From NCBI RefSeq assembly GCF_017873815.1, contig NZ_JAGGKQ010000016.1, forward strand, positions 1 to 64,000: a DNA stretch of 64,000 nucleotides. The letters are read 5' to 3'. The stretch comes from Halorubrum alkaliphilum. Its GTDB lineage: Archaea > Halobacteriota > Halobacteria > Halobacteriales > Haloferacaceae. Shown here piece after piece: positions 1-64,000 of this stretch; position 1 is the first letter of the stretch; every line of letters starts with the position of its first letter. A program made the translations under genes and the position numbers. The notes beneath the pieces were generated by a model. It had not been told where the DNA came from and did not search any database. It saw nothing but the letters and a program-made list of their open reading frames with translations.

Positions 1-157
1 ATACGAAGAACTTCGTCGAGTCGTCAGCAATAATGAGGTTATCTCACGGGCTCACGCTGTGCCGGCTGTCGAGACCTCGGGGTAAACACGTACGAGTCAC
101 GGATACGGGGACGCAACGCATAACCGTGTCGTCGAGGAACAGGACTCACCACGGTGT

Positions 158-406
158 TTACGGACGGTACTGGAACGTGACGACGGTTCCGACAGCGTCG
201 TCGCCGCCGATCGTTTCCGTCGTTACCGTGAGTCCGACGACGCCGTCCTCGCCGACCGCCTCGTCGACGATCGCACGGAGCGCCTCCGGGTCCGCTCCCT
301 CCTGTAACACCGGTATTCGAACCTGCTGACGATTGATACCGACGTCACCGAGGTCGTACTCGGTGTGCTCGAACGCCTCGCGGATCGCGGCTTCGATATC
401 GGTCAT
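158..406 (-). CDS. Small conserved haloarchaeal protein, unknown function
   Basis: An acidic 82-aa protein with no signal peptide or membrane segment; residues alternate as in a compact alpha/beta fold (an N-terminal helix, then strands ending in VVTFQYRP). The start is supported by a TATA-like GTATAAAAAG at 427-437 on the reverse strand, centred about 27 nt before the ATG, which implies a leaderless mRNA. It stands alone, 60 nt downstream of the MFS transporter gene on the same strand. I do not recognise a characterised family and assign no function. Confidence 0.75.
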   Translation of the reverse strand: MTDIEAAIREAFEHTEYDLGDVGINRQQVRIPVLQEGADPEALRAIVDEAVGEDGVVGLTVTTETIGGDDAVGTVVTFQYRP

Positions 407-466
407 GTCCCGTGGTTCTCGCTCGGTGTATAAAAAGCCAGCCGCGGACGAGCGGGACGGTCGTCG

Positions 467-1798
467 TCAGGCGTATGCTTCGTACTCCTCGCCGAACAGC
501 GCGAAGTACGCGACGCCGACGACGCCGATCGCACTCGCGATCCCGAACGCGAGGGTCGGGTTCCCGGCGAAGGTGACGCCGACCGACGATAGCGAGAACC
601 CGCCGTAGATCAGGCCGCCGAGCGCGGCACTGGGGATGACGACCGCGTTGCGAACGAGATAGTAGGACCCCGACACCGTTCCGCCGCTGTCGCGTTCTGC
701 CGGACCGACGATGAGCGCCTTGTGTGCCGGTAGCCCGGCGAACCGGAGCCCGGAGAAGGCGAAGAGCAGGGCGAACACGAGCGGGTCGCCGGGAGCGAGG
801 ATGAGCAGAACGGGGAAGACGGCGTACACGAGGAAGCCAAGACCGACGACCGGCTTCAGTCCGACTCGTTCGGCGAGTCGCGCCGCGGGCGGCATCGACA
901 CGAGCGCGACCGTCATCTCGATGGCGAGCAGGACGCCGAAGAAGACCGCCGGCGACAGCGATATCGCGCCGACCGTGAGTCCGACCTCTCGGAACTGCGT
1001 GACCACGAGGACGAAGAAGACGTACACCATCCCGTTGGCGAACCGGACGAGCGTGTCGGCGATGAGGAGCGGACGGAGCGTCGAGGGGAGCCCACGCAGG
1101 TCCGCGAGGACCTCCGAAACCCCTTCAAACTCCTTGCCGATCGAGTCCTCGCTCGCGTCATACAGGCGGTGTTGTGCGATCGTTGCGAGGACCGCGAAGA
1201 CGACCGCGATGGCAAGCACGTACTGGAACCCGACGGTGAAGTCGGCGAACGCGTACAGCACGCCCGCCGCGATCAGGGGGCCGACGAGGAACGCGGTCCG
1301 GCGAAACACCTCCGTGCTCGCGAACCCGCGCGCGAGACGGTTCGGCGGGACCGACTGCTTGACGACCGCGAACGTCGCGCCCAGCCCGAACGACTTCCAC
1401 GCCTGCGCCAAAAAGAGCCCGACGAAGATCCAGATCCACGGTTCGAGGACCACGCCGGCGACCGTGATCGTTCCGAGGGTCGGCGCGACGAGCCAGACGA
1501 CGAACCCGAGACTCGACGCCAGTCCGAACAGCGTGAGCGCGATCCGCGACCCGATCCGGTCGGAGAGCCGGCCGCCCGGATACGGGTAGGCCGCGCCGAT
1601 GACGTTGCCGACGGTTCCGAACAGCCCGATGACGAACGCGCTCGCCCCGAGCGCGGACATATACTCCGGAACGTACCGGCTCGTCATCTGAAAGCCGAGA
1701 CTGAACGCGAACATCGCCACCGACAACACGAGCACGTCCCGTCGAAACGAGAAGAACTGGCGGAACGGATCCAGCAGATCGACGTCGTCCTCGCTCAT
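467..1798 (-). CDS. MFS transporter
   Basis: A 443-aa polytopic membrane protein of the major facilitator superfamily. About 12 hydrophobic segments are visible in two halves. The conserved loop 2-3 motif appears as GGRLSDRIGSR (residues 75-85), right after the second segment. A charged cytoplasmic N-terminus (MSEDDVDLLDPFRQF) precedes the first segment. Length fits the family (400-450 aa). The substrate cannot be told from sequence; many haloarchaeal members are drug or sugar exporters, but nothing in the neighbourhood points to one. Confidence 0.88.
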   Translation of the reverse strand: MSEDDVDLLDPFRQFFSFRRDVLVLSVAMFAFSLGFQMTSRYVPEYMSALGASAFVIGLFGTVGNVIGAAYPYPGGRLSDRIGSRIALTLFGLASSLGFVVWLVAPTLGTITVAGVVLEPWIWIFVGLFLAQAWKSFGLGATFAVVKQSVPPNRLARGFASTEVFRRTAFLVGPLIAAGVLYAFADFTVGFQYVLAIAVVFAVLATIAQHRLYDASEDSIGKEFEGVSEVLADLRGLPSTLRPLLIADTLVRFANGMVYVFFVLVVTQFREVGLTVGAISLSPAVFFGVLLAIEMTVALVSMPPAARLAERVGLKPVVGLGFLVYAVFPVLLILAPGDPLVFALLFAFSGLRFAGLPAHKALIVGPAERDSGGTVSGSYYLVRNAVVIPSAALGGLIYGGFSLSSVGVTFAGNPTLAFGIASAIGVVGVAYFALFGEEYEAYA

Positions 1799-2024
1799 AC
1801 GGTTCCATCCGGCGAGAGCCGTTTCAATCTACCGACGTCGAAACGAAGGACTCGGGTACGACGGACCCGCGAGTCGGTCAGCCGGGGGTTGAATATCACG
1901 CCGCTCTTGTTCAGTAACGTCGAACCCGTATACTGTTCGTTTCACATATTTATTTATTTAAATATCCGTAACGTGATAGATGGCATAAGACTAGATGTTA
2001 ATCTCACGCGTTATTCTGTGTAAT
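1799..2024. promoter_or_regulatory. AT-rich intergenic region, promoter side of the 43-aa peptide gene
   Basis: This 226-nt gap separates the divergent MFS gene and the 43-aa peptide gene. Its right half (about 1920-2024) is strikingly AT-rich against a GC-rich background, with ATTTATTTATTTAAATATCC around 1946-1968 and several further TTAAT/TTATT tracts. TBP/TFB boxes for the peptide gene should lie here, but I cannot pick one unambiguously: the tract about 27 nt before the ATG (TGTTAATC near 1997-2004) is the best placed. Confidence 0.5.
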
Positions 2025-2156
2025 ATGCACGAAAGTGTTGCGGACTACGTGGCAGAGCACCCGAAAATGGCCGGCGTCCTGTTCACCGCCCTGCTGTTGT
2101 TGTCGCAGGCGGCTCCCGCAGCGGCGAATATGGCTGTTGCCAACCCTGGCCCCTAG
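2025..2156 (+). CDS. 43-aa hydrophobic peptide next to the CHAT protease
   Basis: Short reading frame of 43 codons: a charged N-terminus (MHESVADYVAEHPKM), one hydrophobic stretch (AGVLFTALLLLSQ, about residues 16-28) and an Ala/Pro/Asn-rich tail (QAAPAAANMAVANPGP). It resembles a family of roughly 43-aa haloarchaeal peptides with the pattern 'AEHPKMxGVLF...LLLSQA' that I remember as DUF7503; this is from memory and unchecked. The last four bases overlap the end of the CHAT protease gene on the other strand. The hydrophobic run followed by AxA could be a membrane anchor or a cleavable signal. Function unknown; the neighbour makes it a candidate substrate or partner of that protease. Confidence 0.7.
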   Translation: MHESVADYVAEHPKMAGVLFTALLLLSQAAPAAANMAVANPGP

Positions 2157-4270
2157 TCGATACTAAAACGATCGCTCCAGACAAGTTCGTTTTTGTGAAA
2201 TACTGGAGCTAATTCAAGATTGAAAAAAGAGCGTAACTCCTCAGTAGAAACATCTGATGAGGAGAGCATAGTGGGCACATAATAATTGTAATCGATCGGT
2301 TTCAGATTGATCGTTGCCAGCGATCCGATCCCATGATGTCCATTAGGGAAGAACTCTGCGGAGAAGTCCCACGAGCCACTGTGCTGTTCTGTGACAGAAA
2401 CGACGATCGCTAACCCACTCCGGTTCTGACAGATCGTTGTCGCCCCGTCGCCAACGACGATGTACTGATGGCCGGTGATCAGCTCCCGTTTCGCGACGTG
2501 GAGCGCGGTCCGGAGGTTGAACCCGCTGTTCATCAATCGGGCAATGATCCGGCCGAGTTGTGTTGCCGGGGAGTTTGCGATGTCACTCAGGGTGACGATT
2601 CCGCCGCGACTCCCGCGGTGTATCAGCGCCTCGCCCTGCTTGTAGGACTGACACGCGTTCAGGAGGAACGCGCTGACGCCAACTTCCAGGTCCTCCTGGG
2701 TGAGATCGAGATAGTCGTCAGCACACTGCATCCCGCGGTCGTCGACGTGGCCGATATAGTGGAGGAAATCAACGTCTGACGCGAGCACTTCCCGCATCTC
2801 CTTGCGAGAGAGGTTGTGGCGTACTTCGATGTCGAACTGAACCATGTCGCGGAGGCCGTACAGCTCCGACACCTCGTCCTCCTCGCTCATCTGGTCGTCG
2901 TTACACACCACGAGTACGGAGATCCGTGACTGCTCGATCGCGCCGACCTCGAGCCGACGATGATACGCGTCCAACGTCGCCTTGTTAGCATCGAGCGGAA
3001 CCCCCTCCCCAACCCACGCGTGTTCCACCGTGTCGACCTCCTCCGGTTGAACGAACTCCGCGCTGTCGAGCGCCGCACCGCGCTCGGTCGGCACGTCCGC
3101 GCCGCGGACCGCCGCGTCGACATCGCGAGTCTCCGAATCCGCGCTGCCCCGAAACAGTTCCGCGGACTGTATATCGGGCGTACGGAAGAATCCGGGCTGG
3201 CCGGGACCATCTGTGTTTGCGGGAGTAACGGTCTCGGGCGATCGGACGATCGAAAGCTCGGACGCCACGAACGGGAGCGACTCGATGTTCTCCGGGTCGG
3301 GGCGGACATCCGTCGTCAGGGTCCATTGCGGGAGCTCCGGTTCGACCGTCTTGAACGGGACAGCGAGATACTCGCCGAGTCGTTCCGCGAGCGGCATGTC
3401 GTACAGGGCCTCCCAGTCGAGGTCGACCGCGGTCGCCTCCCGCTCGTGTAAGTCGACCGGGTAGAACCCCTCGGTTCGGGCGATACAGTCGAAGTGGAAC
3501 GACTGCCGGAGCACCTCCGCGGCCCGACGCTCGACGTCCGGCTCCAGTGCGTGTTCCCAGCCGTCGCCTTCGATCCGCGCGGGCTCGCCGGGCACGACCT
3601 CCGCCGCGAAGTAGTAGGCGAGCGGGACGACCGGGTACAGCGACCGATACTCGGGCGGAACCACGATCCGAACACCGGAGTCCGGCGGTTCGACCCGTTC
3701 GGGCACGTGGAACTCGTCTCCCGGTTCGATGAGCGGCGGGTGACCGCGCAGGGTCGGAAACGACCGCTCCGGACTCGTCGTCTGGAGGGCGGAGCCGAGA
3801 AGCGAGACGGCTTCCATCAGCGACTCGGGATCTGTCGGCGTCGTGATCGTCCCGGCGGGTGCCTGATGGAGCGAACGGAATCCGAGCGTGACCTCGGCCG
3901 CCCGATCGAGTTCGATCCGTGTCGTCTGGTCCGTGCTCACGACGGTGAATCCGGAGTCGAACCGGAGGTACAGCTTCGTCGGAGCAGGGTCGATGCCGAC
4001 GTAGTACTCGCCCGTGGGCATGGAGTACGAGTCTCCATGGGCAGCAAGCGTACCGTCACTGGAGCGCGTTTCGACGATCGCGACACGCGGGATCTCGACG
4101 AACCGTGTTTCGACCGTCACGCTCGCGTCCACCGGAAAGTAGTGGTCCTCCTTCGGGGAGGGTCGGGGAACGACCCGCCGGTCGGTGTACAGTTCGAACT
4201 GCGTGTTCTCGATGTGATCGGTGACCGTGAGGCCGGCGGCGTCACACAGCGGATCGATGTCGATGCTCAT
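2153..4270 (-). CDS. CHAT-domain (caspase-like) cysteine protease
   Basis: A protein of 705 aa from ATG 4270 (712 aa if the in-frame ATG at 4291 is used). The C-terminal third is a CHAT domain of the caspase/clan CD peptidase superfamily. The catalytic His sits in HYIGH (second His is residue 508) and the catalytic Cys in LLNACQSY (Cys 540), followed by GGIVTLSDI and TALHVAKRELI, typical of CHAT. The N-terminal 400 residues are strand-rich and unrecognised; they probably sense a signal or bind a partner. CHAT proteases in prokaryotes are often effectors of defence or cell-death systems, but no nuclease, TPR, gasdermin or kinase partner is adjacent. The only intimate neighbour is the overlapping, convergent 43-aa peptide gene. 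No clear TATA box marks the start, so it is uncertain. Confidence 0.87.
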   Translation of the reverse strand: MSIDIDPLCDAAGLTVTDHIENTQFELYTDRRVVPRPSPKEDHYFPVDASVTVETRFVEIPRVAIVETRSSDGTLAAHGDSYSMPTGEYYVGIDPAPTKLYLRFDSGFTVVSTDQTTRIELDRAAEVTLGFRSLHQAPAGTITTPTDPESLMEAVSLLGSALQTTSPERSFPTLRGHPPLIEPGDEFHVPERVEPPDSGVRIVVPPEYRSLYPVVPLAYYFAAEVVPGEPARIEGDGWEHALEPDVERRAAEVLRQSFHFDCIARTEGFYPVDLHEREATAVDLDWEALYDMPLAERLGEYLAVPFKTVEPELPQWTLTTDVRPDPENIESLPFVASELSIVRSPETVTPANTDGPGQPGFFRTPDIQSAELFRGSADSETRDVDAAVRGADVPTERGAALDSAEFVQPEEVDTVEHAWVGEGVPLDANKATLDAYHRRLEVGAIEQSRISVLVVCNDDQMSEEDEVSELYGLRDMVQFDIEVRHNLSRKEMREVLASDVDFLHYIGHVDDRGMQCADDYLDLTQEDLEVGVSAFLLNACQSYKQGEALIHRGSRGGIVTLSDIANSPATQLGRIIARLMNSGFNLRTALHVAKRELITGHQYIVVGDGATTICQNRSGLAIVVSVTEQHSGSWDFSAEFFPNGHHGIGSLATINLKPIDYNYYVPTMLSSSDVSTEELRSFFNLELAPVFHKNELVWSDRFSID

Positions 4271-4456
4271 GTGTGGAGTGTGCGGCCACATGAGGGCCGG
4301 TCGACGACGGCGGGGTCAACGCCGGCGGCGGCCCACGGTGCGGGAGTGGCTACCGTCCGTTTCGTGGAGATAGGTGTAAAGCTTGCGTCGGTACGGACCG
4401 CACGGTCGTCCGACGGGACCGAATCGATAAAGGGGTCGCCGGCCCACCTCCGTGTA

Positions 4457-5413
4457 ATGATTACGCTGGGAACGGCGCGAGCCCCGCCGGGCGAAGCGGA
4501 CACCGGTCGTCTCGAAGTGGGCGAGACGCGCGACGGGAGTCCCGTCCGGCTGCCGGTCGCCGTCATCAACGGTGCTGAGGACGGGGAAACGCTCTACATA
4601 CAGGCGGTCAGCGACGGGGACGAACTTAACGGACTGGGCGTCGTGAGTCGGGTCGTTCCCCGTATCGAGCCGACAGAGCTGTCGGGGGCCGTGCTCGTCG
4701 TCGGCATCGTCAACTACTTCGGGTTTCAGGTGGCCGAACACCGGAATCCGATCGACGACCGAAAAATGAACCGCGGCTACCCCGGCGACGAGGAGGGAAC
4801 GACGAGCGAGCGGATCGCCCACGCGACGTTCCAGGCGGCCAAGCGAGCGGACCTGATCGTGGACCTCCATCAGGGGTCGACGAGCCGGATGATAAACGAG
4901 ACGCGGGTCCGCTGTGGGATCCGCCACCACCTCCACGGCGACTGTCTGGAGTTGGCGAAGGTGTTCGGCTGCGGCCACGTGCTCGACATCAAGGGACCGG
5001 ACGGACAGCTCGCCCGAGCGGGCCCGGATCAGGGGATCCCGACGATCGACCCCGAACTCGGTGGCTGCGTCGGCTGGGACGAGGAGTCGATCCGGTACGG
5101 CGTCGAGGGCGTGTTCAACGTCCTCCGTCACTACGGGTTCCTCGAAGGGACCGCGGACGTGGAGGCACAGACGCGCGCTCGCGGCTTCGACCAATACGGC
5201 TCGCCGGCGGGCGGGCTCGTTCGGTTCGAGACCGAACTGGGCGAGCGGGTGACCAAGGGCGACGTCCTGTTCGAGGTGACCGACGTCTTCGGCTCTCGGA
5301 AGGGCCGGGTGACTGCCGACGAGAGCGGCGTCTTCTGGCGGACTCGCCGACTCCCGCAGGTTGCCGAGGGAGAGTACGTCTGCTCGGTCGGAACCAACGT
5401 GGATAGCTACTGA
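4457..5413 (+). CDS. Succinylglutamate desuccinylase/aspartoacylase-family deacylase (M14-like)
   Basis: A 318-aa protein of the AstE/AspA zinc carboxypeptidase-like family, which removes an acyl group from an N-acylated amino acid or amine. Recognisable elements are DGDELNG (residues 53-59, the position of the usual HGDE zinc motif), NPIDDRKMNRGYPG (97-110, substrate-binding Asn-Arg) and DLHQG (136-140, His zinc ligand). The C-terminal part (about 245-318) is the beta-rich AspA/AstE tail. Oddity: the first zinc ligand His is replaced by Asp 53. The start at 4457 is chosen because the family begins here; the frame stays open far upstream only by chance. The stop overlaps the next ATG by one base, so it is co-transcribed with the threonine synthase. 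Confidence 0.85.
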   Translation: MITLGTARAPPGEADTGRLEVGETRDGSPVRLPVAVINGAEDGETLYIQAVSDGDELNGLGVVSRVVPRIEPTELSGAVLVVGIVNYFGFQVAEHRNPIDDRKMNRGYPGDEEGTTSERIAHATFQAAKRADLIVDLHQGSTSRMINETRVRCGIRHHLHGDCLELAKVFGCGHVLDIKGPDGQLARAGPDQGIPTIDPELGGCVGWDEESIRYGVEGVFNVLRHYGFLEGTADVEAQTRARGFDQYGSPAGGLVRFETELGERVTKGDVLFEVTDVFGSRKGRVTADESGVFWRTRRLPQVAEGEYVCSVGTNVDSY

Positions 5414-6633
5414 TGGGACGTGCCAGCGACTCGGCAGATCCGACACGGACCCTCGAATGCGTCGACTGCGGGAACGGATTCGACGACCGATGGCGCTGTG
5501 CGTGTGGAGCCCCCCTCCGCTTCGCTGACCCGCCGATTCCGCCCGGCGAGTCGGCGGACCCGGAACCGCCCGAGACGCGTGCCGGGCTGTGGGGGTTCGA
5601 CGCGTTCCTTCCCGTCGGCGACGACCCCGCCGATCGCGTGACGCTCGGGGAGGGGATGACGCCGCTCGTCGACGCCGATCGGAGTGACGGGGGTGGGAGC
5701 GGTCCCTCGAACGATCCCGGTCCGTGGAACGCGGCGTTCAAGTTGGAGTACGTCTTCCCGACCGGCTCGTTCAAGGACCGCGGCGCGACGACGACGCTGA
5801 CGCGAGCGAACGAACTTGGCGTCGAACGCGTCGTCGAGGACTCCTCGGGCAACGCGGGGGCCGCCATCGCGACGTACGCGGCTCGGGCCGGGATCGACGC
5901 CGAGGTGTACGTTCCGGCCGACGTGAAGGCCTCGAAGATTCGAGCGATCCGGCGGGCGGGCGCGACCCCGGTCCGGATCGAGGGGGATCGTGCGGACGTG
6001 ACCGAGGCGTGTATCGCGGCGCTCGGCGGGGAAGCGGGAGGCGATGGTGACGGAAACGACGAGGGTGGAGACGGGGCGTCTCCCGCCTGGTACGCCAGCC
6101 ACGCGTGGAACCCCGCCTTCTTCGAGGGGACCGCGACGATCGCCTACGAGATCGCCTGCCAGCGGGGCTGGGAGGTTCCGGACGCGGTCGTGACACCGCT
6201 CGGGCACGGCACCCTTTTTCTCGGGGCCTACTGGGGCTTCCGCCGGCTCCGACGGGCCGGCTGGATAGACGAACTGCCGCGGCTGTACGGCGCGCAGGCC
6301 GCCGGGATCGCGCCGGTCGTCGAGGCGCTCCACGGCCCCGAGGCGGCCGATCCGGGCGGCGAGGGCAACGAGAGCGCGGACGGGATCCGGATCGCGAACC
6401 CCGTCCGGATCAACGGGATCCACGAGGCGATAGCCGAGACCGGCGGCGACGCGCTCGCGATCACCGGATCAGACGCCGAGCGGGAGCTCGACCGCCTTCA
6501 CGCCGCCGGATTTTATACCGAGCCGACCTGCGCGGTCGCTCCGGCCGCGCTCCGAAAACTCCGCGAGCGGGGAGCGATCGGCGACGACGAGGACGTCGTC
6601 GTCCCGCTGACCGGGAGCGGACTGAAAGGGTAG
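5413..6633 (+). CDS. Threonine synthase-like PLP enzyme
   Basis: A 406-aa fold-type II PLP enzyme. The PLP lysine is Lys 121 in TGSFKDRGAT, followed by the phosphate-binding SSGNAGAAIATYAARAG and a C-terminal LTGSGLKG. An N-terminal zinc-ribbon-like patch (ECVDCG and RCACG, residues 15-32) is typical of the archaeal/plant-type ThrC subgroup, which converts O-phosphohomoserine to threonine. Low-complexity Gly/Asp insertions lie around residues 212-222 and 316-322. It overlaps the deacylase gene by one base, so both are probably one operon. Haloarchaea often carry several ThrC paralogues, so this copy may act on a different substrate. Confidence 0.83.
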   Translation: MGRASDSADPTRTLECVDCGNGFDDRWRCACGAPLRFADPPIPPGESADPEPPETRAGLWGFDAFLPVGDDPADRVTLGEGMTPLVDADRSDGGGSGPSNDPGPWNAAFKLEYVFPTGSFKDRGATTTLTRANELGVERVVEDSSGNAGAAIATYAARAGIDAEVYVPADVKASKIRAIRRAGATPVRIEGDRADVTEACIAALGGEAGGDGDGNDEGGDGASPAWYASHAWNPAFFEGTATIAYEIACQRGWEVPDAVVTPLGHGTLFLGAYWGFRRLRRAGWIDELPRLYGAQAAGIAPVVEALHGPEAADPGGEGNESADGIRIANPVRINGIHEAIAETGGDALAITGSDAERELDRLHAAGFYTEPTCAVAPAALRKLRERGAIGDDEDVVVPLTGSGLKG

Positions 6634-6710
6634 CGAGAGCCGACCGGGAGCGGGCGTCGCCGACGCGAACGGCCGTCTACCGCGGAGTGATCCGTGGTCG
6701 ATTCGGGAGT

Positions 6711-7140
6711 GGGTTAATCAGATCGACGGCAACGAGATCGTACTTAAAAAGAGTGTGAGTAGCAGCGGCGATCGCTTATAAATGAGCGATGCGGTGGCGC
6801 GCGCGTTTCTCGCGCGCGAGGGAGTCAGGGGCAGTCGCCGAGCGGTTCCGGCGACTGCCCCTGACGAGGCTGGGGAGGCCTGAGGGGCGGTTGCGGGGCG
6901 GGACTCAAAGGGGCAGTCGCCGGACTACGTCCGGCTGCCAGAGGCGCGGAGCGCCTCGCGGCTGAGGCTTTGGAGGTGTTCACCGTCGATCCACGATCAA
7001 CGACTTATAAACGAGCGACCGGAGCGTTTGAACGGGTTTCCACGGAGCCATCTATTTATAAATCGCCGCCAACAACACCATTCTCTCACTTATAAACACC
7101 ACCGTCACAGTATACTCGATCGACTCCCGCAATCACTCAC
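6711..7140. repeat. Noncoding repeat element, copy 1 (TTTATAAA-rich)
   Basis: This fills most of the 587-nt gap between threonine synthase and panE and is clearly related to 42885-43265. The 5' block shares ACGAGATCGTAyTTAAAAA (6732-6750 versus 42907-42925, one difference) followed by a TTATAAA box. The 3' block has degenerate units of about 55 bp, starting GGCTTTGG and ending near TTATAAACGAnCG (6966-7014, then 7021-7075), and closes with CCGCCAAcAACACC and another TTATAAAC (about 7066-7097). Between the blocks is a GC-rich, hairpin-dense filler not shared by the other copy. No coding potential is evident. The 70 nt downstream to panE hold nothing I recognise. Confidence 0.72.
6825..6864. 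repeat. 16-bp perfect inverted repeat (hairpin)
   Basis: TCAGGGGCAGTCGCCG at 6825-6840 is followed by an 8-nt loop and its exact complement at 6849-6864. A third copy of the arm (GGGGCAGTCGCCG) recurs at 6910-6922 and can fold with CCGGCTGCC just after it, and a further 7-bp hairpin (GAGGCGC/GCGCCTC) lies at 6941-6957. The group forms the GC-rich core of the repeat element and could be the remains of a small inserted palindromic element. Confidence 0.8.
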
Positions 7141-7220
7141 CACGATGTCAGTACAGACGACCCGATGGCCGTAGTTGGACGACCGATATCCCTTTTCAGT
7201 GGCGGATCGTTGGACCACGT

Positions 7221-8123
7221 ATGGAGGTGCTCGTGTACGGTGCCGGTGCGCTGGGGAGCCTCATCGGGGGGCTGCTGGCGCGCGCACACGACGTGACGCT
7301 CGTGGGGCGGGATCCACATATGCGACGGATCCGCGACGACGGACTCCGGATCGGCGGGGAGCTCGACGCTCACGTCCGACCGCGGGCGCTTACCGACGGG
7401 ACTCACCGGTCGGCCGATCTCGCGCTCGTCACGACGAAAGCGTACGACACGGACGCCGCGGCTCGCGACCTCGCGACCGGCGAGTACGACGCCGTCTGCT
7501 CGCTCCAGAACGGACTGACCGAGGAGCGGCTGGTGGCGGCGCTCGACCCGCCAGTGCTCGCCGGGACGGCGAGCTACGGCGCGCGGTTCCTCGAACCGGG
7601 TCGCGTCCGGTGTACGGGGGTCGGTGAGGTCGTCGTCGGGACGCTCTCCGGCGGCGCGAGCGCCCTCGCGACGCGGGTTGAAGGCGCGTGCGACGCGGCC
7701 GAGATCGAGGCTGTCGCCGCGGACGACATGCCCCGTCGCCGATACGAGAAGCTCGCCGTCAACGCCGGGATCAACGGGGTGTCGGCGCTCGCGCGGGTGG
7801 CGAACGGCGAGACGCTCACGGGCCCCGGCGGCGACGTCTCGCGCGAGGCCGCTCGCGAGGTTGCCGCGGTGGCTCGCGCGGAGGGCGTCGACCTGCGCGA
7901 TGCCGAGACGGTCGCGGCCGTGGAGGGGGTTGCTCGCGACACGGCCGCGAACCGGTCGTCGATGTGCGAGGACGTGACGCACGGCCGGCGGACGGAGGTC
8001 GACGCGATCTACGGGAGCGTCGTGGAGCGAGCCGACGAGCACGGGGTCGCGGTCCCGACCTGCCGGATGCTGGCGGCGCTGATCCGGGCGTGGGAGGTCG
8101 GGGAGGGAGTTCGAGGAGACTGA
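7221..8123 (+). CDS. panE: 2-dehydropantoate 2-reductase (ketopantoate reductase)
   Basis: A 300-aa NADPH-dependent enzyme that reduces ketopantoate to pantoate in coenzyme A biosynthesis, acting in the cytoplasm. The N-terminal Rossmann motif is GAGALGSLIGG (residues 7-17). The catalytic Lys 177 and Asn 181 are in YEKLAVNAGINGVSAL, and the C-terminal signature NRSSMCEDVTHGRRTEVDAI contains Glu 259. Length is normal for the family. It stands alone downstream of a noncoding repeat element. Other members of this family act on different 2-oxo acids, but all key residues for PanE are present. Confidence 0.88.
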   Translation: MEVLVYGAGALGSLIGGLLARAHDVTLVGRDPHMRRIRDDGLRIGGELDAHVRPRALTDGTHRSADLALVTTKAYDTDAAARDLATGEYDAVCSLQNGLTEERLVAALDPPVLAGTASYGARFLEPGRVRCTGVGEVVVGTLSGGASALATRVEGACDAAEIEAVAADDMPRRRYEKLAVNAGINGVSALARVANGETLTGPGGDVSREAAREVAAVARAEGVDLRDAETVAAVEGVARDTAANRSSMCEDVTHGRRTEVDAIYGSVVERADEHGVAVPTCRMLAALIRAWEVGEGVRGD

Positions 8124-8148
8124 TCGGGCGGGGAGGGGCCGGAGAGCG

Positions 8149-8370
8149 TTAACACCACTCTTTGAGAACCGTGGCGTCCGTCTCGTCGACGGAGAGCCAC
8201 GCGTTCTCGCGGGAGACGTCGGCGATCACGAGCTCGGATCGCGACGTGGAGGAGTCGATGGACGCCATGACGTCGGGCGAGGAACCGGGGGTCGCGTCCG
8301 AGTCCGTCGGCAACCCCGTCCGGTGGCGGTCAGGGTCCGGGTCGTCCCAGGGAGTGGAACTCCGTGACAT
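8149..8370 (-). CDS. Small haloarchaeal protein (DUF7556-like)
   Basis: A 73-aa acidic protein whose conserved part is the C-terminal ELVIADVSRENAWLSV followed by a variable tail ending in KEWC. The same layout (a variable N-terminus, then 'I/LFD..n..AWl...') recurs in the small gene at 50685-50858. I recall such proteins as haloarchaeal DUF7556 and DUF7331, unverified. A TTTATAA box at 8393-8399 (reverse strand) is centred 26 nt from ATG 8370, favouring this start over the ATG at 8379. Function unknown. It is convergent with panE. Confidence 0.72.
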   Translation of the reverse strand: MSRSSTPWDDPDPDRHRTGLPTDSDATPGSSPDVMASIDSSTSRSELVIADVSRENAWLSVDETDATVLKEWC

Positions 8371-8487
8371 GGTTGTCATTACTTCCCAATCATTTATAAG
8401 TATTCCGAACCCAGATGGCGGATCAGTCGGCGTCGTCCGCCGGTCACCTTCGGGGGATACAAGAGGAGCGACGCTGAAAGGCGGAGC

Positions 8488-9336
8488 ATGAACGTAGCAG
8501 ACGCCATGACGCCGCGTGCGGACCTCGTCGTCGTCGAGATCCCCGGCAGCCGGAACGACGTGTTGGAGTACCTCCAGGAGTACGGCTTCTCCTCTGTGCC
8601 GGTCGTCAAGGACGTCGACGGCGAGGAGGTGTACCGCGGGCTCGTCTCGCGTGACGACCTCATCGATCAGCCCGACGAGGACCAGCTCGCGCTGTTGATG
8701 CGCGAGGTCCCCACGACGACCGCGGACGCCTCGATCGAGGAGGCGGCCGCAACGATGGTGGCCGAGAACGCCCGCCGCGTCCCGGTCGTCGACGGCGATG
8801 CTCTCGTCGGGATCGTCACCGTCACCGACGTGGTCCGGGCGATCGCCCGCGGCGAGGTCGACGGGGATCGACAGGTCGGCGAGCTGGCGACGAGGTCGGT
8901 CAACGCGACCCACGTCGAGACCCCGCTGCCGGTCGCGGAACGCGAGATCGGGCTGGCGGGCGTCCCCTACGCCGTCGTCCTCGACGACGACGCGTCGATG
9001 GCGGGGATTCTCACGGAAGTCGACGTGCTGGCGGTCGCCCGCGTCGTCGAGGGCGAGGCGAGCACGGGCGACTCCATCGCAGAGCAGGACTCCGAGTGGT
9101 CCTGGGAGGGGATCAAAGCGACCGGCGCGCGATACCTCCCGACCCGGAACGTCGAGCTGCCGGTCGGCGCGACGCGACACTTCATGACCGAGGACCTCGT
9201 CACGGTCAACGGCTCGCGGACCGCTCGCGACGTCGCTCAGGAGCTGATCACCAACGACGTCGAGCAGGTCCCGCTCGTGAACGGGACGGAACTCGCCGGC
9301 ATCGTCCGGGACATCGATCTCTTGGAGGGTATCTGA
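8488..9336 (+). CDS. Four-CBS-domain protein
   Basis: A 282-aa protein made of CBS repeats in two pairs. Repeat starts are visible at VADAMTPRADLVVVE (residues 3-17), REVPTTTADASIEEA (about 72-86), LATRSVNATHVET (about 133) and FMTEDLVTVNGSRTARDVAQ (about 232-251). CBS pairs bind adenosine nucleotides (AMP, ATP, SAM) and regulate partner proteins. The stop codon TGA overlaps the glyS start ATG by one base, so the two are translated from one mRNA. A regulatory link to glycyl-tRNA synthetase is possible but is inference. Confidence 0.85.
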   Translation: MNVADAMTPRADLVVVEIPGSRNDVLEYLQEYGFSSVPVVKDVDGEEVYRGLVSRDDLIDQPDEDQLALLMREVPTTTADASIEEAAATMVAENARRVPVVDGDALVGIVTVTDVVRAIARGEVDGDRQVGELATRSVNATHVETPLPVAEREIGLAGVPYAVVLDDDASMAGILTEVDVLAVARVVEGEASTGDSIAEQDSEWSWEGIKATGARYLPTRNVELPVGATRHFMTEDLVTVNGSRTARDVAQELITNDVEQVPLVNGTELAGIVRDIDLLEGI

Positions 9337-11138
9337 TGGCCGACGCGGACCTCGTCGAACTCGCGAAGCGACGCGGGTTCTTCTTCGGCTCGAACGGCGC
9401 GTACGGCGGCACCGCGGGGTTCTACACCTTCGGCCCGCAGGGTGCGGCCCTCAAGCGGAACGTCGAGGACGCCTGGCGCGACCGGTTCACGCTGCAAGAG
9501 GGGAACCGCGAGATCGAAGCGCCGACGGTGATGCCCGAGGCCGTCTTCGAGGCCTCCGGCCACCTCGACACGTTCGACGACATGCTCGTCGAATGCGCGG
9601 AGTGCGGCTCCTCCCACCGCGCGGACCACCTCGTGGAGGCCGTCACCGACATCGAGGACGCAGAGGCGCTCCCCGGCGAGGAGGTCGAGGAGCTCATCGC
9701 CGACAACGACATCGCCTGCCCGACCTGCGGGGCCGAACTCGCCGGCCTCGATGTCGAGGACTTCAACCTCATGTTCGCGACCGATATCGGTCCGGGCGAC
9801 GGCCAACCGGGCTACCTCCGGCCGGAGACGGCGCAGGGCATCTTTGTGGAGTTCCCGCGGCTGAAGGAGTACGCCCGCGGGAACCTCCCCTTCGGGATCA
9901 CCCAGATCGGCCCCGCCTACCGCAACGAGATCTCGCCGCGCGGCGGGCTGCTCCGCCTCCGGGAGTTCACACAGGCGGAGTTAGAACAGTTCATCGATCC
10001 CGAGGCGGACGAACCGCCACTCGATCGCGTCCGTGATGTCGACGTTCGGCTGTACCCCGCCACGGAGCAGCAGGCGGAGGACGGCGACTACCTCGACACA
10101 ACGATTGGCGAGGCGGTCGAGGAGGGAGTCATCGGCTCCCCGTGGGTCGGCTACTACCTCGGCGTTGCTCAGGAGTGGTACGAGCGGATCGGCGTCGACA
10201 CCAACCGGTTCCGGTTCCGCCAGCACCTCGCGGGCGAGCGCGCCCACTACGCAGCGGACTGCTGGGACGCGGAAAGCGAGGTCGACGGCGACTGGATCGA
10301 GATCGCCGGCTTCGCGTACCGCGGCGACTACGATCTCTCGAAACACGACGCGTACGGCGACGACTCCTTTACCGTGTTCAAACGCTACGACGAGCCGAAG
10401 ACGGTCGAGCGCGCGACCGTTGACCCTGACATGTCCGTACTCGGACCCGAGTTCGGCGGTGACGCGGCCGCGGTCGCCGAGGCGCTCGAAACGCTGGCCG
10501 GCCGCGATCCGGACGCGTTCGAGGGTGACACCGTGACGGTCGAGGTCGACGGGAGCGGCGGAGACGACGCTCGCGAGGTCGCGGTCGACGCCGAGGTGGC
10601 GAACTTCTCCGTCGAGACGGTGACCGAGAACGGCGAACACATCACGCCACACGTCGTCGAGCCCTCGTTCGGCGTCGGGCGAACCGTTCAGACGCTGCTC
10701 GCGCACGCCTACGAGACCGACGAGGTCGACGGCGAGGAGCGAACGTACCTCTCGCTCGCGCCGGAGGTCGCGCCGCGTGACGCCGCCGTCTTCCCGCTGG
10801 TGACGAACGACGACCGGCTCGTCGCGCTCGCGGACCGGGTCGCGGCGGACCTCCGGGCGGCCGGACTGGCGGTCGCGCACGACGACTCCGGCTCGATCGG
10901 GCGTCGCTACCGGCGACAGGACGAGGTCGGCACCCCGTTCTGTGTCACCGTCGACCGCGACGGGATCGAGGGCGACGGCCCGGAGACGGTCACCGTGCGC
11001 GAGCGCGACTCCGCCGCACAGATCCGCGTCCCCGTCGACGATCTGGCCGAGGAGCTGGCCGGGTTGCGGGCGGGCGGATCGTTCGACGACCTGCTCGATC
11101 GGTACGAGACGGTCGAGACGGACGTGGAGACCGAGTGA
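9336..11138 (+). CDS. glyS: Glycyl-tRNA synthetase
   Basis: A 600-aa class II aminoacyl-tRNA synthetase of the archaeal/eukaryotic alpha2 type. It opens with ELAKRRGFFFGSNGAYGG as the family does. Two CxxC pairs (CAEC 87-90, CPTC 128-131) could bind zinc. Motif 2 is PAYRNEISPRGGLLRLREF (about 192-210), and motif 3 is EPSFGVGRTVQTLLAHAY (about 442-459). The C-terminal anticodon-binding domain follows (LVTNDDRLVALADRVAADLR onwards). The start is fixed by the one-base overlap with the CBS gene; the open frame upstream is chance. Confidence 0.95.
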   Translation: MADADLVELAKRRGFFFGSNGAYGGTAGFYTFGPQGAALKRNVEDAWRDRFTLQEGNREIEAPTVMPEAVFEASGHLDTFDDMLVECAECGSSHRADHLVEAVTDIEDAEALPGEEVEELIADNDIACPTCGAELAGLDVEDFNLMFATDIGPGDGQPGYLRPETAQGIFVEFPRLKEYARGNLPFGITQIGPAYRNEISPRGGLLRLREFTQAELEQFIDPEADEPPLDRVRDVDVRLYPATEQQAEDGDYLDTTIGEAVEEGVIGSPWVGYYLGVAQEWYERIGVDTNRFRFRQHLAGERAHYAADCWDAESEVDGDWIEIAGFAYRGDYDLSKHDAYGDDSFTVFKRYDEPKTVERATVDPDMSVLGPEFGGDAAAVAEALETLAGRDPDAFEGDTVTVEVDGSGGDDAREVAVDAEVANFSVETVTENGEHITPHVVEPSFGVGRTVQTLLAHAYETDEVDGEERTYLSLAPEVAPRDAAVFPLVTNDDRLVALADRVAADLRAAGLAVAHDDSGSIGRRYRRQDEVGTPFCVTVDRDGIEGDGPETVTVRERDSAAQIRVPVDDLAEELAGLRAGGSFDDLLDRYETVETDVETE

Positions 11139-11154
11139 TCGGAGGAGCTCAGCG

Positions 11155-11793
11155 GTGACGCTTCCGGCGGGAGACTGGCGCGAGCGTGTGGAGTTCGAGC
11201 GCCGGCTGGTACATATGGGTGGAACCGTCTACCCGGTTCCGTACCTGTTGGGCTGGCTCTCGTGGGACGTGACCGCCGGAGTCCTGCTCGCCGGGGTCGC
11301 CATCGTCGGACTGCTCGAAACGGTCCGTCTCTCGGGGAGGGCGGGACCGCTCACGCCCGTCTACGACGCGCTGGTGCGCGAGTACGAGGCCGACGGCGTG
11401 GCGGGGTACGCACTCTACCAGATCAGCATGGCCGGCGTCGCGTTGGCAGCGACCACGTCGCTCGCGACGCCGACGCTCGCGATCCCGGCGATGTGGATGC
11501 TCTCCGTCGGCGACCCGGTAAGCGGAACGCTCGGGGACAACGGGCCGACCGAACCGAAGCGCCCCGCCGTCTGGGTCGCGATGGGACTGGTCTGTGTCGC
11601 CATCGCGATGCCGTTCACGGTGCCCGCGTTCGGGGCGACCGCGGGGGTCGTCCTCGCGGGCGCGGGCGCAGTCGGCGCGACGGTCGCGGACGGCCTCCCG
11701 CCGGTGATCCGGGGCGTCGCAGTCGACGACAACCTCACCATCCCGCCCGCCGCACTCGCGGGGATGACGGTGGCGCTCGCGGTACTCGGATGA
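11155..11793 (+). CDS. Dolichol kinase-like / CTP-transferase family membrane protein
   Basis: A 212-aa integral membrane protein with about six hydrophobic segments. It has the sequence layout of archaeal dolichol kinase/phosphatidate cytidylyltransferase-related proteins: an N-terminal FERRLVHMGGTVYPVPYLLG, then membrane segments, then WMLSVGDPVSGTLGDN, where the Asp of the nucleotide-binding loop lies, and TVADGLPPVIRGVAVDDNLTI-like sequence near the end. A GTG start at 11155 is chosen because GGAGG lies 10 nt upstream (11141-11145) and the family begins here. The likely role is CTP-dependent phosphorylation of a polyprenol used in glycosylation; this is inferred from the family. Confidence 0.75.
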   Translation: MTLPAGDWRERVEFERRLVHMGGTVYPVPYLLGWLSWDVTAGVLLAGVAIVGLLETVRLSGRAGPLTPVYDALVREYEADGVAGYALYQISMAGVALAATTSLATPTLAIPAMWMLSVGDPVSGTLGDNGPTEPKRPAVWVAMGLVCVAIAMPFTVPAFGATAGVVLAGAGAVGATVADGLPPVIRGVAVDDNLTIPPAALAGMTVALAVLG

Positions 11794-11898
11794 GGGCCCC
11801 TGCTCCGATGCCCCCCTCGCCTTCGGATACGACATCGGACGACCCGTCATCGACAACTCTGCCGGTTCGGTTATAGGGGACTACGCCACCGATCCGCG

Positions 11899-12582
11899 CT
11901 ACGCATACCCGTCGATCATGTTCTCGACGTATTTCGCGATCACGTCGACCTCCAAGTGAACGGGGTCACCGACCGACTTCTCGGCGAGCGTCGTCAGCTC
12001 GTAGGTCGTCGGGATGATCGCGACGTCGAACTCCGCGTCCCGCAGCTCCGCGACCGTCAGCGAGATGCCGTCGAGCGTCACGGATCCCTTGTCAACGAGG
12101 TAGCGACCGTGGCCCGCCGGGATCGAGAACGTGAACCGCCAGTCTTCTCCCACCTGCTCGATCCCGGCCACCGTCGCGACCGTATCGACGTGTCCCTGAA
12201 CGACGTGACCGTCGAATCGTCCGTCCGCGGGCATCGCGCGCTCGACGTTGACGACGTCGCCCTCGCGGACCTCGCCGAGGTACGTTTTCGCGACCGTCTC
12301 GCTCGCGAGGAACACCTCGAACCAGTCCGTCTCGGCGTCCGCCGACCCGTTAGGTCCGTCGTTACCGCCGCCCGTCCCGTGTTCCTCGACGGTCAGACAG
12401 ACGCCGCTGACGCTTATCGACTGGCCGTGGTGGAGGTCGTCGAACCCGCCATCCGAGACCGCCTCGCCGTCGCTTTCGACCCCGTCCTCGATCCCGTCGA
12501 CCCCGATCCGCAGCCGGAGGCCGTCGTCGGTTTCCGTTCGCTTGCGAACCGTTCCGGTGCCTTCGACGATGCCGGTGAACAT
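11899..12582 (-). CDS. ribE: Riboflavin synthase, bacterial (RibE) type
   Basis: A 227-aa enzyme of two tandem lumazine-binding barrels. It dismutates two 6,7-dimethyl-8-ribityllumazine molecules to riboflavin. Repeat 1 starts MFTGIVEGTGTV and contains HHGQSISVSGVCLTVEE; repeat 2 contains GHVVQGHVDTVA and KGSVTLDGISLTVAEL. A Gly/Asn/Asp-rich insertion (about residues 68-82) lengthens repeat 1 compared with bacterial proteins. This is the bacterial-type synthase, not the unrelated archaeal RibC. The promoter box GGATATCC (12605-12612) is centred about 27 nt from the ATG and lies inside the perfect palindrome ACGGATATCCGT (12603-12614), possibly a regulatory site. Confidence 0.93.
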   Translation of the reverse strand: MFTGIVEGTGTVRKRTETDDGLRLRIGVDGIEDGVESDGEAVSDGGFDDLHHGQSISVSGVCLTVEEHGTGGGNDGPNGSADAETDWFEVFLASETVAKTYLGEVREGDVVNVERAMPADGRFDGHVVQGHVDTVATVAGIEQVGEDWRFTFSIPAGHGRYLVDKGSVTLDGISLTVAELRDAEFDVAIIPTTYELTTLAEKSVGDPVHLEVDVIAKYVENMIDGYA

Positions 12583-12709
12583 ATCGGAACTGGGGCTGGC
12601 CGACGGATATCCGTTCTGGGTCCGACGGGATCGGCCCTCGGTTCTCGCGTGCGTCGCGACGTCCGCCGTCCTGAAATCCTTATGACAGCCAAGACGCTAC
12701 GGTCGGGTG

Positions 12710-13000
12710 ATGAATCTCGGGGTGTTCGACATGATCGGGCTGGCGGCCTCGCTGGCGTTCGCGATCCCGCTCGGTAACTACGCGGTCATCCAGCTTCTCG
12801 CCGGCGAGACCGCCCTCGGTGCCGGACTGCTCGTCGTCGCGGTCGCGATGGTCGTCCTTCCGCAGTACTTCCTCGATCCGGGCCGGATCCTCGCCGGGCT
12901 CGCCAAGGGGCTCCTTCCGCGACAGCTCCGCGGTGGCGACCCGGGAGACGACGCCGACGCAGAGGTCGAAGTCGACGAGGCCGAACCGACGGAGAAGTGA
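12710..13000 (+). CDS. Small two-TM membrane protein (DUF7533-like)
   Basis: A 96-aa protein with two hydrophobic segments (about residues 7-24 and 33-52) and a charged acidic tail from about residue 70 (GGDPGDDADAEVEVDEAEP). ATG 12710 is preferred over the GTG three bases upstream because a CCTTATGAC box at 12678-12686 is centred about 27 nt away (leaderless). It is divergent from ribE across 127 nt. I remember this type as haloarchaeal DUF7533; no function is known. Confidence 0.7.
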   Translation: MNLGVFDMIGLAASLAFAIPLGNYAVIQLLAGETALGAGLLVVAVAMVVLPQYFLDPGRILAGLAKGLLPRQLRGGDPGDDADAEVEVDEAEPTEK

Positions 13001-13050
13001 GGACGACTCCGAGCCGGATTCGTCCGCATCCGCGGTCTTCTCGTCCGTTC

Positions 13051-14496
13051 TCACTCCCGCGTCGAGGGGGTCGTCCCGAACGGGTACTCCGCGAGAATCT
13101 CGTAGCCGTCCTCGGTCACGACGACGAGATCCTCCAGTCTGACTCCCCCGGTCGCCGGGTCGTACACACCCGGTTCGACGGTAACGACGTGACCCGGGCG
13201 TAGCTCCGCGTCGCTCGACAGCGACGGCGACTCGTGGAGACTCACGCCGACGCCGTGGCCGGTCCCGTGCGTGAACCCCGATTTACCCTCGTCAGCTGCG
13301 GGATCGAACCCGTACGCGCCGAGCTCCGCGGCCGCCTCCTCGTGGACGGTTGCGGCCGTCACGCCGGGCTCGATCTCCACGAGTGCGGCCTTCCGGGCCG
13401 CCTCGACCGCGACGTACGCGCGTCGCGACCAGCCACCGTCGCCGTCGACGACGAACGTCCGGGTGAGATCGCCGTAGTAGCCGTCCGGACCACGCGGCGA
13501 GAGGTCGATCAGGACCGTCTCGCCCGCGCAGATTGGGTCGGTGCCGACGTAGTGGAGGTCGGCCGCGGACGGTCCCGCGCCGATCACGGTGTTGCCCGCG
13601 TCGCGGACGCCGTGGCTCGCGAGCGTCGCGTTTATGCTTCGCCGCAGCCGCTCGGTCGTGAGCGGGTCGTCGTTCCATCGCAACTCCCCGTCCGCGCTCC
13701 CGCTCGGATGGGGCCCGTTCGGGTCGTCGTCCGTCGACTCCGCATCCGTCGGTCCGTCACCGACCGGAACGCTCCGCGAGAGGACCGTCTCCGCGCGTGC
13801 CATTCCAGCGGTCGCCGCACGCTGAACCCGCCGGATCCGGTCGATCTCGGCCCGAGTCTTCACCGCTCGTATCTCGTCGACGACGGTCGTCGACGCCAGC
13901 TCGTAGCCGGCCCGCTCCAGATAGACGGCGGCGTCGTGGGGGATCGACGCGGGTACGAGCAGGGTGGGGTCGGTTTCGCTCCCGCCGGGGTCGTCTCCGT
14001 TGCTCCCGTTGCCGTCGCGGCCCTCGTCGACCGCGGCCGCCGCGCGCACGCCCGCCGGATCACCGACCCCGTCGCGTCGGAGTTCGCGGACGACCCCGTC
14101 GTGGAAGGCGTCGGGACCGAGGCCCTCGTCCACGGAGTCCCGGCGCGCGGCCTCGTTGTCCGGCCCCCGGCGTGCGGCGTCGACGAACTCCCGTTCCGCC
14201 TGATCGGCGAACAGTCCGGGCGCGAGGAGGATCGCTCGCGCCGGCGACGCTCCCCGACCGGGTCGTATCACCGTCGCGTACGCCCGATCCGGGCCGGAAA
14301 AGCGGGTCAGATATCGGAGGTCGTCGTCGAACCGGTCGCCGACCGCGACGAACGCGGCGGCGTCCGCGTCGACGACCGCGTCGACGATCGGTGTGAGATC
14401 GGTCCGGAGGCGCTTCCGGGAGTCGCGTTCGCACGGGTCCTGCTCGTGTGGATCACGTTCCCGCGGATCCCGATCCGTGCCCGCGTCCCCGGTCAC
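13051..14496 (-). CDS. M24-family aminopeptidase (Xaa-Pro type)
   Basis: A 481-aa metallopeptidase of the pita-bread fold. An N-terminal creatinase-like domain (about 30-230) is followed by the catalytic domain. Metal ligands are visible as Asp in VLIDLSPRG, Asp in YYGDLTRTF, His in HGTGHGVGVSLHE, Glu in VTVEPGVYD and Glu in VRLEDLV. The N-terminus is odd: about 28 residues of Arg/Asp/Glu repeats (RDPRERDPHEQDPCERDSRK) with no family counterpart, and a Gly/Asp-rich loop near 166-182. The ATG overlaps the helicase stop by 4 bases (ATGA), so the two are co-transcribed. It cleaves N-terminal residues before proline; the precise substrate is unknown. Confidence 0.86.
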   Translation of the reverse strand: MTGDAGTDRDPRERDPHEQDPCERDSRKRLRTDLTPIVDAVVDADAAAFVAVGDRFDDDLRYLTRFSGPDRAYATVIRPGRGASPARAILLAPGLFADQAEREFVDAARRGPDNEAARRDSVDEGLGPDAFHDGVVRELRRDGVGDPAGVRAAAAVDEGRDGNGSNGDDPGGSETDPTLLVPASIPHDAAVYLERAGYELASTTVVDEIRAVKTRAEIDRIRRVQRAATAGMARAETVLSRSVPVGDGPTDAESTDDDPNGPHPSGSADGELRWNDDPLTTERLRRSINATLASHGVRDAGNTVIGAGPSAADLHYVGTDPICAGETVLIDLSPRGPDGYYGDLTRTFVVDGDGGWSRRAYVAVEAARKAALVEIEPGVTAATVHEEAAAELGAYGFDPAADEGKSGFTHGTGHGVGVSLHESPSLSSDAELRPGHVVTVEPGVYDPATGGVRLEDLVVVTEDGYEILAEYPFGTTPSTRE

Positions 14497-16337
14497 GGAT
14501 CGGGCTCTGGGACGGCTATCTCCGCCTGTACCTCCTCTATCAGTTCCTGTGGCGGCTCGTCGCGAAGCTCGTTGAACAGAAGCACGCTGATCGGGAGGGT
14601 CGGCGCGCCGCCGATGAGACTCTCCATGATCACGAGTCGCTCGCGGGCCCGCGACATCCCGACGTAGAAGACGCGGCGCTCGTTGTCGGTGAGCACTGGG
14701 ACCGGACTCGTCGTCTTCGTGAACTCCTCGACGCCGTCCACGCCGGTCGGGTCGTCGATGGAGGCCGCCATCTGCTCGACCACCTTCTCCGTGAGGTCGG
14801 TCGCGACGAAGACGTGATCGGCCTCACGCCCCTTCGCGGAGTGGATGGTGCCGACGCGGACCGCGTCGGGGTCGGCACCCTGATGCTCGCCGTCGAAGTA
14901 CGCACCCATCGACTTCCGCTGGAAACTCGTCACCTTCCGGACCATGTCGTCCGCGCTGTTCCGGTCGGGCATGAAGGGGATGTGCTCTGTCACCGCGTCG
15001 TTCGACACCTCGATGAGCGCGACGTCGTCGGCGTCGGCCGCCTCCTCGCGGTCGTCGAGGAGGTCGTAGAACTCGTCGCGGTCGTGGGTCCCGAACGCCG
15101 ACTCCTGGAGCATGTCCGCGAGCCTGCGAGCCTCCAACAGCGTCACCGGCTCGCCGTCGTCGATCTTCTCGATCGCCGCGACGTAGTCCTGGATCCGGTC
15201 GGTCCACATCCGCCCGTCCGTCAGCATCGTGAAGGGAATGCCGTGGTCGATGAACTCGTCTATAAAGTCGAACATCTGGTAGCGCGCGCGGAACAGACAC
15301 ATCACGCTCCCCTCGTCGTCCTCAACGGTGTACCGGACGTTACGGACGAGTTCGAGCATCGATGGCGACTCGATCGCTTCGACGGATCCGCCCTCCTTGC
15401 GGGGATGGAGGTCCTTCTCCTGACGCTTGTCGATGTGGCGGATCTCCGCGTTGACGACGTTGAGGATTTCCGAAGGAAGCCGGTAGGAGTTCGGGAGGAC
15501 GACGTCCTCGTCGACATCGGTCTCCAAGAGGAGGTCGGGGTCCGCGCCCTGCCACGCATAGACGACCTGATCGTCGTCGCCGGCGATGAGCACCGCCTCC
15601 ATGTGCGGTTTCCACTCCTCGAAGACGCCGTACTGGAGCGTCGTGATGTCCTGGAACTCGTCGATAACGAGATAGTCGACCTTGGGCACGAGCGACCGCT
15701 GCGCCACGCGTTCGAGCATGTCGGCGAACCCGACGGGGTCGTTATCGCCCTTATACGCTCGCCACGCGCGGATCGTCTCGGGGACGTCGATACGGTCGTC
15801 GTCGGAGGGCCACGTCGGCGTATACTTGTTCCCCTGCTGGGCGTTGGGGTCCTCCTCGGGCGGGAGCCGGACCTCCTCGACGTTCCACTGGAAGGGAACC
15901 TCGTACCAGTCGGCCACGTCGCGTTCGGTGCGCTGGAGCCACTGAGAGGTGGCGATGATCTTGTTACCGATCGTCGTCGACCGGGCGGTCCGACGCCCAG
16001 CACCACCGTGTTGGTCCTCGAATTCGACCCCGTACTCCTCACAGAACGCCTCCTTGTCGTCGTCGCCGACGACATCGCTCCGCGAGAGGTCGAGGAGTTC
16101 GTACGCTTTCGCGTGCATCGTACAGACGTTCCCCTGGAGGCTCCGCGGAGAGACGTCGAGTCGCTCGGCGAGCCGCTCGCGGATCTCGGCCGCGGCCGCG
16201 CGAGTGTATGAGACGACGAGCACGTCGCGCACGTCGGCGTTTTCGTCCTCCAAGATCCCCTCAACGCGGTCGAGGAGGGCGGTCGTCTTCCCGCTACCGG
16301 GGCCGCCGAACAGTCGTGTGACGGTGGGGTCGTTCAT
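14493..16337 (-). CDS. UvrD/Rep-family superfamily 1 helicase
   Basis: A 614-aa SF1A DNA helicase. Motif I is GGPGSGKTTALLDRVEGIL (residues 11-29), Ia is VVSYTRAAAAEIRERLAERL, motif II is YLVIDEFQDITTLQYGVFE, III is LIAGDDDQVVYAWQGADPD, IV is NSYRLPSEIL, and V/VI are IHSAKGREADHVFVATDLTEK and VFYVGMSRARERLVIMES. All ATPase motifs are intact. At 614 aa it is shorter than bacterial UvrD. A TTTAAG box (reverse strand, about 16359-16365) is centred 26 nt before the ATG. It shares an operon with the M24 peptidase downstream (4-nt overlap). Likely roles are DNA repair or recombination. Confidence 0.92.
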   Translation of the reverse strand: MNDPTVTRLFGGPGSGKTTALLDRVEGILEDENADVRDVLVVSYTRAAAAEIRERLAERLDVSPRSLQGNVCTMHAKAYELLDLSRSDVVGDDDKEAFCEEYGVEFEDQHGGAGRRTARSTTIGNKIIATSQWLQRTERDVADWYEVPFQWNVEEVRLPPEEDPNAQQGNKYTPTWPSDDDRIDVPETIRAWRAYKGDNDPVGFADMLERVAQRSLVPKVDYLVIDEFQDITTLQYGVFEEWKPHMEAVLIAGDDDQVVYAWQGADPDLLLETDVDEDVVLPNSYRLPSEILNVVNAEIRHIDKRQEKDLHPRKEGGSVEAIESPSMLELVRNVRYTVEDDEGSVMCLFRARYQMFDFIDEFIDHGIPFTMLTDGRMWTDRIQDYVAAIEKIDDGEPVTLLEARRLADMLQESAFGTHDRDEFYDLLDDREEAADADDVALIEVSNDAVTEHIPFMPDRNSADDMVRKVTSFQRKSMGAYFDGEHQGADPDAVRVGTIHSAKGREADHVFVATDLTEKVVEQMAASIDDPTGVDGVEEFTKTTSPVPVLTDNERRVFYVGMSRARERLVIMESLIGGAPTLPISVLLFNELRDEPPQELIEEVQAEIAVPEPDP

Positions 16338-16389
16338 TACTGATCACTGACCCCGGCTCTTCTTAAACGCCGTGGCTCGGGTCGTCGGC

Positions 16390-16440
16390 GGTCGTGATTC
16401 GGGTCGGCGGCGGTCGTGATTCGGGTCGGCGGCGGTCGTA
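16390..16440. repeat. 22-bp tandem repeat
   Basis: GGTCGTGATTCGGGTCGGCG plus GC occurs twice in exact copies (16390-16411 and 16412-16433), with a partial third (16434-16440), upstream of the helicase gene. The remaining intergenic sequence, 16441 to 16577, is GC-rich and shows no gene. Confidence 0.85.
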
Positions 16441-16577
16441 GCTGCTGGAAGGGGCTGGAGGGCCCGTCGTCTCCCGTCGACGAGGACGGCCCCCGGTCGA
16501 CGATCGATATGGACGGGGACGAAGGGACGTGCGGGCATCGCTGACGGGCGTGAGGGCGTGGGAACCGGGGACTCGCC

Positions 16578-16736
16578 TCAGTCCCCCCGAGTCGCTCGCG
16601 CTTCGCGGACATCGGCACCGTCACGGACGAGATCCTCACAGGCGGGGCAGACGCGGGGCCGGTCGACGTCGTTGGGCGTGAACACCCGTACGTAGTCTCT
16701 CGTGACGAACGAACCACAGTTCTGGCAGGTCGGCAT
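16578..16736 (-). CDS. Small zinc-finger protein (DUF7563-like)
   Basis: A 52-aa protein with four cysteines in two knuckles: CQNC (residues 4-7) and CPAC (30-33), giving a zinc-ribbon. The surrounding GSFVTRDYVRVFTPN and DRPRVCPACEDLVRDGAD are typical of a very common haloarchaeal micro-protein family that I recall as DUF7563. The start MPTCQNC is chosen because the family begins there and a TATTATG box (16762-16768, reverse strand) is about 28 nt upstream; in-frame upstream Met codons exist. It could bind nucleic acid or protein. Another zinc micro-protein gene lies directly upstream. Confidence 0.8.
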   Translation of the reverse strand: MPTCQNCGSFVTRDYVRVFTPNDVDRPRVCPACEDLVRDGADVREARATRGD

Positions 16737-16824
16737 GTCCGCCACTAATCGATAGTTACACATAATACTACCGCCCATTATTCGCGGAAGAAAATCCGTG
16801 GGGCGTCGGTCGATGCTCTCGTCG

Positions 16825-17004
16825 TCAGGTCGGCCGCCAATCGCAGACGCCACAACTCGACGTCCCCTCCGGATGGAGCGCACCGCACTCAGGACATTGA
16901 AGCTTGTTATAGGATCGCTCCCAGCGTACGATCTCCGTTTCGTGGCCACGATCGGATAGGAACTCGTCGAACACCTCGTCGCTCGAGCTGGGTGCGCTAG
17001 ACAT
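16825..17004 (-). CDS. Small zinc-finger protein (HVO_0416-like)
   Basis: A 59-aa protein with the pattern SSDEVFDEFLSDRGHETE, then RWERSYNKLQCPECGALH, then SSCGVCDWRP: two CxxC pairs (Cys 37/40 and Cys 51/54) forming a zinc ribbon. I recall it as the HVO_0416 family of haloarchaeal zinc-finger micro-proteins. The TATA-like GATACTTATA (17031-17040, reverse strand) is centred about 30 nt before the ATG, supporting this start. Micro-proteins of this kind are thought to be regulators in haloarchaea; the specific role is unknown. Confidence 0.82.
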   Translation of the reverse strand: MSSAPSSSDEVFDEFLSDRGHETEIVRWERSYNKLQCPECGALHPEGTSSCGVCDWRPT

Positions 17005-17075
17005 TGCGTGTTATACTATAGCACGGGTGGTATAAGTATCTTTCCGTGGTTGCGATCGAACGTCCGGATCCAGGA

Positions 17076-17828
17076 CTATCGACCGATGGTTCCCTGTCGG
17101 GTGACCGGCGCGTCGGGATCGATGAGGAAGGCGACGACGATCGCGTCGCTCTCGGCGGTCAGCGTGGGCGTTCGGTCGTCGACGAGCAGGCCGCTCTCCG
17201 TTTCGTCGAAGCGCGTTCCGTCCGCGGTGACCGCGCCCTCGAAGACGTAAAAGTACACGTCACGGCCGTCCATCGCGGGAAGGTCGACGCTCGTCCCATC
17301 GTCGAGGCGAACGTCGTACAGGTCGACCGCGTTACGCACCGTGACGGGCGCGTCGGAGCCGTCAGGTCCGAAGACGTGCCGCCATTCGCCCGCAACGGGG
17401 TCCGAAAGGGGGGCGTGTTGGATCCCCGGTTCCAACCCGAGTTCGCGGGGGCGCACGAAGATCTGTAACATCCGCAGCGGCGGGTCGTCCGCGGCGGTGT
17501 ACTCGGCGTGCCAGAACTCCGTGCCGGCGTTCATCGCCATCACGTTGTCGGGATCGGTGACGAGATCGTTCCCCTGTCGGTCGTCGTGGCGCATGACGCC
17601 CGCGGGCACCCACGAGACGATCTCCTCGTTCCGGTGCGGATGCATCGAGATCAGCGTGTCCGGGTCCATGAACGACTCGACGACCGTCGCGAGCGGCCCG
17701 TAGCCGTGGTCGTCGTGGTCGGAGAGATTGCGTCCGGGGAAGTTGAACCGGGTCCGGAACGACCCCTGGTTCTGCGTCACGTTCGATCGCGGGGCGGGGT
17801 ACAGCCCCGTCGTCGGTTCAGCGTCCAT
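17076..17828 (-). CDS. Pirin family protein
   Basis: A 250-aa bicupin of the pirin family. The N-terminal cupin carries the metal site, with SMHPHRNEEIVSWVPAGVMRHDD and GTEFWHAEYTA (the His/His/His/Glu set), and the C-terminal cupin (about 140-250) is degenerate. Family members are described as quercetinases or redox-sensing regulators; neither can be assigned here. A TATATACG box (about 17852-17859, reverse strand) sits about 27 nt before the ATG. It lies downstream of the antiporter gene, separated by an 18-bp tandem array. Confidence 0.88.
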   Translation of the reverse strand: MDAEPTTGLYPAPRSNVTQNQGSFRTRFNFPGRNLSDHDDHGYGPLATVVESFMDPDTLISMHPHRNEEIVSWVPAGVMRHDDRQGNDLVTDPDNVMAMNAGTEFWHAEYTAADDPPLRMLQIFVRPRELGLEPGIQHAPLSDPVAGEWRHVFGPDGSDAPVTVRNAVDLYDVRLDDGTSVDLPAMDGRDVYFYVFEGAVTADGTRFDETESGLLVDDRTPTLTAESDAIVVAFLIDPDAPVTRQGTIGR

Positions 17829-17890
17829 ACCCGAAATAAACGGGTGAGTGCGTATATAGGCGTCGCGAGCGCGACGCCGCCTGACGAACC

Positions 17891-18005
17891 GGTCGCCACC
17901 CGAGAGTTGGTCGCCGCCCGAGAGTTGGTCGCCACCCGAGAGTTGGTCGCCACCCGAGAGTTGGTCGCCACCCGGGAGCTAGTCACCACCCGGGAACTAG
18001 TCGCC
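17891..18005. repeat. 18-bp tandem repeat array, six copies plus a partial
   Basis: The unit GGTCGCCACCCGAGAGTT is repeated head to tail at 17891, 17909, 17927, 17945, 17963 and 17981, with a partial seventh at 17999. The copies at 17891, 17927 and 17945 are identical, the one at 17909 differs at one base, and those nearest the antiporter diverge. The partial copy and the end of copy six contain the last codons and the TAG of the antiporter gene, so the array seems to have grown from the gene's 3' end by slippage. It is a likely variable-number locus. Confidence 0.95.
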
Positions 18006-19247
18006 GGGCTCGGGAGTCGCTCCGTCCGCGTCGTCGCCGTCGATCCACGAGACGACGGCCTCTTCGAAGGGACGCGAATACCCCATCAGCGTCGTCCCGA
18101 GGATCGCCATGATCAGCACGTACCCGACGGCGAACGCGTTGATCGTCGCAGCAAGCTCGGCGGGGAACGTGCCGGCTTCCGCGCCGGAAACGGCGATGGT
18201 CGCGATGATCAGCGAGAACTCCCCGCGGGTCGTCATCCCCAGTCCGACGCGGGTCGACCGCCGCGTGTCAAGCCCGAACGCCCGCCCGCCGAGGAAGCCG
18301 CTGACGAGCTTCGTCGGGGTCGTGACGATCACCGCGAGCAGTATCAGTCCGGCGACCCCGGCGAACAGCGCGGGATTCGTGATGAGCCCGATCCAGAAGA
18401 AGAACACCGCGGCGAAGGTGTCTCGGAGCGGTTCCAGTAGCTCTTCCAGCTGGTGGACGTAGTCGGTCGCTGAGAATGCCATCCCGACGAAGAAGGCGGC
18501 AACCGCCTCGCTCACGCCGAGCGCGAGCGCCGCGCCCGAAATCAACACGAGTACACCGACGGTTCGGAGTACGATGAACTCGTGGTCGTCGGTCTCGACG
18601 AGCTTCGAGAAGAAGCTCGTCCCGACGTACACCAAGATCAGCAGCGCGAGGATGAACCCGATCGCGATCCCGATGTCGAAGGCTGCCGCGCCGACGTCGC
18701 CACCACCGAGAACCAGCGCGGAGACGACCGCGAGGTACACCGCGATGAACAGGTCCTCGTAGACGAGCGTACCGAGCATCGGCTCGGACTCGTCGTTGGC
18801 GATCCACCCGAGGTCGATGAGCGACTTCGTGATCACCGCCGACGAGGAGATGTACACGATTCCCGCGACGAGGATTGCGGGCAACAGCTCGCCGAAAACG
18901 AGCCAGCCGATAACGAGACCGGCTCCGAAGTTGATCCCGAGGTCTATGGTCCCTGCCGTGCTGATCTCGGTCCGGCGTTCGAGCAGCCGGTCAAGGTTGA
19001 ACTCAAGTCCCAAAAAGAACAAAAGGAAGACGATCCCGAGCTCCGCGCCGAGCACGATGAACTCCGACTCCGCGACGAACGCGGTGCCGATCACCGGAAG
19101 GTCGACCCGTCCGAGCACGAACTCGCCGAGCACCATTCCGATCACGATATAAAACGGGATCACCGACTGGCCGAGCCGGTTCGCGAGCGCGCCGGCCCCG
19201 GCGATCGCCGCGAACATGATACCGATCTCCAAGAGGAGATCAGCCAT
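17997..19247 (-). CDS. Cation:proton antiporter, KefB/CPA2 family membrane subunit
   Basis: A 416-aa membrane protein with about 12 hydrophobic segments and the CPA2 layout: GAGALANRLGQSVIPFYIVIG near the N-terminus, FLLFFLGLEFNLDRL (the conserved GLE), SSSAVITKSLIDLGW and TTRGEFSLIIATIAVSG. It exchanges K+ or Na+ for protons across the membrane. It lacks an internal RCK/TrkA-N domain. Instead the TrkA-C regulatory protein is encoded 57 nt upstream on the same strand, making a two-gene system. The stop codon lies in the edge of an 18-bp tandem array. Confidence 0.88.
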   Translation of the reverse strand: MADLLLEIGIMFAAIAGAGALANRLGQSVIPFYIVIGMVLGEFVLGRVDLPVIGTAFVAESEFIVLGAELGIVFLLFFLGLEFNLDRLLERRTEISTAGTIDLGINFGAGLVIGWLVFGELLPAILVAGIVYISSSAVITKSLIDLGWIANDESEPMLGTLVYEDLFIAVYLAVVSALVLGGGDVGAAAFDIGIAIGFILALLILVYVGTSFFSKLVETDDHEFIVLRTVGVLVLISGAALALGVSEAVAAFFVGMAFSATDYVHQLEELLEPLRDTFAAVFFFWIGLITNPALFAGVAGLILLAVIVTTPTKLVSGFLGGRAFGLDTRRSTRVGLGMTTRGEFSLIIATIAVSGAEAGTFPAELAATINAFAVGYVLIMAILGTTLMGYSRPFEEAVVSWIDGDDADGATPEPGD

Positions 19248-19304
19248 CGAGGCTCACCTCGAAACGGCGGGTCAGAGTCGCCGGGGAGTGGGAGGTCCCG
19301 GCGT

Positions 19305-19784
19305 TCATTCGGTGAGCAGGGTTTCGAACGCCTCGCAGTTCTCCCGGGTCCCGACGCCGATCACCGTGTCACCCTCCTTCAGGCGGGTGTCGGCGGGCGG
19401 GCTATCGATCGTCTCGTCGTCACGCTGGATGGCGACGATCGTGAGGCCGGTCTCGTTGGCGATGTCCGCACTTTCGAGGGTCTCCCCGATCAGGTTCGAG
19501 CCGGGTTGGAGCTCGTACCACTCCAGCAGGATTCCGCCGGGGAGGGTCGTCTCCTGTGTCCCGGCCTCGATCGGCTGGAAGTGGGCCCCTTCGATGATCG
19601 ACCCGATGGTTCGAGCCAGTTCGTCGGGAAACTCGAACACCTTCTCGGAGTCGGCGTTCGGCTCGGGACGGTGGAACAGCTCCCGCTTTCCGGTGTTGTG
19701 GATGACGACGATCATCTCGCCGTCGGCGAGTTCGATCTCGAACTTCTTCCCGACGCCGGGAAGGTCGGATTCCGTGATCGGCAT
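19305..19784 (-). CDS. Antiporter regulatory subunit with TrkA-C (RCK-C) domain
   Basis: A 159-aa soluble protein. Residues 1-70 are a specific N-terminal domain (GVGKKFEIELADGEMIVVIH). The TrkA-C domain runs from about 75 to 159, including LLEWYELQPGSNLIGETLE, NETGLTIVAIQRDD and LKEGDTVIGVGTRENCEAFE. Such domains bind c-di-AMP or other ligands and gate potassium transporters. Position immediately before the antiporter gene on the same strand supports a regulatory partner role. Confidence 0.85.
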   Translation of the reverse strand: MPITESDLPGVGKKFEIELADGEMIVVIHNTGKRELFHRPEPNADSEKVFEFPDELARTIGSIIEGAHFQPIEAGTQETTLPGGILLEWYELQPGSNLIGETLESADIANETGLTIVAIQRDDETIDSPPADTRLKEGDTVIGVGTRENCEAFETLLTE

Positions 19785-19936
19785 ACGCGGGAATACGACC
19801 CGACCATGATAAGTGAACCGTCGTCTCGGCCGCGGGAGACGTGAGTCGTCCGGCGACGGTCCCCTCCGCCACCTCGCGTCGGACGGGCGTCTGCCGCGTA
19901 CAAAACGCTAAGTGTACCCGGGCTGTGGACTCGGGT

Positions 19937-20233
19937 ATGTGGCGCTCCCGGAAGAGCCGGGACCGGCGGACGGTGGTGTGTATCGCGTGTGGCGACTCCG
20001 TGTTGCGCGAGGACGCGCGCGAGTACGACAAGGAGGGGAACCGCTGGGACCGGCGCGAGAAGGAGTTCGAGTACCTCTGTACCGACTGTGACGACGACAT
20101 CTGCCATCAGCCCCGCGACGGACTCGAATCGCTGATCACCTCCATCGAGTCCGACGGGCTCTCCCGCGAGGAGTTCCTCGACCGCTACGCCGCGGCGATA
20201 GCCGACTCCGCGGACCCTCCGGAGGACGGGTAG
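19937..20233 (+). CDS. Small zinc-binding protein (DUF7562-like)
   Basis: A 98-aa protein with CIAC (Cys 15/18) and CTDC (Cys 48/51) zinc knuckles separated by a basic/acidic stretch (DAREYDKEGNRWDRREKEFE), and a helical C-terminal half. The start at MWRSRKSRDRR is chosen because it begins the conserved part and is followed by strong coding signal; the frame happens to be open upstream. It precedes the GIDE-like membrane protein by 25 nt and is probably in its operon. I recall it as a haloarchaeal DUF7562 protein; function unknown. Confidence 0.75.
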   Translation: MWRSRKSRDRRTVVCIACGDSVLREDAREYDKEGNRWDRREKEFEYLCTDCDDDICHQPRDGLESLITSIESDGLSREEFLDRYAAAIADSADPPEDG

Positions 20234-20258
20234 CTCCGTCGCTCTCGTTTAGCACTCG

Positions 20259-21068
20259 ATGTCCCTCCAGTTCGACGTTCCAGTTCAACTAGGCCTCTCC
20301 CCGGTAACCCTCGTCCTCGCTCTCCTCGTCCTGATCGTCGGGGTCGCGGTGGCGCTGTACGGCCTCTCGGGGTCGGTGACCGCGCTCCGAACGCTCCGCG
20401 CTAGCGACGTGGACCCGATGAGTCTCGCGGGCGACGACCGCCGGGTCCGGGTCGTCGGACGCACGGAGTCGGTCGGAGAGGTCCTTCCGGCACCGCTCAC
20501 CGACGGGGACGCGCTCTGTCTCGCCTACGAGGTGTCGGAGTACCGGACGCAGGGGAAGACCCAGTCGTGGTCGGCGATCGACTCCGGCGAGGCGGGGGTC
20601 CCCTTCCGCGTCGTCGTCGACGGCACGGGCGTCCGCGTCGACCCCGCGAGAGCGACGTTCGTTCTCGGCCTCGACGAGTCGATCCGGGTGCGGTCGAGCG
20701 AGGAACCACCCGATCGGATTCGGCGGTTCGTGGACGCGTTCGACGCGGTCGACGAGACCCATCCCGGCTACGACGTGGGGCCGTTCACGGTCGGCCGCGG
20801 TCCCGACCGCCGGTATCGACAGCGTCTCATTCGGCCGGGCGACGAGGTGACGGTCGTCGGCGACGCGAGCGCGTTCCCCGACGCGCCGGTCGGCGAGGTG
20901 AAATCACGGATCGCGGACGGGAACCCGTTCGTCGTGAGCGACGCGAGCCCGCGCCGGACCGCGCTCCGGCTGATCGGGCGGTCCGCGCTCCCGCTCGTCG
21001 GAGGGTGCCTGCTCGTCGTCATCGCCGTCGCGTTCCTCGGGCCGGTCTGGCGGCCGATCGTCGGGTGA
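20259..21068 (+). CDS. Membrane protein with GIDE-like domain
   Basis: A 269-aa protein with an N-terminal membrane segment (about 15-38), a soluble middle region and a C-terminal membrane segment (about 243-265). The middle, with RVRVVGRTESVGEVLPAPLT followed by CLAYEVSEYRTQG and FRVVVDGTGVRVDPARA, resembles the GIDE domain found in mitochondrial E3 ligases such as MUL1 and in many prokaryotic membrane proteins, but without a RING. Prokaryotic function is unknown. No promoter box precedes it, so it is probably co-transcribed with the zinc protein upstream. Confidence 0.72.
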   Translation: MSLQFDVPVQLGLSPVTLVLALLVLIVGVAVALYGLSGSVTALRTLRASDVDPMSLAGDDRRVRVVGRTESVGEVLPAPLTDGDALCLAYEVSEYRTQGKTQSWSAIDSGEAGVPFRVVVDGTGVRVDPARATFVLGLDESIRVRSSEEPPDRIRRFVDAFDAVDETHPGYDVGPFTVGRGPDRRYRQRLIRPGDEVTVVGDASAFPDAPVGEVKSRIADGNPFVVSDASPRRTALRLIGRSALPLVGGCLLVVIAVAFLGPVWRPIVG

Positions 21069-21139
21069 TCCCGGGGATAGACCGCCATGTCGGGCACGTC
21101 CCCGACAGGCCTTTCTAACGGACGCGCATTGGTCCGCGT

Positions 21140-22438
21140 ATGTCAGACGACGAGCCGAAACAGGGATCCGCCGAGGACCAAGGTCCGGTGACGATCACCG
21201 AGGCGTTGGCCGACCGGCTGGCCGACAAACGGGAGGAGCTGTTCGAGGAGTTCGAGATCCGCGACGAGTTCCCGCCCGAGGTCCTCCGCGAGGCTGAGGC
21301 CCGAACGGAGGGCGTGTACGACGAGATCGAAGCCGAGATCGACGAGCGAAAGGACCTCCGAGAGTTGACGACGTGGACGACCGACCCGATCGACGCACAG
21401 GACTTCGACGACGCCATCTCCATCGAGCGCGAGGAGGACGCTTACCGGCTGTGGGTCCACATCGCCGACGTGACCCACTACGTCACGCCCGACACCGCAA
21501 TGTGGGACGAGGCGGTCGAGCGCGCGAACACCGTCTATCTCCCCGACTACACCATTCACATGCTCCCACCGATCCTCGCCGAGACGGTCTGCTCGCTCGT
21601 CCCCAACGAGGACCGGCTCGCACACACGGTAGAGATGGAGATCGACGACGAAACGCTCTCGTTCGAGGACATCGACATCTACAAATCCGTCATCAACTCC
21701 AACGAGCGGCTCACCTACTCAGAGTGCGAGGAGCGGCTGGAGGACTCCTCCCTCCCGCTCGGCGAGGAAAACGAACTCGTCTTCGAGCTTGCTGATCGGA
21801 TGCACGAACAGCGCAAGGAGGACGGCTCCCTCGTCTTGAACCCTCGCCGGGACCGGGCACACACCATCATCGAGGAGTGTATGCTGAAGGCGAACAAGGC
21901 CGTGACACACACCCTGATGTGGGACCGCGGGGTCGAGGCGATGTACCGCGTCCATCCCCAACCCACTCCGGACCAGTGGAGCGACGCCCTTCAGGAGATA
22001 CAGGAGCTCGACGGCGTCTCGATCCCCGGCGACGCGTGGGGTGATGACCCACGGAAGGCCGTCAACGCCGCGCTGGAGGAGTCACCCGAGCGCCAACTCA
22101 ACAAGATCCAGCGGGCCGTGTTACACGTGATGCCCCGAGCGAAGTACATGAACGACCCCTTTGGCGGCCATCACGCGCTCAACTTCGACATCTACGGCCA
22201 CTTCACCTCGCCCATTCGCCGGCTTTCGGACACGATCAACCACTGGATCGTCCACGAGAACGACGTCCCCGAGAACCTCCTCGAACTGTGTGATCACGCC
22301 AGCGACAAACAGAAGGACGGCGAGACCGCCGAACGGCTCTACAAGCAGTTCCTCCAAGAGGAGGGGCTCGACCCCCACGCCGTGAACAACCGCGGGCTGG
22401 AGGTCGTCGACGAGGAGACGGCGAAACACACGGTCTGA
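21140..22438 (+). CDS. rnr: Ribonuclease R-like 3'-5' exoribonuclease (RNase II/RNB family)
   Basis: A 432-aa protein consisting almost only of the RNB catalytic domain. The magnesium site is in TDPIDAQDFDDAISIE (Asp 82, 85, 90, 91), and further RNB motifs are HMLPPILAETVCSLVPNEDR and FTSPIRRLSDTINHWI. It lacks the cold-shock and S1 RNA-binding domains of bacterial RNase R, as is usual for the haloarchaeal enzyme. It degrades RNA in the cytoplasm; haloarchaea lack an exosome, so RNase R is their main 3'-5' exonuclease. A CTTTCTAACG box lies about 27 nt before the ATG. Confidence 0.93.
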   Translation: MSDDEPKQGSAEDQGPVTITEALADRLADKREELFEEFEIRDEFPPEVLREAEARTEGVYDEIEAEIDERKDLRELTTWTTDPIDAQDFDDAISIEREEDAYRLWVHIADVTHYVTPDTAMWDEAVERANTVYLPDYTIHMLPPILAETVCSLVPNEDRLAHTVEMEIDDETLSFEDIDIYKSVINSNERLTYSECEERLEDSSLPLGEENELVFELADRMHEQRKEDGSLVLNPRRDRAHTIIEECMLKANKAVTHTLMWDRGVEAMYRVHPQPTPDQWSDALQEIQELDGVSIPGDAWGDDPRKAVNAALEESPERQLNKIQRAVLHVMPRAKYMNDPFGGHHALNFDIYGHFTSPIRRLSDTINHWIVHENDVPENLLELCDHASDKQKDGETAERLYKQFLQEEGLDPHAVNNRGLEVVDEETAKHTV

Positions 22439-22496
22439 ATCGGTCCCGGCTCGACCATCCGGGAAGTATACGCCGCTGGAGCCCCTACGGCCGGGT

Positions 22497-22967
22497 ATGG
22501 CTCCCCACGAGGACGATCATCACGGTGACGACTCCGACGACCACGATCGAGCGCGCCAGCCCCGCCCGTTCGAGTCCACGGGCGACCCCGAGCGCGACGC
22601 GGAGCGCGCGGCGACAGTAGGCGGCTTTACAGGCGCAGTTCTCGGTGCGAAGGGCGGTCCGATCGGCGCGGGGATCGGCGCGTTTCTCGGCGGCTCAACT
22701 GGGTATGCCGTCGGATACGCCGTGAGCGAGCTCGACGGTGAGTTCGACGACGGCACGCGCTCGACGACGCTCGATGACTACGCCAAGCCCGACGAGGCGG
22801 ACGACGAAGACGACGGCCCCGTCACCATCGCGGTCGATTCCGTTGACGACGACGGTGAAGCGCACGCAGACGACGAGACGGATGCCGATGAAGAGACGGA
22901 CTCCCACGAGGATACGGCCGACGACGACGAACCGGACACGGACGACGACACACCCCTTGACCGCTGA
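22497..22967 (+). CDS. Glycine-zipper-like protein with a long acidic tail
   Basis: A 156-aa protein. An acidic N-terminus precedes a Gly/Ala-rich segment (about 40-80) with GGFTGAVLGAKGGPIGAGIG and GGSTGYAVGYAVSEL, which looks like a glycine-zipper membrane hairpin. The remaining 70 residues are almost entirely Asp, Glu and Thr. A TATAC box near 22468 is about 27 nt before the ATG. Function unknown; it could interact with membranes. It is followed by a T-run terminator. Confidence 0.7.
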   Translation: MAPHEDDHHGDDSDDHDRARQPRPFESTGDPERDAERAATVGGFTGAVLGAKGGPIGAGIGAFLGGSTGYAVGYAVSELDGEFDDGTRSTTLDDYAKPDEADDEDDGPVTIAVDSVDDDGEAHADDETDADEETDSHEDTADDDEPDTDDDTPLDR

Positions 22968-22975
22968 AAACTGAC

Positions 22976-22984
22976 TTCTTTTTT
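22976..22984 (+). terminator. T-run transcription terminator
   Basis: TTCTTTTTT directly follows the stop of the acidic protein gene (9 nt after it), matching the oligo-T signals at which archaeal RNA polymerase stops. Confidence 0.55.
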
Positions 22985-23018
22985 AAATTCGATCGACGGA
23001 TGCCGGGAAATGACTGAC

Positions 23019-23233
23019 ATCTCTCATTGGTCGGTTAATACAAACAACCGAGTCGTCAACGATGTCTCTCATCCGACCGTGAATGACGGCTTCTCATTCT
23101 TGAAGATCACACGTCTTCGTGTGACTGGTAGGGTTCAAACTACGCGTTCGCTACGCGAACGCTCAGCTCGCCATTTTTTACTAGCGTTCAAAAATGGACT
23201 CGTGGGGGTCCCGTGAGCGGAGCGAACGGGACC
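23019..23233. other. Structured noncoding region with five perfect stems
   Basis: Between the acidic protein gene and tRNA-Ala lies AT-richer sequence without a convincing reading frame but with many perfect inverted repeats. These are GAATGA/TCATTC (23081-23099), TCACACG/CGTGTGA (23107-23124, 4-nt loop), GCGTTCGC/GCGAACGC (23144-23162, 3-nt loop) and GGTCCCGT/ACGGGACC (23207-23233). In addition GAACGCT (23157-23163) can pair with AGCGTTC (23183-23189) while CCATTTTT (23171-23178) pairs with AAAAATGG (23190-23197), an interleaved arrangement. It may be an RNA or the remnant of a mobile-element end. Strand is unknown. Confidence 0.5.
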
Positions 23234-23273
23234 ACGCGAGGGAACGACTGAACGACCGAAGGGAGTGAAGGAG

Positions 23274-23345
23274 TGGACTCGCGGGGATTTGAACCCCGGG
23301 CCTCTTCCTTGCGAAGGAAGCGATCTGCCGCTGATCTACGAGCCC
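23274..23345 (-). tRNA. tRNA-Ala (anticodon CGC)
   Basis: A 72-nt cloverleaf on the reverse strand. The acceptor stem is GGGCTCG/CGAGTCC with one G-U pair, the D arm is GATC/GATC, the anticodon stem CTTCC/GGAAG has the loop TTCGCAA (anticodon CGC, reading GCG alanine codons), and the T arm is CGGGG-TTCAAAT-CCCCG. The discriminator base is A. No intron is present and CCA is not encoded. It is convergent with the acidic protein gene upstream and divergent from the riboflavin kinase gene. Confidence 0.97.
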
Positions 23346-23533
23346 GCATCAAGAAACATATCCCGTCCGTACTTGTACCTTACTTTTCGATGGCCCGCGA
23401 GTGAGGGGCTCACACGCGAGCCGTCTGGGCAGCGACCGCCGGAGGCGACGCCCTTAGGTGGATGCCGAGTCGAACTCCACGCGATTCCCGATAGCCGTTC
23501 CCTCTCCGCAGCCCGATAACGTTTTTGAGACGC

Positions 23534-23549
23534 ATAACGTATTCGTTAT
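23534..23549 (+). promoter_or_regulatory. Palindromic operator overlapping the riboflavin kinase promoter
   Basis: ATAACGTATTCGTTAT is a 6-4-6 palindrome whose right arm merges with the TATA-like TTATACTTTT (about 23546-23555) of the riboflavin kinase gene, centred about 27 nt before the expected start. A further half-site, GATAACG, lies at 23515-23521. Position over the TATA box suggests repression. The kinase encoded next carries an N-terminal winged helix, so autoregulation by RbkR is the natural reading. Confidence 0.6.
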
Positions 23550-23580
23550 ACTTTTCAGTGCGCGCGACCTCGATCCATAT

Positions 23581-24324
23581 ATGTCAGACGCGACGACGGC
23601 GAGAGTCGACCCGGCGGCGATGGCGGCGTTGAAACACGTCGCGCTCGCGGGCGGGTTGACCGAGACGAAGGTGTCGTGTGCGGCGCTCGGCGACCGCCTC
23701 GACGCCTCGACGCAGACCGCCTCCAGACGGCTCCAAGCGCTCGAATCCGCGGAGCTCGTCGACCGCGATGTCGTCGGCGACGGCCAGTGGGTCCGGGTCA
23801 CCGATGCGGGCGAGGCCGCGCTGCGCGGCGAGTACGCCGACTACCGCCGACTGTTCGAGACCGACGTCGAGCTCGTCCTCCGTGGACGCGTCACCGGCGG
23901 AATGGGCGAGGGCCGCCACTACATCACGCTCCCGGGCTACGCCGAGCAGTTCGCGTCCCGACTGGGATACGATCCGTTCCCGGGGACGCTCAACCTCGAA
24001 CTCGACACGGAGAGCGTCCGCCGGCGCGGCGAGATCGCGGGCATCGACGCCGTCCCGATCGACGCGTGGGAGGACGAGGACCGCACCTACGGCGCGGCTG
24101 CCTGCTACGCCGTCACGCTCGTCGCCGACGGAAAGCGGTACGGGGACGCGCACGCCATCGTCCCCGACCGCACCCACCACGACGACGACAAGTTGGAGGT
24201 GATCGCGCCCGACGAGCTCCGGACCGAGCTCGATCTGGCGGACGGCGACCGGATCGAGGTCCGGGTGGAGGCGGCCTCGCGGGCGGACGCGCCGACCGAG
24301 ACGGTCGACGCGGAGGTAGCCTGA
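23581..24324 (+). CDS. ribK: CTP-dependent riboflavin kinase with DNA-binding domain (RbkR/RibK)
   Basis: A 247-aa two-domain protein. Residues 1-90 form a winged helix ([39 protein letters not shown]). Residues 95-225 are the archaeal DUF120 riboflavin kinase, with [32 protein letters not shown] and the hydrophilic [13 protein letters not shown] near the end. It phosphorylates riboflavin to FMN using CTP. Archaeal proteins with this domain pair have been described as bifunctional repressors of riboflavin genes (RbkR). It overlaps ribB by one base and has a palindrome in its own promoter, consistent with autoregulation. Confidence 0.92.
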
Positions 24325-25115
24325 TGCGCGCGGACGCCGACGCCGACGACGTCGACCGCTCCGGGACGCCGACCGGACCCGGGGACGCGGACGATGACGC
24401 TGGAACCGGCGATGGCGAGGCGGGCACCGGAACCGCTGCTGGCGAGGACGCGGGAACTGCGGTCGACCGTGCGCTCACCGCGTTTCGCGCCGGCGAACCG
24501 GTGTGTGTCCACGACTTCGCGGACCGCGAGGGGGAGACGGACCTCATGTATCCGGCAAGCGCGGTCGACGAGGCGGCGGTCGCCCACATGCGCAACGACG
24601 CGGGCGGGCTGATCTGCGTCGCGGTCACGGACCCGGTGGCGGACGCGTTCGGACTCCCCTTCCTCGCTGACGCGCTCGACCATCCTGCGGTCGACGACGA
24701 CCCCGCGTACGACGACCGTTCGTCGTTTTCGCTGCCGGTCAACCATCGGGAGACGTTCACGGGAATCACTGACGCGGACCGCGCGCTGACGATCACGGAG
24801 GTCGCGAACGCCGCGAACGCCGCGGCCGCCGACCCGGGCGCGTACTCTCCCGAGGAGTTCGCCGCGTCGTTCCGCGCGCCCGGCCACGTCCACGTCCTCC
24901 GGGGCGCGCGATCGGGGCTCAACGACCGCGTCGGCCACACGGAACTCGGGCTCGCGCTCGCCGAGGCGGTCGATTCCGCCCCCGCTGCCGTGGTCTGTGA
25001 GATGCTCGATGACGAGACGGGCGACGCGCTCGCACCCGAGGACGCCGCTGCCTACGCCGCCCGCCACGATATCCCCTACGTCGAGGGCGCGGCGCTCGTC
25101 GAGGCGCTGCGGTGA
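24324..25115 (+). CDS. ribB: 3,4-dihydroxy-2-butanone 4-phosphate synthase
   Basis: A 263-aa enzyme converting ribulose 5-phosphate to the four-carbon precursor of riboflavin. It starts with about 45 residues of low-complexity Asp/Gly/Ala (a halophilic extension). The catalytic domain follows, with DFADREGETDLMYPA (the acidic metal-binding loop), HMRNDAGGLICVAVTD, HRETFTGITDADRALT and RSGLNDRVGHTELGLALAE. The ATG overlaps the kinase stop by one base. With the riboflavin synthase gene at 11.9 kb this gives three riboflavin genes in the window. Confidence 0.92.
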   Translation: MRADADADDVDRSGTPTGPGDADDDAGTGDGEAGTGTAAGEDAGTAVDRALTAFRAGEPVCVHDFADREGETDLMYPASAVDEAAVAHMRNDAGGLICVAVTDPVADAFGLPFLADALDHPAVDDDPAYDDRSSFSLPVNHRETFTGITDADRALTITEVANAANAAAADPGAYSPEEFAASFRAPGHVHVLRGARSGLNDRVGHTELGLALAEAVDSAPAAVVCEMLDDETGDALAPEDAAAYAARHDIPYVEGAALVEALR

Positions 25116-25210
25116 GGCCGTCGGCTGCCAGCTGCTCCCGTCCACGACCCGGGGTCCGCCGACCGGGCGGTATGTCATAATTTTAAGCCCGGACGCCACG
25201 ACTCTTGGAT

Positions 25211-26140
25211 ATGGGATTTGAAGAGATGGACGTCGACACGATCTGGAAGAACGGGGAGTTCCTCGACTGGGAGGACGCGACGACCCACGTTCTGACGCAC
25301 GCGCTCCACTACGGGAGCGGCGTGTTCGAGGGCGTCCGCTGTTACGACACCGAAAAGGGGCCGGCGGTCTTCCGCTGGGAGGAGCATCTCGACCGCCTGT
25401 TCGACTCCGCAAAGGTGTACGACATGGAGATCGAACACTCCCGCGAGGAGATCACCGAGGCGACGCTGGAGCTCCTTCGCCGACAGGATCTGGAGTCCTG
25501 TTACATCCGTCCGATCGCCTACTACGGCTACGACACGCTCGGCGTCTCGCCGAAGGACTGTCCGACCGACCTCGTGCTCGCCGCGTGGCCGTGGGGCGCG
25601 TACCTCGGCGATGAGGCGTTAGAGGAGGGCGTCGACGTGATGGTCTCCTCGTGGCGGAAACACGCCTCCTCGCAGGTCCCCACGAACGTGAAGACCACGG
25701 GCCTCTACGTCAACTCCATGCTCGCGGGCGAGGAGGCCCGCCGGAACGGCTACGTCGAGGCGATCGTGTTGAACAAGGAGGGGAACGTCGCCGAGGGGCC
25801 GGGCGAGAACATATTCATGGTGAACGACGGCGAGATCTACACGACCGGCCCGGCCCAGTCCATCCTCGAAGGGATCACGCGCGATACCCTCATTACGCTG
25901 GCCGAGGAGCGCGGGTACGAGGTCCACGACGAGGCCATGATCTCGCGCGGGCAGCTGTACACCGCCGACGAGCTGTTCTTCACCGGCTCCGCCGCGGAGG
26001 TGACGCCGATCCGCTCCGTCGACGACACGGAGATCGGCGCGGGAACCCGTGGTCCGGTGACCGAGGAGCTACAGGAAGCGTTCTTCGAGGTAGTCGAGCG
26101 ACGCACCGACGACCACGACGAGTGGTTCACGTACCTCTGA
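25211..26140 (+). CDS. ilvE: Branched-chain amino acid aminotransferase
   Basis: A 309-aa fold-type IV PLP aminotransferase that makes valine, leucine and isoleucine from their 2-oxo acids. It contains THALHYGSGVFEGVRCY (residues 29-45), the PLP lysine Lys 161 in TNVKTTGLYVNSMLA, VLNKEGNVAEGPGENIFMV and GITRDTLITLAEERGYEV. The ATG at 25211 is preferred because a TTTTAA box (25181-25186) is centred 27 nt upstream, giving a leaderless mRNA; a TTG two codons earlier is less likely. Confidence 0.94.
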   Translation: MGFEEMDVDTIWKNGEFLDWEDATTHVLTHALHYGSGVFEGVRCYDTEKGPAVFRWEEHLDRLFDSAKVYDMEIEHSREEITEATLELLRRQDLESCYIRPIAYYGYDTLGVSPKDCPTDLVLAAWPWGAYLGDEALEEGVDVMVSSWRKHASSQVPTNVKTTGLYVNSMLAGEEARRNGYVEAIVLNKEGNVAEGPGENIFMVNDGEIYTTGPAQSILEGITRDTLITLAEERGYEVHDEAMISRGQLYTADELFFTGSAAEVTPIRSVDDTEIGAGTRGPVTEELQEAFFEVVERRTDDHDEWFTYL

Positions 26141-26244
26141 GCACGGTCGTCGCCCAGTGACTCCGGGACGGGTTCGGAGTGGTCGAGAGGGTCCCAATCG
26201 TCCCAAACGGTCCGACGAGACGGTGGGAGAACGGTTGGAGACGC

Positions 26245-26982
26245 TTACGATCCGGACCGATCCGTGGTGCTACCGTCGGAGACGTGTGTCCCCGATCCCT
26301 CCGTCGAGGAGGCCCCCGGAGCTCCGCCCGGGCGATCGACACCGCCCGGGGACCCGGTCCCGTCCGCGTCACCCGCGGGCGGTCGCTCCTCCTCGACGGG
26401 GATCTGTTGGGCCGACTCGGCGAAGCCGGCAGAGAGGATGCGGGTCAGTCCCTCCTCGACGGTCTCGCCGGTGTCCTCGATCCGCTCCGGTTCGACCTCG
26501 ATGACGAAGCCGGTCGTGATGTTCGGCGCGGTCGGCATGAACAAGACGATCTTGCCGTCGCGGGTCTTCTTACCGGTCCGGAACGCGGTCATCCGTATCC
26601 CGGGCCACGTCTCGAGGTACACCGGGTTCTGGAGGTCGTCGGTCCCGGAGATGGCGGTCTCGACCGCGAGTTTCGACGCGTTGTACACCACGCGTAGCGC
26701 GGGGATCCGGTTTATCGTGTCGTCCATCTTCGCCTCCGCGAGCCGACCGATTGTCGTCCGCATGAGGTAGCCGACCGCGAGCACCAGCGTGGCGAGCACG
26801 GCGACCGCGATGACCAGCCGGGAGAACGGCTCCAGCGGCTCGGGAATCGCCGCCGGCAGCAGCGCGTCGATGAGAGGAACGGAAACGACGTAGCGGTAGA
26901 CCCATCTGATGACGAGAAGGAGAACGAGAAGCGGGGCGAGGACGATGAGCCCGCTGCCGAAGTCGCGTTTCCACGTGGACAT
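26245..26982 (-). CDS. DUF502 family membrane protein
   Basis: A 245-aa protein with two N-terminal membrane segments (about 10-27 and 52-75) and the DUF502 signature: NRIPALRVVYNASKLAVE, then LFMPTAPNITTGFVIEVE. The C-terminal 55 residues are Gly/Ser/Asp-rich low complexity. Plant COV1 and bacterial relatives belong to the same family; its molecular function is not known. It is convergent with ilvE. Confidence 0.87.
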   Translation of the reverse strand: MSTWKRDFGSGLIVLAPLLVLLLVIRWVYRYVVSVPLIDALLPAAIPEPLEPFSRLVIAVAVLATLVLAVGYLMRTTIGRLAEAKMDDTINRIPALRVVYNASKLAVETAISGTDDLQNPVYLETWPGIRMTAFRTGKKTRDGKIVLFMPTAPNITTGFVIEVEPERIEDTGETVEEGLTRILSAGFAESAQQIPVEEERPPAGDADGTGSPGGVDRPGGAPGASSTEGSGTHVSDGSTTDRSGS

Positions 26983-27051
26983 CTATCGCGTCGGTATGTG
27001 TCTCCCGTCCTTAAGAGGATGTCTACCTGTTCCTCGAACGAACGGTTCGAC

Positions 27052-27891
27052 TCACCGACCGACGATCGCCCGGAGCGCGAACAGGACGTTCTCCTTGCGC
27101 TCGCGGACGCGACGGTAGAAGTACGAGAGCCACTTGTTCCCGTAAGGCGCGTACTGTGTCACGTCGACGCCCTGCCGCGCGAGGTCACGCTGCGCGTCCT
27201 CGCGGACGCCCATCAGCATCTGGATCTCGTGGTCGGTGTCGTACTCCGAACCGAGCCGGTTCGCCAGCGAGATCATCTCCGGGTCGTGGCTCCCCACAGC
27301 GACGCCGCGGTCGCGGTGCTCGAACAGGTACTCGATGTCGGAGCGATACGCCTCGTTCACCCGGGACTTCTCCGTGTACGCGATCGATTTCGGCTCGTCG
27401 TACGCCCCCTTGACGACCCGGATCGCTCCCGGAACGTCGACGAGGCGTTCGAGGTCCTCCCGGGTACGTTTCAGGTTCGACTGGATACACTGGCCGACGC
27501 TCCACGGGTACTCGTTCGCGATCGACTCGAAGGCGTCGAGGGTGTCGTCGGTCGTCTCCGCGTCCTCCATGTCACACCAGACGAACGCGTCCCGCTCGTG
27601 GGCGCGGGCCACTATCTCCCGGTAGTGTTGCTCGAACAGCTCCGCCGAGACATCGAGCCCGATCTGTGAGGGTTTCACCGAGATCGACGCGTCGAGCTCG
27701 CTCCGTGCCACGTCGTCGAGGAGGTCGAGATACGCGTCCACGTCGGCTCGGGCGTCCGCCGGATCGTCGTAGTGCTCCCCGAGCAGGTTCAGGATGACGG
27801 CGATGTCGTCGTCGTTGTAGGCCCGCGCGTGATCGAGCGCCTCCGGGACCGTCTCGCCGGCGACGAACCGTCGCGCGATCGGGGGGATCAT
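27052..27891 (-). CDS. Proline dehydrogenase
   Basis: A 279-aa FAD enzyme of the PutA/ProDH barrel, oxidising proline to pyrroline-5-carboxylate. Family motifs are ASISVKPSQIGLDVS, FVWCDMEDAETTDDTL, GQCIQSNLKRTREDLERL, AIRVVKGAYDEP and the C-terminal YAPYGNKWLSYFYRRVRER, with the two flavin/substrate arginines. The start at MIPPIARRF is chosen as the conserved beginning; an in-frame start lies 16 codons upstream. It is a monofunctional enzyme, so the P5C dehydrogenase must be elsewhere. Confidence 0.9.
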   Translation of the reverse strand: MIPPIARRFVAGETVPEALDHARAYNDDDIAVILNLLGEHYDDPADARADVDAYLDLLDDVARSELDASISVKPSQIGLDVSAELFEQHYREIVARAHERDAFVWCDMEDAETTDDTLDAFESIANEYPWSVGQCIQSNLKRTREDLERLVDVPGAIRVVKGAYDEPKSIAYTEKSRVNEAYRSDIEYLFEHRDRGVAVGSHDPEMISLANRLGSEYDTDHEIQMLMGVREDAQRDLARQGVDVTQYAPYGNKWLSYFYRRVRERKENVLFALRAIVGR

Positions 27892-28024
27892 ACCGACGGA
27901 TCGCGACGACCGAACTTGAGCGTTGTCAAATCTTGCCACCCGCCGACCATGCGGGGGCCACCGATCCGTGGCGGTTCCGTCCGGATCCGGGGTTTATATC
28001 ACGCGGTCGGTCGTGTGCCCGGGC

Positions 28025-28567
28025 ATGGTCGGTTCGCTCGTCGCGACGGCGTTCTGGGCGATGTTACCAGCGTACGTGCCGAACAACGCCGCGGTGCTCG
28101 CCGGCGGCGGCCGTCCCATCGACGGCGGCCGCGAGTGGCGAGGGGCGCGCGTGCTCGGCGACGGGAAGACGTGGCGCGGCACCGCGGTCGGCACGGCCGT
28201 CGGCGTCGCGCTCGCGCTCGTTCTCAACGCGCTCGTCGACCCCGTAAGCGGCGCGGTCGGCATCGACCTCCCCGCCTTCGACCTCCTCGCCGCGGTCGCG
28301 CTCGCCTTCGGCGCGATGTGTGGCGACATCGGCGCGTCGTTCCTCAAACGGCGCTCGGGTCGCGAGCGAGGCGCGGCGTTCCCCGGGCTCGACCAGCTCG
28401 ATTTCGTCGGCGGCGCGCTCCTCGCCGTCTTCCTGCTCGCTCCCGCGTGGGCGACCGAGGTGTTCACGCTCCCCGTCCTCGCCGTCGTCGTCGTGATGAC
28501 GCCCGTCCTCCACGTGGTCACGAACGTCGCGGCGTACGTGCTCGGCGTCAAGAACGAGCCGTGGTGA
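28025..28567 (+). CDS. carS: CDP-archaeol synthase
   Basis: A 180-aa integral membrane enzyme that transfers CMP from CTP to unsaturated archaetidic acid, forming CDP-archaeol in archaeal phospholipid synthesis. Motifs are [31 protein letters not shown] (residues 45-56), [21 protein letters not shown] and [14 protein letters not shown]. About five membrane segments are visible. A TTTATAT box (27993-27999) is centred 27-29 nt before ATG 28025 (leaderless). Its stop lies 4 nt from the end of the convergent GGGP synthase gene, also a lipid enzyme. Confidence 0.94.
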
Positions 28568-28571
28568 GCCC

Positions 28572-29270
28572 TTACGCGTCCGTCGCGCCCTTCACCGTCT
28601 CCCGAACCGCGTCGACGCCTTCGTCGTGGAGGAGGTCTCCAACGACGATCACGTCGCTGTGGGCGGCCATCTCGTTTGCGGACTCGTAGTCGTGGATGCC
28701 GCCGCCGTAAAACAGGGTGGCGTCGTCGAGCGCGTCGTGGGCGGCCGCGACCTTCTCCGTGTCGCCGAAGGTGCCCGAGTACTCCACGTACACGATCTCC
28801 TGGCCGAACATGCGCTCGGCGACCTTCGCGTACGCCCCGACGTCGTCGGGGTCGAGATCACAGTTCGCGTTCGTCAACTCCGCGACCGCGGCGTCCGGGT
28901 TCAGTACGATGTACGCCTCGGTATGGGTGCGATCCCAGTCGAGGTCGTCGATGCGAACCCACTCCTTGTGTGCGCCGGTGATCCAGAACGGACCGCCCGC
29001 GTTGAACACGGTCGGGATCAGGTAGCCGTCGAGCGCCGGCGACTCGATGACGACGCCCGGGTTCGACGGCTCCTGATACAGCGGTACGTCGTATTCGGCG
29101 GCGGCGTCGACGACCCGAGTCATCTTCTCCGCGGTGACGTCGAGGGTCCCGCCGATCTCGATCGCGTCCGTCCCGGTCCGGCAGACGTCCTCGAAGGTGT
29201 CGTCCCCGAGCAGTTCCTTGTCGGGATCGACCTTCAGCACGTGGTCCCAGTCGTCCCACGGGTTACTCAT
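28572..29270 (-). CDS. Geranylgeranylglyceryl phosphate synthase
   Basis: A 232-aa TIM-barrel prenyltransferase joining geranylgeranyl diphosphate to sn-glycerol-1-phosphate, the first committed step of archaeal ether lipids. Motifs are [57 protein letters not shown] and [18 protein letters not shown]. The start at [10 protein letters not shown] is the conserved one. Placing it tail-to-tail with carS puts two steps of the same pathway within 1.3 kb. Confidence 0.94.
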
Positions 29271-29373
29271 TGAGCGGGAGTCTTCCGGCAGGAACCAAAA
29301 AGGTGCGGAAGCGTGTCGGCGGCCGACGCTGTCGATGAGCCTCGTCGCCGAGCGCTTTCCTCGGTCCCTGCGG

Positions 29374-30453
29374 TCACAGTAGATCGTCGATCTCGTCGTT
29401 CTGGAACGCCTCCGCCGCATCGGGCTCCTCTTCCGGCTCGTCGCGGATCGCCTGTCGAGCGCGTTCGAGGAACGCCTCGATCCGGTCCGAACGCTCAACG
29501 CCCGTGAGCAACACCACGGCCGCGAGCCGGTCGGAGTCGAGCGGGAAGTCGCCGCCGCGGACCTGCATCGACCCCGTCTCCTCTTGGAGCCACTTACGGG
29601 CCTTCTCAGCACCCTTTCGGGAGATCCGTTCGGGGTCGCCCGCGATGACGACGAGGCCGGCGTCGGCCGTCGTCGCGCTCGGTAGCGACAGCCCGGTCAT
29701 CACCGCGCTCCGGACCGTGCTGGTCACCGTGTTCACGTTATCGCCGGCGTCCTCGCCCGCGGGCGCGGAGCCGTACCCGACGGCGGCCATCCCGCCGGCC
29801 CGCAGCGTGTTTATTACCTCGCTGGTGTCGACGACCGACTCCCCGACCCCCTGCGTGGCCTCGCCGGCCGCCAACAGGAGTCCGACTCGCCGCGCCATCG
29901 ACTCGTTGATCGCGGCGTAGCCGCCCTCGACGCTCTCGCCTGACGACCGCCACGCGTCGTTGTCGAGCAGGATCGTCGCGTCCGCCTCCCGGACGAGCGT
30001 CTTCAGCGACCGCCCGGCGTTCACCTGATACATCGCCCCCTCGTCCCGACCGGGAAGGACGCCGAGCGCGTAGACGGGTACGTCGTACACCCGGGAGAGT
30101 TCGCGGACGAGCACCGGCGCGCCGCCGGAACCGGTGCCGCCGCCGAGACCGGCGACGACGACGATGGCCTCGACGTCAGCCGTGACCCGCGGGGCCACCG
30201 CGTCCAACACCTCGATGGAGTCCTCGTCCATCACCTCCGCACCGAGTTCGTTGTCGCCGCCGACGCCGTGGCCGTTCACTCTGGACTGTCCGACGAGTAC
30301 CGTGTCGAGGGGGAGGGGCTCGAGATCGGCGGTCGCGGTGTTGACGGCGATGGCATCGCGGATCGCGCCGAATCCCATCTCCGCGTCGAACTCCGAGAGT
30401 GCGGTCGTGAGCTTGCCTCCCGCTTGTCCGACGCCGACGAGGACGGCTTTCAT
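29374..30453 (-). CDS. cetZ: Tubulin-like protein CetZ
   Basis: A 359-aa GTPase of the archaeal CetZ branch of the FtsZ/tubulin superfamily. The tubulin signature is [12 protein letters not shown] (residues 102-113), preceded by AVNTATADL, with the T7-region equivalent near [13 protein letters not shown]. The C-terminus ([20 protein letters not shown]) is an acidic tail ending in a short conserved peptide. The ATG at 30453 is used (an upstream in-frame start is less likely). CetZ proteins affect cell shape and motility in haloarchaea. It is divergent from the pilus-like gene block, which begins 75 nt away. Confidence 0.93.
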
Positions 30454-30496
30454 GTCTCCATCATAACGATCGGTCAACAATATCCTTTTCCCATCG

Positions 30497-30519
30497 GTTT
30501 AAATACGAAACCGCGGCCA
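30497..30519 (+). promoter_or_regulatory. Shared pilus-block promoter, copy 1
   Basis: A TATA box TTTAAATA (from 30498) is followed by CGAAACCGCGGCCA. The first T lies exactly 30 nt before ATG 30528. The same 23 bases recur at 35463-35485 and a near-copy at 31696-31718, both also 30 nt before a start codon. Confidence 0.8.
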
Positions 30520-30527
30520 TCCGCGGT

Positions 30528-31115
30528 ATGACATCCGAGCCCGACCCGACGGCCGAGGGAGCCGTCGAGACCGGATTCGAGGAGCGACTCGACGCAGTGG
30601 AACGTGCACTCACCGGGAGCGACATGGAAGTCACCGATGTCGACGGCGGGGCGGCCGCCGCCGCGGAACGCGAGACGCTCGCGAAGCGCCTCGATTCGGT
30701 GGAGGAGCGCATCGAGGAGCTGGAGGCCGCAACACAGGCGGTCAGAGGGTACGCCGGTGCGATCCGTTCGGTCAACCGAGAAGTGGAACGGCGAGCGGAT
30801 CTCGCGCTGGCCCGCGCGACCGACGCGCGCGACGCGGCCCGACCCCGAGACCAGCCCGGGACGGGACGAGACGAGATCGGGACGGGACCCCGCGACGTCG
30901 ACGCCGCCGACGAGTTACGTGCGACCGACCGAGGGACGAACGCTCCCGAGGTTCCGACCGATGCGGCGATCGAGGCGGCGATCCCGGGAGACGACCACGC
31001 GACGGGGCGGAACCACGGATCCGACGCGAGGAACCGGGGCAGCTGCGAGGACCACGGACCCGACGAGGAGAACTCGGACGAGGGTCCCCTCGAACGGCTT
31101 CGTGACGCGCTGTGA
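30528..31115 (+). CDS. Coiled-coil acidic protein (DUF7310-like)
   Basis: A 195-aa protein with no membrane segment. Residues 17-90 form a heptad-like coiled coil (FEERLDAVERALTG, KRLDSVEERIEELEAATQ). The rest is Arg/Asp/Gly-rich low complexity. It is the first gene of the pilus-like block, and its TGA overlaps the next GTG start by four bases. Probably a cytoplasmic partner of the secretion ATPase. I recall the family as haloarchaeal DUF7310; function unknown. Confidence 0.75.
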   Translation: MTSEPDPTAEGAVETGFEERLDAVERALTGSDMEVTDVDGGAAAAAERETLAKRLDSVEERIEELEAATQAVRGYAGAIRSVNREVERRADLALARATDARDAARPRDQPGTGRDEIGTGPRDVDAADELRATDRGTNAPEVPTDAAIEAAIPGDDHATGRNHGSDARNRGSCEDHGPDEENSDEGPLERLRDAL

Positions 31116-31675
31116 TCCGTGTCGTTCTGACGGTCCTCCTCGCGGTCGCGCTCGTGGCCGCCTCGCTCCCCGCTCTCGACGCCACACGAACCGAAACGAC
31201 CGCCGAGCGGATCGGGGCGGAGGCCGAGCGGATCGAGCGGGCGGCGGCCGACCTCGTCGCGGGGTCGGTCGCCGTCGACGAGCCGGCACTCGCCGCGCGC
31301 GGATCGCTCGTCGTGCGCGCACCGAGCGGGTTCGCCGCCGCGCCGATAGACGACCTAACCCTCGTGAACGTCGACCCCGATCGAGACGGGGAGGCGAGCG
31401 TCGACCGGAGCAACGGGGCCGTGATCGAGCGGGATGACGGGACCGTGGTCGGCGGAGGCGATGAGGGAGGCGTCACGTCCGCCGACGTGGCATTGGCGTA
31501 TCGTTTTCGCGGAGAGCCGGTCCGAGTGATCCCGATACCGAATCCGACCGATACGGTCGGTCTTAGCGTCTTTGAGGGGCCGATAACGCTCCGGAGCACC
31601 GGTGAGAGCCGGATCGAGTTCCGGTTCGTCACGGACGAAGAGAAGACGTCGGTCCTGATCTCCCGAACCGGTTGA
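31112..31675 (+). CDS. Single-anchor exported protein (DUF7311-like)
   Basis: A 187-aa protein with an N-terminal hydrophobic segment (IRVVLTVLLAVALVAASLPA, residues 2-21), then a predicted extended helix (TRTETTAERIGAEAERIERA) and a strand-rich soluble domain. The layout is that of a pilin or pseudopilin, though no canonical prepilin peptidase site precedes the hydrophobic run. The GTG start is fixed by the 4-nt GTGA overlap with the preceding gene. It lies between the coiled-coil gene and the PilB ATPase gene. Confidence 0.75.
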   Translation: MIRVVLTVLLAVALVAASLPALDATRTETTAERIGAEAERIERAAADLVAGSVAVDEPALAARGSLVVRAPSGFAAAPIDDLTLVNVDPDRDGEASVDRSNGAVIERDDGTVVGGGDEGGVTSADVALAYRFRGEPVRVIPIPNPTDTVGLSVFEGPITLRSTGESRIEFRFVTDEEKTSVLISRTG

Positions 31676-31695
31676 GCAGCCGAGACGAACGATAT

Positions 31696-31718
31696 TTTAT
31701 ATGCGATACCGCGGCCAC
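31696..31718 (+). promoter_or_regulatory. Shared pilus-block promoter, copy 2
   Basis: TTTATATGCGATACCGCGGC continuing CAC matches the sites at 30498 and 35464 at nearly every base; the first T is again 30 nt before the start codon (ATG 31726). It lies at the end of the preceding gene and just after it, so the ATPase gene can be transcribed independently. Confidence 0.7.
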
Positions 31719-31725
31719 GCCGCTC

Positions 31726-33597
31726 ATGAGCATCGACGTCCCGTCGTTCCTCCGGTCGGGGAGCGACGACGGCGACTGTAGCTGTGACACGTCGTTCGAC
31801 CGGCCAGCGGGAACCGGGGTCGACGACCGTACCGTCCTCACGGTCGACGCAGACGGCTGTCCCGGACGCGGCGACCTCGCCGCGAGCTCGGACTGTCGAG
31901 CGACCGTCATCGACGCGCTCACCGATCGTGACGCGGACGTGATCAGAACGGAACACGCCGGTCGTGAACGCGCGTACGCGGGACGGGCTGCCGCGTGTCT
32001 GCTCGCCGCGGGTCGGTTCCGCGAGCGGATCGAGTTCCACGAGGCGCGGCTCGCGAAACGAGTGGCGCGGGACCCCGTCGGTGCCGTACGCGAGGCAACG
32101 GGGCGCGCTGGCCCGGCGGGACGGATCGTCGCCGAGACGGGGTTGGCGGAGGCCGTCGGCGACGCCGGCGAGACGGCCGACGTCCTCCGAGCACACGCCG
32201 GGCCGACCGTCGCCACGACTCGGATCGCGGCCGACCCGCCGCCGGGGGCGACTCTGACCGATCGGTGGGAACTCGACACCGGTGCGACGGTGCGACGCTA
32301 CGAGGGAACCGGTGAGCTCGACACGTACCACCTGACGCCTCCGACGACGGAGCTCAACGCCGATGCGCTCGCGACGCTCGAAGCAGCCACTGAACGACTG
32401 CTCGCCGACCCGACGGGCGGCGATAGAGCGCCGGGACGCGCCGTTCGAGCCGTGGCGAGCGAGGACGACCCGGTGCCGCTCCTCACCGACACGCTCCGTC
32501 GACACACCCACGGGTACGGGGCGTTCGAACACGTGTTCGCCGACGGCAGAGTAAGCGACGCGACGGTGTCGGCTCCCGTCGCCGAAAACCCCCTCCGTGT
32601 CGTCCTCGACGGGGAACGGTGTCACACTAACGTCCGGCTTCCGCCCGAAGGGGCCGCGACGCTCGCGTCGCGACTCCGACGGACCAGCGGGCGGGCGTTC
32701 TCGCGAGCGGCACCGGTGCTCGACGCGACGATCGAGACGGAGTCAGGTCGCGTCCGGGTCGCGGCGACGACCGATCCGGCGAGTGACGGGCTCTCCTTTA
32801 CGTTCCGCCGCGGCGACCCGGACGCATGGACCCTCGCACGACTCGTGAACGTGGACACGCTCTCCGCGCCGGCCGCTGGACTGTTGTCTGTCGCCGTCGA
32901 GCGTGGCGTGACGGGGCTCGTCGCCGGTGGACGCGGTGCCGGAAAGACGACCACGCTCGGATCGCTTTTGTGGGAGCTGTCGCCGGAGACGCGGTCGGTC
33001 CTGATAGAGGACACGCCCGAGCTCCCGGCAACGGCGCTCGCGAACGCCGACCGTGACGTCCAGCGACTACGCGTCGGAGACGGTGCGGAACCGTCACCGA
33101 GCGAAGCGGTTCGGACCGCGCTCCGACTCGGCGGCGGCGCGCTCGTCGTCGGCGAGGTGCGTGGTGAGGAGGCGAAGGCGCTGTACGAAGCGATGCGGGT
33201 TGGGGCCGCCGGCGAGACCGTGCTCGGAACGATCCACGGAGAGGATCCGGAGTCGGTCCGGGAGCGCGTCGTCACCGACCTCGGCGTCTCGCAGTCGTCG
33301 TTCAGCGCGACGGATCTCCTCGTCGTGTTGAACGACCACCGAGTCGACACGATAGTCGAAGTGATCGAACACGACGACGAGCCGTCGTTCGAGCCGCTGT
33401 TCGAACGGTCGTCGGATGGTCTCGAACCGACGGGTCGAACCCGCCGGGGAGAGAGTCATCTCGTCGACTACCTCTCTGTACCCGGCGAGTCGTACGCGGA
33501 CGTTCGATCGGCCATCGAACGGCGGGCGGATTCGATCCGCGAGGCGGTGGCGTATGGTCGAACGGCTCCGGGACGGTACACCGAGGGACGCCGATGA
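31726..33597 (+). CDS. PilB/GspE-type secretion ATPase
   Basis: A 623-aa hexameric ATPase of the type II/IV secretion family that powers pilus assembly or secretion at the membrane. Walker A is GGRGAGKTTT (residues 401-410, Lys 407), the Asp box is LIEDTPELPATAL and Walker B is GGALVVGEVRGEEAKALYEAM, followed by the His box GTIHGEDPESVRERVV. The N-terminal 60 residues hold four cysteines (CSC, GCPG, DCRA) that could form a zinc site. ATG 31726 is chosen for the promoter 30 nt upstream. The 3' end overlaps the PilC gene by four bases. Confidence 0.92.
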   Translation: MSIDVPSFLRSGSDDGDCSCDTSFDRPAGTGVDDRTVLTVDADGCPGRGDLAASSDCRATVIDALTDRDADVIRTEHAGRERAYAGRAAACLLAAGRFRERIEFHEARLAKRVARDPVGAVREATGRAGPAGRIVAETGLAEAVGDAGETADVLRAHAGPTVATTRIAADPPPGATLTDRWELDTGATVRRYEGTGELDTYHLTPPTTELNADALATLEAATERLLADPTGGDRAPGRAVRAVASEDDPVPLLTDTLRRHTHGYGAFEHVFADGRVSDATVSAPVAENPLRVVLDGERCHTNVRLPPEGAATLASRLRRTSGRAFSRAAPVLDATIETESGRVRVAATTDPASDGLSFTFRRGDPDAWTLARLVNVDTLSAPAAGLLSVAVERGVTGLVAGGRGAGKTTTLGSLLWELSPETRSVLIEDTPELPATALANADRDVQRLRVGDGAEPSPSEAVRTALRLGGGALVVGEVRGEEAKALYEAMRVGAAGETVLGTIHGEDPESVRERVVTDLGVSQSSFSATDLLVVLNDHRVDTIVEVIEHDDEPSFEPLFERSSDGLEPTGRTRRGESHLVDYLSVPGESYADVRSAIERRADSIREAVAYGRTAPGRYTEGRR

Positions 33598-35420
33598 GCG
33601 GACCCCGTCGCGAATCGTTGGGAGGAGACGGTAGGAGTGACACCGACGCCGGGTCCGAGGAGCTCCGTCGGTCCATCGCCTTCTTGGGCTGGGGCGTCAC
33701 CGCGCAACGCGTGATCGAAACCGGATATCGTGCCGGGATCGGTGCCGGACTCTGTGCTGTCATCATCGGGACACTCGTCGGCGGGATGGCGGTGGGTGCC
33801 GTTGCGGGTCTCGCAGTCGGTCTCGTTGTAACCCACGCAGTACACCGCGGACCGGTATGGATCGCATCGCTTCGGCGGACTCGTGCGCTCGGGGCCGCAC
33901 CGGGACTCGTCGGTCGCCTCGTGTTGCGGATGCGCCTCGACCCGTCGACCGAACGGGCGGTCCGTTTTGCGGCTCGAACGGGCCGTGGACCGCTGGCAGC
34001 GGGGTTGACCCGACACGAGCGCCGGTGTGTGAACGGCCCGACCAGCGGCCTCCGTGCGTTCGCACGCGAGTGGCGACCGTGGTTCCCCGCGATCGACCGG
34101 GCGGCAACGCTCGTCCGGACGGCCGCGTCCGCGCCGCCGGAGCGCCGTGGCCGCTGTCTGGATCGCGCCCTGAGCGCGACGCTCTCGGGGACGACCGAAC
34201 GACTGGCCGAGTTCGTCGGGGAGGTTCGCGGACCGGTCTCCGCGCTGTACGCGTTCGGCGTGCTTCTCCCGCTCGCCCTCATCGCGCTTCTGCCGGCGGC
34301 CGCGGCCTCGGGCGTCCCGATCCGACCGGCGATGGTCGCCGGCATATATCTCGTCGTGCTCCCGGCCGGACTCCTGGGAGCATCGGCGTGGTTGCTCGCC
34401 CGTCGACCGGTGGCGTTTCCACCGCCATCAATAGACGGGAGCCATCCCGACGTTCCCGATCGCCGTCCACATGCGGTCGCCGCAGGGCTCGGAGTGGGCG
34501 TCATCGGGGCCGGCCTTTCGGGAGCACTGATCGCCCGATGGACCGTTCTGGTCGCCGCGGTCGGGGTCGGCGTCGGGACGGCACTCGTCGTCGCGGTTCG
34601 ACCGCGCCGTGCGGTGCTCTCGGAGATCAGAGCGATCGAGTCGGGACTCCCGGACGCGATGACGGTCGTCGGGGGCGACGTCGCCGAAGGCGTCTCCGTC
34701 GAGCGAGCCGTCGCGAACGCCGGCGAACGACTCGACGACGCGACCGGGGACGTGTTCGAGCGGGCCGGTCGCCGGAGCGACACGCTTCGTGTCGGGGTCC
34801 GGGAGGCGTTCACCGGATCGGGCGGCCCGGCTGCGACCGTCCCCTCGCCCCGGGTCCAGGGCGCGGTCGCGTTGCTCGCCGTCGCCGCTCGCGAGGGGAG
34901 GCCGGCCGGCGACGTTCTACTCGAACTCGCCGACCAGCTCGAACGGCTGCGCGAGCTCGAACGCGACGCAAGACGACAGCTCGCGACCGTAACCGGGACT
35001 CTATCGAACACCGCGGCCGTGTTCGCCCCGATCGTCGGCGGGGCGACGGTCGCGCTCGCGACCGGGGTCGATACGGTCGGGGTCGGCGGTCTCGGGGCTT
35101 CGTCCGGCGGTACCGAAGGGATGGCCGATGCGCTCGCGGGCGGGGGTCCGGAGTCGGTTCCGACGGCGGAACCGACCGGAGCAGAGGGCGGCGGAGGCGA
35201 TGACGGAAGCGGGGGTGGCGGTGGAGCGTTGTCCGTTCCAGTGCTCGGCCGGATCGTCGGCGTGTACGTGCTCTTACTCTCGGGGACGCTGACTGCGCTG
35301 GCGACGGGGCTTGAACACGGGTTCGATGCGACGCTCGTCGCCTACCGGGTCGGTATCGCGTTACCGACGGCGACGGCGGCGTACGTGGTCGCGTTTGCCG
35401 GTGCAGGAGCGCTGTTGTGA
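33594..35420 (+). CDS. PilC/TadC-type pilus platform membrane protein
   Basis: A 608-aa polytopic protein. Membrane segments are visible near 44-82, 220-275, 302-340 and in the last 70 residues. The second half contains the T2SSF-like stretch EIRAIESGLPDAMTVVGGDVA and LLELADQLERLRELERDARR. It is the inner-membrane platform on which the ATPase acts. A Gly/Ser-rich linker (residues about 525-545) interrupts the C-terminal part. It overlaps the ATPase gene by 4 nt, as in most pilB-pilC pairs. Confidence 0.87.
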   Translation: MSGPRRESLGGDGRSDTDAGSEELRRSIAFLGWGVTAQRVIETGYRAGIGAGLCAVIIGTLVGGMAVGAVAGLAVGLVVTHAVHRGPVWIASLRRTRALGAAPGLVGRLVLRMRLDPSTERAVRFAARTGRGPLAAGLTRHERRCVNGPTSGLRAFAREWRPWFPAIDRAATLVRTAASAPPERRGRCLDRALSATLSGTTERLAEFVGEVRGPVSALYAFGVLLPLALIALLPAAAASGVPIRPAMVAGIYLVVLPAGLLGASAWLLARRPVAFPPPSIDGSHPDVPDRRPHAVAAGLGVGVIGAGLSGALIARWTVLVAAVGVGVGTALVVAVRPRRAVLSEIRAIESGLPDAMTVVGGDVAEGVSVERAVANAGERLDDATGDVFERAGRRSDTLRVGVREAFTGSGGPAATVPSPRVQGAVALLAVAAREGRPAGDVLLELADQLERLRELERDARRQLATVTGTLSNTAAVFAPIVGGATVALATGVDTVGVGGLGASSGGTEGMADALAGGGPESVPTAEPTGAEGGGGDDGSGGGGGALSVPVLGRIVGVYVLLLSGTLTALATGLEHGFDATLVAYRVGIALPTATAAYVVAFAGAGALL

Positions 35421-35462
35421 GCGTCGAACTCGTCACGATCACGACCCCGTCCACGTCCGATC

Positions 35463-35485
35463 GTTTAAATACGAAACCGCGGCCA
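35463..35485 (+). promoter_or_regulatory. Shared pilus-block promoter, copy 3
   Basis: GTTTAAATACGAAACCGCGG continuing CCA is identical over 23 bases to 30497-30519. The first T of the TATA box is 30 nt before ATG 35494. It starts the downstream unit of pilin-like genes. Confidence 0.8.
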
Positions 35486-35493
35486 CCCGACCC

Positions 35494-35976
35494 ATGTTCG
35501 AGACGAACCTCGACGCCACGTACGCGTGGCTCGGCCTTGCGGCCGTGAGCATCGTCACCGCCGGCGTAGTCGCCACGCTCCCCGCGTCGCCACCGCCGGA
35601 CGCGGACGGCGTCGCGCACACGATCGATTCGGTCGCCGGCAGTGACTACGTCGCGACCGCGGAACACGGGGTTTCGGCCGATCGGCTCCGGATCACTCCA
35701 CGAACGGTCGAGATCGATGGTGGCGGGGTCGTCGCTCGATCGACGATCGGCGAGAGCCCGATAACACCGGTCCCGCCCCGCGGGACAGGTGCCGACGACC
35801 GCCTCCGAAGGGTACTCGACGGTGTCTCGCCGGAGACCGTCTTCGACGACTCGGGCGAGTTCGCCGCGGCCGCGGAACATGAACGGACGCTCGAACACGA
35901 ATGGCGAGTCGCTCCCGACCGAATAACCGTGAAGCGGGTTCACTACGATGAGACACATGTCACGCTCGTCGGATGA
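35494..35976 (+). CDS. Pilin-like single-anchor protein (DUF7283-like)
   Basis: A 160-aa protein with a short N-terminus (MFETNLDATYA), one hydrophobic helix (about 11-30) and an exposed strand-rich domain. The layout is that of a minor pilin, but with a different signal. It is first in the downstream unit and is preceded by the shared promoter. Its 3' end overlaps the next gene by 20 nt. I recall it as haloarchaeal DUF7283; no biochemical function is known. Confidence 0.75.
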   Translation: MFETNLDATYAWLGLAAVSIVTAGVVATLPASPPPDADGVAHTIDSVAGSDYVATAEHGVSADRLRITPRTVEIDGGGVVARSTIGESPITPVPPRGTGADDRLRRVLDGVSPETVFDDSGEFAAAAEHERTLEHEWRVAPDRITVKRVHYDETHVTLVG

Positions 35977-36391
35977 GTGGTTCGTCGCTGCCGACCGTGC
36001 GGCCGTGGAGCCGATCGCAGCACTGGTTGCCGTTCTCGCCGTGGGGGCAGCGCTCGGGCTATATGTCGGCGTGCTGGATGACGTGCGTTCGGATGCGACG
36101 GAGGGGCCCGAAGAGGCGAGCGTCGTGGTCGACCGGATCGAACGCGACGTGACCCTCGGCGGCGTCGCGCGGCCGAGCCGCCTGAGCGACCTTGGGGAGA
36201 CGCGGACGCCGGCGACCGTCGAACTGGTGTCGGACGGAGAAACCTGGCGGGTCGGACTCGGGGCGGTCGGAGAAACAGGAGCCATTCGGCCAGATCGCCG
36301 GTCGAGTGCGGTCACCGAGCGGCGGGTAACCGTCCGCGTCGCCCCGGGGCGGAACACCCCCGGGACCCTTCGGGTGGTGTTCCACGGATGA
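35957..36391 (+). CDS. Pilin-like protein with class III-type signal (DUF7285-like)
   Basis: A 144-aa protein from MSRSSDEW; an earlier in-frame ATG at 35948 would add three residues. The sequence FVAADRAAVEPIAALVAVLA resembles archaeal prepilins (DRAVSPVIG type): a basic residue and Ala before a hydrophobic run containing Glu at about +3. Cleavage by the prepilin peptidase PibD is therefore plausible. The rest is a small strand-rich domain. It overlaps the next gene by four bases. Confidence 0.77.
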   Translation: MSRSSDEWFVAADRAAVEPIAALVAVLAVGAALGLYVGVLDDVRSDATEGPEEASVVVDRIERDVTLGGVARPSRLSDLGETRTPATVELVSDGETWRVGLGAVGETGAIRPDRRSSAVTERRVTVRVAPGRNTPGTLRVVFHG

Positions 36392-37005
36392 CGAGTACCG
36401 TTGTCGACGTGACGGTGTTACTGCTCTGCGTCTCGGCAAGCGTCATTACCCTCGGGATCGCGGGAGGGGGGCAAGGAGCGGGCGAGACGGGCTATACCGC
36501 GGACGACGCCGCGGACCGGCTGGCGACCGAGACGGCGACAATCACGTATCCGACGCCCGGAGCGGAGGATGACTCGCGAACCGTTCACGCGACGCTCGTG
36601 GAGTTCCTCTCGATGGCGATCGCTGCCGAGGAGTGGGACGACACGGGGGCGGCCGATCGGTTCCGGACGCGGGCGAGAACGGTCGTTACCGATTCGCTCG
36701 GGCCACGGACCCGAGTCGACGTTCGACATCGATTTGACCGCGTGGAGACGCTAGCCGAGAACGCGGATTCTCCGCCGGTGCCGACGCGGTCGAAAACGAG
36801 GACCGGGGCCGTTCGGGGAGGAACCGAAAACGACGAGCCGACCACCGTTTCCACCCGGGACGCTCGGGCGATCGGCGTCGGACCCGAACCGCCGAGGGAC
36901 GTCGAAGTCACGGCCGCCGTTGTGACGCATCCGGTCCCGGAGCGATTGGAGAGCGACGAGGGACGGGACGACCGACTTCGGGTCGTCGTCAGGGTGTGGT
37001 ACTGA
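36388..37005 (+). CDS. Pilin-like/TadE-like protein (DUF7284-like)
   Basis: A 205-aa protein starting MTSTVVDVTVLLLCVSASVI, a TadE/pilin-like N-terminal helix with an acidic residue (Asp 7) near the position of the pilin Glu+5. The exposed part has helical stretches (TVHATLVEFLSMAIAAEEW, DRFRTRARTVVTDSLG) and a strand near the end. The start overlaps the preceding gene by 4 nt and the stop overlaps the next ATG by one base. Likely a minor pilin. Confidence 0.76.
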   Translation: MTSTVVDVTVLLLCVSASVITLGIAGGGQGAGETGYTADDAADRLATETATITYPTPGAEDDSRTVHATLVEFLSMAIAAEEWDDTGAADRFRTRARTVVTDSLGPRTRVDVRHRFDRVETLAENADSPPVPTRSKTRTGAVRGGTENDEPTTVSTRDARAIGVGPEPPRDVEVTAAVVTHPVPERLESDEGRDDRLRVVVRVWY

Positions 37006-40000
37006 TGGGGAGCGCACGTGTGAGGGACCGAATCCCGGCCAGGGCGTTCGGCATGGACACGCGAGCACGGATCCCGTTCGCGCTGATTGGAGTGTTGCTG
37101 CTCGTGACGAGCTCCGCGTACGCGTCGGGGTTAGCGGGCCAAGGGCTCGTGAGCGAGGACCGAAGCGTCGAGCACGCCGTCGAACGAGTCGATGCGGACA
37201 CGACGGCGGCGCTGAAGAGTGCCGCCCGCGAGGCCGCACATGCTTCCGCGTCAGATCCGGTCACTCGCGCGCCGAGCGAGACGAACGGAAACGACGACGG
37301 CCGATCGGCGAACGCCGTCCGATCGGCGTCACCCTTCGCGGATGCCTTCCGGATCCGGCTGGCACTCGCGGCGGAGGAGTCGCTCTCGACCGTGGAAGCC
37401 GACGTAAACGACGTCTCCGCGACGGCGTCGTTCGGTGCGGCCGGCGACGACATCGATCCGAACGACCTCGGATCCGCACGGGAGTCCGTCAGCGTGGAGA
37501 GCGTCGCGGACGGAACGGCGACGCGAGTGACGTTCGAGGACGTGACCGTCACCGCGACTCGGGACGGGCGGACGGTCGCCGAAGAGATCCGAGACCGAAC
37601 CGTGGTCGTCGCCGTGCCGACGCTCGCGGCACACAAGCGAACGGAGCGGTTCGAGACGCGGTTGAATCGCGGTCCAGTGGAGGGCTCCGGACTTGGTCGT
37701 CAGCTGACCGCGAGCCTCTATCCGATGACGTGGGCGCGCGGATACGCACAGTACTGGGGCGCGCCCGTTCAGAACGTGCTGGCGAACCGCCACGTCGAAC
37801 TGTCGACGAACGCAGGGATCGTGCGGACACAACGGGACGTGTTCGGCACGAGCGACCCCGACGCGCGAGGGGGCGTCGCCGAAGCGACCGCCAGAACCGG
37901 GCTGACGGACCTGCTCGAACCCGGCCCGCTCGACGAGGACGCGTGGACGGATCTAGTGCTCGACACGCCGACGCCGACCCGCGAAGACGGGGACGGATTC
38001 GATGCGGCGGAGGCCCACACGGACGAGACGACCTCCGTCTCGGTCGATCACGCGGCCGACGTTGCTGCGCTGGAGGTCCACGACGATATCGAATCGATAG
38101 TCGAGGGCAGTTATCGAATCGAAGCGACCATGGAGACGTCCACTAGTCGCGTCTCAAGCGGAGGTACCGCGCGACCGCCGACACCCAGCAGTGGGGGGGT
38201 CGAAGGCGACTGGGCACGGGTCGGCACGAGTACCGACGAAACGGAGTGGGTCGTGAGCGACGATTCGGTTCCGAGCGGCGTCCCCCGCGGCACGGTCTCG
38301 TCCGGGGAGTCAGTGTCGTTCGGCACGACGACACGGGAGGTGGTCTCGGAGCGGACGGCGACGGCAAGATGGGAGCGGATCGTCGACGTCGAGGACGAAA
38401 ACGGTACTCGAACCGGAACACGGGTCGCCGAACGGACGACGACCACGGACACCGTGGCCGACCGGTATCGGGTCGTCGTCTCCGTGACCGGATCCTACGC
38501 ACCACGTGACGATGCGCCAGACCGCTCGATCGCGACGTTCGGAGCCGGCGGAGCCGGCGACGTCGATCTCACGGGAACGCCTCACGCGGCTCGGTCGGAA
38601 CTCGGTGCCGAGACGACTGGAGACATCGACTCCCTCGCGTACCAGGCCGTCTTCGACGGAGACGTCCACCGCTCGACCGTCGTGTTCGGTGATCCCGGTA
38701 CTGGGGTCGTCGATCGGAGCGCGAAGGAGATCGACGAACTACGGATCGAAGTGCGTGAGCTCGAAGCCGAACTCTCGATGGAGAAAGCTGCCGTCGGAGC
38801 GGCCGATCCGTACGACGACCTCGCTGAGACGGTCAGAGACCGGCGAAGCGAGTTTATCGACGCCCCAGTGACGTACGACGGGGCGGCCGATCGAGCGTGG
38901 ACGTCAACGCGTACCGCATACGTGGATGCCGTCATAGCGGAACTGGAGGCGGCGAACGACGACGAGAAGGCCGCGACTGACGGGTTCCTCGATCGGGTAG
39001 AAGGAGCCTTTGACGGCCCTTCACTCGCCGAGATCATCTCCAGCCGGGAGGCGGCACGCGATACGGGAGAGTACCGTGTCGGCGGGGAGGGCCCGGGTGG
39101 ATCGGTGACGTTCGTTCCGAACGCGTCACCGGGCTATCTTCCACGGACGGCGGTCGACGGGGCGGACGTCGACGCCGTTGACGGGACGACGACGCGGCCG
39201 CTCGCCACACGGAACCTGAACTACGTGACGGTTCCCTATGACGACGTTGCCGGCGGGATCGTCGACCGGATCCTCGGAACCGAGGACACCGTCCGGCTCG
39301 GCGTCGCCGGACGCGCGCTACTGGCCGCGGACGACGCGCTCGCCGGCCGAAACGACCCGGATCTGGAGGCCGATAGGGAGACGCTCGCCGACCGAGTGAC
39401 GGAGTCGATGGGCGTCGTGGACGACGAACTCGCCTCCGTCCTCGCGGATCGGAGCTCGATGAACCGCGGGGAAAGCGAGTCAGTCGTCGAGTCGGTGGCC
39501 GGTACGTACGGTTCGCCGGGAGAGAGAGCAGTCGCGATCGACGACGGCGAGTACGCACAACGGATCGCCGCGGCGGCCGAGCGTCGGAAGGGAGTGTCGG
39601 GACGGGAACGAGCGGCACTCAACGCGGATCTCCACGTTACGGCCCGGACAGCAACCGATCGCGACGCGGTCAGGATCCCTGCCCGATTCGTCGATGGACC
39701 GACCGAGAAGGTCCGTGAGGAGGTTCGCGGCGAGATGGAGGGCGCCGTAGAGGACGGTGCGCAACGCGTCGGCGAGGAGGCCGCGGAACGATGGGCCCCG
39801 AAGCCGGTTCGAAGAGTCGGGGCGGGACTTCCCGTCGCACCCGTCCCCGGGTACTGGGCCACAACGGTGAACGCGTGGCGCGTGGAGGTCCGCGGGGAGT
39901 ATCCTCGGTTCACGCTCCGCTCGGACGTCGGAACGCCGGACCGACCGTTCGAGTACGTCAGAGAAGAAGGAACGGTGACGGAGACCGTTGACGGCGAGAG

Positions 40001-40130
40001 AGTACGCTTGGGTGTAACCGAGCCGATCGCGTTCGAGACCGGAACGCTCGTCGCCGTTGCGGTCCCCGCGGGACCGCCCGGGGTCGGCGACGTCGACGGA
40101 ACACGTGACGAGACATCGCCGGGGTGGTAG
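37005..40130 (+). CDS. 1041-aa pilin-anchored surface protein (DUF7286-like)
   Basis: A very large protein whose N-terminus, TRARIPFALIGVLLLVTSSA (about residues 19-38), is a pilin-like hydrophobic anchor. The remaining 1000 residues are predicted outside the cell: long strand-rich regions, Ser/Thr/Asp-rich stretches (about 390-520) and a coiled-coil-like segment (EIDELRIEVRELEAELSMEK, about 578-597). A second hydrophobic patch occurs near the C-terminus. It begins at an ATGA overlap with the preceding gene. I recall the family as haloarchaeal DUF7286. It is the best candidate for the exported or tip component of the system. Confidence 0.75.
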   Translation: MGSARVRDRIPARAFGMDTRARIPFALIGVLLLVTSSAYASGLAGQGLVSEDRSVEHAVERVDADTTAALKSAAREAAHASASDPVTRAPSETNGNDDGRSANAVRSASPFADAFRIRLALAAEESLSTVEADVNDVSATASFGAAGDDIDPNDLGSARESVSVESVADGTATRVTFEDVTVTATRDGRTVAEEIRDRTVVVAVPTLAAHKRTERFETRLNRGPVEGSGLGRQLTASLYPMTWARGYAQYWGAPVQNVLANRHVELSTNAGIVRTQRDVFGTSDPDARGGVAEATARTGLTDLLEPGPLDEDAWTDLVLDTPTPTREDGDGFDAAEAHTDETTSVSVDHAADVAALEVHDDIESIVEGSYRIEATMETSTSRVSSGGTARPPTPSSGGVEGDWARVGTSTDETEWVVSDDSVPSGVPRGTVSSGESVSFGTTTREVVSERTATARWERIVDVEDENGTRTGTRVAERTTTTDTVADRYRVVVSVTGSYAPRDDAPDRSIATFGAGGAGDVDLTGTPHAARSELGAETTGDIDSLAYQAVFDGDVHRSTVVFGDPGTGVVDRSAKEIDELRIEVRELEAELSMEKAAVGAADPYDDLAETVRDRRSEFIDAPVTYDGAADRAWTSTRTAYVDAVIAELEAANDDEKAATDGFLDRVEGAFDGPSLAEIISSREAARDTGEYRVGGEGPGGSVTFVPNASPGYLPRTAVDGADVDAVDGTTTRPLATRNLNYVTVPYDDVAGGIVDRILGTEDTVRLGVAGRALLAADDALAGRNDPDLEADRETLADRVTESMGVVDDELASVLADRSSMNRGESESVVESVAGTYGSPGERAVAIDDGEYAQRIAAAAERRKGVSGRERAALNADLHVTARTATDRDAVRIPARFVDGPTEKVREEVRGEMEGAVEDGAQRVGEEAAERWAPKPVRRVGAGLPVAPVPGYWATTVNAWRVEVRGEYPRFTLRSDVGTPDRPFEYVREEGTVTETVDGERVRLGVTEPIAFETGTLVAVAVPAGPPGVGDVDGTRDETSPGW

Positions 40131-40222
40131 GTCGATGTCCGCGGCGACTCCGAACGGAGCGTCGCGACCGCTACGAACGGGGCGACCGGTGGCGTTTTGG
40201 GACGCGCCCGCCGATCAACGGT

Positions 40223-40678
40223 ATGTTTCACGAGATCGCCGACGAGGCGGTAACGGCCGACCGCGCGAACGACGACGAAGAGGCGATCGAGGCGGCAACG
40301 CTGTTGGCGTCGTTCGAGGCCGTGCTGGCCGAGACGGTCGAGGAAACGGGAGCGGACCGCGTCGTCGCCGAGACGCCACTCGACGAGGCAACCGTCGAGC
40401 GGATCGCCGACGGAGACGCTCGAACCATGACTCTCGCGGAGGGTGCAGCCCTGCTCGCCGTCGGGAGCGACCGCGAGTCGGAGCCGATGGTGGCGGAGAT
40501 CCGCGATCACCTGTTGATGGGGATGGCGACCGCCGTCCTCGACGTGGACACGGTCGCGGCGTCGATGGACGCCGATCTCACCGGTCAGGAGGTTCAGCAG
40601 GTGCTGGAGGGACGTGCCGCGATGACGCTCGAACAGCTCGCCGAAGTCATGGCGGTCATCGAGAGCCGAAAACGATGA
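40223..40678 (+). CDS. Conserved haloarchaeal protein (DUF5791-like)
   Basis: A 151-aa soluble helical protein (MFHEIADEAVTADRANDDEE..., VLDVDTVAASMDADLTGQEV..., EQLAEVMAVIESRKR). The start MFHEIADEA is the conserved beginning. The stop TGA shares four bases with the ATG of the epimerase gene (ATGA), so the two are one operon. The 92 nt separating it from the giant pilin-like gene show no clear promoter. Function unknown; it resembles a small HTH-like or helical bundle protein. Confidence 0.75.
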   Translation: MFHEIADEAVTADRANDDEEAIEAATLLASFEAVLAETVEETGADRVVAETPLDEATVERIADGDARTMTLAEGAALLAVGSDRESEPMVAEIRDHLLMGMATAVLDVDTVAASMDADLTGQEVQQVLEGRAAMTLEQLAEVMAVIESRKR

Positions 40679-41601
40679 GGGTCGTCGTCGTCGGCTGCGG
40701 CTACGTGGGGCTCGAACTCGCACGACAGCTCGGGAGCCGCGGGCACGACGTGACGGGAGTCAGACGCTCGGAGACGGGGTTGGAGGCGATCGGCTCGGTG
40801 AGCGAACCGACCGACGAAGCGTTCGACGGATCCGTGAAGGCGGTTCGCGCGGACGCGACCGATCCGGAGACGCTCTCGACGCTTCCGGACGCGGACGCCC
40901 TCGTCTTCGCGGCCAGTTCCGGCGGGCGTGGCGCTGCGGCGGCCCGCGAAGTGTACGTCAACGGGTTACGGAACGTCGTCGAGGAGTACGGAACGAGAAC
41001 CACGCCACCCGATCGACTGGTGTACACCTCCTCAACGGGGGTGTACGGCGACCACGACGGCGGATGGGTCGACGAATCGACGCCGATCGATCCGACCACG
41101 GAGAAGACGCGCGTGCTGGCGACGGCCGAGACGGTTGCACTGGAGGAGACGGCGGAGTACGGGATCGACGGAACGGTCGCCCGCTTCGCCGGGCTGTACG
41201 GACCGGAGCGATACCGCCTTGGCCGGTACATCGACGGCCCCGTAACCGCCGGCTACCTCAACATGGTCCATCGCGACGACGCCGCCGGAGCGATCCGACA
41301 CGTCCTCGAAACCGATCGCGCCCGCGGGGAGGCGGTGGTCGTCGTGGACGACGAGCCGGCGGACAAACACGCGTTCGCGGACTGGCTCGCGGACGAGTGT
41401 GGCGTCGGCCGACCCGAAAAGCGCTCGAAGGCCGAGCGGATCGCGGACGGAGACCTCTCCGCGGCGGCCCGGCGACGGATCCGGACCAGCAAGCGATGTT
41501 CGAACGATCGGCTGCGAGAGCTCGGCTACGAGCTCGTGTATCCGACGTTCCGCGAGGGATACCGCGACGCGATCGATTCGTTCCGGCGAGAGCGAGAGTG
41601 A
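40675..41601 (+). CDS. NAD-dependent epimerase/dehydratase (extended SDR)
   Basis: A 308-aa Rossmann-fold protein. The nucleotide-binding motif is VVVGCGYVGLELARQLGSRG (residues 4-23), and the SDR Ser-Tyr region is YTSSTGVYGDHDGGW, followed by RFAGLYGPERYRLGRYIDGP. The typical YxxxK is not obvious: VLATAETVALEET lies where it would be, so catalytic competence is uncertain. Similar to YeeZ-type sugar epimerase-like proteins. It is co-transcribed with the DUF5791-like gene. Confidence 0.83.
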   Translation: MRVVVVGCGYVGLELARQLGSRGHDVTGVRRSETGLEAIGSVSEPTDEAFDGSVKAVRADATDPETLSTLPDADALVFAASSGGRGAAAAREVYVNGLRNVVEEYGTRTTPPDRLVYTSSTGVYGDHDGGWVDESTPIDPTTEKTRVLATAETVALEETAEYGIDGTVARFAGLYGPERYRLGRYIDGPVTAGYLNMVHRDDAAGAIRHVLETDRARGEAVVVVDDEPADKHAFADWLADECGVGRPEKRSKAERIADGDLSAAARRRIRTSKRCSNDRLRELGYELVYPTFREGYRDAIDSFRRERE

Positions 41602-41619
41602 AGGTTACATAAAACCGCC

Positions 41620-41638
41620 GCATATCGGGGCCATATGC
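41620..41638. promoter_or_regulatory. Inverted repeat upstream of the DHH gene
   Basis: GCATAT at 41620-41625 and ATATGC at 41633-41638 flank a 7-nt spacer, in the 101-nt gap between the epimerase and DHH phosphoesterase genes. A direct repeat AGCGTCGGC also occurs downstream in this gap (near 41657 and 41679). It could be an operator or a weak hairpin. Confidence 0.4.
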
Positions 41639-41702
41639 CGATTTCTCATGATACAGCGTCGGCACGAAGCTTCATGTAGCGTCGGCGAATTGCGTCTGAC
41701 GT

Positions 41703-42878
41703 ATGTGGGGCCTGACAGCGGTGAGCGAGACGCTCTCCGAGATGGAGGCGTTCGTCCGGGAGAACCCGGAGCTGACCGCGGTTGCGGCGTTCGTAGCGGT
41801 CGCCGTGCTCGCGAGTTCGTACGTACTGCTTCGGGCACGACGCCCGTCGGGAGTCACCTTCCGGCGATTGTTGGCCGACGAAGAGGAGATCACCGTGTTG
41901 ATGCATCCGAACCCGGACCCGGACGCGATGGCGGCCGCGGTCGGGGTCGCGTCGTTGGCGGACCAGCTCGATGTCGAGGCGACCGTCCAGTATCCCGGTC
42001 AGATCCGCCATCAGGAGAATCGGGCGTTCCGAACCGTGCTTGACCTCAAACTCGACCGGATCGACCACGTCAGCGATCTCGCTGCGGAGACCGTCATTCT
42101 CGTCGATCACAACGAACCTCGTGGCTTCGGGGGTGCGGACGGGGTGTTGCCGACCGCGGTCATCGATCATCACCCCGGCGACGGGACCGGCGAGGAGTTC
42201 ACCGACGTACGGACGGACTACGGCGCGACCGCCTCGGTGATCGCGGAGTACTTCGACGACAACGGAGCCGTGCCGGTGCCACCGGACAAACACGCGAGCG
42301 AGACGGACGGGACCCTCGCGCTGTCGACGCGTGCGTCGACCGGACTGTTGTACGGGATCCTCGCGGACACGAAACACCTCACCGTCGGCGCGAGCGAGCC
42401 GGACTTCGCCGCCGCGGCGTACGTTTATCCCGGCGTCGATCAGGACCAACTCGACCGGATCGCCAACCCTGCGGTCGACGCGGAGGTCCTGGAAGTGAAA
42501 GCCCGGGCGATCGCGGGGAGACAGATCGAGGGCTCGTTCGCCGTCTCGGACGTCGGGGGGCTGAACAACGTCGACGCGATCCCGCAAGCGGCGGACGAAC
42601 TCATCCAGCTGGAGGGGGTCAGCGCGGTCGTCGTCATCGGTGAGCGCGACGGCACGATACACCTCTCCGGGCGCTCGCGGGACGACCGAGTCCACATGGG
42701 AAACGCGATCGACGCGGTCCTGTCCGACCTCAACAACGGCAACGGCGGGGGGCACTCCCGGATGGGCGGCGGCACGATCACCCCGGAGATCGATGCGACG
42801 GGAGAGGAGGAGCCCGACACTGTCGACCGCGACGCGCTCGCGAACGACCTGTTCCGCGCCATGGCCGGTGACGTATAA
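41703..42878 (+). CDS. Membrane-anchored DHH-family phosphoesterase
   Basis: A 391-aa protein with one N-terminal membrane helix (about 25-43) and a cytoplasmic DHH/DHHA1 phosphoesterase. Manganese motifs are HPNPDPDAMA (68-77), VDHNE and VIDHHPGDG, with the C-terminal NGGGHSRMGGGTI as the DHHA1 GGGH motif. Relatives cleave c-di-AMP or nanoRNA; c-di-AMP occurs in haloarchaea, so this is a candidate c-di-AMP phosphodiesterase (inference). The stop codon is immediately followed by the second noncoding repeat element. Confidence 0.88.
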   Translation: MWGLTAVSETLSEMEAFVRENPELTAVAAFVAVAVLASSYVLLRARRPSGVTFRRLLADEEEITVLMHPNPDPDAMAAAVGVASLADQLDVEATVQYPGQIRHQENRAFRTVLDLKLDRIDHVSDLAAETVILVDHNEPRGFGGADGVLPTAVIDHHPGDGTGEEFTDVRTDYGATASVIAEYFDDNGAVPVPPDKHASETDGTLALSTRASTGLLYGILADTKHLTVGASEPDFAAAAYVYPGVDQDQLDRIANPAVDAEVLEVKARAIAGRQIEGSFAVSDVGGLNNVDAIPQAADELIQLEGVSAVVVIGERDGTIHLSGRSRDDRVHMGNAIDAVLSDLNNGNGGGHSRMGGGTITPEIDATGEEEPDTVDRDALANDLFRAMAGDV

Positions 42879-42884
42879 GGGCAA

Positions 42885-43265
42885 TAAGTCAATCAGGTCG
42901 GTGCTGACGAGATCGTATTTAAAAAATCTGTGAACGGCAGCCGATTTTTATAAAAGAGCAGTGTTGTCCGCGCGCCCGGTTCGCGCCTTTTTAAGGGCTC
43001 GAACCGCGAGGCACTACGCGCCCTCACGGCGAGGGCTTTGACGCGTACACCAACGATCCGTAGCCGACAGTTTATAAACGAACGCCCGGGGCTTTGGAGG
43101 TCTCCACCGACGATCCGCAGTCGGCAATTTATGACCGACCGGCCGGAGATTTGGAAGCGTTCACCATAACGTCATCCATTTATAAACCACCGCCAGCAAC
43201 ACCGCTCGATCACTCATAAACGACTCCCACATCGTATTGAAATACTCACTCCCGACATCGCTCAA
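42885..43265. repeat. Noncoding repeat element, copy 2 (TTTATAAA-rich)
   Basis: Starts a few bases after the DHH stop and matches 6711-7140. The 5' block has AAGTCAATCAGGTCGG then ACGAGATCGTATTTAAAAA (42907-42925) and TTTTTATAAAAGAG. The 3' block has three degenerate units of about 55 bp (43034, 43090, 43145), each with a CTTTGG/TTTGG start and a TTTATAAA/TTTATGA box 38-39 nt later, ending with CCGCCAGCAACACC and CTCATAAACGACTCCC. The central GC-rich filler carries GGTTCG/CGAACC and GCCCTC/GAGGGC stems. The remaining gap to 43417 has no gene. Confidence 0.72.
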
Positions 43266-43417
43266 AAAGCAGTTTCTAGTGGCCGTGTCGGGCCGAGACT
43301 ACCCGATCGATGGCATCTCAGCGAGGCCGTCGTATCGAAACCCGTCCACTGAGAGGGCGATCAGACCGTCGTGGGTCACGACCCAACGGTTAAGATGAAA
43401 CCGGGCGATCGGCACGT

Positions 43418-43543
43418 ATGAACGTCGACCTCGGCGGCGAGTGGCGGGCGCTCGCGGGAGTCGGGATCGGATACGCGCTCGCGACGGGACTGATCTTCGT
43501 CGCGTTCTTTCTGGTGCCGTATCTCGTCGTGAGTGCGCTGTGA
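43418..43543 (+). CDS. 41-aa single-TM protein
   Basis: A short gene encoding MNVDLGGEWRALAGVGIGYA followed by a hydrophobic run (LATGLIFVAFFLVPYLVVSAL), i.e. one membrane helix with the N-terminus probably outside or in the cytoplasm. A GGTTAAGATG box near 43388-43393 is centred about 27 nt before the ATG, so it appears to be a genuine leaderless gene. It is convergent with the PAN gene 40 nt away. Similar micro-membrane proteins are common in haloarchaea; function unknown. Confidence 0.65.
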   Translation: MNVDLGGEWRALAGVGIGYALATGLIFVAFFLVPYLVVSAL

Positions 43544-43583
43544 GCGGGCTGTGGGGAACCCGGAGAAACAGCGAGGAAACCGC

Positions 43584-44798
43584 TTAGGCGAACGCCAGCG
43601 AGTCGTCGGCGTCGCCGGAATCGTCCTGCTGGAGCTTCTCGTGAGCTTCGAGGAAGTCGTCGAGGGTGACCTGCGTCCGGTCGTCGCGGATGGCGAACAT
43701 CCCGGCCTCGGTACAGATCGCCTTGATGTCCGCGCCGGAGGCGTCCTCTATCATGTCGGCCAGCCGGGCGAAGTCGATCCCGTCGGCGAGGTTCATGTTC
43801 CGGGTGTGGATCCGGAAGATGATCTCCCGGCCCGCAGTGTCCGGTTTCGGCACCTCGATGAGGCGGTCGAAGCGGCCGGGGCGGAGGATGGCAGGGTCGA
43901 GCATGTCGAAGCGGTTGGTGGCGGCGATGATCCGGACCTCGCCGCGCTCGTCAAAGCCGTCCATCTCCGAGAGCAGCTGCATCATCGTCCGCTGGACCTC
44001 GGCGTCGCCCGAGGTCTTCGAGTCCGTCCGCTTCGAGGCGATCGCGTCGATCTCGTCGATGAAGAGCACTGCGGGCTGGTTCTCGCGGGCGACCTCGAAG
44101 AGGTCACGGACGAGCTTCGCGCCCTCGCCGATGAACTTGTGGACGAGCTCGGAGCCGGCCATCTTGATGAACGTCGCGTCGGTTTCGTTGGCGACCGCCT
44201 TCGCCAGCATCGTCTTTCCCGTCCCCGGCGGCCCGTACAGGAGGACGCCGCTCGGGGGCGTGATCCCCACGTCGGTGAACATATCGGGATGTTCGAGGGG
44301 CATCTCGACGGTCTCGCGGACCTCCTGCATCTGCTCTTCGAGGCCGCCGATGTCGGCGTAGGTGACGTCCGGAGAGTGTTCGACCTGCATGACGCGAGCG
44401 CGAACGTCGGTCTCCTTCTCTAGCTTCTTGACGACCGATAGCGAGTTGTTGACTGCGACGCGGTCGTCGGGGTCGAGTTTTCCCCGCATCTCGTCGGTGA
44501 TCTCGGTCAGCGCCTCTTGGTTGTTGCCGTGCTGTTTGATCACGGCACCGTCCTCCGTGATCTCCTGTACCGTGGCCACGAACAGCGGCGACTGCTTGAG
44601 CTTCTTGTTTTCGTGGGTGAGCCGTTCGAGCTTCTGCTGGTACTTGTTGTTCTCGGCGTTCGCGTCGAGGAGTTTGTCGCGCATCTCCTCGTTCTGGGAC
44701 TCGAGATCCTCGAGGCGGTCCTGGAGAGTCTCGATCTTCTCCTGTCTCGACGCCGACCCCTCGTAGGGCATATCGACGTCGTCGACGGTATCACTCAT
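43584..44798 (-). CDS. pan: Proteasome-activating nucleotidase
   Basis: A 404-aa AAA+ ATPase that unfolds proteins for the 20S proteasome. An N-terminal coiled coil (about 15-70), an OB domain (71-130) and the AAA+ domain follow: Walker A GPPGTGKT (189-196), the pore loop KFIGEGAK (Phe 222), Walker B LFIDEIDA (245-252), and the sensor/Arg-finger region IIAATNRFDMLDPAILRPGRFDR. The C-terminus is LAFA, an HbYX-like tail with Phe in place of Tyr, which may weaken proteasome docking or gate opening. A CTCTTATCC box is about 28 nt upstream. Confidence 0.96.
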   Translation of the reverse strand: MSDTVDDVDMPYEGSASRQEKIETLQDRLEDLESQNEEMRDKLLDANAENNKYQQKLERLTHENKKLKQSPLFVATVQEITEDGAVIKQHGNNQEALTEITDEMRGKLDPDDRVAVNNSLSVVKKLEKETDVRARVMQVEHSPDVTYADIGGLEEQMQEVRETVEMPLEHPDMFTDVGITPPSGVLLYGPPGTGKTMLAKAVANETDATFIKMAGSELVHKFIGEGAKLVRDLFEVARENQPAVLFIDEIDAIASKRTDSKTSGDAEVQRTMMQLLSEMDGFDERGEVRIIAATNRFDMLDPAILRPGRFDRLIEVPKPDTAGREIIFRIHTRNMNLADGIDFARLADMIEDASGADIKAICTEAGMFAIRDDRTQVTLDDFLEAHEKLQQDDSGDADDSLAFA

Positions 44799-44937
44799 TG
44801 TGTGGTATAAGGCGTCTCGCGGATAAGAGGCTTCGGGTGGGGACACTCCGACGGCATCGACGTGTAATATAATGCCTAGTGGTAATGAAAACGGATAGTA
44901 AATATTATTTGTTGGCATGAAGTATGTCCGAACACGC
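44799..44937. promoter_or_regulatory. Divergent promoter region between pan and a winged-helix gene
   Basis: 139 nt, AT-rich toward the right (AGTAAATATTATTTG at 44897-44911). Two TATA-like boxes face pan (CTTATACC at 44803-44810 and CTCTTATCC near 44822-44830), and one box (44899-44906) faces the regulator gene. Palindromic or operator sequences are not clear. Confidence 0.5.
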
Positions 44938-45198
44938 ATGAGCACCACGGAAGCCGTCGCCACCGACGACGTCTCGGACCGCTGGGAAGGGGTCCGTGAC
45001 CTGCCGCCGAGCGCGAAGCTCGTCGCAAAGGTTCTCGATTACAACGACACGTTGACACAGAGCGAACTCGCCGAGGAGACGCTTCTCCCTCCACGAACCG
45101 TCCGGTACGCGCTCTCGCGGCTGGAGGAGGAGGACGCGGTCGACTCCCGGTTCTCCTTTACCGATGCTCGGAAACGACTCTACTCGTTGTCGGTCTGA
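44938..45198 (+). CDS. Winged-helix DNA-binding protein (MarR-like)
   Basis: An 86-aa protein with a single winged helix-turn-helix: SAKLVAKVLDYNDTLTQSEL, ETLLPPRTVRYALSRLEEED, SRFSFTDARKRLYSL. The recognition helix is PPRTVRYALSRLEEE. ATG 44938 is preferred over 44917 because the upstream AT-rich box gives a start site near 44930. It is divergent from pan, so it could regulate that gene or itself (inference). Confidence 0.8.
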   Translation: MSTTEAVATDDVSDRWEGVRDLPPSAKLVAKVLDYNDTLTQSELAEETLLPPRTVRYALSRLEEEDAVDSRFSFTDARKRLYSLSV

Positions 45199-45276
45199 AC
45201 GTCCGCACACGGGCGATCCGGTCATCCGTTCAAGGGTCACGCGAGAGTATAAACCCGATAGCGAACCAGCCACCGT

Positions 45277-45585
45277 GTGGTCTCGACCGACGACGTCAAA
45301 CGGGCGCTGTCCGCGCTAGCGACGCGAACCGACACCGCGACGAGACCGTACACCGCGGTGATCGACGAGGCCGACGCCGCCCGCGAGGACCTCCACCGGG
45401 CCGCCGGCTTCGTCGAGGCCGTCGGGCTCGACCGACTCGAGGAGGCGATCAGGGACGCCGAACGCGATGGAGACGCCGAGCTCGCCGATCGGGGACGCGC
45501 TGCGCTCGACTCGTACCGACGGTTCCGAGCGGTCGCTGAGGGGAGAGAACCGGCGGCGGATCGTGGGTCGGCCCGGAACCCCTAA
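45277..45585 (+). CDS. Small helical haloarchaeal protein
   Basis: A 102-aa, all-helical, charged protein (STDDVKRALSALATRTDTAT, DEADAAREDLHRAAGFVEAV, AIRDAERDGDAELADRGRAA). GTG 45277 is accepted as start because TATAAA (45248-45253) is centred 27 nt upstream, which implies a leaderless GTG-initiated transcript. It precedes mre11 by 26 nt on the same strand. No function known. Confidence 0.7.
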   Translation: MVSTDDVKRALSALATRTDTATRPYTAVIDEADAAREDLHRAAGFVEAVGLDRLEEAIRDAERDGDAELADRGRAALDSYRRFRAVAEGREPAADRGSARNP

Positions 45586-45611
45586 ATCCGACACCGGCCA
45601 ACCGTCGGGCA

Positions 45612-46850
45612 ATGACACGGGTGATCCATACCGGCGACACCCACATCGGGTACCAGCAGTACCACTCGCCGGACAGACGCCAAGACTTCCTCGACGCGTT
45701 CGACGCGGTCGTCGACGACGCGGTCGACGACGACGTCGACGCCGTCGTCCACGCGGGTGACCTCTTTCACGACCGACGACCGGAGCTTCCCGACCTGATG
45801 GGCACTATCTCCGTCCTTCGGCGGCTCGACGACGCCGGGATCCCGTTTCTTGCGGTGGTGGGGAACCACGAGTCGACCCGCGGCGGGCAGTGGCTCGATC
45901 TGTTCGAACGGCTCGGGCTCGCGACCAGACTCGGTCGGGAGCCGGTCGTCGTGGGCGACACCGCCTTCTACGGGCTCGACCACGTCCCCGTCTCCCGCCG
46001 TGACGAACTCGAGTACGCGTTCGAGCCGCACGACGCGGACTACGCGACGCTGGTCGCACACGGCCTCTTCGAGCCGTTCGCACACGCGGACTGGGACACG
46101 GAGACGGTTCTCGAGGAGAGCGACGTGGCGTTCGACGCGATGCTGCTCGGCGACAACCACAAGCCGGATCGCGCAACGGTCACCGACACGCCGGTCACCT
46201 ACTCGGGATCGACGGAGCGCGCGAGCGCGAGCGAACGCGAGGGACGCGGTTACAACCTCGTGCGGTTCGACGAGGACGCCGGCGGGGGCGACGATCGCGT
46301 CGAGATCCGGAGGCGCGCGATCGACACCCGCGAGTTCGTTTTCGTGAGCGTCGAACTCGGGGAGGGGGAAGGCGAGTCCCGCGTGCGCGAGCAGGTCCGC
46401 CAGCACGACCTCGGGGACGCCGTCGTCCTCGTCGAGGTGACCGGCGAGGGCGACCCGGTCACGCCGGCCGCGATCGAGGAGTTCGCCACCGACGAGGGGG
46501 CGTTGATCGCGCGTGTCACCGACCGTCGGACGGTCGAGACCGACGACGAGGTCGACGTGAGCTTCGCCGACCCGGAGGACGCGGTCCGCGAGCGGATCGA
46601 GGGGATGGGGCTCTCGGCGGCCGCGCTCGACATCGACGAGACGGTCCGGTCGGAGAGCGTCGCCGACACGAACGTCCGGGAGACGGTGAAATCCGCGGTC
46701 GAGGACCGGCTCGACGACCTCGACGCGTTCGTGGCCGCGGACGACGGCGAGTCGAACGAGGGCGGGCCAGACGACGGCGACGAGGGTGAGACGGACGCCG
46801 ACTCGGAGCCGACCACAGACGGACAGGTCTCCATGGAGGACTACCTATGA
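45612..46850 (+). CDS. mre11: DNA double-strand break repair nuclease Mre11
   Basis: A 412-aa calcineurin-like phosphoesterase. Metal motifs are HTGDTHIG (Asp 9, His 11), HAGDLFHD (Asp 50), VVGNHE (Asn 85, His 86), and downstream HGLFEPF and GDNHKPD. It pairs with Rad50 to process DNA ends. The last residues, GQVSMEDYL, look like a PCNA-interacting (PIP) box. The preceding segment (about 375-405) is Asp/Glu-rich low complexity. It overlaps rad50 by 4 nt. Confidence 0.93.
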   Translation: MTRVIHTGDTHIGYQQYHSPDRRQDFLDAFDAVVDDAVDDDVDAVVHAGDLFHDRRPELPDLMGTISVLRRLDDAGIPFLAVVGNHESTRGGQWLDLFERLGLATRLGREPVVVGDTAFYGLDHVPVSRRDELEYAFEPHDADYATLVAHGLFEPFAHADWDTETVLEESDVAFDAMLLGDNHKPDRATVTDTPVTYSGSTERASASEREGRGYNLVRFDEDAGGGDDRVEIRRRAIDTREFVFVSVELGEGEGESRVREQVRQHDLGDAVVLVEVTGEGDPVTPAAIEEFATDEGALIARVTDRRTVETDDEVDVSFADPEDAVRERIEGMGLSAAALDIDETVRSESVADTNVRETVKSAVEDRLDDLDAFVAADDGESNEGGPDDGDEGETDADSEPTTDGQVSMEDYL

Positions 46851-49591
46851 GATTCGACAGGGTCCGGCTCACCAATTTCAAACCCTACGGCGATGCCGAC
46901 GTCCGATTGTCCGAGGGGGTGACAGTCATCCACGGCCTCAACGGCAGCGGGAAGTCCTCGCTGTTGGAGGCATGCTTCTTCGCGCTGTACGGCTCGAAGG
47001 CGCTCGACGGGACCCTCGACGACGTGATCACGAACGGAGAAGACGAGACCGAGGTCGACCTCTGGTTCACGCATGACGGAGTCTCGTATCACGTCTCGCG
47101 TCGGCTTCGCGAGTACGACGACCGCGTCGATCACGACTGTACGCTCGAAGCGACCGCGGGAGGCGACCTGACGCGCGACGGCGCGACCGCGGTTCGGCGG
47201 TTCGTCACCGATCTGCTCCGGATGGACGCCGACGCGTTCGTCAACTGCGCGTACGTCCGTCAGGGCGAGGTCAACGCCCTCATCAACGCCAGTCCGAGCC
47301 AGCGACAGGACGTCATCGACGACCTCCTCCAGCTGGGGACCCTCGAGGAGTACCGCGAGCGCGCCGGCGACGCGCGCCTCGGCGTCGAGGACGTGTTGAA
47401 CGCGAAGCGGGCCGTCCTTAGAGAGAAGGAGAGACGGATCGAGGAGAAGGAGGAGCGGGACCTCCACGACCGGCTCAACGGACTCGAAAGCGACCTCGCG
47501 GAGCTCGACGAGCAAGTCGACCACTACGAGGACCAGCGGGACAGCGCGCGCAAGACCCGGTCGGAGGCGGTCGAGACGCTCTCGACGTACGAGGAGAAAC
47601 GGGACGAACTGGAAGCGGTCGAGTCGGAGATCGAGGGGATCGAGACGTCGATCCGCGAGACGGAGCAGGAGCGCGAGACACACCGGACGGCGATCGGCGA
47701 GGCGCGCGAACGCATCGACGAGATCGAGTCCGGGATCGACGAGCAGTTGGACGCCGCGGGGGTCGAAACGGCGACCGCGGCGGCCATCACCGACCGCCGC
47801 GCGGAGCTCGACGACCGGGAGGCCGAGATCCGTGCGGAGCTCGACGACGTGCGGGTGAACGCCGAGGCGTTCCGGAACCAGTCGGAAACGCTCTCGGAGA
47901 AGGCGGATGACCTGGCCGAGCGAGCCGCGGACGCCGAACGCGAGGCCGAACGTCGCGAAGAGGAGGCCGAGGCCGCAGCGGCGGAAGTCGAGGAACACGA
48001 GTCCTCGATCGAGGAGCTCCGCGAGGAGGCGGCCGGGCTCCGCTCCCGGTTCGAGAACGGTAAGGGGGACGCCGAGACGGACGGAGTGGACGACGACGAA
48101 ACCGTCGAGGAGACCGTTAACGTGGGGCCCGACGAGGCGGCCGGACGACGGGAGACCCTCCGTGAGCGACGCGGCGAGGCTCGCGAGCGGATCGCCGAAC
48201 TCTCCGCGGAGTTGAAGAACGCCCGTGAACGGGTCGTGGACGCGGAAGCACTACTGGAAGCCGGGAAGTGCCCGGAGTGCGGACAGCCAGTCGAGGACTC
48301 CCCGCACGCGACCGGGATCGACGAGGATCGTGAGCGCGTCGCGACGCTGGAGACGGAGCTCTCCGCCGCCCGCGATCGGGCCGAACGCCTCGATGACCGG
48401 ATCGAGACGCTCGACGGGCTCGTCGAGGCGGCCGACCGGCTCGACGAGATCGACGACACCATCGGAACCGTAGCGGAGCGAGTCGAGGAGAAGCGTACGG
48501 AGGCAAGCGAGAAGCGGGAGGCGGCGAGCGAGAAGCGCGACGAGGCCGGGAAGCTCCGGGAGCAATCCGAGGAGACGCGCGAGGTGGCCGTAGAGAAACG
48601 TGAGGAGGCCGAGGCAAGCGAGAAGCGGGTACGGGAGCTGGAAGCCGAGATCGACGCGATCGAGGACGCTCGGATGTCCGTGAGCACGGTCGAGGAACGC
48701 TTGAACACGATATCCGATCTCAACGAGCGGATCGAGCGTCGTCGCGAGAAGCGGGCGAACCTCGAGGAGGTGAACGACGAGCGGCGCGACCGGCTTGCGG
48801 ACAAACGAGATCGACGCGACGACCTCCGAGAGGACGTCGATGAGGAGGCGATCGAGACGGCAAAGGAGCGCAGGGAGGACGCCGAGGACTACATCGAACA
48901 AGTCACCGAGGAGTTGGACCGGCTCGACGAGCGCCGGACCGAGCTCCAGAACGCGATCGGCGGCGTGAGAGGTGAAATAGCGGCGCTTGAGGAGTTCCGC
49001 GAGGAACGTGAGTCGCTGGCCCGGACCGTCGAGTCGCTGGAGTCGCTCCACGACGAGACCGCCGAGCTGGAGGCGACGTACGGGGACCTCCGTGCGGAGC
49101 TGCGGCAGCGAAACGTCCGGGAGCTGGAACGGACGCTCAACGAGACGTTCGAGCTGGTGTACGGCAACGACGCCTACTCACACATCGAGTTAGACGGCCA
49201 GTACGCGCTTACCGTGTATCAAAAGGACGGAGAACCGCTCGATCCCGAACAGCTCTCCGGGGGCGAGCGGGCGCTGTTCAATCTCTCGTTGCGATGTGCG
49301 ATCTATCGCTTGCTCGCCGAGGGGATCGAGGGAGCCGCGCCGACGCCGCCACTCATCCTCGACGAACCGACCGTCTTCCTCGACTCCGGGCACGTCTCCC
49401 GGCTCGTCGACCTCGTCGAGGAGATGCGTGGGTTCGGCGTGCGACAGATACTCATCGTCAGCCACGACGACGAGCTGGTCGGGGCGGCCGACGAGCTCCT
49501 AACCGTCGAGAAGAACCCCCGGACGAACCGCTCCACGGTCACGCGCGAGGATGTCGCCGGGCTCGACGTCGCGTCGCTCGCGGACGACTAA
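46847..49591 (+). CDS. rad50: DNA double-strand break repair ATPase Rad50
   Basis: A 914-aa SMC-like ABC ATPase. Walker A is GLNGSGKSS (residues 30-38). Long coiled coils (about 180-440 and 500-745) flank the zinc hook KCPECGQPV (Cys 475 and 478). The ABC signature is LSGGERALFNLSLRCA (about 802-817), and Walker B is LILDEPTVFLDSGHV (about 840). The ATP-binding head and hook are both complete. It starts four bases inside the mre11 gene, a strong translational coupling. Confidence 0.96.
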   Translation: MRFDRVRLTNFKPYGDADVRLSEGVTVIHGLNGSGKSSLLEACFFALYGSKALDGTLDDVITNGEDETEVDLWFTHDGVSYHVSRRLREYDDRVDHDCTLEATAGGDLTRDGATAVRRFVTDLLRMDADAFVNCAYVRQGEVNALINASPSQRQDVIDDLLQLGTLEEYRERAGDARLGVEDVLNAKRAVLREKERRIEEKEERDLHDRLNGLESDLAELDEQVDHYEDQRDSARKTRSEAVETLSTYEEKRDELEAVESEIEGIETSIRETEQERETHRTAIGEARERIDEIESGIDEQLDAAGVETATAAAITDRRAELDDREAEIRAELDDVRVNAEAFRNQSETLSEKADDLAERAADAEREAERREEEAEAAAAEVEEHESSIEELREEAAGLRSRFENGKGDAETDGVDDDETVEETVNVGPDEAAGRRETLRERRGEARERIAELSAELKNARERVVDAEALLEAGKCPECGQPVEDSPHATGIDEDRERVATLETELSAARDRAERLDDRIETLDGLVEAADRLDEIDDTIGTVAERVEEKRTEASEKREAASEKRDEAGKLREQSEETREVAVEKREEAEASEKRVRELEAEIDAIEDARMSVSTVEERLNTISDLNERIERRREKRANLEEVNDERRDRLADKRDRRDDLREDVDEEAIETAKERREDAEDYIEQVTEELDRLDERRTELQNAIGGVRGEIAALEEFREERESLARTVESLESLHDETAELEATYGDLRAELRQRNVRELERTLNETFELVYGNDAYSHIELDGQYALTVYQKDGEPLDPEQLSGGERALFNLSLRCAIYRLLAEGIEGAAPTPPLILDEPTVFLDSGHVSRLVDLVEEMRGFGVRQILIVSHDDELVGAADELLTVEKNPRTNRSTVTREDVAGLDVASLADD

Positions 49592-49659
49592 GCGACGGTC
49601 GGGGCCGCGCCGACCGGACCGGAGCGAGCGTCGTGAACGGCCGCCGATAACACTACCCC

Positions 49660-50169
49660 TCATGTATCAGAACTGCTGTACTCGGCGTCCGCACCACCGA
49701 GTACACCGTCCGCGGGTTCCGTCTCACGTAACAGTCGGACCGCCTTCTGGGCGTCTTCGGTCGCCTCGTAGCCCCGCTGCCCGACGACATCGACCTCCTC
49801 GACCAACCCGGTGGCACGGAACTCCGTGAGTCGGCCGTGAAGTTCCGATTCACATGCCCCGGAAGCGTCCATGAGTTCGGTAACCGACACCGGCCCGGCA
49901 TCGACGAGTTCCACGAGCAGACCGAGCGACCGGTCGTCGTGGACCGCGCGGATCACCCGGCGGACGACACCTGGAACAGCGAGCGACGCCGTTTCGAGCG
50001 GCGGTTCGCCGTCGACGACCGTTAACTCCGCGTTCTCGACGTAGCGCTCCTCGCCCGAGATCGGGTCTCGTACCAGACTCGACTCGTCGGAGCGTTTCAC
50101 GAGGAGGTACGTGTTGCCGTCGCCGTCGCGGACCGTCTGCATGGGCGATCGGAGGCCCTCCGAGGTCAT
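49660..50169 (-). CDS. Winged-helix-like haloarchaeal protein (DUF7346-like)
   Basis: A 169-aa protein. The N-terminal part has SPMQTVRDGDGNTYLLVKRS and DPISGEERYVENAEL. The C-terminal half has a winged-helix pattern (LLVELVDAGPVSVTELMDASG, ESELHGRLTEFRATGLVEEV), suggesting DNA binding. It overlaps the upstream gene by one base, so they form an operon. I recall it as haloarchaeal DUF7346, unverified. Confidence 0.75.
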   Translation of the reverse strand: MTSEGLRSPMQTVRDGDGNTYLLVKRSDESSLVRDPISGEERYVENAELTVVDGEPPLETASLAVPGVVRRVIRAVHDDRSLGLLVELVDAGPVSVTELMDASGACESELHGRLTEFRATGLVEEVDVVGQRGYEATEDAQKAVRLLRETEPADGVLGGADAEYSSSDT

Positions 50170-50606
50170 TACCGTTCCGGGGCGTCGTCGTCAACGTCGG
50201 CGTCGAGATCAGGATCGGAACCCACCGTTTCGTTCGGATCAGCATCCATCGTCTCGTCCGGGTCGTCCGATCGCGACCGATCCCACGCACGATACGTCTG
50301 GTACGTTCGGATGCCGGCAAGCAGCCCGACGCCGAGGAGGGCGGGTCCGGCTCGGCTCCACCCCTCGAAGTACCAGACCATCGGACCTAGGAATACGAGG
50401 AGAACGGCGATGTTCGCGTAGATCACGGCGACGACGAACGCGCGAAGCGTGTCCTTGTCGACGTCGCCCGCGGACTCGAAGTCACCGCTCTCGTCGAACG
50501 TCTTGACCGAGGGCGCTTCGGGGATGTCCGGCGTCATCTCCCGCTCGGCGTCGGAACTCTCGCCGAAGGACACCTCGCCCTCGTTTTCCTCGTCGAATGG
50601 GAACAC
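50169..50606 (-). CDS. Two-TM haloarchaeal protein (DUF7322-like)
   Basis: A protein of about 145 aa. An acidic N-terminus (EENEGEVSFGESSDAEREM) precedes two membrane segments (about 71-90 and 98-113) and an Asp/Glu-rich C-terminus (DPNETVGSDPDLDADVDDDA). The GTG at 50606 (FPFDEENEG...) is my choice; an earlier in-frame start at 50663 exists and no promoter box settles it. It is translationally coupled (one-base overlap) to the winged-helix gene. Function unknown. Confidence 0.68.
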   Translation of the reverse strand: MFPFDEENEGEVSFGESSDAEREMTPDIPEAPSVKTFDESGDFESAGDVDKDTLRAFVVAVIYANIAVLLVFLGPMVWYFEGWSRAGPALLGVGLLAGIRTYQTYRAWDRSRSDDPDETMDADPNETVGSDPDLDADVDDDAPER

Positions 50607-50684
50607 GGCTGAACTACGGCATGGCGAGTCAAAGGGGTTGCGCCCGGCATCAACGTCGATCACGGAGCGGTGTGAAACGTTCCC

Positions 50685-50858
50685 TCAGGCCGCGTCGACG
50701 AGTCGGACCGTTCGGCTCGCCTCGACCCACGCAAGGGGGTTCGTCGCGTCGAAGAGAACCACGTTTCCGTCGTCTTCATACGCCTCCACCTCGGCATCGA
50801 CCGCATCACGGTCTCCCGAGCGGTGCGTCCCGTTCTCCCGGTGAGGGTTCGAGGGCAT
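50685..50858 (-). CDS. Small haloarchaeal protein (DUF7331-like)
   Basis: A 57-aa protein with a variable N-terminus and the conserved ending DDGNVVLFDATNPLAWVEAS followed by RTVRLVDAA. It is related in layout to the 73-aa protein at 8149-8370. A TAATATAT box (50880-50887, reverse strand) is about 26 nt before ATG 50858, supporting leaderless initiation. It is divergent from polB. Function unknown. Confidence 0.75.
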   Translation of the reverse strand: MPSNPHRENGTHRSGDRDAVDAEVEAYEDDGNVVLFDATNPLAWVEASRTVRLVDAA

Positions 50859-51030
50859 GGACCGTGGTAGGTCATGGCATAATATATGCCTTTCCGTGGA
50901 CGGGCGTCCCGCTGATGCGGGTTCCGGAGGCCGATTCGACACGTCCGAGTCGCTGTCCCGTCACTCCTTTGAGGGGAACGGAACACGACCGAATGCCGAG
51001 TTTTTTAGCCGGGTACGCCGAAGCGTTTGT

Positions 51031-54000
51031 ATGACTCAGTCGGGGCTTACGGATTTCTCGTCGTCCGAGAACGCGGACGACGGCGGCGGCACCGGCCGAG
51101 ACGACCTCGCCGCCGCGGAAGCGGAGGTCGTCACCGGTGCGGGCGGGGGACGCGTCAGCAACGTGATCGATGTCGACGAAGCGAAGTTCCCGAACTCGAC
51201 GGGCACCGTCGAGTTGATGATCACCCAGATCGACTACGCCATCGAGGGGTACGGGAGTGACGAGTACCCGGTCGTCCACGTGTTCGGGCGTCGTCCGAAC
51301 GGCGGCAATCGCGATGACACCGGCGACAGCGACCGCGACACCGTCGAACACCTCCGCGTACTCGGCGTCGAGCCCTACTTTTATGTGCCGACCACGGATC
51401 TGGATATCGACCCCGTCGAGGAGTACGACGTCGTCATCGGGACGCGCGAGACGGACCCTAACGGCGACCCCTACGAGAGCATCCGTGGCGAGCCGCTCAC
51501 TCGAATCGTCACCCGAACACCGCGCGATGTCGGGAGCATCCGCGACGACTTCACGACGACGTTCGAGGCGGACATCCTCTTCCCGAACCGGTTTCTGATC
51601 GACAACGGGCTCAACGGCGGGATCCGCGTCGAGGAGCGCCGACTCGATGACGAGGACGGGACAATCCAAGTCCACGAGAGGCACCTCGAACCCGCGGACG
51701 TCGACGCCGAGATGCGCGTGAACACGTTCGACATCGAGGTCGACGACCGCCGCGGCTTTCCGGAGGACGGCGAGGAGCCGATCATCTGTCTCACCAGTCA
51801 CGACTCCTACGACGACGAGTACGTGATCTGGCTGTACGACGCGCCCGACGCGGAGGTACCACCGCCAGAGGAACTCCCCGACTACGAGGGGATCGTCGGC
51901 GACGGCGACGAGCTCGACTTCGAGGTCCGCACCTTCGAGGAAGAGGCCGCGATGCTCGACGCGTTCGTCGAGTACATCTCCGAGACGGACCCGGATCTCT
52001 TTACGGGGTGGAACTGTCTACCGGCGGATAGTCAAATTCTCAAAGCGGACGGGACCGTGCAACGGATCGAGGACGTGTGTGTCGGAGACGAAGTGATAGG
52101 GAGCGACGAGCAGCGGACGACGACCGCGGAGGTCACGAACAAGTGGGAGAGCGAAAAGGATATTCTTCGGTACAGGCTCGCGGACGGAACTGATCTCCGC
52201 AGTTCGGAGGATCATCGGGTGATGGTCGGTGACGATGATCAAGTCGACTGGAAGGAGGGAAGCGAGATCGACGTCGGGGACTATCTCCTCAAGCCGCGAA
52301 AATTGAACGTCGACTCGGAGCGTGTTCCGACCCTCAGTGACCTCGTTCCAATCGAATGCCAGCGGTTCGGAAGTAAAGAAGCGATCAAATCGTTTAAATC
52401 TGAACTCCCTTACGGTGCCGTTTCCGAACTTGCGGAGGAGTTTGATCTCGCCACGGGGACCCTACATCACCCGAAGACAGACGTCTGGACTCCGGAGCGC
52501 TGTCAGCTTGCGTCCGACCGGTACGACGTTGCCCTCCCTGACGGCGGACGGGAGTACCGCCGCACGCGGAACGACCTCGACAGAGAACTTACCGGCCACA
52601 AAATGTATCTCGCAGGGCTCGTTCTCACGGACGGGACGATGTCGCCCGAGGACGGAGTCCGTTTTTACAACACGCGCGAGGAGTTACACGAACAGTTCCC
52701 CGGTGAGACGCATCTCGAACCCGATGGAAAAGGATGCTACAAGCAGAACGTGCTGGACTACGCCCGGATGTACGCGTTCAACGGACTCGGAATTCCGTTC
52801 GGTGACAAAAACGAAGGAGAAGTCGATCTCTCGACGGTTTTCGAACTTCCAGAATCGCATATAGAACGGTTCTTGGCAGGAGTCATCGACGGGGACGGGA
52901 ACGTTTCGTCTTCGGTGACCGTTGCGGCCGAAAATCGGTCCATCGGAGAGTGGTACGTGAAGTTATTCCGCCGGCTTGGAATCTACGCAGAACAGCGTGA
53001 GAACGTGGTTCGGGTTCCGGACGCAGAGCGTGAGATCCAGCGGCTCAGGGATCGGGTTCTCCCGCATCTCTCTCACTCGAAAAGGCGAGAGGCGATAAAA
53101 GCGCTGGACGGTGGAAAGAGTGGACGGAGCGAGAACATCCCGTACGCGCTCTTCGAGGCTGATACCGGCACTGACGAGAAGCGGATCGGCCGGGACAAAC
53201 ACCGCCGAAGAATTAATCTCAAACGGCACGAAACGACTCTCGACAAGTGGCCGGAGTACGTGTTTGTGGAGGTTGAGGACGTGGAGCGTGTCGGTACGGA
53301 GACGACCTACGACATCGAGACGACCACGCACAACTTCTTCGCAGATGATTGTCTCGTCCACAACTGCGAGGACTTCGACGTCCCGTACTTCTTCGACCGG
53401 ATGGAAGAGCTTGATCCGGGAAGCGAGTATAATCTCTCGGTGGATCGGTTCTCCCGGATCGGCGAGGTGTGGCGCTCCGGCTGGGGCGGTCCCGATGTTA
53501 AAGGGCGGGTCGTCTTCGATCTGCTGTACGCCTACAAGCGGACGATGTTCACGGAGTTGGAGTCCTATCGACTCGACGCGGTCGGAGAGCGCGAGTTGGG
53601 AGTCGGCAAGGAGCGGTACGCCGGTGACATCGGGGACCTCTGGGAGCAGGATCCGGAGCGACTGTTGGAGTACAGCATCCGGGACGTGGAACTCTGCGTC
53701 GAGATCGATCGGGCGCAGGACGTGATCGCCTTCTGGGACGACGCTCGGAAGATCGTCGGGTGTAAGATCGAGGACGCAACGACGCCGGGCGACGCGGTCG
53801 ACATGTACGTGCTCCACATGGCGTACGGGAACTTCGCGCTCCCCTCGAAGGGCCAGCAGGAAGCCGAGGAGTTCGAGGGTGGTGCGGTGTTCGACCCGAT
53901 CTCCGGGGTTCGTGAGATGGTGAGCGTGCTGGACTTGAAGTCGCTATACCCCATGTCGATGGTGACGATCAACGCGTCACCGGAGACGAAGGTCGATCCC

Positions 54001-55179
54001 GAAACGTACGACGGAGAGACGTACAAGACGCCCACGGGTGTCCACTTCCGGAAGGAGCCCGACGGTATCATTCGGGAGATGGTCAACGAACTGCTCGACG
54101 AGCGTGAAGAAAAGAAGGCGCTCCGAAACGAGCACGACCCCGGAACCGAGGCGTACGAGCAGTACGACCGCCAGCAGGGAGCGGTGAAGGTTCTCATGAA
54201 CAGTCTGTACGGCGTGTTCGGTTGGGACCGGTTTCGGCTGTACGACCGCGAGATGAGCGCGGGCGTCACTTCGACGAACCGTGAGGTGATCGACTTCACC
54301 GCCGACGTAACGAGCGAACTCAACAGAGAAGTGACATATGGAGATACTGACAGTGTTATGTTATCACTCGGTGATCTCTCGAAAGAGGAGGCCATCGAGA
54401 GCTCATTCGAGATCGAGAACCACATCAACGAGCGCTACGACGACTTCGCACGCGAGGAGTTGAACGCTGAGGACCATCGGTTCCAGATCGAGTTCGAGAA
54501 GCTCTACCGCCGGTTCTTCCAAGCGGGTAAGAAGAAACGGTACGCGGGCCACATCATCTGGAAGGAGGGGACGGACGTCGACGACATCGACATCACCGGC
54601 TTCGAGTACAAGCGCTCTGACATCGCGGGGATCACCAAGGAGGTCCAACAACACGTCATCGAGACGATCGTCACCGGCGACAACATCGACGAGGACATGG
54701 CCGAGATCACGACATACCTCTCGAACGTGATCGACGACTTCCTCGCGGGAAACCTCGACGTCGAAGAGGTCGGGATCCCCGGCGGAATCGGCAAGCGACT
54801 CGACGCGTACGAGACGCCGACCGCACAGGTTCGGGGCGCACAGTACGCCAACGAGATGTTGGGCACGAACTTTGGAAGCGGGTCGAAGCCGAAGCGACTC
54901 TATTTAAAAAAGGTCCATCCGGATTTCTGGGATCGGATGGAGGAGGAACGGGGTCTCGACCCGCAGCGTGGTGGACTATACGGGGAGTTCAAACGCGATC
55001 CGGACGTGATCTGTTTCGAGTACGCAGATCAGATACCGGAAGAGTTCGAGATCGATTGGGAGAAGATGCTTAATAAAACGCTTAAAGGGCCCATCGAACG
55101 GGTAATAGAGGCACTTGGAACCTCATGGGAAGAGGTCAAGACCGGGCAGGAGCAGACGGGACTCGGCTCGTTCATGTAA
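51031..55179 (+). CDS. polB: Family B DNA polymerase, intein-containing
   Basis: A 1382-aa precursor. After removal of a 450-aa intein the polymerase is 932 aa. The 3'-5' exonuclease Exo I is NTFDIEVDDRRG, Exo II is GWN|CEDFDVPYF (interrupted by the intein) and Exo III is in YSIRDVELCVEID. Polymerase motif A is VLDLKSLYPMSM, B is KVLMNSLYGVFG and C is YGDTDSVML. The C-terminus QTGLGSFM is a PIP box for PCNA. ATG 51031 has a TTTTTTAG box (51001-51008) 27 nt upstream (leaderless). Replicative polymerase B of haloarchaea. Confidence 0.96.
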   Translation: MTQSGLTDFSSSENADDGGGTGRDDLAAAEAEVVTGAGGGRVSNVIDVDEAKFPNSTGTVELMITQIDYAIEGYGSDEYPVVHVFGRRPNGGNRDDTGDSDRDTVEHLRVLGVEPYFYVPTTDLDIDPVEEYDVVIGTRETDPNGDPYESIRGEPLTRIVTRTPRDVGSIRDDFTTTFEADILFPNRFLIDNGLNGGIRVEERRLDDEDGTIQVHERHLEPADVDAEMRVNTFDIEVDDRRGFPEDGEEPIICLTSHDSYDDEYVIWLYDAPDAEVPPPEELPDYEGIVGDGDELDFEVRTFEEEAAMLDAFVEYISETDPDLFTGWNCLPADSQILKADGTVQRIEDVCVGDEVIGSDEQRTTTAEVTNKWESEKDILRYRLADGTDLRSSEDHRVMVGDDDQVDWKEGSEIDVGDYLLKPRKLNVDSERVPTLSDLVPIECQRFGSKEAIKSFKSELPYGAVSELAEEFDLATGTLHHPKTDVWTPERCQLASDRYDVALPDGGREYRRTRNDLDRELTGHKMYLAGLVLTDGTMSPEDGVRFYNTREELHEQFPGETHLEPDGKGCYKQNVLDYARMYAFNGLGIPFGDKNEGEVDLSTVFELPESHIERFLAGVIDGDGNVSSSVTVAAENRSIGEWYVKLFRRLGIYAEQRENVVRVPDAEREIQRLRDRVLPHLSHSKRREAIKALDGGKSGRSENIPYALFEADTGTDEKRIGRDKHRRRINLKRHETTLDKWPEYVFVEVEDVERVGTETTYDIETTTHNFFADDCLVHNCEDFDVPYFFDRMEELDPGSEYNLSVDRFSRIGEVWRSGWGGPDVKGRVVFDLLYAYKRTMFTELESYRLDAVGERELGVGKERYAGDIGDLWEQDPERLLEYSIRDVELCVEIDRAQDVIAFWDDARKIVGCKIEDATTPGDAVDMYVLHMAYGNFALPSKGQQEAEEFEGGAVFDPISGVREMVSVLDLKSLYPMSMVTINASPETKVDPETYDGETYKTPTGVHFRKEPDGIIREMVNELLDEREEKKALRNEHDPGTEAYEQYDRQQGAVKVLMNSLYGVFGWDRFRLYDREMSAGVTSTNREVIDFTADVTSELNREVTYGDTDSVMLSLGDLSKEEAIESSFEIENHINERYDDFAREELNAEDHRFQIEFEKLYRRFFQAGKKKRYAGHIIWKEGTDVDDIDITGFEYKRSDIAGITKEVQQHVIETIVTGDNIDEDMAEITTYLSNVIDDFLAGNLDVEEVGIPGGIGKRLDAYETPTAQVRGAQYANEMLGTNFGSGSKPKRLYLKKVHPDFWDRMEEERGLDPQRGGLYGEFKRDPDVICFEYADQIPEEFEIDWEKMLNKTLKGPIERVIEALGTSWEEVKTGQEQTGLGSFM
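52015..53364 (+). other. Intein with LAGLIDADG homing endonuclease in polB
   Basis: 450 residues (precursor residues 329-778), starting with Cys in GWN|CLPADSQILKADG and ending THNFFADDCLVHN|C with Cys as the +1 extein residue, a class 1 intein. N-terminal splicing motifs A and B are visible (SQILKADG, SSEDHRVMV). The endonuclease core has two LAGLIDADG-like motifs, MYLAGLVLTDGTM and RFLAGVIDGDGNV, each with its acidic residue, so cleavage activity seems preserved. Codon use is AT-richer than the polymerase around it, consistent with horizontal acquisition. Confidence 0.95.
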
Positions 55180-55194
55180 AGAGCAGAAACTCGT

Positions 55195-55217
55195 GTTTTT
55201 GACTCAGAAAGATTTGT
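55195..55217 (+). terminator. T-run terminators after polB
   Basis: TTTTT (55195-55199), then TTTGTTTTC (near 55213-55221), follow the polB stop by 16-40 nt, before the suf operon promoter. Oligo-T tracts are the usual archaeal termination signal. Confidence 0.45.
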
Positions 55218-55304
55218 TTTCAAAACCGTGGTTTTCGGCGGGTATATCCGAAAGCATTAACCGCCGGAACACCCATGTTCTTCGTACGAGGCTCAACTAC
55301 ACAA

Positions 55305-56222
55305 ATGGCAACTCTCGAGATCAGCGACCTACGCGCACGGGTAGCGGAAGAGGACGGAGAACGGATCCTTCGAGGCGTCGACCTCGAAGTCGATTCCGGC
55401 GAGATACACGCGCTGATGGGTCCGAACGGCTCCGGGAAGTCGACGCTGGCGAAAGTGATAGCCGGCCACCCGGCCTACGAGGTCACCGGCGGGAACGTCA
55501 CGCTCCACCTCGACGAAGCGGACGTCGCCGATATCGACGCGGAGCTTGACGACGACGACTACCACTGGGAGCTGCTGGAGCTAGAGCCGAACGAGCGCGC
55601 CGCGCTCGGTATCTTCCTCGGCTTCCAGTACCCCGCGGAGATCGAGGGTGTCACGATGACCAGCTTCCTCCGTCAGGCGCTCAATGCTAAGGCCGAGGAG
55701 CGCGAGGAGCTGTTCGAGGACGAGGAGGAGGAAGAGGCCGCGGACGAGGACGACGCCGGCTACGAGACCTCCCCGATGGAGGGTCCTGCCGACGACGGCG
55801 ACATCGGCGTCGCCGAGTTCCAAGAGATCCTCTCGGAGAAGATGGAGCTGCTCGACATGGACGAGAAGTTCATGCAGCGATACCTCAACGCCGGCTTCTC
55901 GGGCGGCGAGAAGAAGCAGAACGAGGTTCTCCAAGCCGCGATGCTCGAACCCGCGGTCGCCGTGCTCGACGAGATCGACTCCGGGCTCGACATCGACCGG
56001 CTTCAGGACGTCTCGAAGGGGATCAATGCGCTCCGCGACGAGCAGGGCACGGGCGTCCTCCAGATCACCCACTACCAGCGAATCTTAGACTACGTCGAGC
56101 CCGACCACGTCCACGTAATGCTGGACGGACAGGTCGTCAAGAGCGGCGGCGCGGAGCTCGCCGAGAAGCTCGAGGACAAGGGGTACGACTGGGTCCGCGA
56201 GGACGCGTTCGAGGCGGCGTAA
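55305..56222 (+). CDS. sufC: Fe-S cluster assembly ATPase SufC
   Basis: A 305-aa ABC ATPase. Walker A is MGPNGSGKST (residues 38-47), the ABC signature is GFSGGEKKQNEVLQAAML, and Walker B is VAVLDEIDSGLDIDRL. A haloarchaea-specific acidic loop (about 123-150, FEDEEEEEAADEDD) is inserted before the signature. It drives SufBCD cluster assembly in the cytoplasm. An inverted repeat TTTTCGG (55232-55238)/CCGAAAG (55248-55254) lies upstream and could be an operator. First gene of the suf operon. Confidence 0.95.
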   Translation: MATLEISDLRARVAEEDGERILRGVDLEVDSGEIHALMGPNGSGKSTLAKVIAGHPAYEVTGGNVTLHLDEADVADIDAELDDDDYHWELLELEPNERAALGIFLGFQYPAEIEGVTMTSFLRQALNAKAEEREELFEDEEEEEAADEDDAGYETSPMEGPADDGDIGVAEFQEILSEKMELLDMDEKFMQRYLNAGFSGGEKKQNEVLQAAMLEPAVAVLDEIDSGLDIDRLQDVSKGINALRDEQGTGVLQITHYQRILDYVEPDHVHVMLDGQVVKSGGAELAEKLEDKGYDWVREDAFEAA

Positions 56223-56274
56223 TCGATCGTGATTACTCAACAACCATATACGACCGGAAACGAAACCTAACGAC

Positions 56275-57702
56275 ATGAGTTCACAAGACCATCTGAAGGA
56301 GACCGACACCGAGGCTCGTTTCGAGTTCAAGAAGGAGGAGAACTCCGCATTCAAAAGCGAGAAAGGCCTCACCGAGGAGACGATTCGCGTCATCTCGGAG
56401 GACAAAGACGAGCCGGAGTGGATGCTTGAGCGTCGCCTGCGCGCACTCGAACAGTTCCAGGCGATGCCGATGCCCACCGACTGGCCCGAAGCACCCGATC
56501 TCAGCGAGGTCGACATCGACGAGATCGTCCCGTACATCCGGCCCGACATCGACGTCCGCGGGGGCGTCGACGACTGGACCGACCTCCCCGACGACATCAA
56601 GGACACGTTCGACAAGCTGGGCATCCCCGAGGCCGAGAAGAACGCGCTCTCCGGCGTCGGCGCCCAGTACGAGTCCGAGATCGTCTACCAGAACATGCAA
56701 GAACAGTGGGAGGAGAAGGGCGTGATCTTCTGTGACATGGACAAGGCCGTCCGTGAACACGAGGAGCTCGTCAAGGAGTACTTCATGACCAAGGCGGTCC
56801 CCCCGAGCGACAACAAGTTCGCGGCGCTTCACGGCGCGATCTGGTCCGGCGGCTCGTTCGTCTACGTCCCCGAGGACACGACGGTCGAGATGCCGATACA
56901 GGCGTACTTCCGGATGAACTCGGAGGGTATGGGCCAGTTCGAGCACACGCTCATCATCGCCGAGGAGGGCTCCGAGGTCCACTACATCGAGGGCTGTTCG
57001 GCACCCAAGTACTCGGCGTTCAACCTCCACTCAGGCGGCGTCGAAGTGTTCGTCGGCGAGGACGCGCACGTCCAGTACTCGACCGTTCAAAACTGGTCGA
57101 AGAACACGTACAACCTGAACACCAAACGCGCCATCGCAGAGAAGGGCGGCCGGATGGAGTGGATCTCCGGCTCGATGGGGTCGAAGGCGACGATGCTATA
57201 CCCCTCGACGATCCTGAAGGGTCGCGGCGCGTCGGACAACCACATCACCATCGCCATGGCCGGCGAGGGGCAGGACATCGACACGGGCGCGAAGGTGTAC
57301 CACAACGCGCCGAACACGAAGTCCACGATCGAGTCGAAGTCGATCGCGAAGGACGGGGGCCGCACGAACTACCGCGGCCTCGTCCACATCGCTGACGGCG
57401 CAGAGAACTCCTCGACCGCCGTCGAGTGTGACGCGCTGATGTTCGACAACGAGTCGACGTCGGACACGATGCCGTACATGGAGATCAACGAGTCGAAGGT
57501 CGACGTTGCCCACGAGGCGACCGTCGGCAAGATCGGCGACGAGGACATTTTCTACCTCCAGTCGCGCGGTCTCGACGACGACGACGCGAAACAGATGATC
57601 GTTTCGGGCTTCATCGAGCCCATCACGGAGGAGCTGCCCATCGAGTACGCCGTCGAGCTCAACCGGCTCGTCGAGCTCGAGATGGAGGGCTCGCTCGGAT
57701 AA
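56275..57702 (+). CDS. sufB: Fe-S cluster assembly scaffold SufB
   Basis: A 475-aa scaffold protein with the parallel beta-helix core. Motifs are EPEWMLERRLRALEQFQAMP, GAIWSGGSFVYVPEDTTVEM, EGCSAPKYSAFNLHSGGVEV (Cys 241) and ENSSTAVECDALMFDNEST. Clusters form on its complex with SufD. It follows sufC by 52 nt and precedes sufD by one base. Confidence 0.95.
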   Translation: MSSQDHLKETDTEARFEFKKEENSAFKSEKGLTEETIRVISEDKDEPEWMLERRLRALEQFQAMPMPTDWPEAPDLSEVDIDEIVPYIRPDIDVRGGVDDWTDLPDDIKDTFDKLGIPEAEKNALSGVGAQYESEIVYQNMQEQWEEKGVIFCDMDKAVREHEELVKEYFMTKAVPPSDNKFAALHGAIWSGGSFVYVPEDTTVEMPIQAYFRMNSEGMGQFEHTLIIAEEGSEVHYIEGCSAPKYSAFNLHSGGVEVFVGEDAHVQYSTVQNWSKNTYNLNTKRAIAEKGGRMEWISGSMGSKATMLYPSTILKGRGASDNHITIAMAGEGQDIDTGAKVYHNAPNTKSTIESKSIAKDGGRTNYRGLVHIADGAENSSTAVECDALMFDNESTSDTMPYMEINESKVDVAHEATVGKIGDEDIFYLQSRGLDDDDAKQMIVSGFIEPITEELPIEYAVELNRLVELEMEGSLG

Positions 57703-57703
57703 C

Positions 57704-58918
57704 ATGAGCACGAAAGCAATAGAGAGCCTCTCGGAGGACACGGTACGACGAATCGCGGAGGAACGCGGTGAGCCCGAGTGGCTCCTCGAAACTCGTCTCG
57801 ACGCCCTCGAAGCGCTGGAGACGGCGAAGCTACCGGACGTGATCCAGACGCCCGGCCGTCGGTGGACCGATCTGGAGGCACTCGACTTCGAGCAGTTAGT
57901 CGACCCGCTGAACCAGTCGGACACGACCGAGCGTGCTGGCGGCGATGACGACGTCGTCGTCCTACCGTTCACCGAGGCGTTCGACGAGTACGGCGAGCTG
58001 ATCGAAGCGCAGTTCGGTAGCGTTCTCGCACCTGACGAGAACTACCTCACCGCGCTGTCCGTTGCGCTGTTCACGACCGGTACGTTCGTCTACGTCCCCG
58101 AGGGCGTCGACGTCGAGGACGTGACAGTACGGGCGGAGATGAGCTCCCGGTCGCTGTTCAGTCAGACGCTCGTGGTCGCTGAGGAGTCGTCGTCGGTGAC
58201 GATCCTCGAATCGATCACGTCGGCGGACGACGATGTCGACGGGGATCGATACTTCTCGAACCTCGTCGAGGTCGTCGCGGGCGAGAACGCGAACGTCCAG
58301 TTCGGCTCGCTCCAGAACCTCGACGAGGAGACGTACACCTACGCGCTGAAGCGCGGCGTGACAGACACGTACGCGACGATCGACTGGATCGAGAGCAACT
58401 TTGGCTCGAAGCTCACCCGGTCGGACGTGGAGACGGAGCTGGCCGGCGACGGCTCGGAGAGCCAGATCGTCGGGACGTTCTTCGGGACTGACGACCAGCA
58501 CTTCGACATCAACGCCCGAGTGTGGCACGAGGCCGAGCACACGACCGCCGACCTCGTCACGCGTGGCGTGCTCGACGACGTCGCTCGCTCCGTCTACGAG
58601 GGCGTACAGGACGTCGGCGAGGATGCGTGGAACACGTCCAGCTACCAGCGCGAGAACACACTAATGTTATCGGATGACGCCGAGGCGGACGCGTCGCCGA
58701 AGCTGATCATCCACAATCACGACACCGAAGCGTCTCACTCGGCGACAGTCGGACAGGTCGACGCCGAGGACCTGTTCTACCTGGAGAGCCGATCGATCGA
58801 CTCGCGGACGGCACGGAACATGCTCGTTGAGGGCTTCTTCGTCCCCGTTCTCGAAGAGATCGCGGTCGACGAGTTCCGGGAGGACGTTACGGAACTCGTC
58901 TTCGAGCGCCTACAGTAG
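57704..58918 (+). CDS. sufD: Fe-S cluster assembly protein SufD
   Basis: A 404-aa partner of SufB. Shared beta-helix motifs are GEPEWLLETRLDALEALETA, ALFTTGTFVYVPEGVDVEDV, EHTTADLVTRGVLDDVARSV and ESRSIDSRTARNMLVEGFF. It starts one base after the sufB stop. The SufB-like N-terminal helical region and the C-terminal family signature are both present. With sufC and sufB it forms the minimal SufBCD complex. Downstream, a ferritin-like protein and a DtxR regulator complete an iron-linked cluster. Confidence 0.94.
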   Translation: MSTKAIESLSEDTVRRIAEERGEPEWLLETRLDALEALETAKLPDVIQTPGRRWTDLEALDFEQLVDPLNQSDTTERAGGDDDVVVLPFTEAFDEYGELIEAQFGSVLAPDENYLTALSVALFTTGTFVYVPEGVDVEDVTVRAEMSSRSLFSQTLVVAEESSSVTILESITSADDDVDGDRYFSNLVEVVAGENANVQFGSLQNLDEETYTYALKRGVTDTYATIDWIESNFGSKLTRSDVETELAGDGSESQIVGTFFGTDDQHFDINARVWHEAEHTTADLVTRGVLDDVARSVYEGVQDVGEDAWNTSSYQRENTLMLSDDAEADASPKLIIHNHDTEASHSATVGQVDAEDLFYLESRSIDSRTARNMLVEGFFVPVLEEIAVDEFREDVTELVFERLQ

Positions 58919-59071
58919 CGGATCCTTCCGTTCGCGTTTTCGGCGTCGATGTAGATCGGTCCGATTGAGCCACTTCGCGGCGTATCGTCGATCCGGCGAG
59001 GGAACGGCTTAAGTCACGGAAGACCCGAGCGGAGGGTGTATGCGAACGGACGTATCGGTCGGGTGGTCGCC

Positions 59072-59557
59072 GTGAGCGTCGGTCAGCGGGTGACGACTGA
59101 CGACCAGCTCGCGCGCCTGCTCCAGATCGGGATCGTACTGGAGGAGGTGGTCGAGGCACGGGCGTACCATCACTACCAAAGCCTCGACGAAGCGCTCGAC
59201 GAAGAGATCGAGACGCTTCTGGAGGACGCCGCCGAGGAGTCGGCCGATCACCGGGAACGGCTGGAAACGCTCATCGACGGGCTCGGCGTCGACAGCGTCC
59301 CGTTCGACGAGATAGAGTCGCTCGTGGACGCCAGGTACGGTCGGACCAGACCCGAGGACTTCGACGGCGTGTTGTACGACCAGCTGTGTAACGAGGAGAC
59401 CGCCTACAAGTTCTACGACGACCTGATCGAGGCGATCCACGAGTCGGACGCGGACTTCTCGGTCGACCGCGAGGAGCTACTGGACACGTTAGAAACGATC
59501 CGTGAGGAGGAGTCGGAGGGAGTGCGTGAGGTCACGGAGGTCATGGAACGACGATGA
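59072..59557 (+). CDS. Ferritin-like domain protein
   Basis: A 161-aa protein forming a four-helix bundle. Glu/His pairs typical of ferritin-like di-iron proteins are visible: VLEEVVEARAYHHYQSL, ESADHRERLETL, NEETAYKFYDDLIEAIHE. GTG 59072 starts at the conserved SVGQRVTTDD; an upstream GTG (59036) is also in frame. A mini reading frame of 11 codons starts at ATG 59040, near a TATA-like CTTAAG box (about 59008-59013), and ends in GTGA overlapping the start, so translational coupling is possible. A role in iron handling is inferred. Confidence 0.8.
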   Translation: MSVGQRVTTDDQLARLLQIGIVLEEVVEARAYHHYQSLDEALDEEIETLLEDAAEESADHRERLETLIDGLGVDSVPFDEIESLVDARYGRTRPEDFDGVLYDQLCNEETAYKFYDDLIEAIHESDADFSVDREELLDTLETIREEESEGVREVTEVMERR

Positions 59558-59603
59558 ACGCCACGAGAGCGCCGCCGGAGAGCGGTAGCGACGGAGGGAA
59601 AGC

Positions 59604-60035
59604 GTGAACACCGCGGACCAGTATCTCAAGACGATATACGTCATTCAACAGGGGACGGACGGGCCGGCATCGACCGGAGGCATCGCGGACGCCCTCGACG
59701 TCAGTCCGGCGAGCGCGAACGAGATGATCGGAAAGCTGGAGTCGCGCGGGCTCGCCGAACACGAGAAGTACAAGGGGGTCCATCTCACCGACGACGGCAT
59801 CGTTCGCGCTCGCGAGGCGCTACAGACCTACTGTATCATCGAGCGCTTCCTCGCGAACGTCCTCGCAGTCGAGGAGTTCAGAACGGAGGCACGCGAGTTG
59901 GAGGCGGTAATCGACGGGACGGTCGCCGACCGACTCGACACGATCATCGACAGGAAACCGGAGTGTCCGGACTGTTTCGACCCGGAGACCGACGCCTGCG
60001 CGTGTCTGGAACTCGTCTCGAACCCACCGGAGTGA
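59604..60035 (+). CDS. DtxR/MntR-family metal-dependent repressor
   Basis: A 143-aa protein. The winged helix spans NTADQYLKTIYVIQQ and SPASANEMIGKLESRGLAEH, and the dimerisation/metal domain includes CIIERFLANVLAVEEFRTEA. A Cys-rich tail (CPDCFDPETDACACLEL) is visible at the end and may be an extra metal site. GTG 59604 has GGAGGGA about 7 nt upstream. It senses Fe(II) or Mn(II). Its position after suf and a ferritin-like gene suggests it regulates them. Confidence 0.88.
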   Translation: MNTADQYLKTIYVIQQGTDGPASTGGIADALDVSPASANEMIGKLESRGLAEHEKYKGVHLTDDGIVRAREALQTYCIIERFLANVLAVEEFRTEARELEAVIDGTVADRLDTIIDRKPECPDCFDPETDACACLELVSNPPE

Positions 60036-60050
60036 CGATCGGCGAAAGCG

Positions 60051-61301
60051 TCAGACGCCCGTCGAGTACCGCAGAATTCCGGCGACGCCGCCGAAGGCGT
60101 CGAGCAGCTGTTCCCCCTTCTCGAAGTCGGTGGAAATGAACTTCGTCTCCGTCCCGCGCTGTTCGGCGATCGCCATCAGGTGTTCGATGACGTCCTCGCG
60201 CTCCATTACTTCGGCTTCCTCGCCACACTCTTCACACTCGTGGGTCGGCGTCGAGTGACGGGCGTCGACCACCTCGTACTCCTCGTCGCCGTTCGGACAC
60301 TCGTAGACGATCACGTCCGACCGGAGGTCCTCGGAGATGAGCAGCCGGTCGACCGATCCCATGATCAAGTTCCGGCGGGTCTGTTCGAACCCGTAGGTGG
60401 CCTCCTCGCCGGTGTTTAGATTCTCGAAGAACTCCTCCATCTGGCGTTTGTCCTCGACGATCTCTTGGTCGGCGAGCGCCTCGCTCGCGTTGTCGACGAG
60501 GTCCTTCAGCCCGGACTCGTCCGTGTACGCGACGTCGAACTTGCCGAGCACCTTGTCCCGAAGCTCGTGGTGAAGATAGTCGCCGTCGAGGAACTCGTCT
60601 TTCGTCGGCGACGGCCCACCGACGAGGATGCCGTCGAGCTCGTGACGCTTGTCGACGAACAGGTCGTCTGCCATCCCCGCGACCTCCTGATAGAAGTTGT
60701 CGATGGCCTCCAGGCGGAGTCGGGCGAACCGCTGTGCGGACTGGCCACCCTTCCGCTGCTTTCCGGGGACGAGCGACGACGCGGACTTGACCGGCTCGAT
60801 CCGTTTACCCTTCAACCACCCGACGTTGGCCTCGCGACGGTCAAGGACGATGAGTCCGAACAGCCCCGAGTCTTCCAGCATGTGTTCGAGCGGCTCGGTG
60901 AGAAACTCCGAGTCACAGTGATACCGGAACGACTCGACGGGCTGGGGTGGCGACTCCAGGGTCCGAGTGACCATGTCGGTCTGGCCACCGCCGGCGTCGA
61001 TCGCGCCGGAGAAAATCACCATCCCGTTGTCGGGCGGGAACGTATCGTAGTAGCGGAGTCGGTCCTTGATGCTCGTTAGCGCGTCCTGGACGTTCGTCCG
61101 GGTCTGTTTGGACTTGATGTTGGCCGCCTCGCTGTGCTCCTGTGTGACGTGGGCGACCACGTCGGAGATCTGCTTGTCTTCCGGGATGTAGATGGTGACG
61201 AGCTGGGTACCGGAGCCCTCGTACTCCGTGAGCTCCTCGATGACCTTGCGGAACTCGTATTTCCGCCGGTCCTCGCTCGTCTTCTGGGCGTCGCTACTCA
61301 T
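60051..61301 (-). CDS. prf1: Archaeal peptide chain release factor 1 (aRF1)
   Basis: A 416-aa class I release factor that reads all three stop codons. NIKS is at residues 61-64, the YxCxxxF motif YHCDSEF at 127-133, and the catalytic GGQ at 185-187. A C-terminal zinc-ribbon-like patch (CPNGDEE, CEECGEE) is present. Length matches archaeal aRF1. It is convergent with the DtxR gene and downstream of argS on the same strand. Confidence 0.96.
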   Translation of the reverse strand: MSSDAQKTSEDRRKYEFRKVIEELTEYEGSGTQLVTIYIPEDKQISDVVAHVTQEHSEAANIKSKQTRTNVQDALTSIKDRLRYYDTFPPDNGMVIFSGAIDAGGGQTDMVTRTLESPPQPVESFRYHCDSEFLTEPLEHMLEDSGLFGLIVLDRREANVGWLKGKRIEPVKSASSLVPGKQRKGGQSAQRFARLRLEAIDNFYQEVAGMADDLFVDKRHELDGILVGGPSPTKDEFLDGDYLHHELRDKVLGKFDVAYTDESGLKDLVDNASEALADQEIVEDKRQMEEFFENLNTGEEATYGFEQTRRNLIMGSVDRLLISEDLRSDVIVYECPNGDEEYEVVDARHSTPTHECEECGEEAEVMEREDVIEHLMAIAEQRGTETKFISTDFEKGEQLLDAFGGVAGILRYSTGV

Positions 61302-61419
61302 TACCTACGATACGGCCGGCTCCGTGTAAGTAACCTTTGACCTGTGCGTCGAACGGCGCGGTTCGTTCGGAATCACGGAGCGAGGGGGTCTCTCCCGACC
61401 AGTTACGTGAACTCGACGG

Positions 61420-63201
61420 TCACATCGACTCCGGGGCCTCGACGCCGAGCGCGTCGAGCGCGTTCGCCATCGTGTGGCGGGCGGCGGCGACGACTGCGAG
61501 CCGCGCGTCCCGCAACTCGTCGCTTTCGGCGGTCAACACGGGACACTCGCGGTAGAACGCGTTGTACGCCTCGGCGAACTCGCGGGTGAACGTGGCGACA
61601 GTGTGCGGCTCCAGGTCCTCGGCGGCTGACTCGATGACGGCGGGGAAGCGCGCGACTTCCCGGAGGAGTTCGCGAGCCGCGTCAGTTTCGAGGGCCGCCA
61701 CGTCGACGTCGACGGGGTCCGAGACGCCCGGAACGGCGATCCCCGCGCTTTCAGCCTCGTCGAGTATCCCGCAACACCGGGCGTGGACGTACTGGACGTA
61801 CGGGGCCGACTGTGCCTCGAAGTCGAGCGCCTCCTCCCACTCGAAGGTGATCGCCTTCGCCGGCTGTTTGGAGACGATGTCGTAGCGAACCGCGCCGATC
61901 CCCACCTGATGCGCGATCCGCTCTACGTCCTCCTCGGTGAGGTCATCGTCGCGGATCCGGTCGTCCATCCGGCTTTCGACCGCCGCCCGGGCGCGATCGA
62001 CCGCCTCGTCGAGTAAGTCGTCGAGCATCACGCCGGTCCCCTTCCGAGTCGACATCTTCCCCTCGGGGAGGTTGACGTACGAGTAGATGACGTGACCCAG
62101 TTGGTCGACGTCGTTACCGAGGAGTTCGAGGGTCGCGTCGAGCTGGTCGGCCTGTAGCTTGTGGTCCTCGCCGAGGACGGTCACCGCGCGATCGTAGTTC
62201 TCGAACTTCCACTCGTGGTGAGCCAGATCGCGGGTCGTATAGAGGCTCGTGTCGTCCGACCGGAGGAAAACGAGGTTCTTGTCGATCCCCCAGTCGTCGA
62301 GTTCGAGCTGCCACGCGTCCTCTTCGTAGACGGCGTACTCCGTCTCCTTGAGCCGATCGGCCACGTCGTCGGTCGACCCGTCGAGCATGAACCGCGTCTC
62401 CTTGACGAACTCGTCGAACTCGGCCGGGAGCCGTGCGAGACAGCCCTTCATCCCGCCGAGTACCGCGTCGACGACCTCACCGACGCGCTCGTAGGTCGCC
62501 TCGTCGCCCCCCTCCAGCCCCTGAAGGATCGCCGATATCTCGGCTTCCGCGGCCTCAACGGCGTCCGGGTCGGCGTTCTCCAGAAACTCGTTTCCCTTGC
62601 GGTAGTAGCGGACGAGGTCGTACTCGACGCGGTCGCGGGCGGGCTCGTCGTCCAGATCGTCCTCGTCGAACGTCTCGTAAGCCCACGTGAACACGGCCAT
62701 CTGTCGGCCTGCGTCGTTGACGTAGTAGTGCCGGTCGACGTCGTAGCCGGCATATTCGAGCACGTTCGCCACGGCGTCGCCGACGATCGGGTTCCGGGCG
62801 CGCCCGACGTGGACCGGTCCCGTCGGGTTCGCGCTCGTGTGCTCGACGACGGTCGTCGTATCGCGGTCGGGCAGGCTGCCGTACGCCTCGTCGTCGGCCG
62901 CCGATCCGAGGGTGTCGGCGAGGTACCGCTCGCCCGCGTGGAAGTTGACGTACGGGCCAGCGGTGTCGACGTCGACGAGATAGTCGTAGCCCTCGACGTC
63001 GACCGCGCCGGCGACGTCGCTCGCGACGTTCGGGGGCGCGTCGCCGACGACGCCGGCGAGCCGGAAGGCGACGCTGGAGGCGAGCGTCGCATCCATGTCG
63101 TCGGGCGGGCGTTCGATACCGAGGTCGTCGGTCGGGAGGTCGAGGCTCGCGAGCGCGTCGGCGAGCGCCGACGACACCTCCGACCGGAACTGCCTGAACA
63201 T
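61420..63201 (-). CDS. argS: Arginyl-tRNA synthetase
   Basis: A 593-aa class I synthetase. The HIGH-type motif is HVGRARN (residues 131-137), and the KMSKS-type motif is [10 protein letters not shown] (381-390). Arg-specific features are [12 protein letters not shown] and [16 protein letters not shown]. The C-terminal DALR anticodon-binding domain ends in [10 protein letters not shown]. The start at MFRQFRSEV is the conserved one. It is separated from prf1 by 118 nt. Confidence 0.95.
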
Positions 63202-63337
63202 ACCGGCCGTTCGGTACTGGGGGTAATAGGCCCTTCCGAACCGACTCGCTCCCCGTGGCCGCCGGCCGCCACCTCGAACGGTTCGAGACGGTCGGCTGCG
63301 ACCGGAGTTAAGAGGCTTGGGCACGTACCCCACCCCG

Positions 63338-63898
63338 ATGCGTGCCACGCTTGAGACGCTCGCGATCGTCTGTCTCGTCGGCGTCGTCCAAGCCGGCTTG
63401 AGCGTCGTCGGCCTCGCGTGGGTGTTCGCGCTGTCGACCCCCCTGTCGGTCGCCCCGTGGACCGTCGTCACGAGCGTCTACGCGCACGGCTCCGTCGGCC
63501 ATCTGCTGGCGAACGCGGTCGGGCTCCTGCTTCTCGGCCCGCTCGTCGAGCGCCGGACGACCCGCCTCCGATTTCACGCCTTTATTATCGCGTCCGGCGG
63601 ACTCGCGGGCGTCGCACAGGTCATACTCGGTGGACTCGCGGGCGCGTCGCCCGCGGTGCTCGGGATCAGCGGCGCGGTGTTTGCGCTTGGCGGCTATCTA
63701 CTCGCCGGCAACGCGGTCACAACCACCCTGTTCGACCGACTGCGACTCACGCCGCGTACACAGTTCGCCCTCTTCGCAGCGCTCGCAGTCGTCTTAACGC
63801 TCGTGACCGCCGCGCCGGGCGTCGCGCTGATCGCTCACGCGACTGGTGCGTTCGTCGGGCTCACCGCCGGGCGAGCCGGAGTGCTGGACGCGCGATGA
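63338..63898 (+). CDS. Rhomboid-family intramembrane serine protease
   Basis: A 186-aa membrane protein with about six segments. The rhomboid catalytic elements are present: HLLAN (His 55 and Asn 59, the HxxxN motif), GISG with the catalytic Ser 111, and His 167 in [10 protein letters not shown]. It cleaves transmembrane proteins within the membrane. A TTAAG sequence near 63308-63312 is about 28 nt before ATG 63338. It lies divergent from argS. Downstream, to the window end, only a run of A bases (63964-63972) is seen. Confidence 0.85.
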
Positions 63899-64000
63899 CC
63901 CGGTCGAACCGAGACTAGAGACACCGTCGATCGAACGGTCGAGACGGCCGCGGCGCTACCGGAATAAAAAAACGAAGAGGGCGTCCCGCGGAGTTGCCCT

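Follow-up and report, generated by a model that had tools for sequence, protein, structure and literature searches.

A directional promoter box downstream of TATA marks a probable small regulon that includes the pilB2/C2 pilus locus of Halorubrum

Three promoters of a pilus locus are nearly identical in the 64,000-nucleotide stretch of Halorubrum alkaliphilum DNA that we analysed (hereafter the window). This raises the question of whether their common sequence is a signal dedicated to pilus genes, a general promoter form, or the mark of something wider.

Three promoters with a GC-rich box in fixed register with TATA

The initial annotation had placed the motif exactly 30 nt before three start codons, and we reproduced all three positions. 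Indeed, TTTAnATnCGAnACCGCGGCCA occurs as three exact forward-strand copies in the window (30498-30519, 31696-31717 and 35464-35485), and the start codons at 30528, 31726 and 35494 are each preceded by TTTA at exactly 30 nt. As had been noticed, copies 1 and 3 have 23 bases in common (gTTTAAATACGAAACCGCGGCCA). With up to 3 mismatches allowed, the window yielded the same three matches only, against 0.02 expected from 100 dinucleotide shuffles, in agreement with the claim that no other gene of the window is preceded by the box. In the 3.1-Mb genome, these three were the only exact matches to TTTAnATnCGAnACCGCGGCCA, with 4 further at 2 mismatches, and a reversed-pattern control of that search returned 0 matches.

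Each promoter, on the forward strand, consists of a TATA box followed directly by the shared box. In promoter 1, the TATA box TTTAAATA (30498..30505) is centred ~26.5 nt before the ATG at 30528, and the shared box CGAAACCGCGGCCA (30506..30519; profile 27.2 bits) lies at -22 to -9 relative to this ATG. Promoter 2 has TTTATATG as TATA box (31696..31703) and CGATACCGCGGCCA as shared box (31704..31717; 24.4 bits), and promoter 3 repeats TTTAAATA (35464..35471) and CGAAACCGCGGCCA (35472..35485; 31.0 bits). The box consensus is CGAWRCCGCGGCCA, a non-palindromic and directional sequence, and CCGCGGCCA is the box stretch as distinct from TATA. The 14-mer CGAnACCGCGGCCA has just four exact occurrences in the genome, every one of them promoter-placed, and a DNA-uptake-type repeat was rejected on this ground.

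Coding overlaps suggest that the locus is organised as three transcription units with one box each. Unit 1 starts with a DUF7310 coiled-coil protein (30528..31115, +; Pfam PF23991, E=2.6e-27), whose end overlaps a DUF7311 gene (31112..31675, +; PF23993, E=9.9e-30). Unit 2 encodes a PilB2-type secretion ATPase (T2SSE; 31726..33597, +; PF00437, E=2.9e-17; locus type as in PMC9856176) and, overlapping pilB, a PilC/TadC-like membrane protein (33594..35420, +), assigned by synteny with a T2SSF match below the cut-off (E=0.0013). Unit 3 starts with a putative pilin-like DUF7283 protein (35494..35976, +; PF23954, E=1e-49) and continues with DUF7285 (35948..36391, +; PF23956), DUF7284 (36388..37005, +; PF23955) and, last, the 1025-aa DUF7286 protein (37053..40130, +; PF23957, E=0), which we used as the marker of the pilus locus in relatives. 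The divergent neighbour is a tubulin-like protein (29374..30453, -; CetZ_C, E=2.8e-64), presumably of the CetZ2 type, its own evidence being the CetZ_C domain and the subfamily following from the locus description in PMC9856176. The window search found no copy of the box at the CetZ start. The CetZ/DUF7310 intergenic region (30454-30497) holds a second Halorubrum-conserved block, TAATACcTTTTCCCCCGA, probably the divergent CetZ promoter. Further along, window 43584-49591 holds the gene of an AAA proteasome-type ATPase. It is followed by genes for a metallophosphoesterase and a Rad50/SMC-like ATPase, a Mre11-Rad50-like pair downstream of the pilus locus and 5-9 kb away from it; no box was found there.

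An ATPase, a TadC-like protein (the PilC assignment being weak) and pilin-like genes beside CetZ are the content of the cetZ2-adjacent pilB2/C2 type IV locus, which was defined by synteny (PMC9856176), and we found this synteny across Halorubrum and other families. It probably represents a type IV system of the subclade 4F kind, to which the coiled-coil protein belongs (PMC4858521). The cetZ2-linked pilB2/C2 regulon of these papers (PMC9856176, PMC4858521) is thus the same locus, with CetZ2, pilB2/C2, predicted pilins and the coiled-coil protein. As far as their accessible text goes, "regulon" there means gene content by synteny, without a shared cis-element or off-locus members.

Part of the promoter is general. 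As background we took a 464-kb genome sample, window included, with 412 called genes. TTTAWR boxes of unrelated genes in this sample peak 29-30 nt before starts; therefore, the exact 30-nt spacing is ordinary leaderless geometry, and the view that the TATA portion is general was borne out. The three promoters, with TATA ~26-30 nt before the start codon, have the layout of leaderless promoters, and in Haloferax volcanii 72% of coding transcripts are leaderless (PMC4983044). They resemble the general haloarchaeal promoter (BRE CGAAA, TATA TTWT, -10 WW; PMC4983044) in a BRE-like CGA, in TATA and in the 30-nt leaderless spacing, but this consensus has no GC-rich CGAWRCCGCGGCCA, which is also absent from the other promoters that we sampled. 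As a matter of fact, a sequence common to unrelated promoters between TATA and start was found at the right distance in 3/412 sampled genes, which are the three reported; their profile scores were 35.7-46.1, and the gene next in rank reached 3.0. This rarity rules out a general promoter form.

The box is conserved and recurs at unrelated genes

Orthologous loci were drawn from 40 genomes. Among Halorubrum orthologous promoters, the strict box stood at 27/31 for unit 1, 26/32 for unit 2 and 28/32 for unit 3, with the register kept. The boxes were located in part by their highest profile score, a procedure that inflates similarity, and the ilvE promoters and the 412 genes served as controls against this. 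In other families the box loosened to GA-N3-SGSGRCCA and retained its place in most promoters; the core variants CGGGACCA and CGAGGCCA are non-palindromic and keep the same direction. The CCGCGG core is palindromic in Halorubrum, and the other families lose this symmetry and keep the right half, GRCCA. Positions 5' of the DUF7283 TATA/BRE carried almost zero information in relatives. In relatives, copies 1 and 3 show no particular resemblance to each other. The 23-base identity is therefore incidental, and the conserved part is the box.

The control ilvE promoters had no box. Those of Halorubrum (L282-L311) have a conserved TATA-start spacer of their own, TTTTAAGCCCGCCGACCGCAAC, unrelated to the box. 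Thus, conservation within the genus is by itself no proof, and what counts is recurrence at unrelated genes.

Such recurrence was found. A profile (R1) built from 58 promoters gave at least 11 hits at E<0.05 in the genome, among the 150 of 3034 candidates that were scored, and in all 11 listed hits the TATA position was followed at 30-32 nt by a start codon or by the 5' end of a non-coding RNA. Off-locus, the listed hits precede a DUF7382 gene, a HerA-like gene, a TctA-family gene, a PLD-domain gene, a NucS_N/Zn-ribbon gene and three small-RNA-like units. The DUF7382 protein has a pilin-like hydrophobic N-terminus, the HerA-like gene (DUF87) is its divergent neighbour, and the PLD protein is secreted. 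Relatives add a Cas4/RecB-like gene, with a Cas4 Pfam match below the cut-off. The DNA-handling roles suggested by these names come from Pfam matches, some of them weak.

These promoters are conserved to different degrees. TctA orthologues had the box at 30/30 loci and DUF7382 orthologues at 26/30, most of the other DUF7382 loci being truncated or offset; both promoters retain it in other haloarchaeal families. The strict form was present at 14/18 Cas4-like promoters, with weaker forms in Haloferax, Halobellus and Halobacterium. Looser versions prevailed at PLD (strict in 13/29) and HerA-like promoters (15/27). The latter two kept the box although their TATA was canonical in only 5/29 and 0/27 cases, respectively. 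Partial or altered forms were seen as well. The promoter of L177 (G000 C25:37812-37833, -) has the left half-box GAAGCCGC without GGCCA; by eye, we take the N-terminus of this gene to be RadA-like. DUF7857 genes (L014, L022, L009, L243) carry a shortened variant, CGATACCGCGGCAC, with 29 nt from TATA to ATG.

The gene set is linked to the pilus and also wider than it. Outside the genus, DUF7382 tracks DUF7286, being found in 10/11 genomes with DUF7286 and 0/13 without (Fisher p=5.6e-6, uncorrected for phylogeny). In two genomes, G036 and G040, no DUF7286 was detected and this pilus is probably lacking, yet the box was kept at their TctA and NucS_N-like genes, which indicates a regulon wider than the pilus. 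In two box-bearing genes, L173 and L027, a NucS N-terminal-like domain is fused to zinc ribbons; they come from Halorubrum and from an other-family genome without detected DUF7286.

The box thus stands before several unrelated units and is conserved at their orthologues, as expected of the shared element of a regulon. The initial annotation had held that occurrence before many unrelated genes would point to a general promoter form; with about 11-13 box-bearing promoters per genome and 3/412 sampled genes, this is not what we found. Scanning the genome left the exact motif confined to the three promoters, and the profile revealed the box off-locus too, in the genome and in relatives. Hence the proposal of a shared site dedicated to the pilus block stands in part: a fixed-register, non-TATA element under strong constraint does occur at the secretion-ATPase and pilin-like units, but it is not reserved for them, being conserved before TctA, PLD, HerA-like, NucS_N-like and Cas4-like genes and small RNAs. 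The box is probably the mark of a small regulon, and is neither a pilus-dedicated signal nor a general promoter form.

Could the box have spread by recent duplication of one promoter segment inside the pilus block? The 23 bases common to copies 1 and 3 suggest so, but the three promoters of relatives differ outside the box, and the box precedes unrelated genes on other contigs. We give this scenario next to no credence, and the conserved off-locus copies refute it.

The box also precedes a family of small RNAs

The same box as at the pilus genes is borne by a small-RNA family with five copies in the genome (L168 1405-1492, -; L169 1412-1492, -; L174 1529-1605, +; L180 1535-1625, +; L140 1530-1651, +) and with relatives at L010, L020, L221, L223, L224 and L246. 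The five copies start with an GUGACCUGA-like sequence at the predicted +1 and end with an CGCCUGUUCGCCA-like one; at least some copies are convergent with the 3' ends of protein genes. Minimum free energy folding of the small RNAs was no better than that of shuffles. As this method cannot model a pseudoknot, we turned to covariation. Across 11 sequences, two crossing helices had 92.4% of cells paired and 8 pairs changed on both sides, and 0/500 shuffles scored as high. The family is apparently pseudoknotted, judging by these alignments. Comparison with Rfam gave no match, no tRNA was detected among the small RNAs, and a search of 846 kb with a model built from these RNAs returned no convincing extra copy.

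The non-coding members bear on the possibility that the box is a translation or mRNA signal in a 5' leader, which we consider very improbable. The box is indeed near the start codon. But with TATA centred ~26.5 nt before the ATG there would be no leader, the register is held to TATA and not to the ATG (30-32 nt), and non-coding RNAs are preceded by the box as well. More generally, TATA-to-box spacing is constant and box-to-start distance varies by 1-2 nt, which indicates that the box belongs to transcription, not translation.

How the box may act and what it may serve

A fixed-register shared element under strong constraint makes a common regulatory factor likely. Our preferred reading, to which we assign a probability of about 60%, is that the directional box is read by one factor together with TBP, TFB and polymerase, and that this co-expresses a small regulon. 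Assuming that transcription starts at the start codon, the box would lie at about -22 to -9. CGAWRCCGCGGCCA would be recognised in a sequence-specific manner, most likely by an activator or by a specialised initiation factor of the TFB type, and this factor would act within the TBP/TFB/RNA-polymerase complex. The co-expressed set would comprise the three pilB2/C2 units, the DUF7382 gene, the HerA-like, PLD, NucS_N-like, Cas4-like and TctA genes, and the small RNAs. We found no description of the box in the openly accessible literature searched.

A repressor is a serious rival to the activator/TFB reading. By binding in the interval from TATA to the start, it would keep polymerase from loading until a signal releases the regulon. 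The location of the box would be equally consistent with such an operator; moreover, the footprint of polymerase overlaps with these positions (-22 to -9), and the pilus promoters have strong TATA boxes. However, a repressor needs neither fixed TATA spacing nor a single orientation. Constant spacing, fixed orientation and lost symmetry, the core being non-palindromic in other families, argue for a directional element rather than a free-standing dimer operator. Likewise, the box is retained at the poor TATA boxes of the HerA-like and PLD promoters, which would favour positive action, by an activator or specialised TFB. On balance we regard a common repressor as possible but on the unlikely side.

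A third view takes the box as a constitutive core-promoter variant, for instance an extended downstream TFB contact, undedicated and merely suited to a certain expression level. It would agree with the rigid register to TATA and with the mixed functions of the genes, small-RNA genes included. Yet a form found in 3/412 genes is very rare for such a role, the same orthologous genes keep the box across genera and families, and the gene set tilts to pilus and DNA handling. We hold it to be unlikely.

As for the purpose of a regulon read by one such factor, the Sulfolobus ups/ced system resembles it as the nearest functional parallel, by its mix of pilus and DNA-handling genes. The UV-inducible hexanucleotide A(N)TTTC of this pilus and DNA-exchange regulon stands upstream of BRE, at positions -39 to -44, in promoters of the ups pilus, herA and tfb3 (PMC5817253), and the Ced DNA-import system includes HerA-clade ATPases (PMC11868833). 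Both motifs are short, non-palindromic, fixed-place elements at a pilus ATPase, pilin units and a herA gene; both serve separate transcription units, and the regulator of the Sulfolobus motif was unknown when it was described (PMC5817253). However, that motif is AT-rich and upstream of BRE and the Halorubrum box GC-rich and downstream of TATA, so that the box does not match A(N)TTTC at its position. In addition, the Halorubrum set includes a small-RNA family and belongs to another archaeal phylum and another pilus locus. Given the differing sequence, position and organisms, the box is not a member of the Sulfolobus ups/ced regulon. Closer in phylogeny, the CsmR motif TATCA(N4)TGATA defines an archaellum and cell-shape regulon in Haloferax volcanii (PMC13286277). 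Here too a haloarchaeal regulon has a motif that is linked to the core promoters of its type IV filament genes, but the CsmR motif is semi-palindromic, upstream of BRE/TATA and without sequence resemblance to the box, and it concerns the archaellum instead of pilB2/C2 (PMC13286277).

By analogy, the box regulon could be a haloarchaeal DNA-exchange or uptake regulon, parallel to Sulfolobus ups/ced and built from other parts, a suggestion we make with considerable doubt. The pilB2/C2 pilus and DUF7382 might serve contact or capture; the secreted PLD protein would be part of the set, and the TctA-family membrane protein would be a candidate channel. Inside the cell, the set would comprise the HerA-like ATPase and the Cas4/RecB-like and NucS_N-like proteins. 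The pseudoknotted small-RNA family would be included, all under one initiation factor recognising the element downstream of TATA.

Little is known of how haloarchaea regulate their type IV pili, archaella aside, and the published descriptions, as far as their accessible text goes, do not establish what pilB2/C2 does. A fixed-register element downstream of TATA would be an uncommon location for archaeal promoter control. The box supplies a list of genes to test, a bait sequence with which the factor could be sought, and a possible connection to DNA exchange that is open to experiment.
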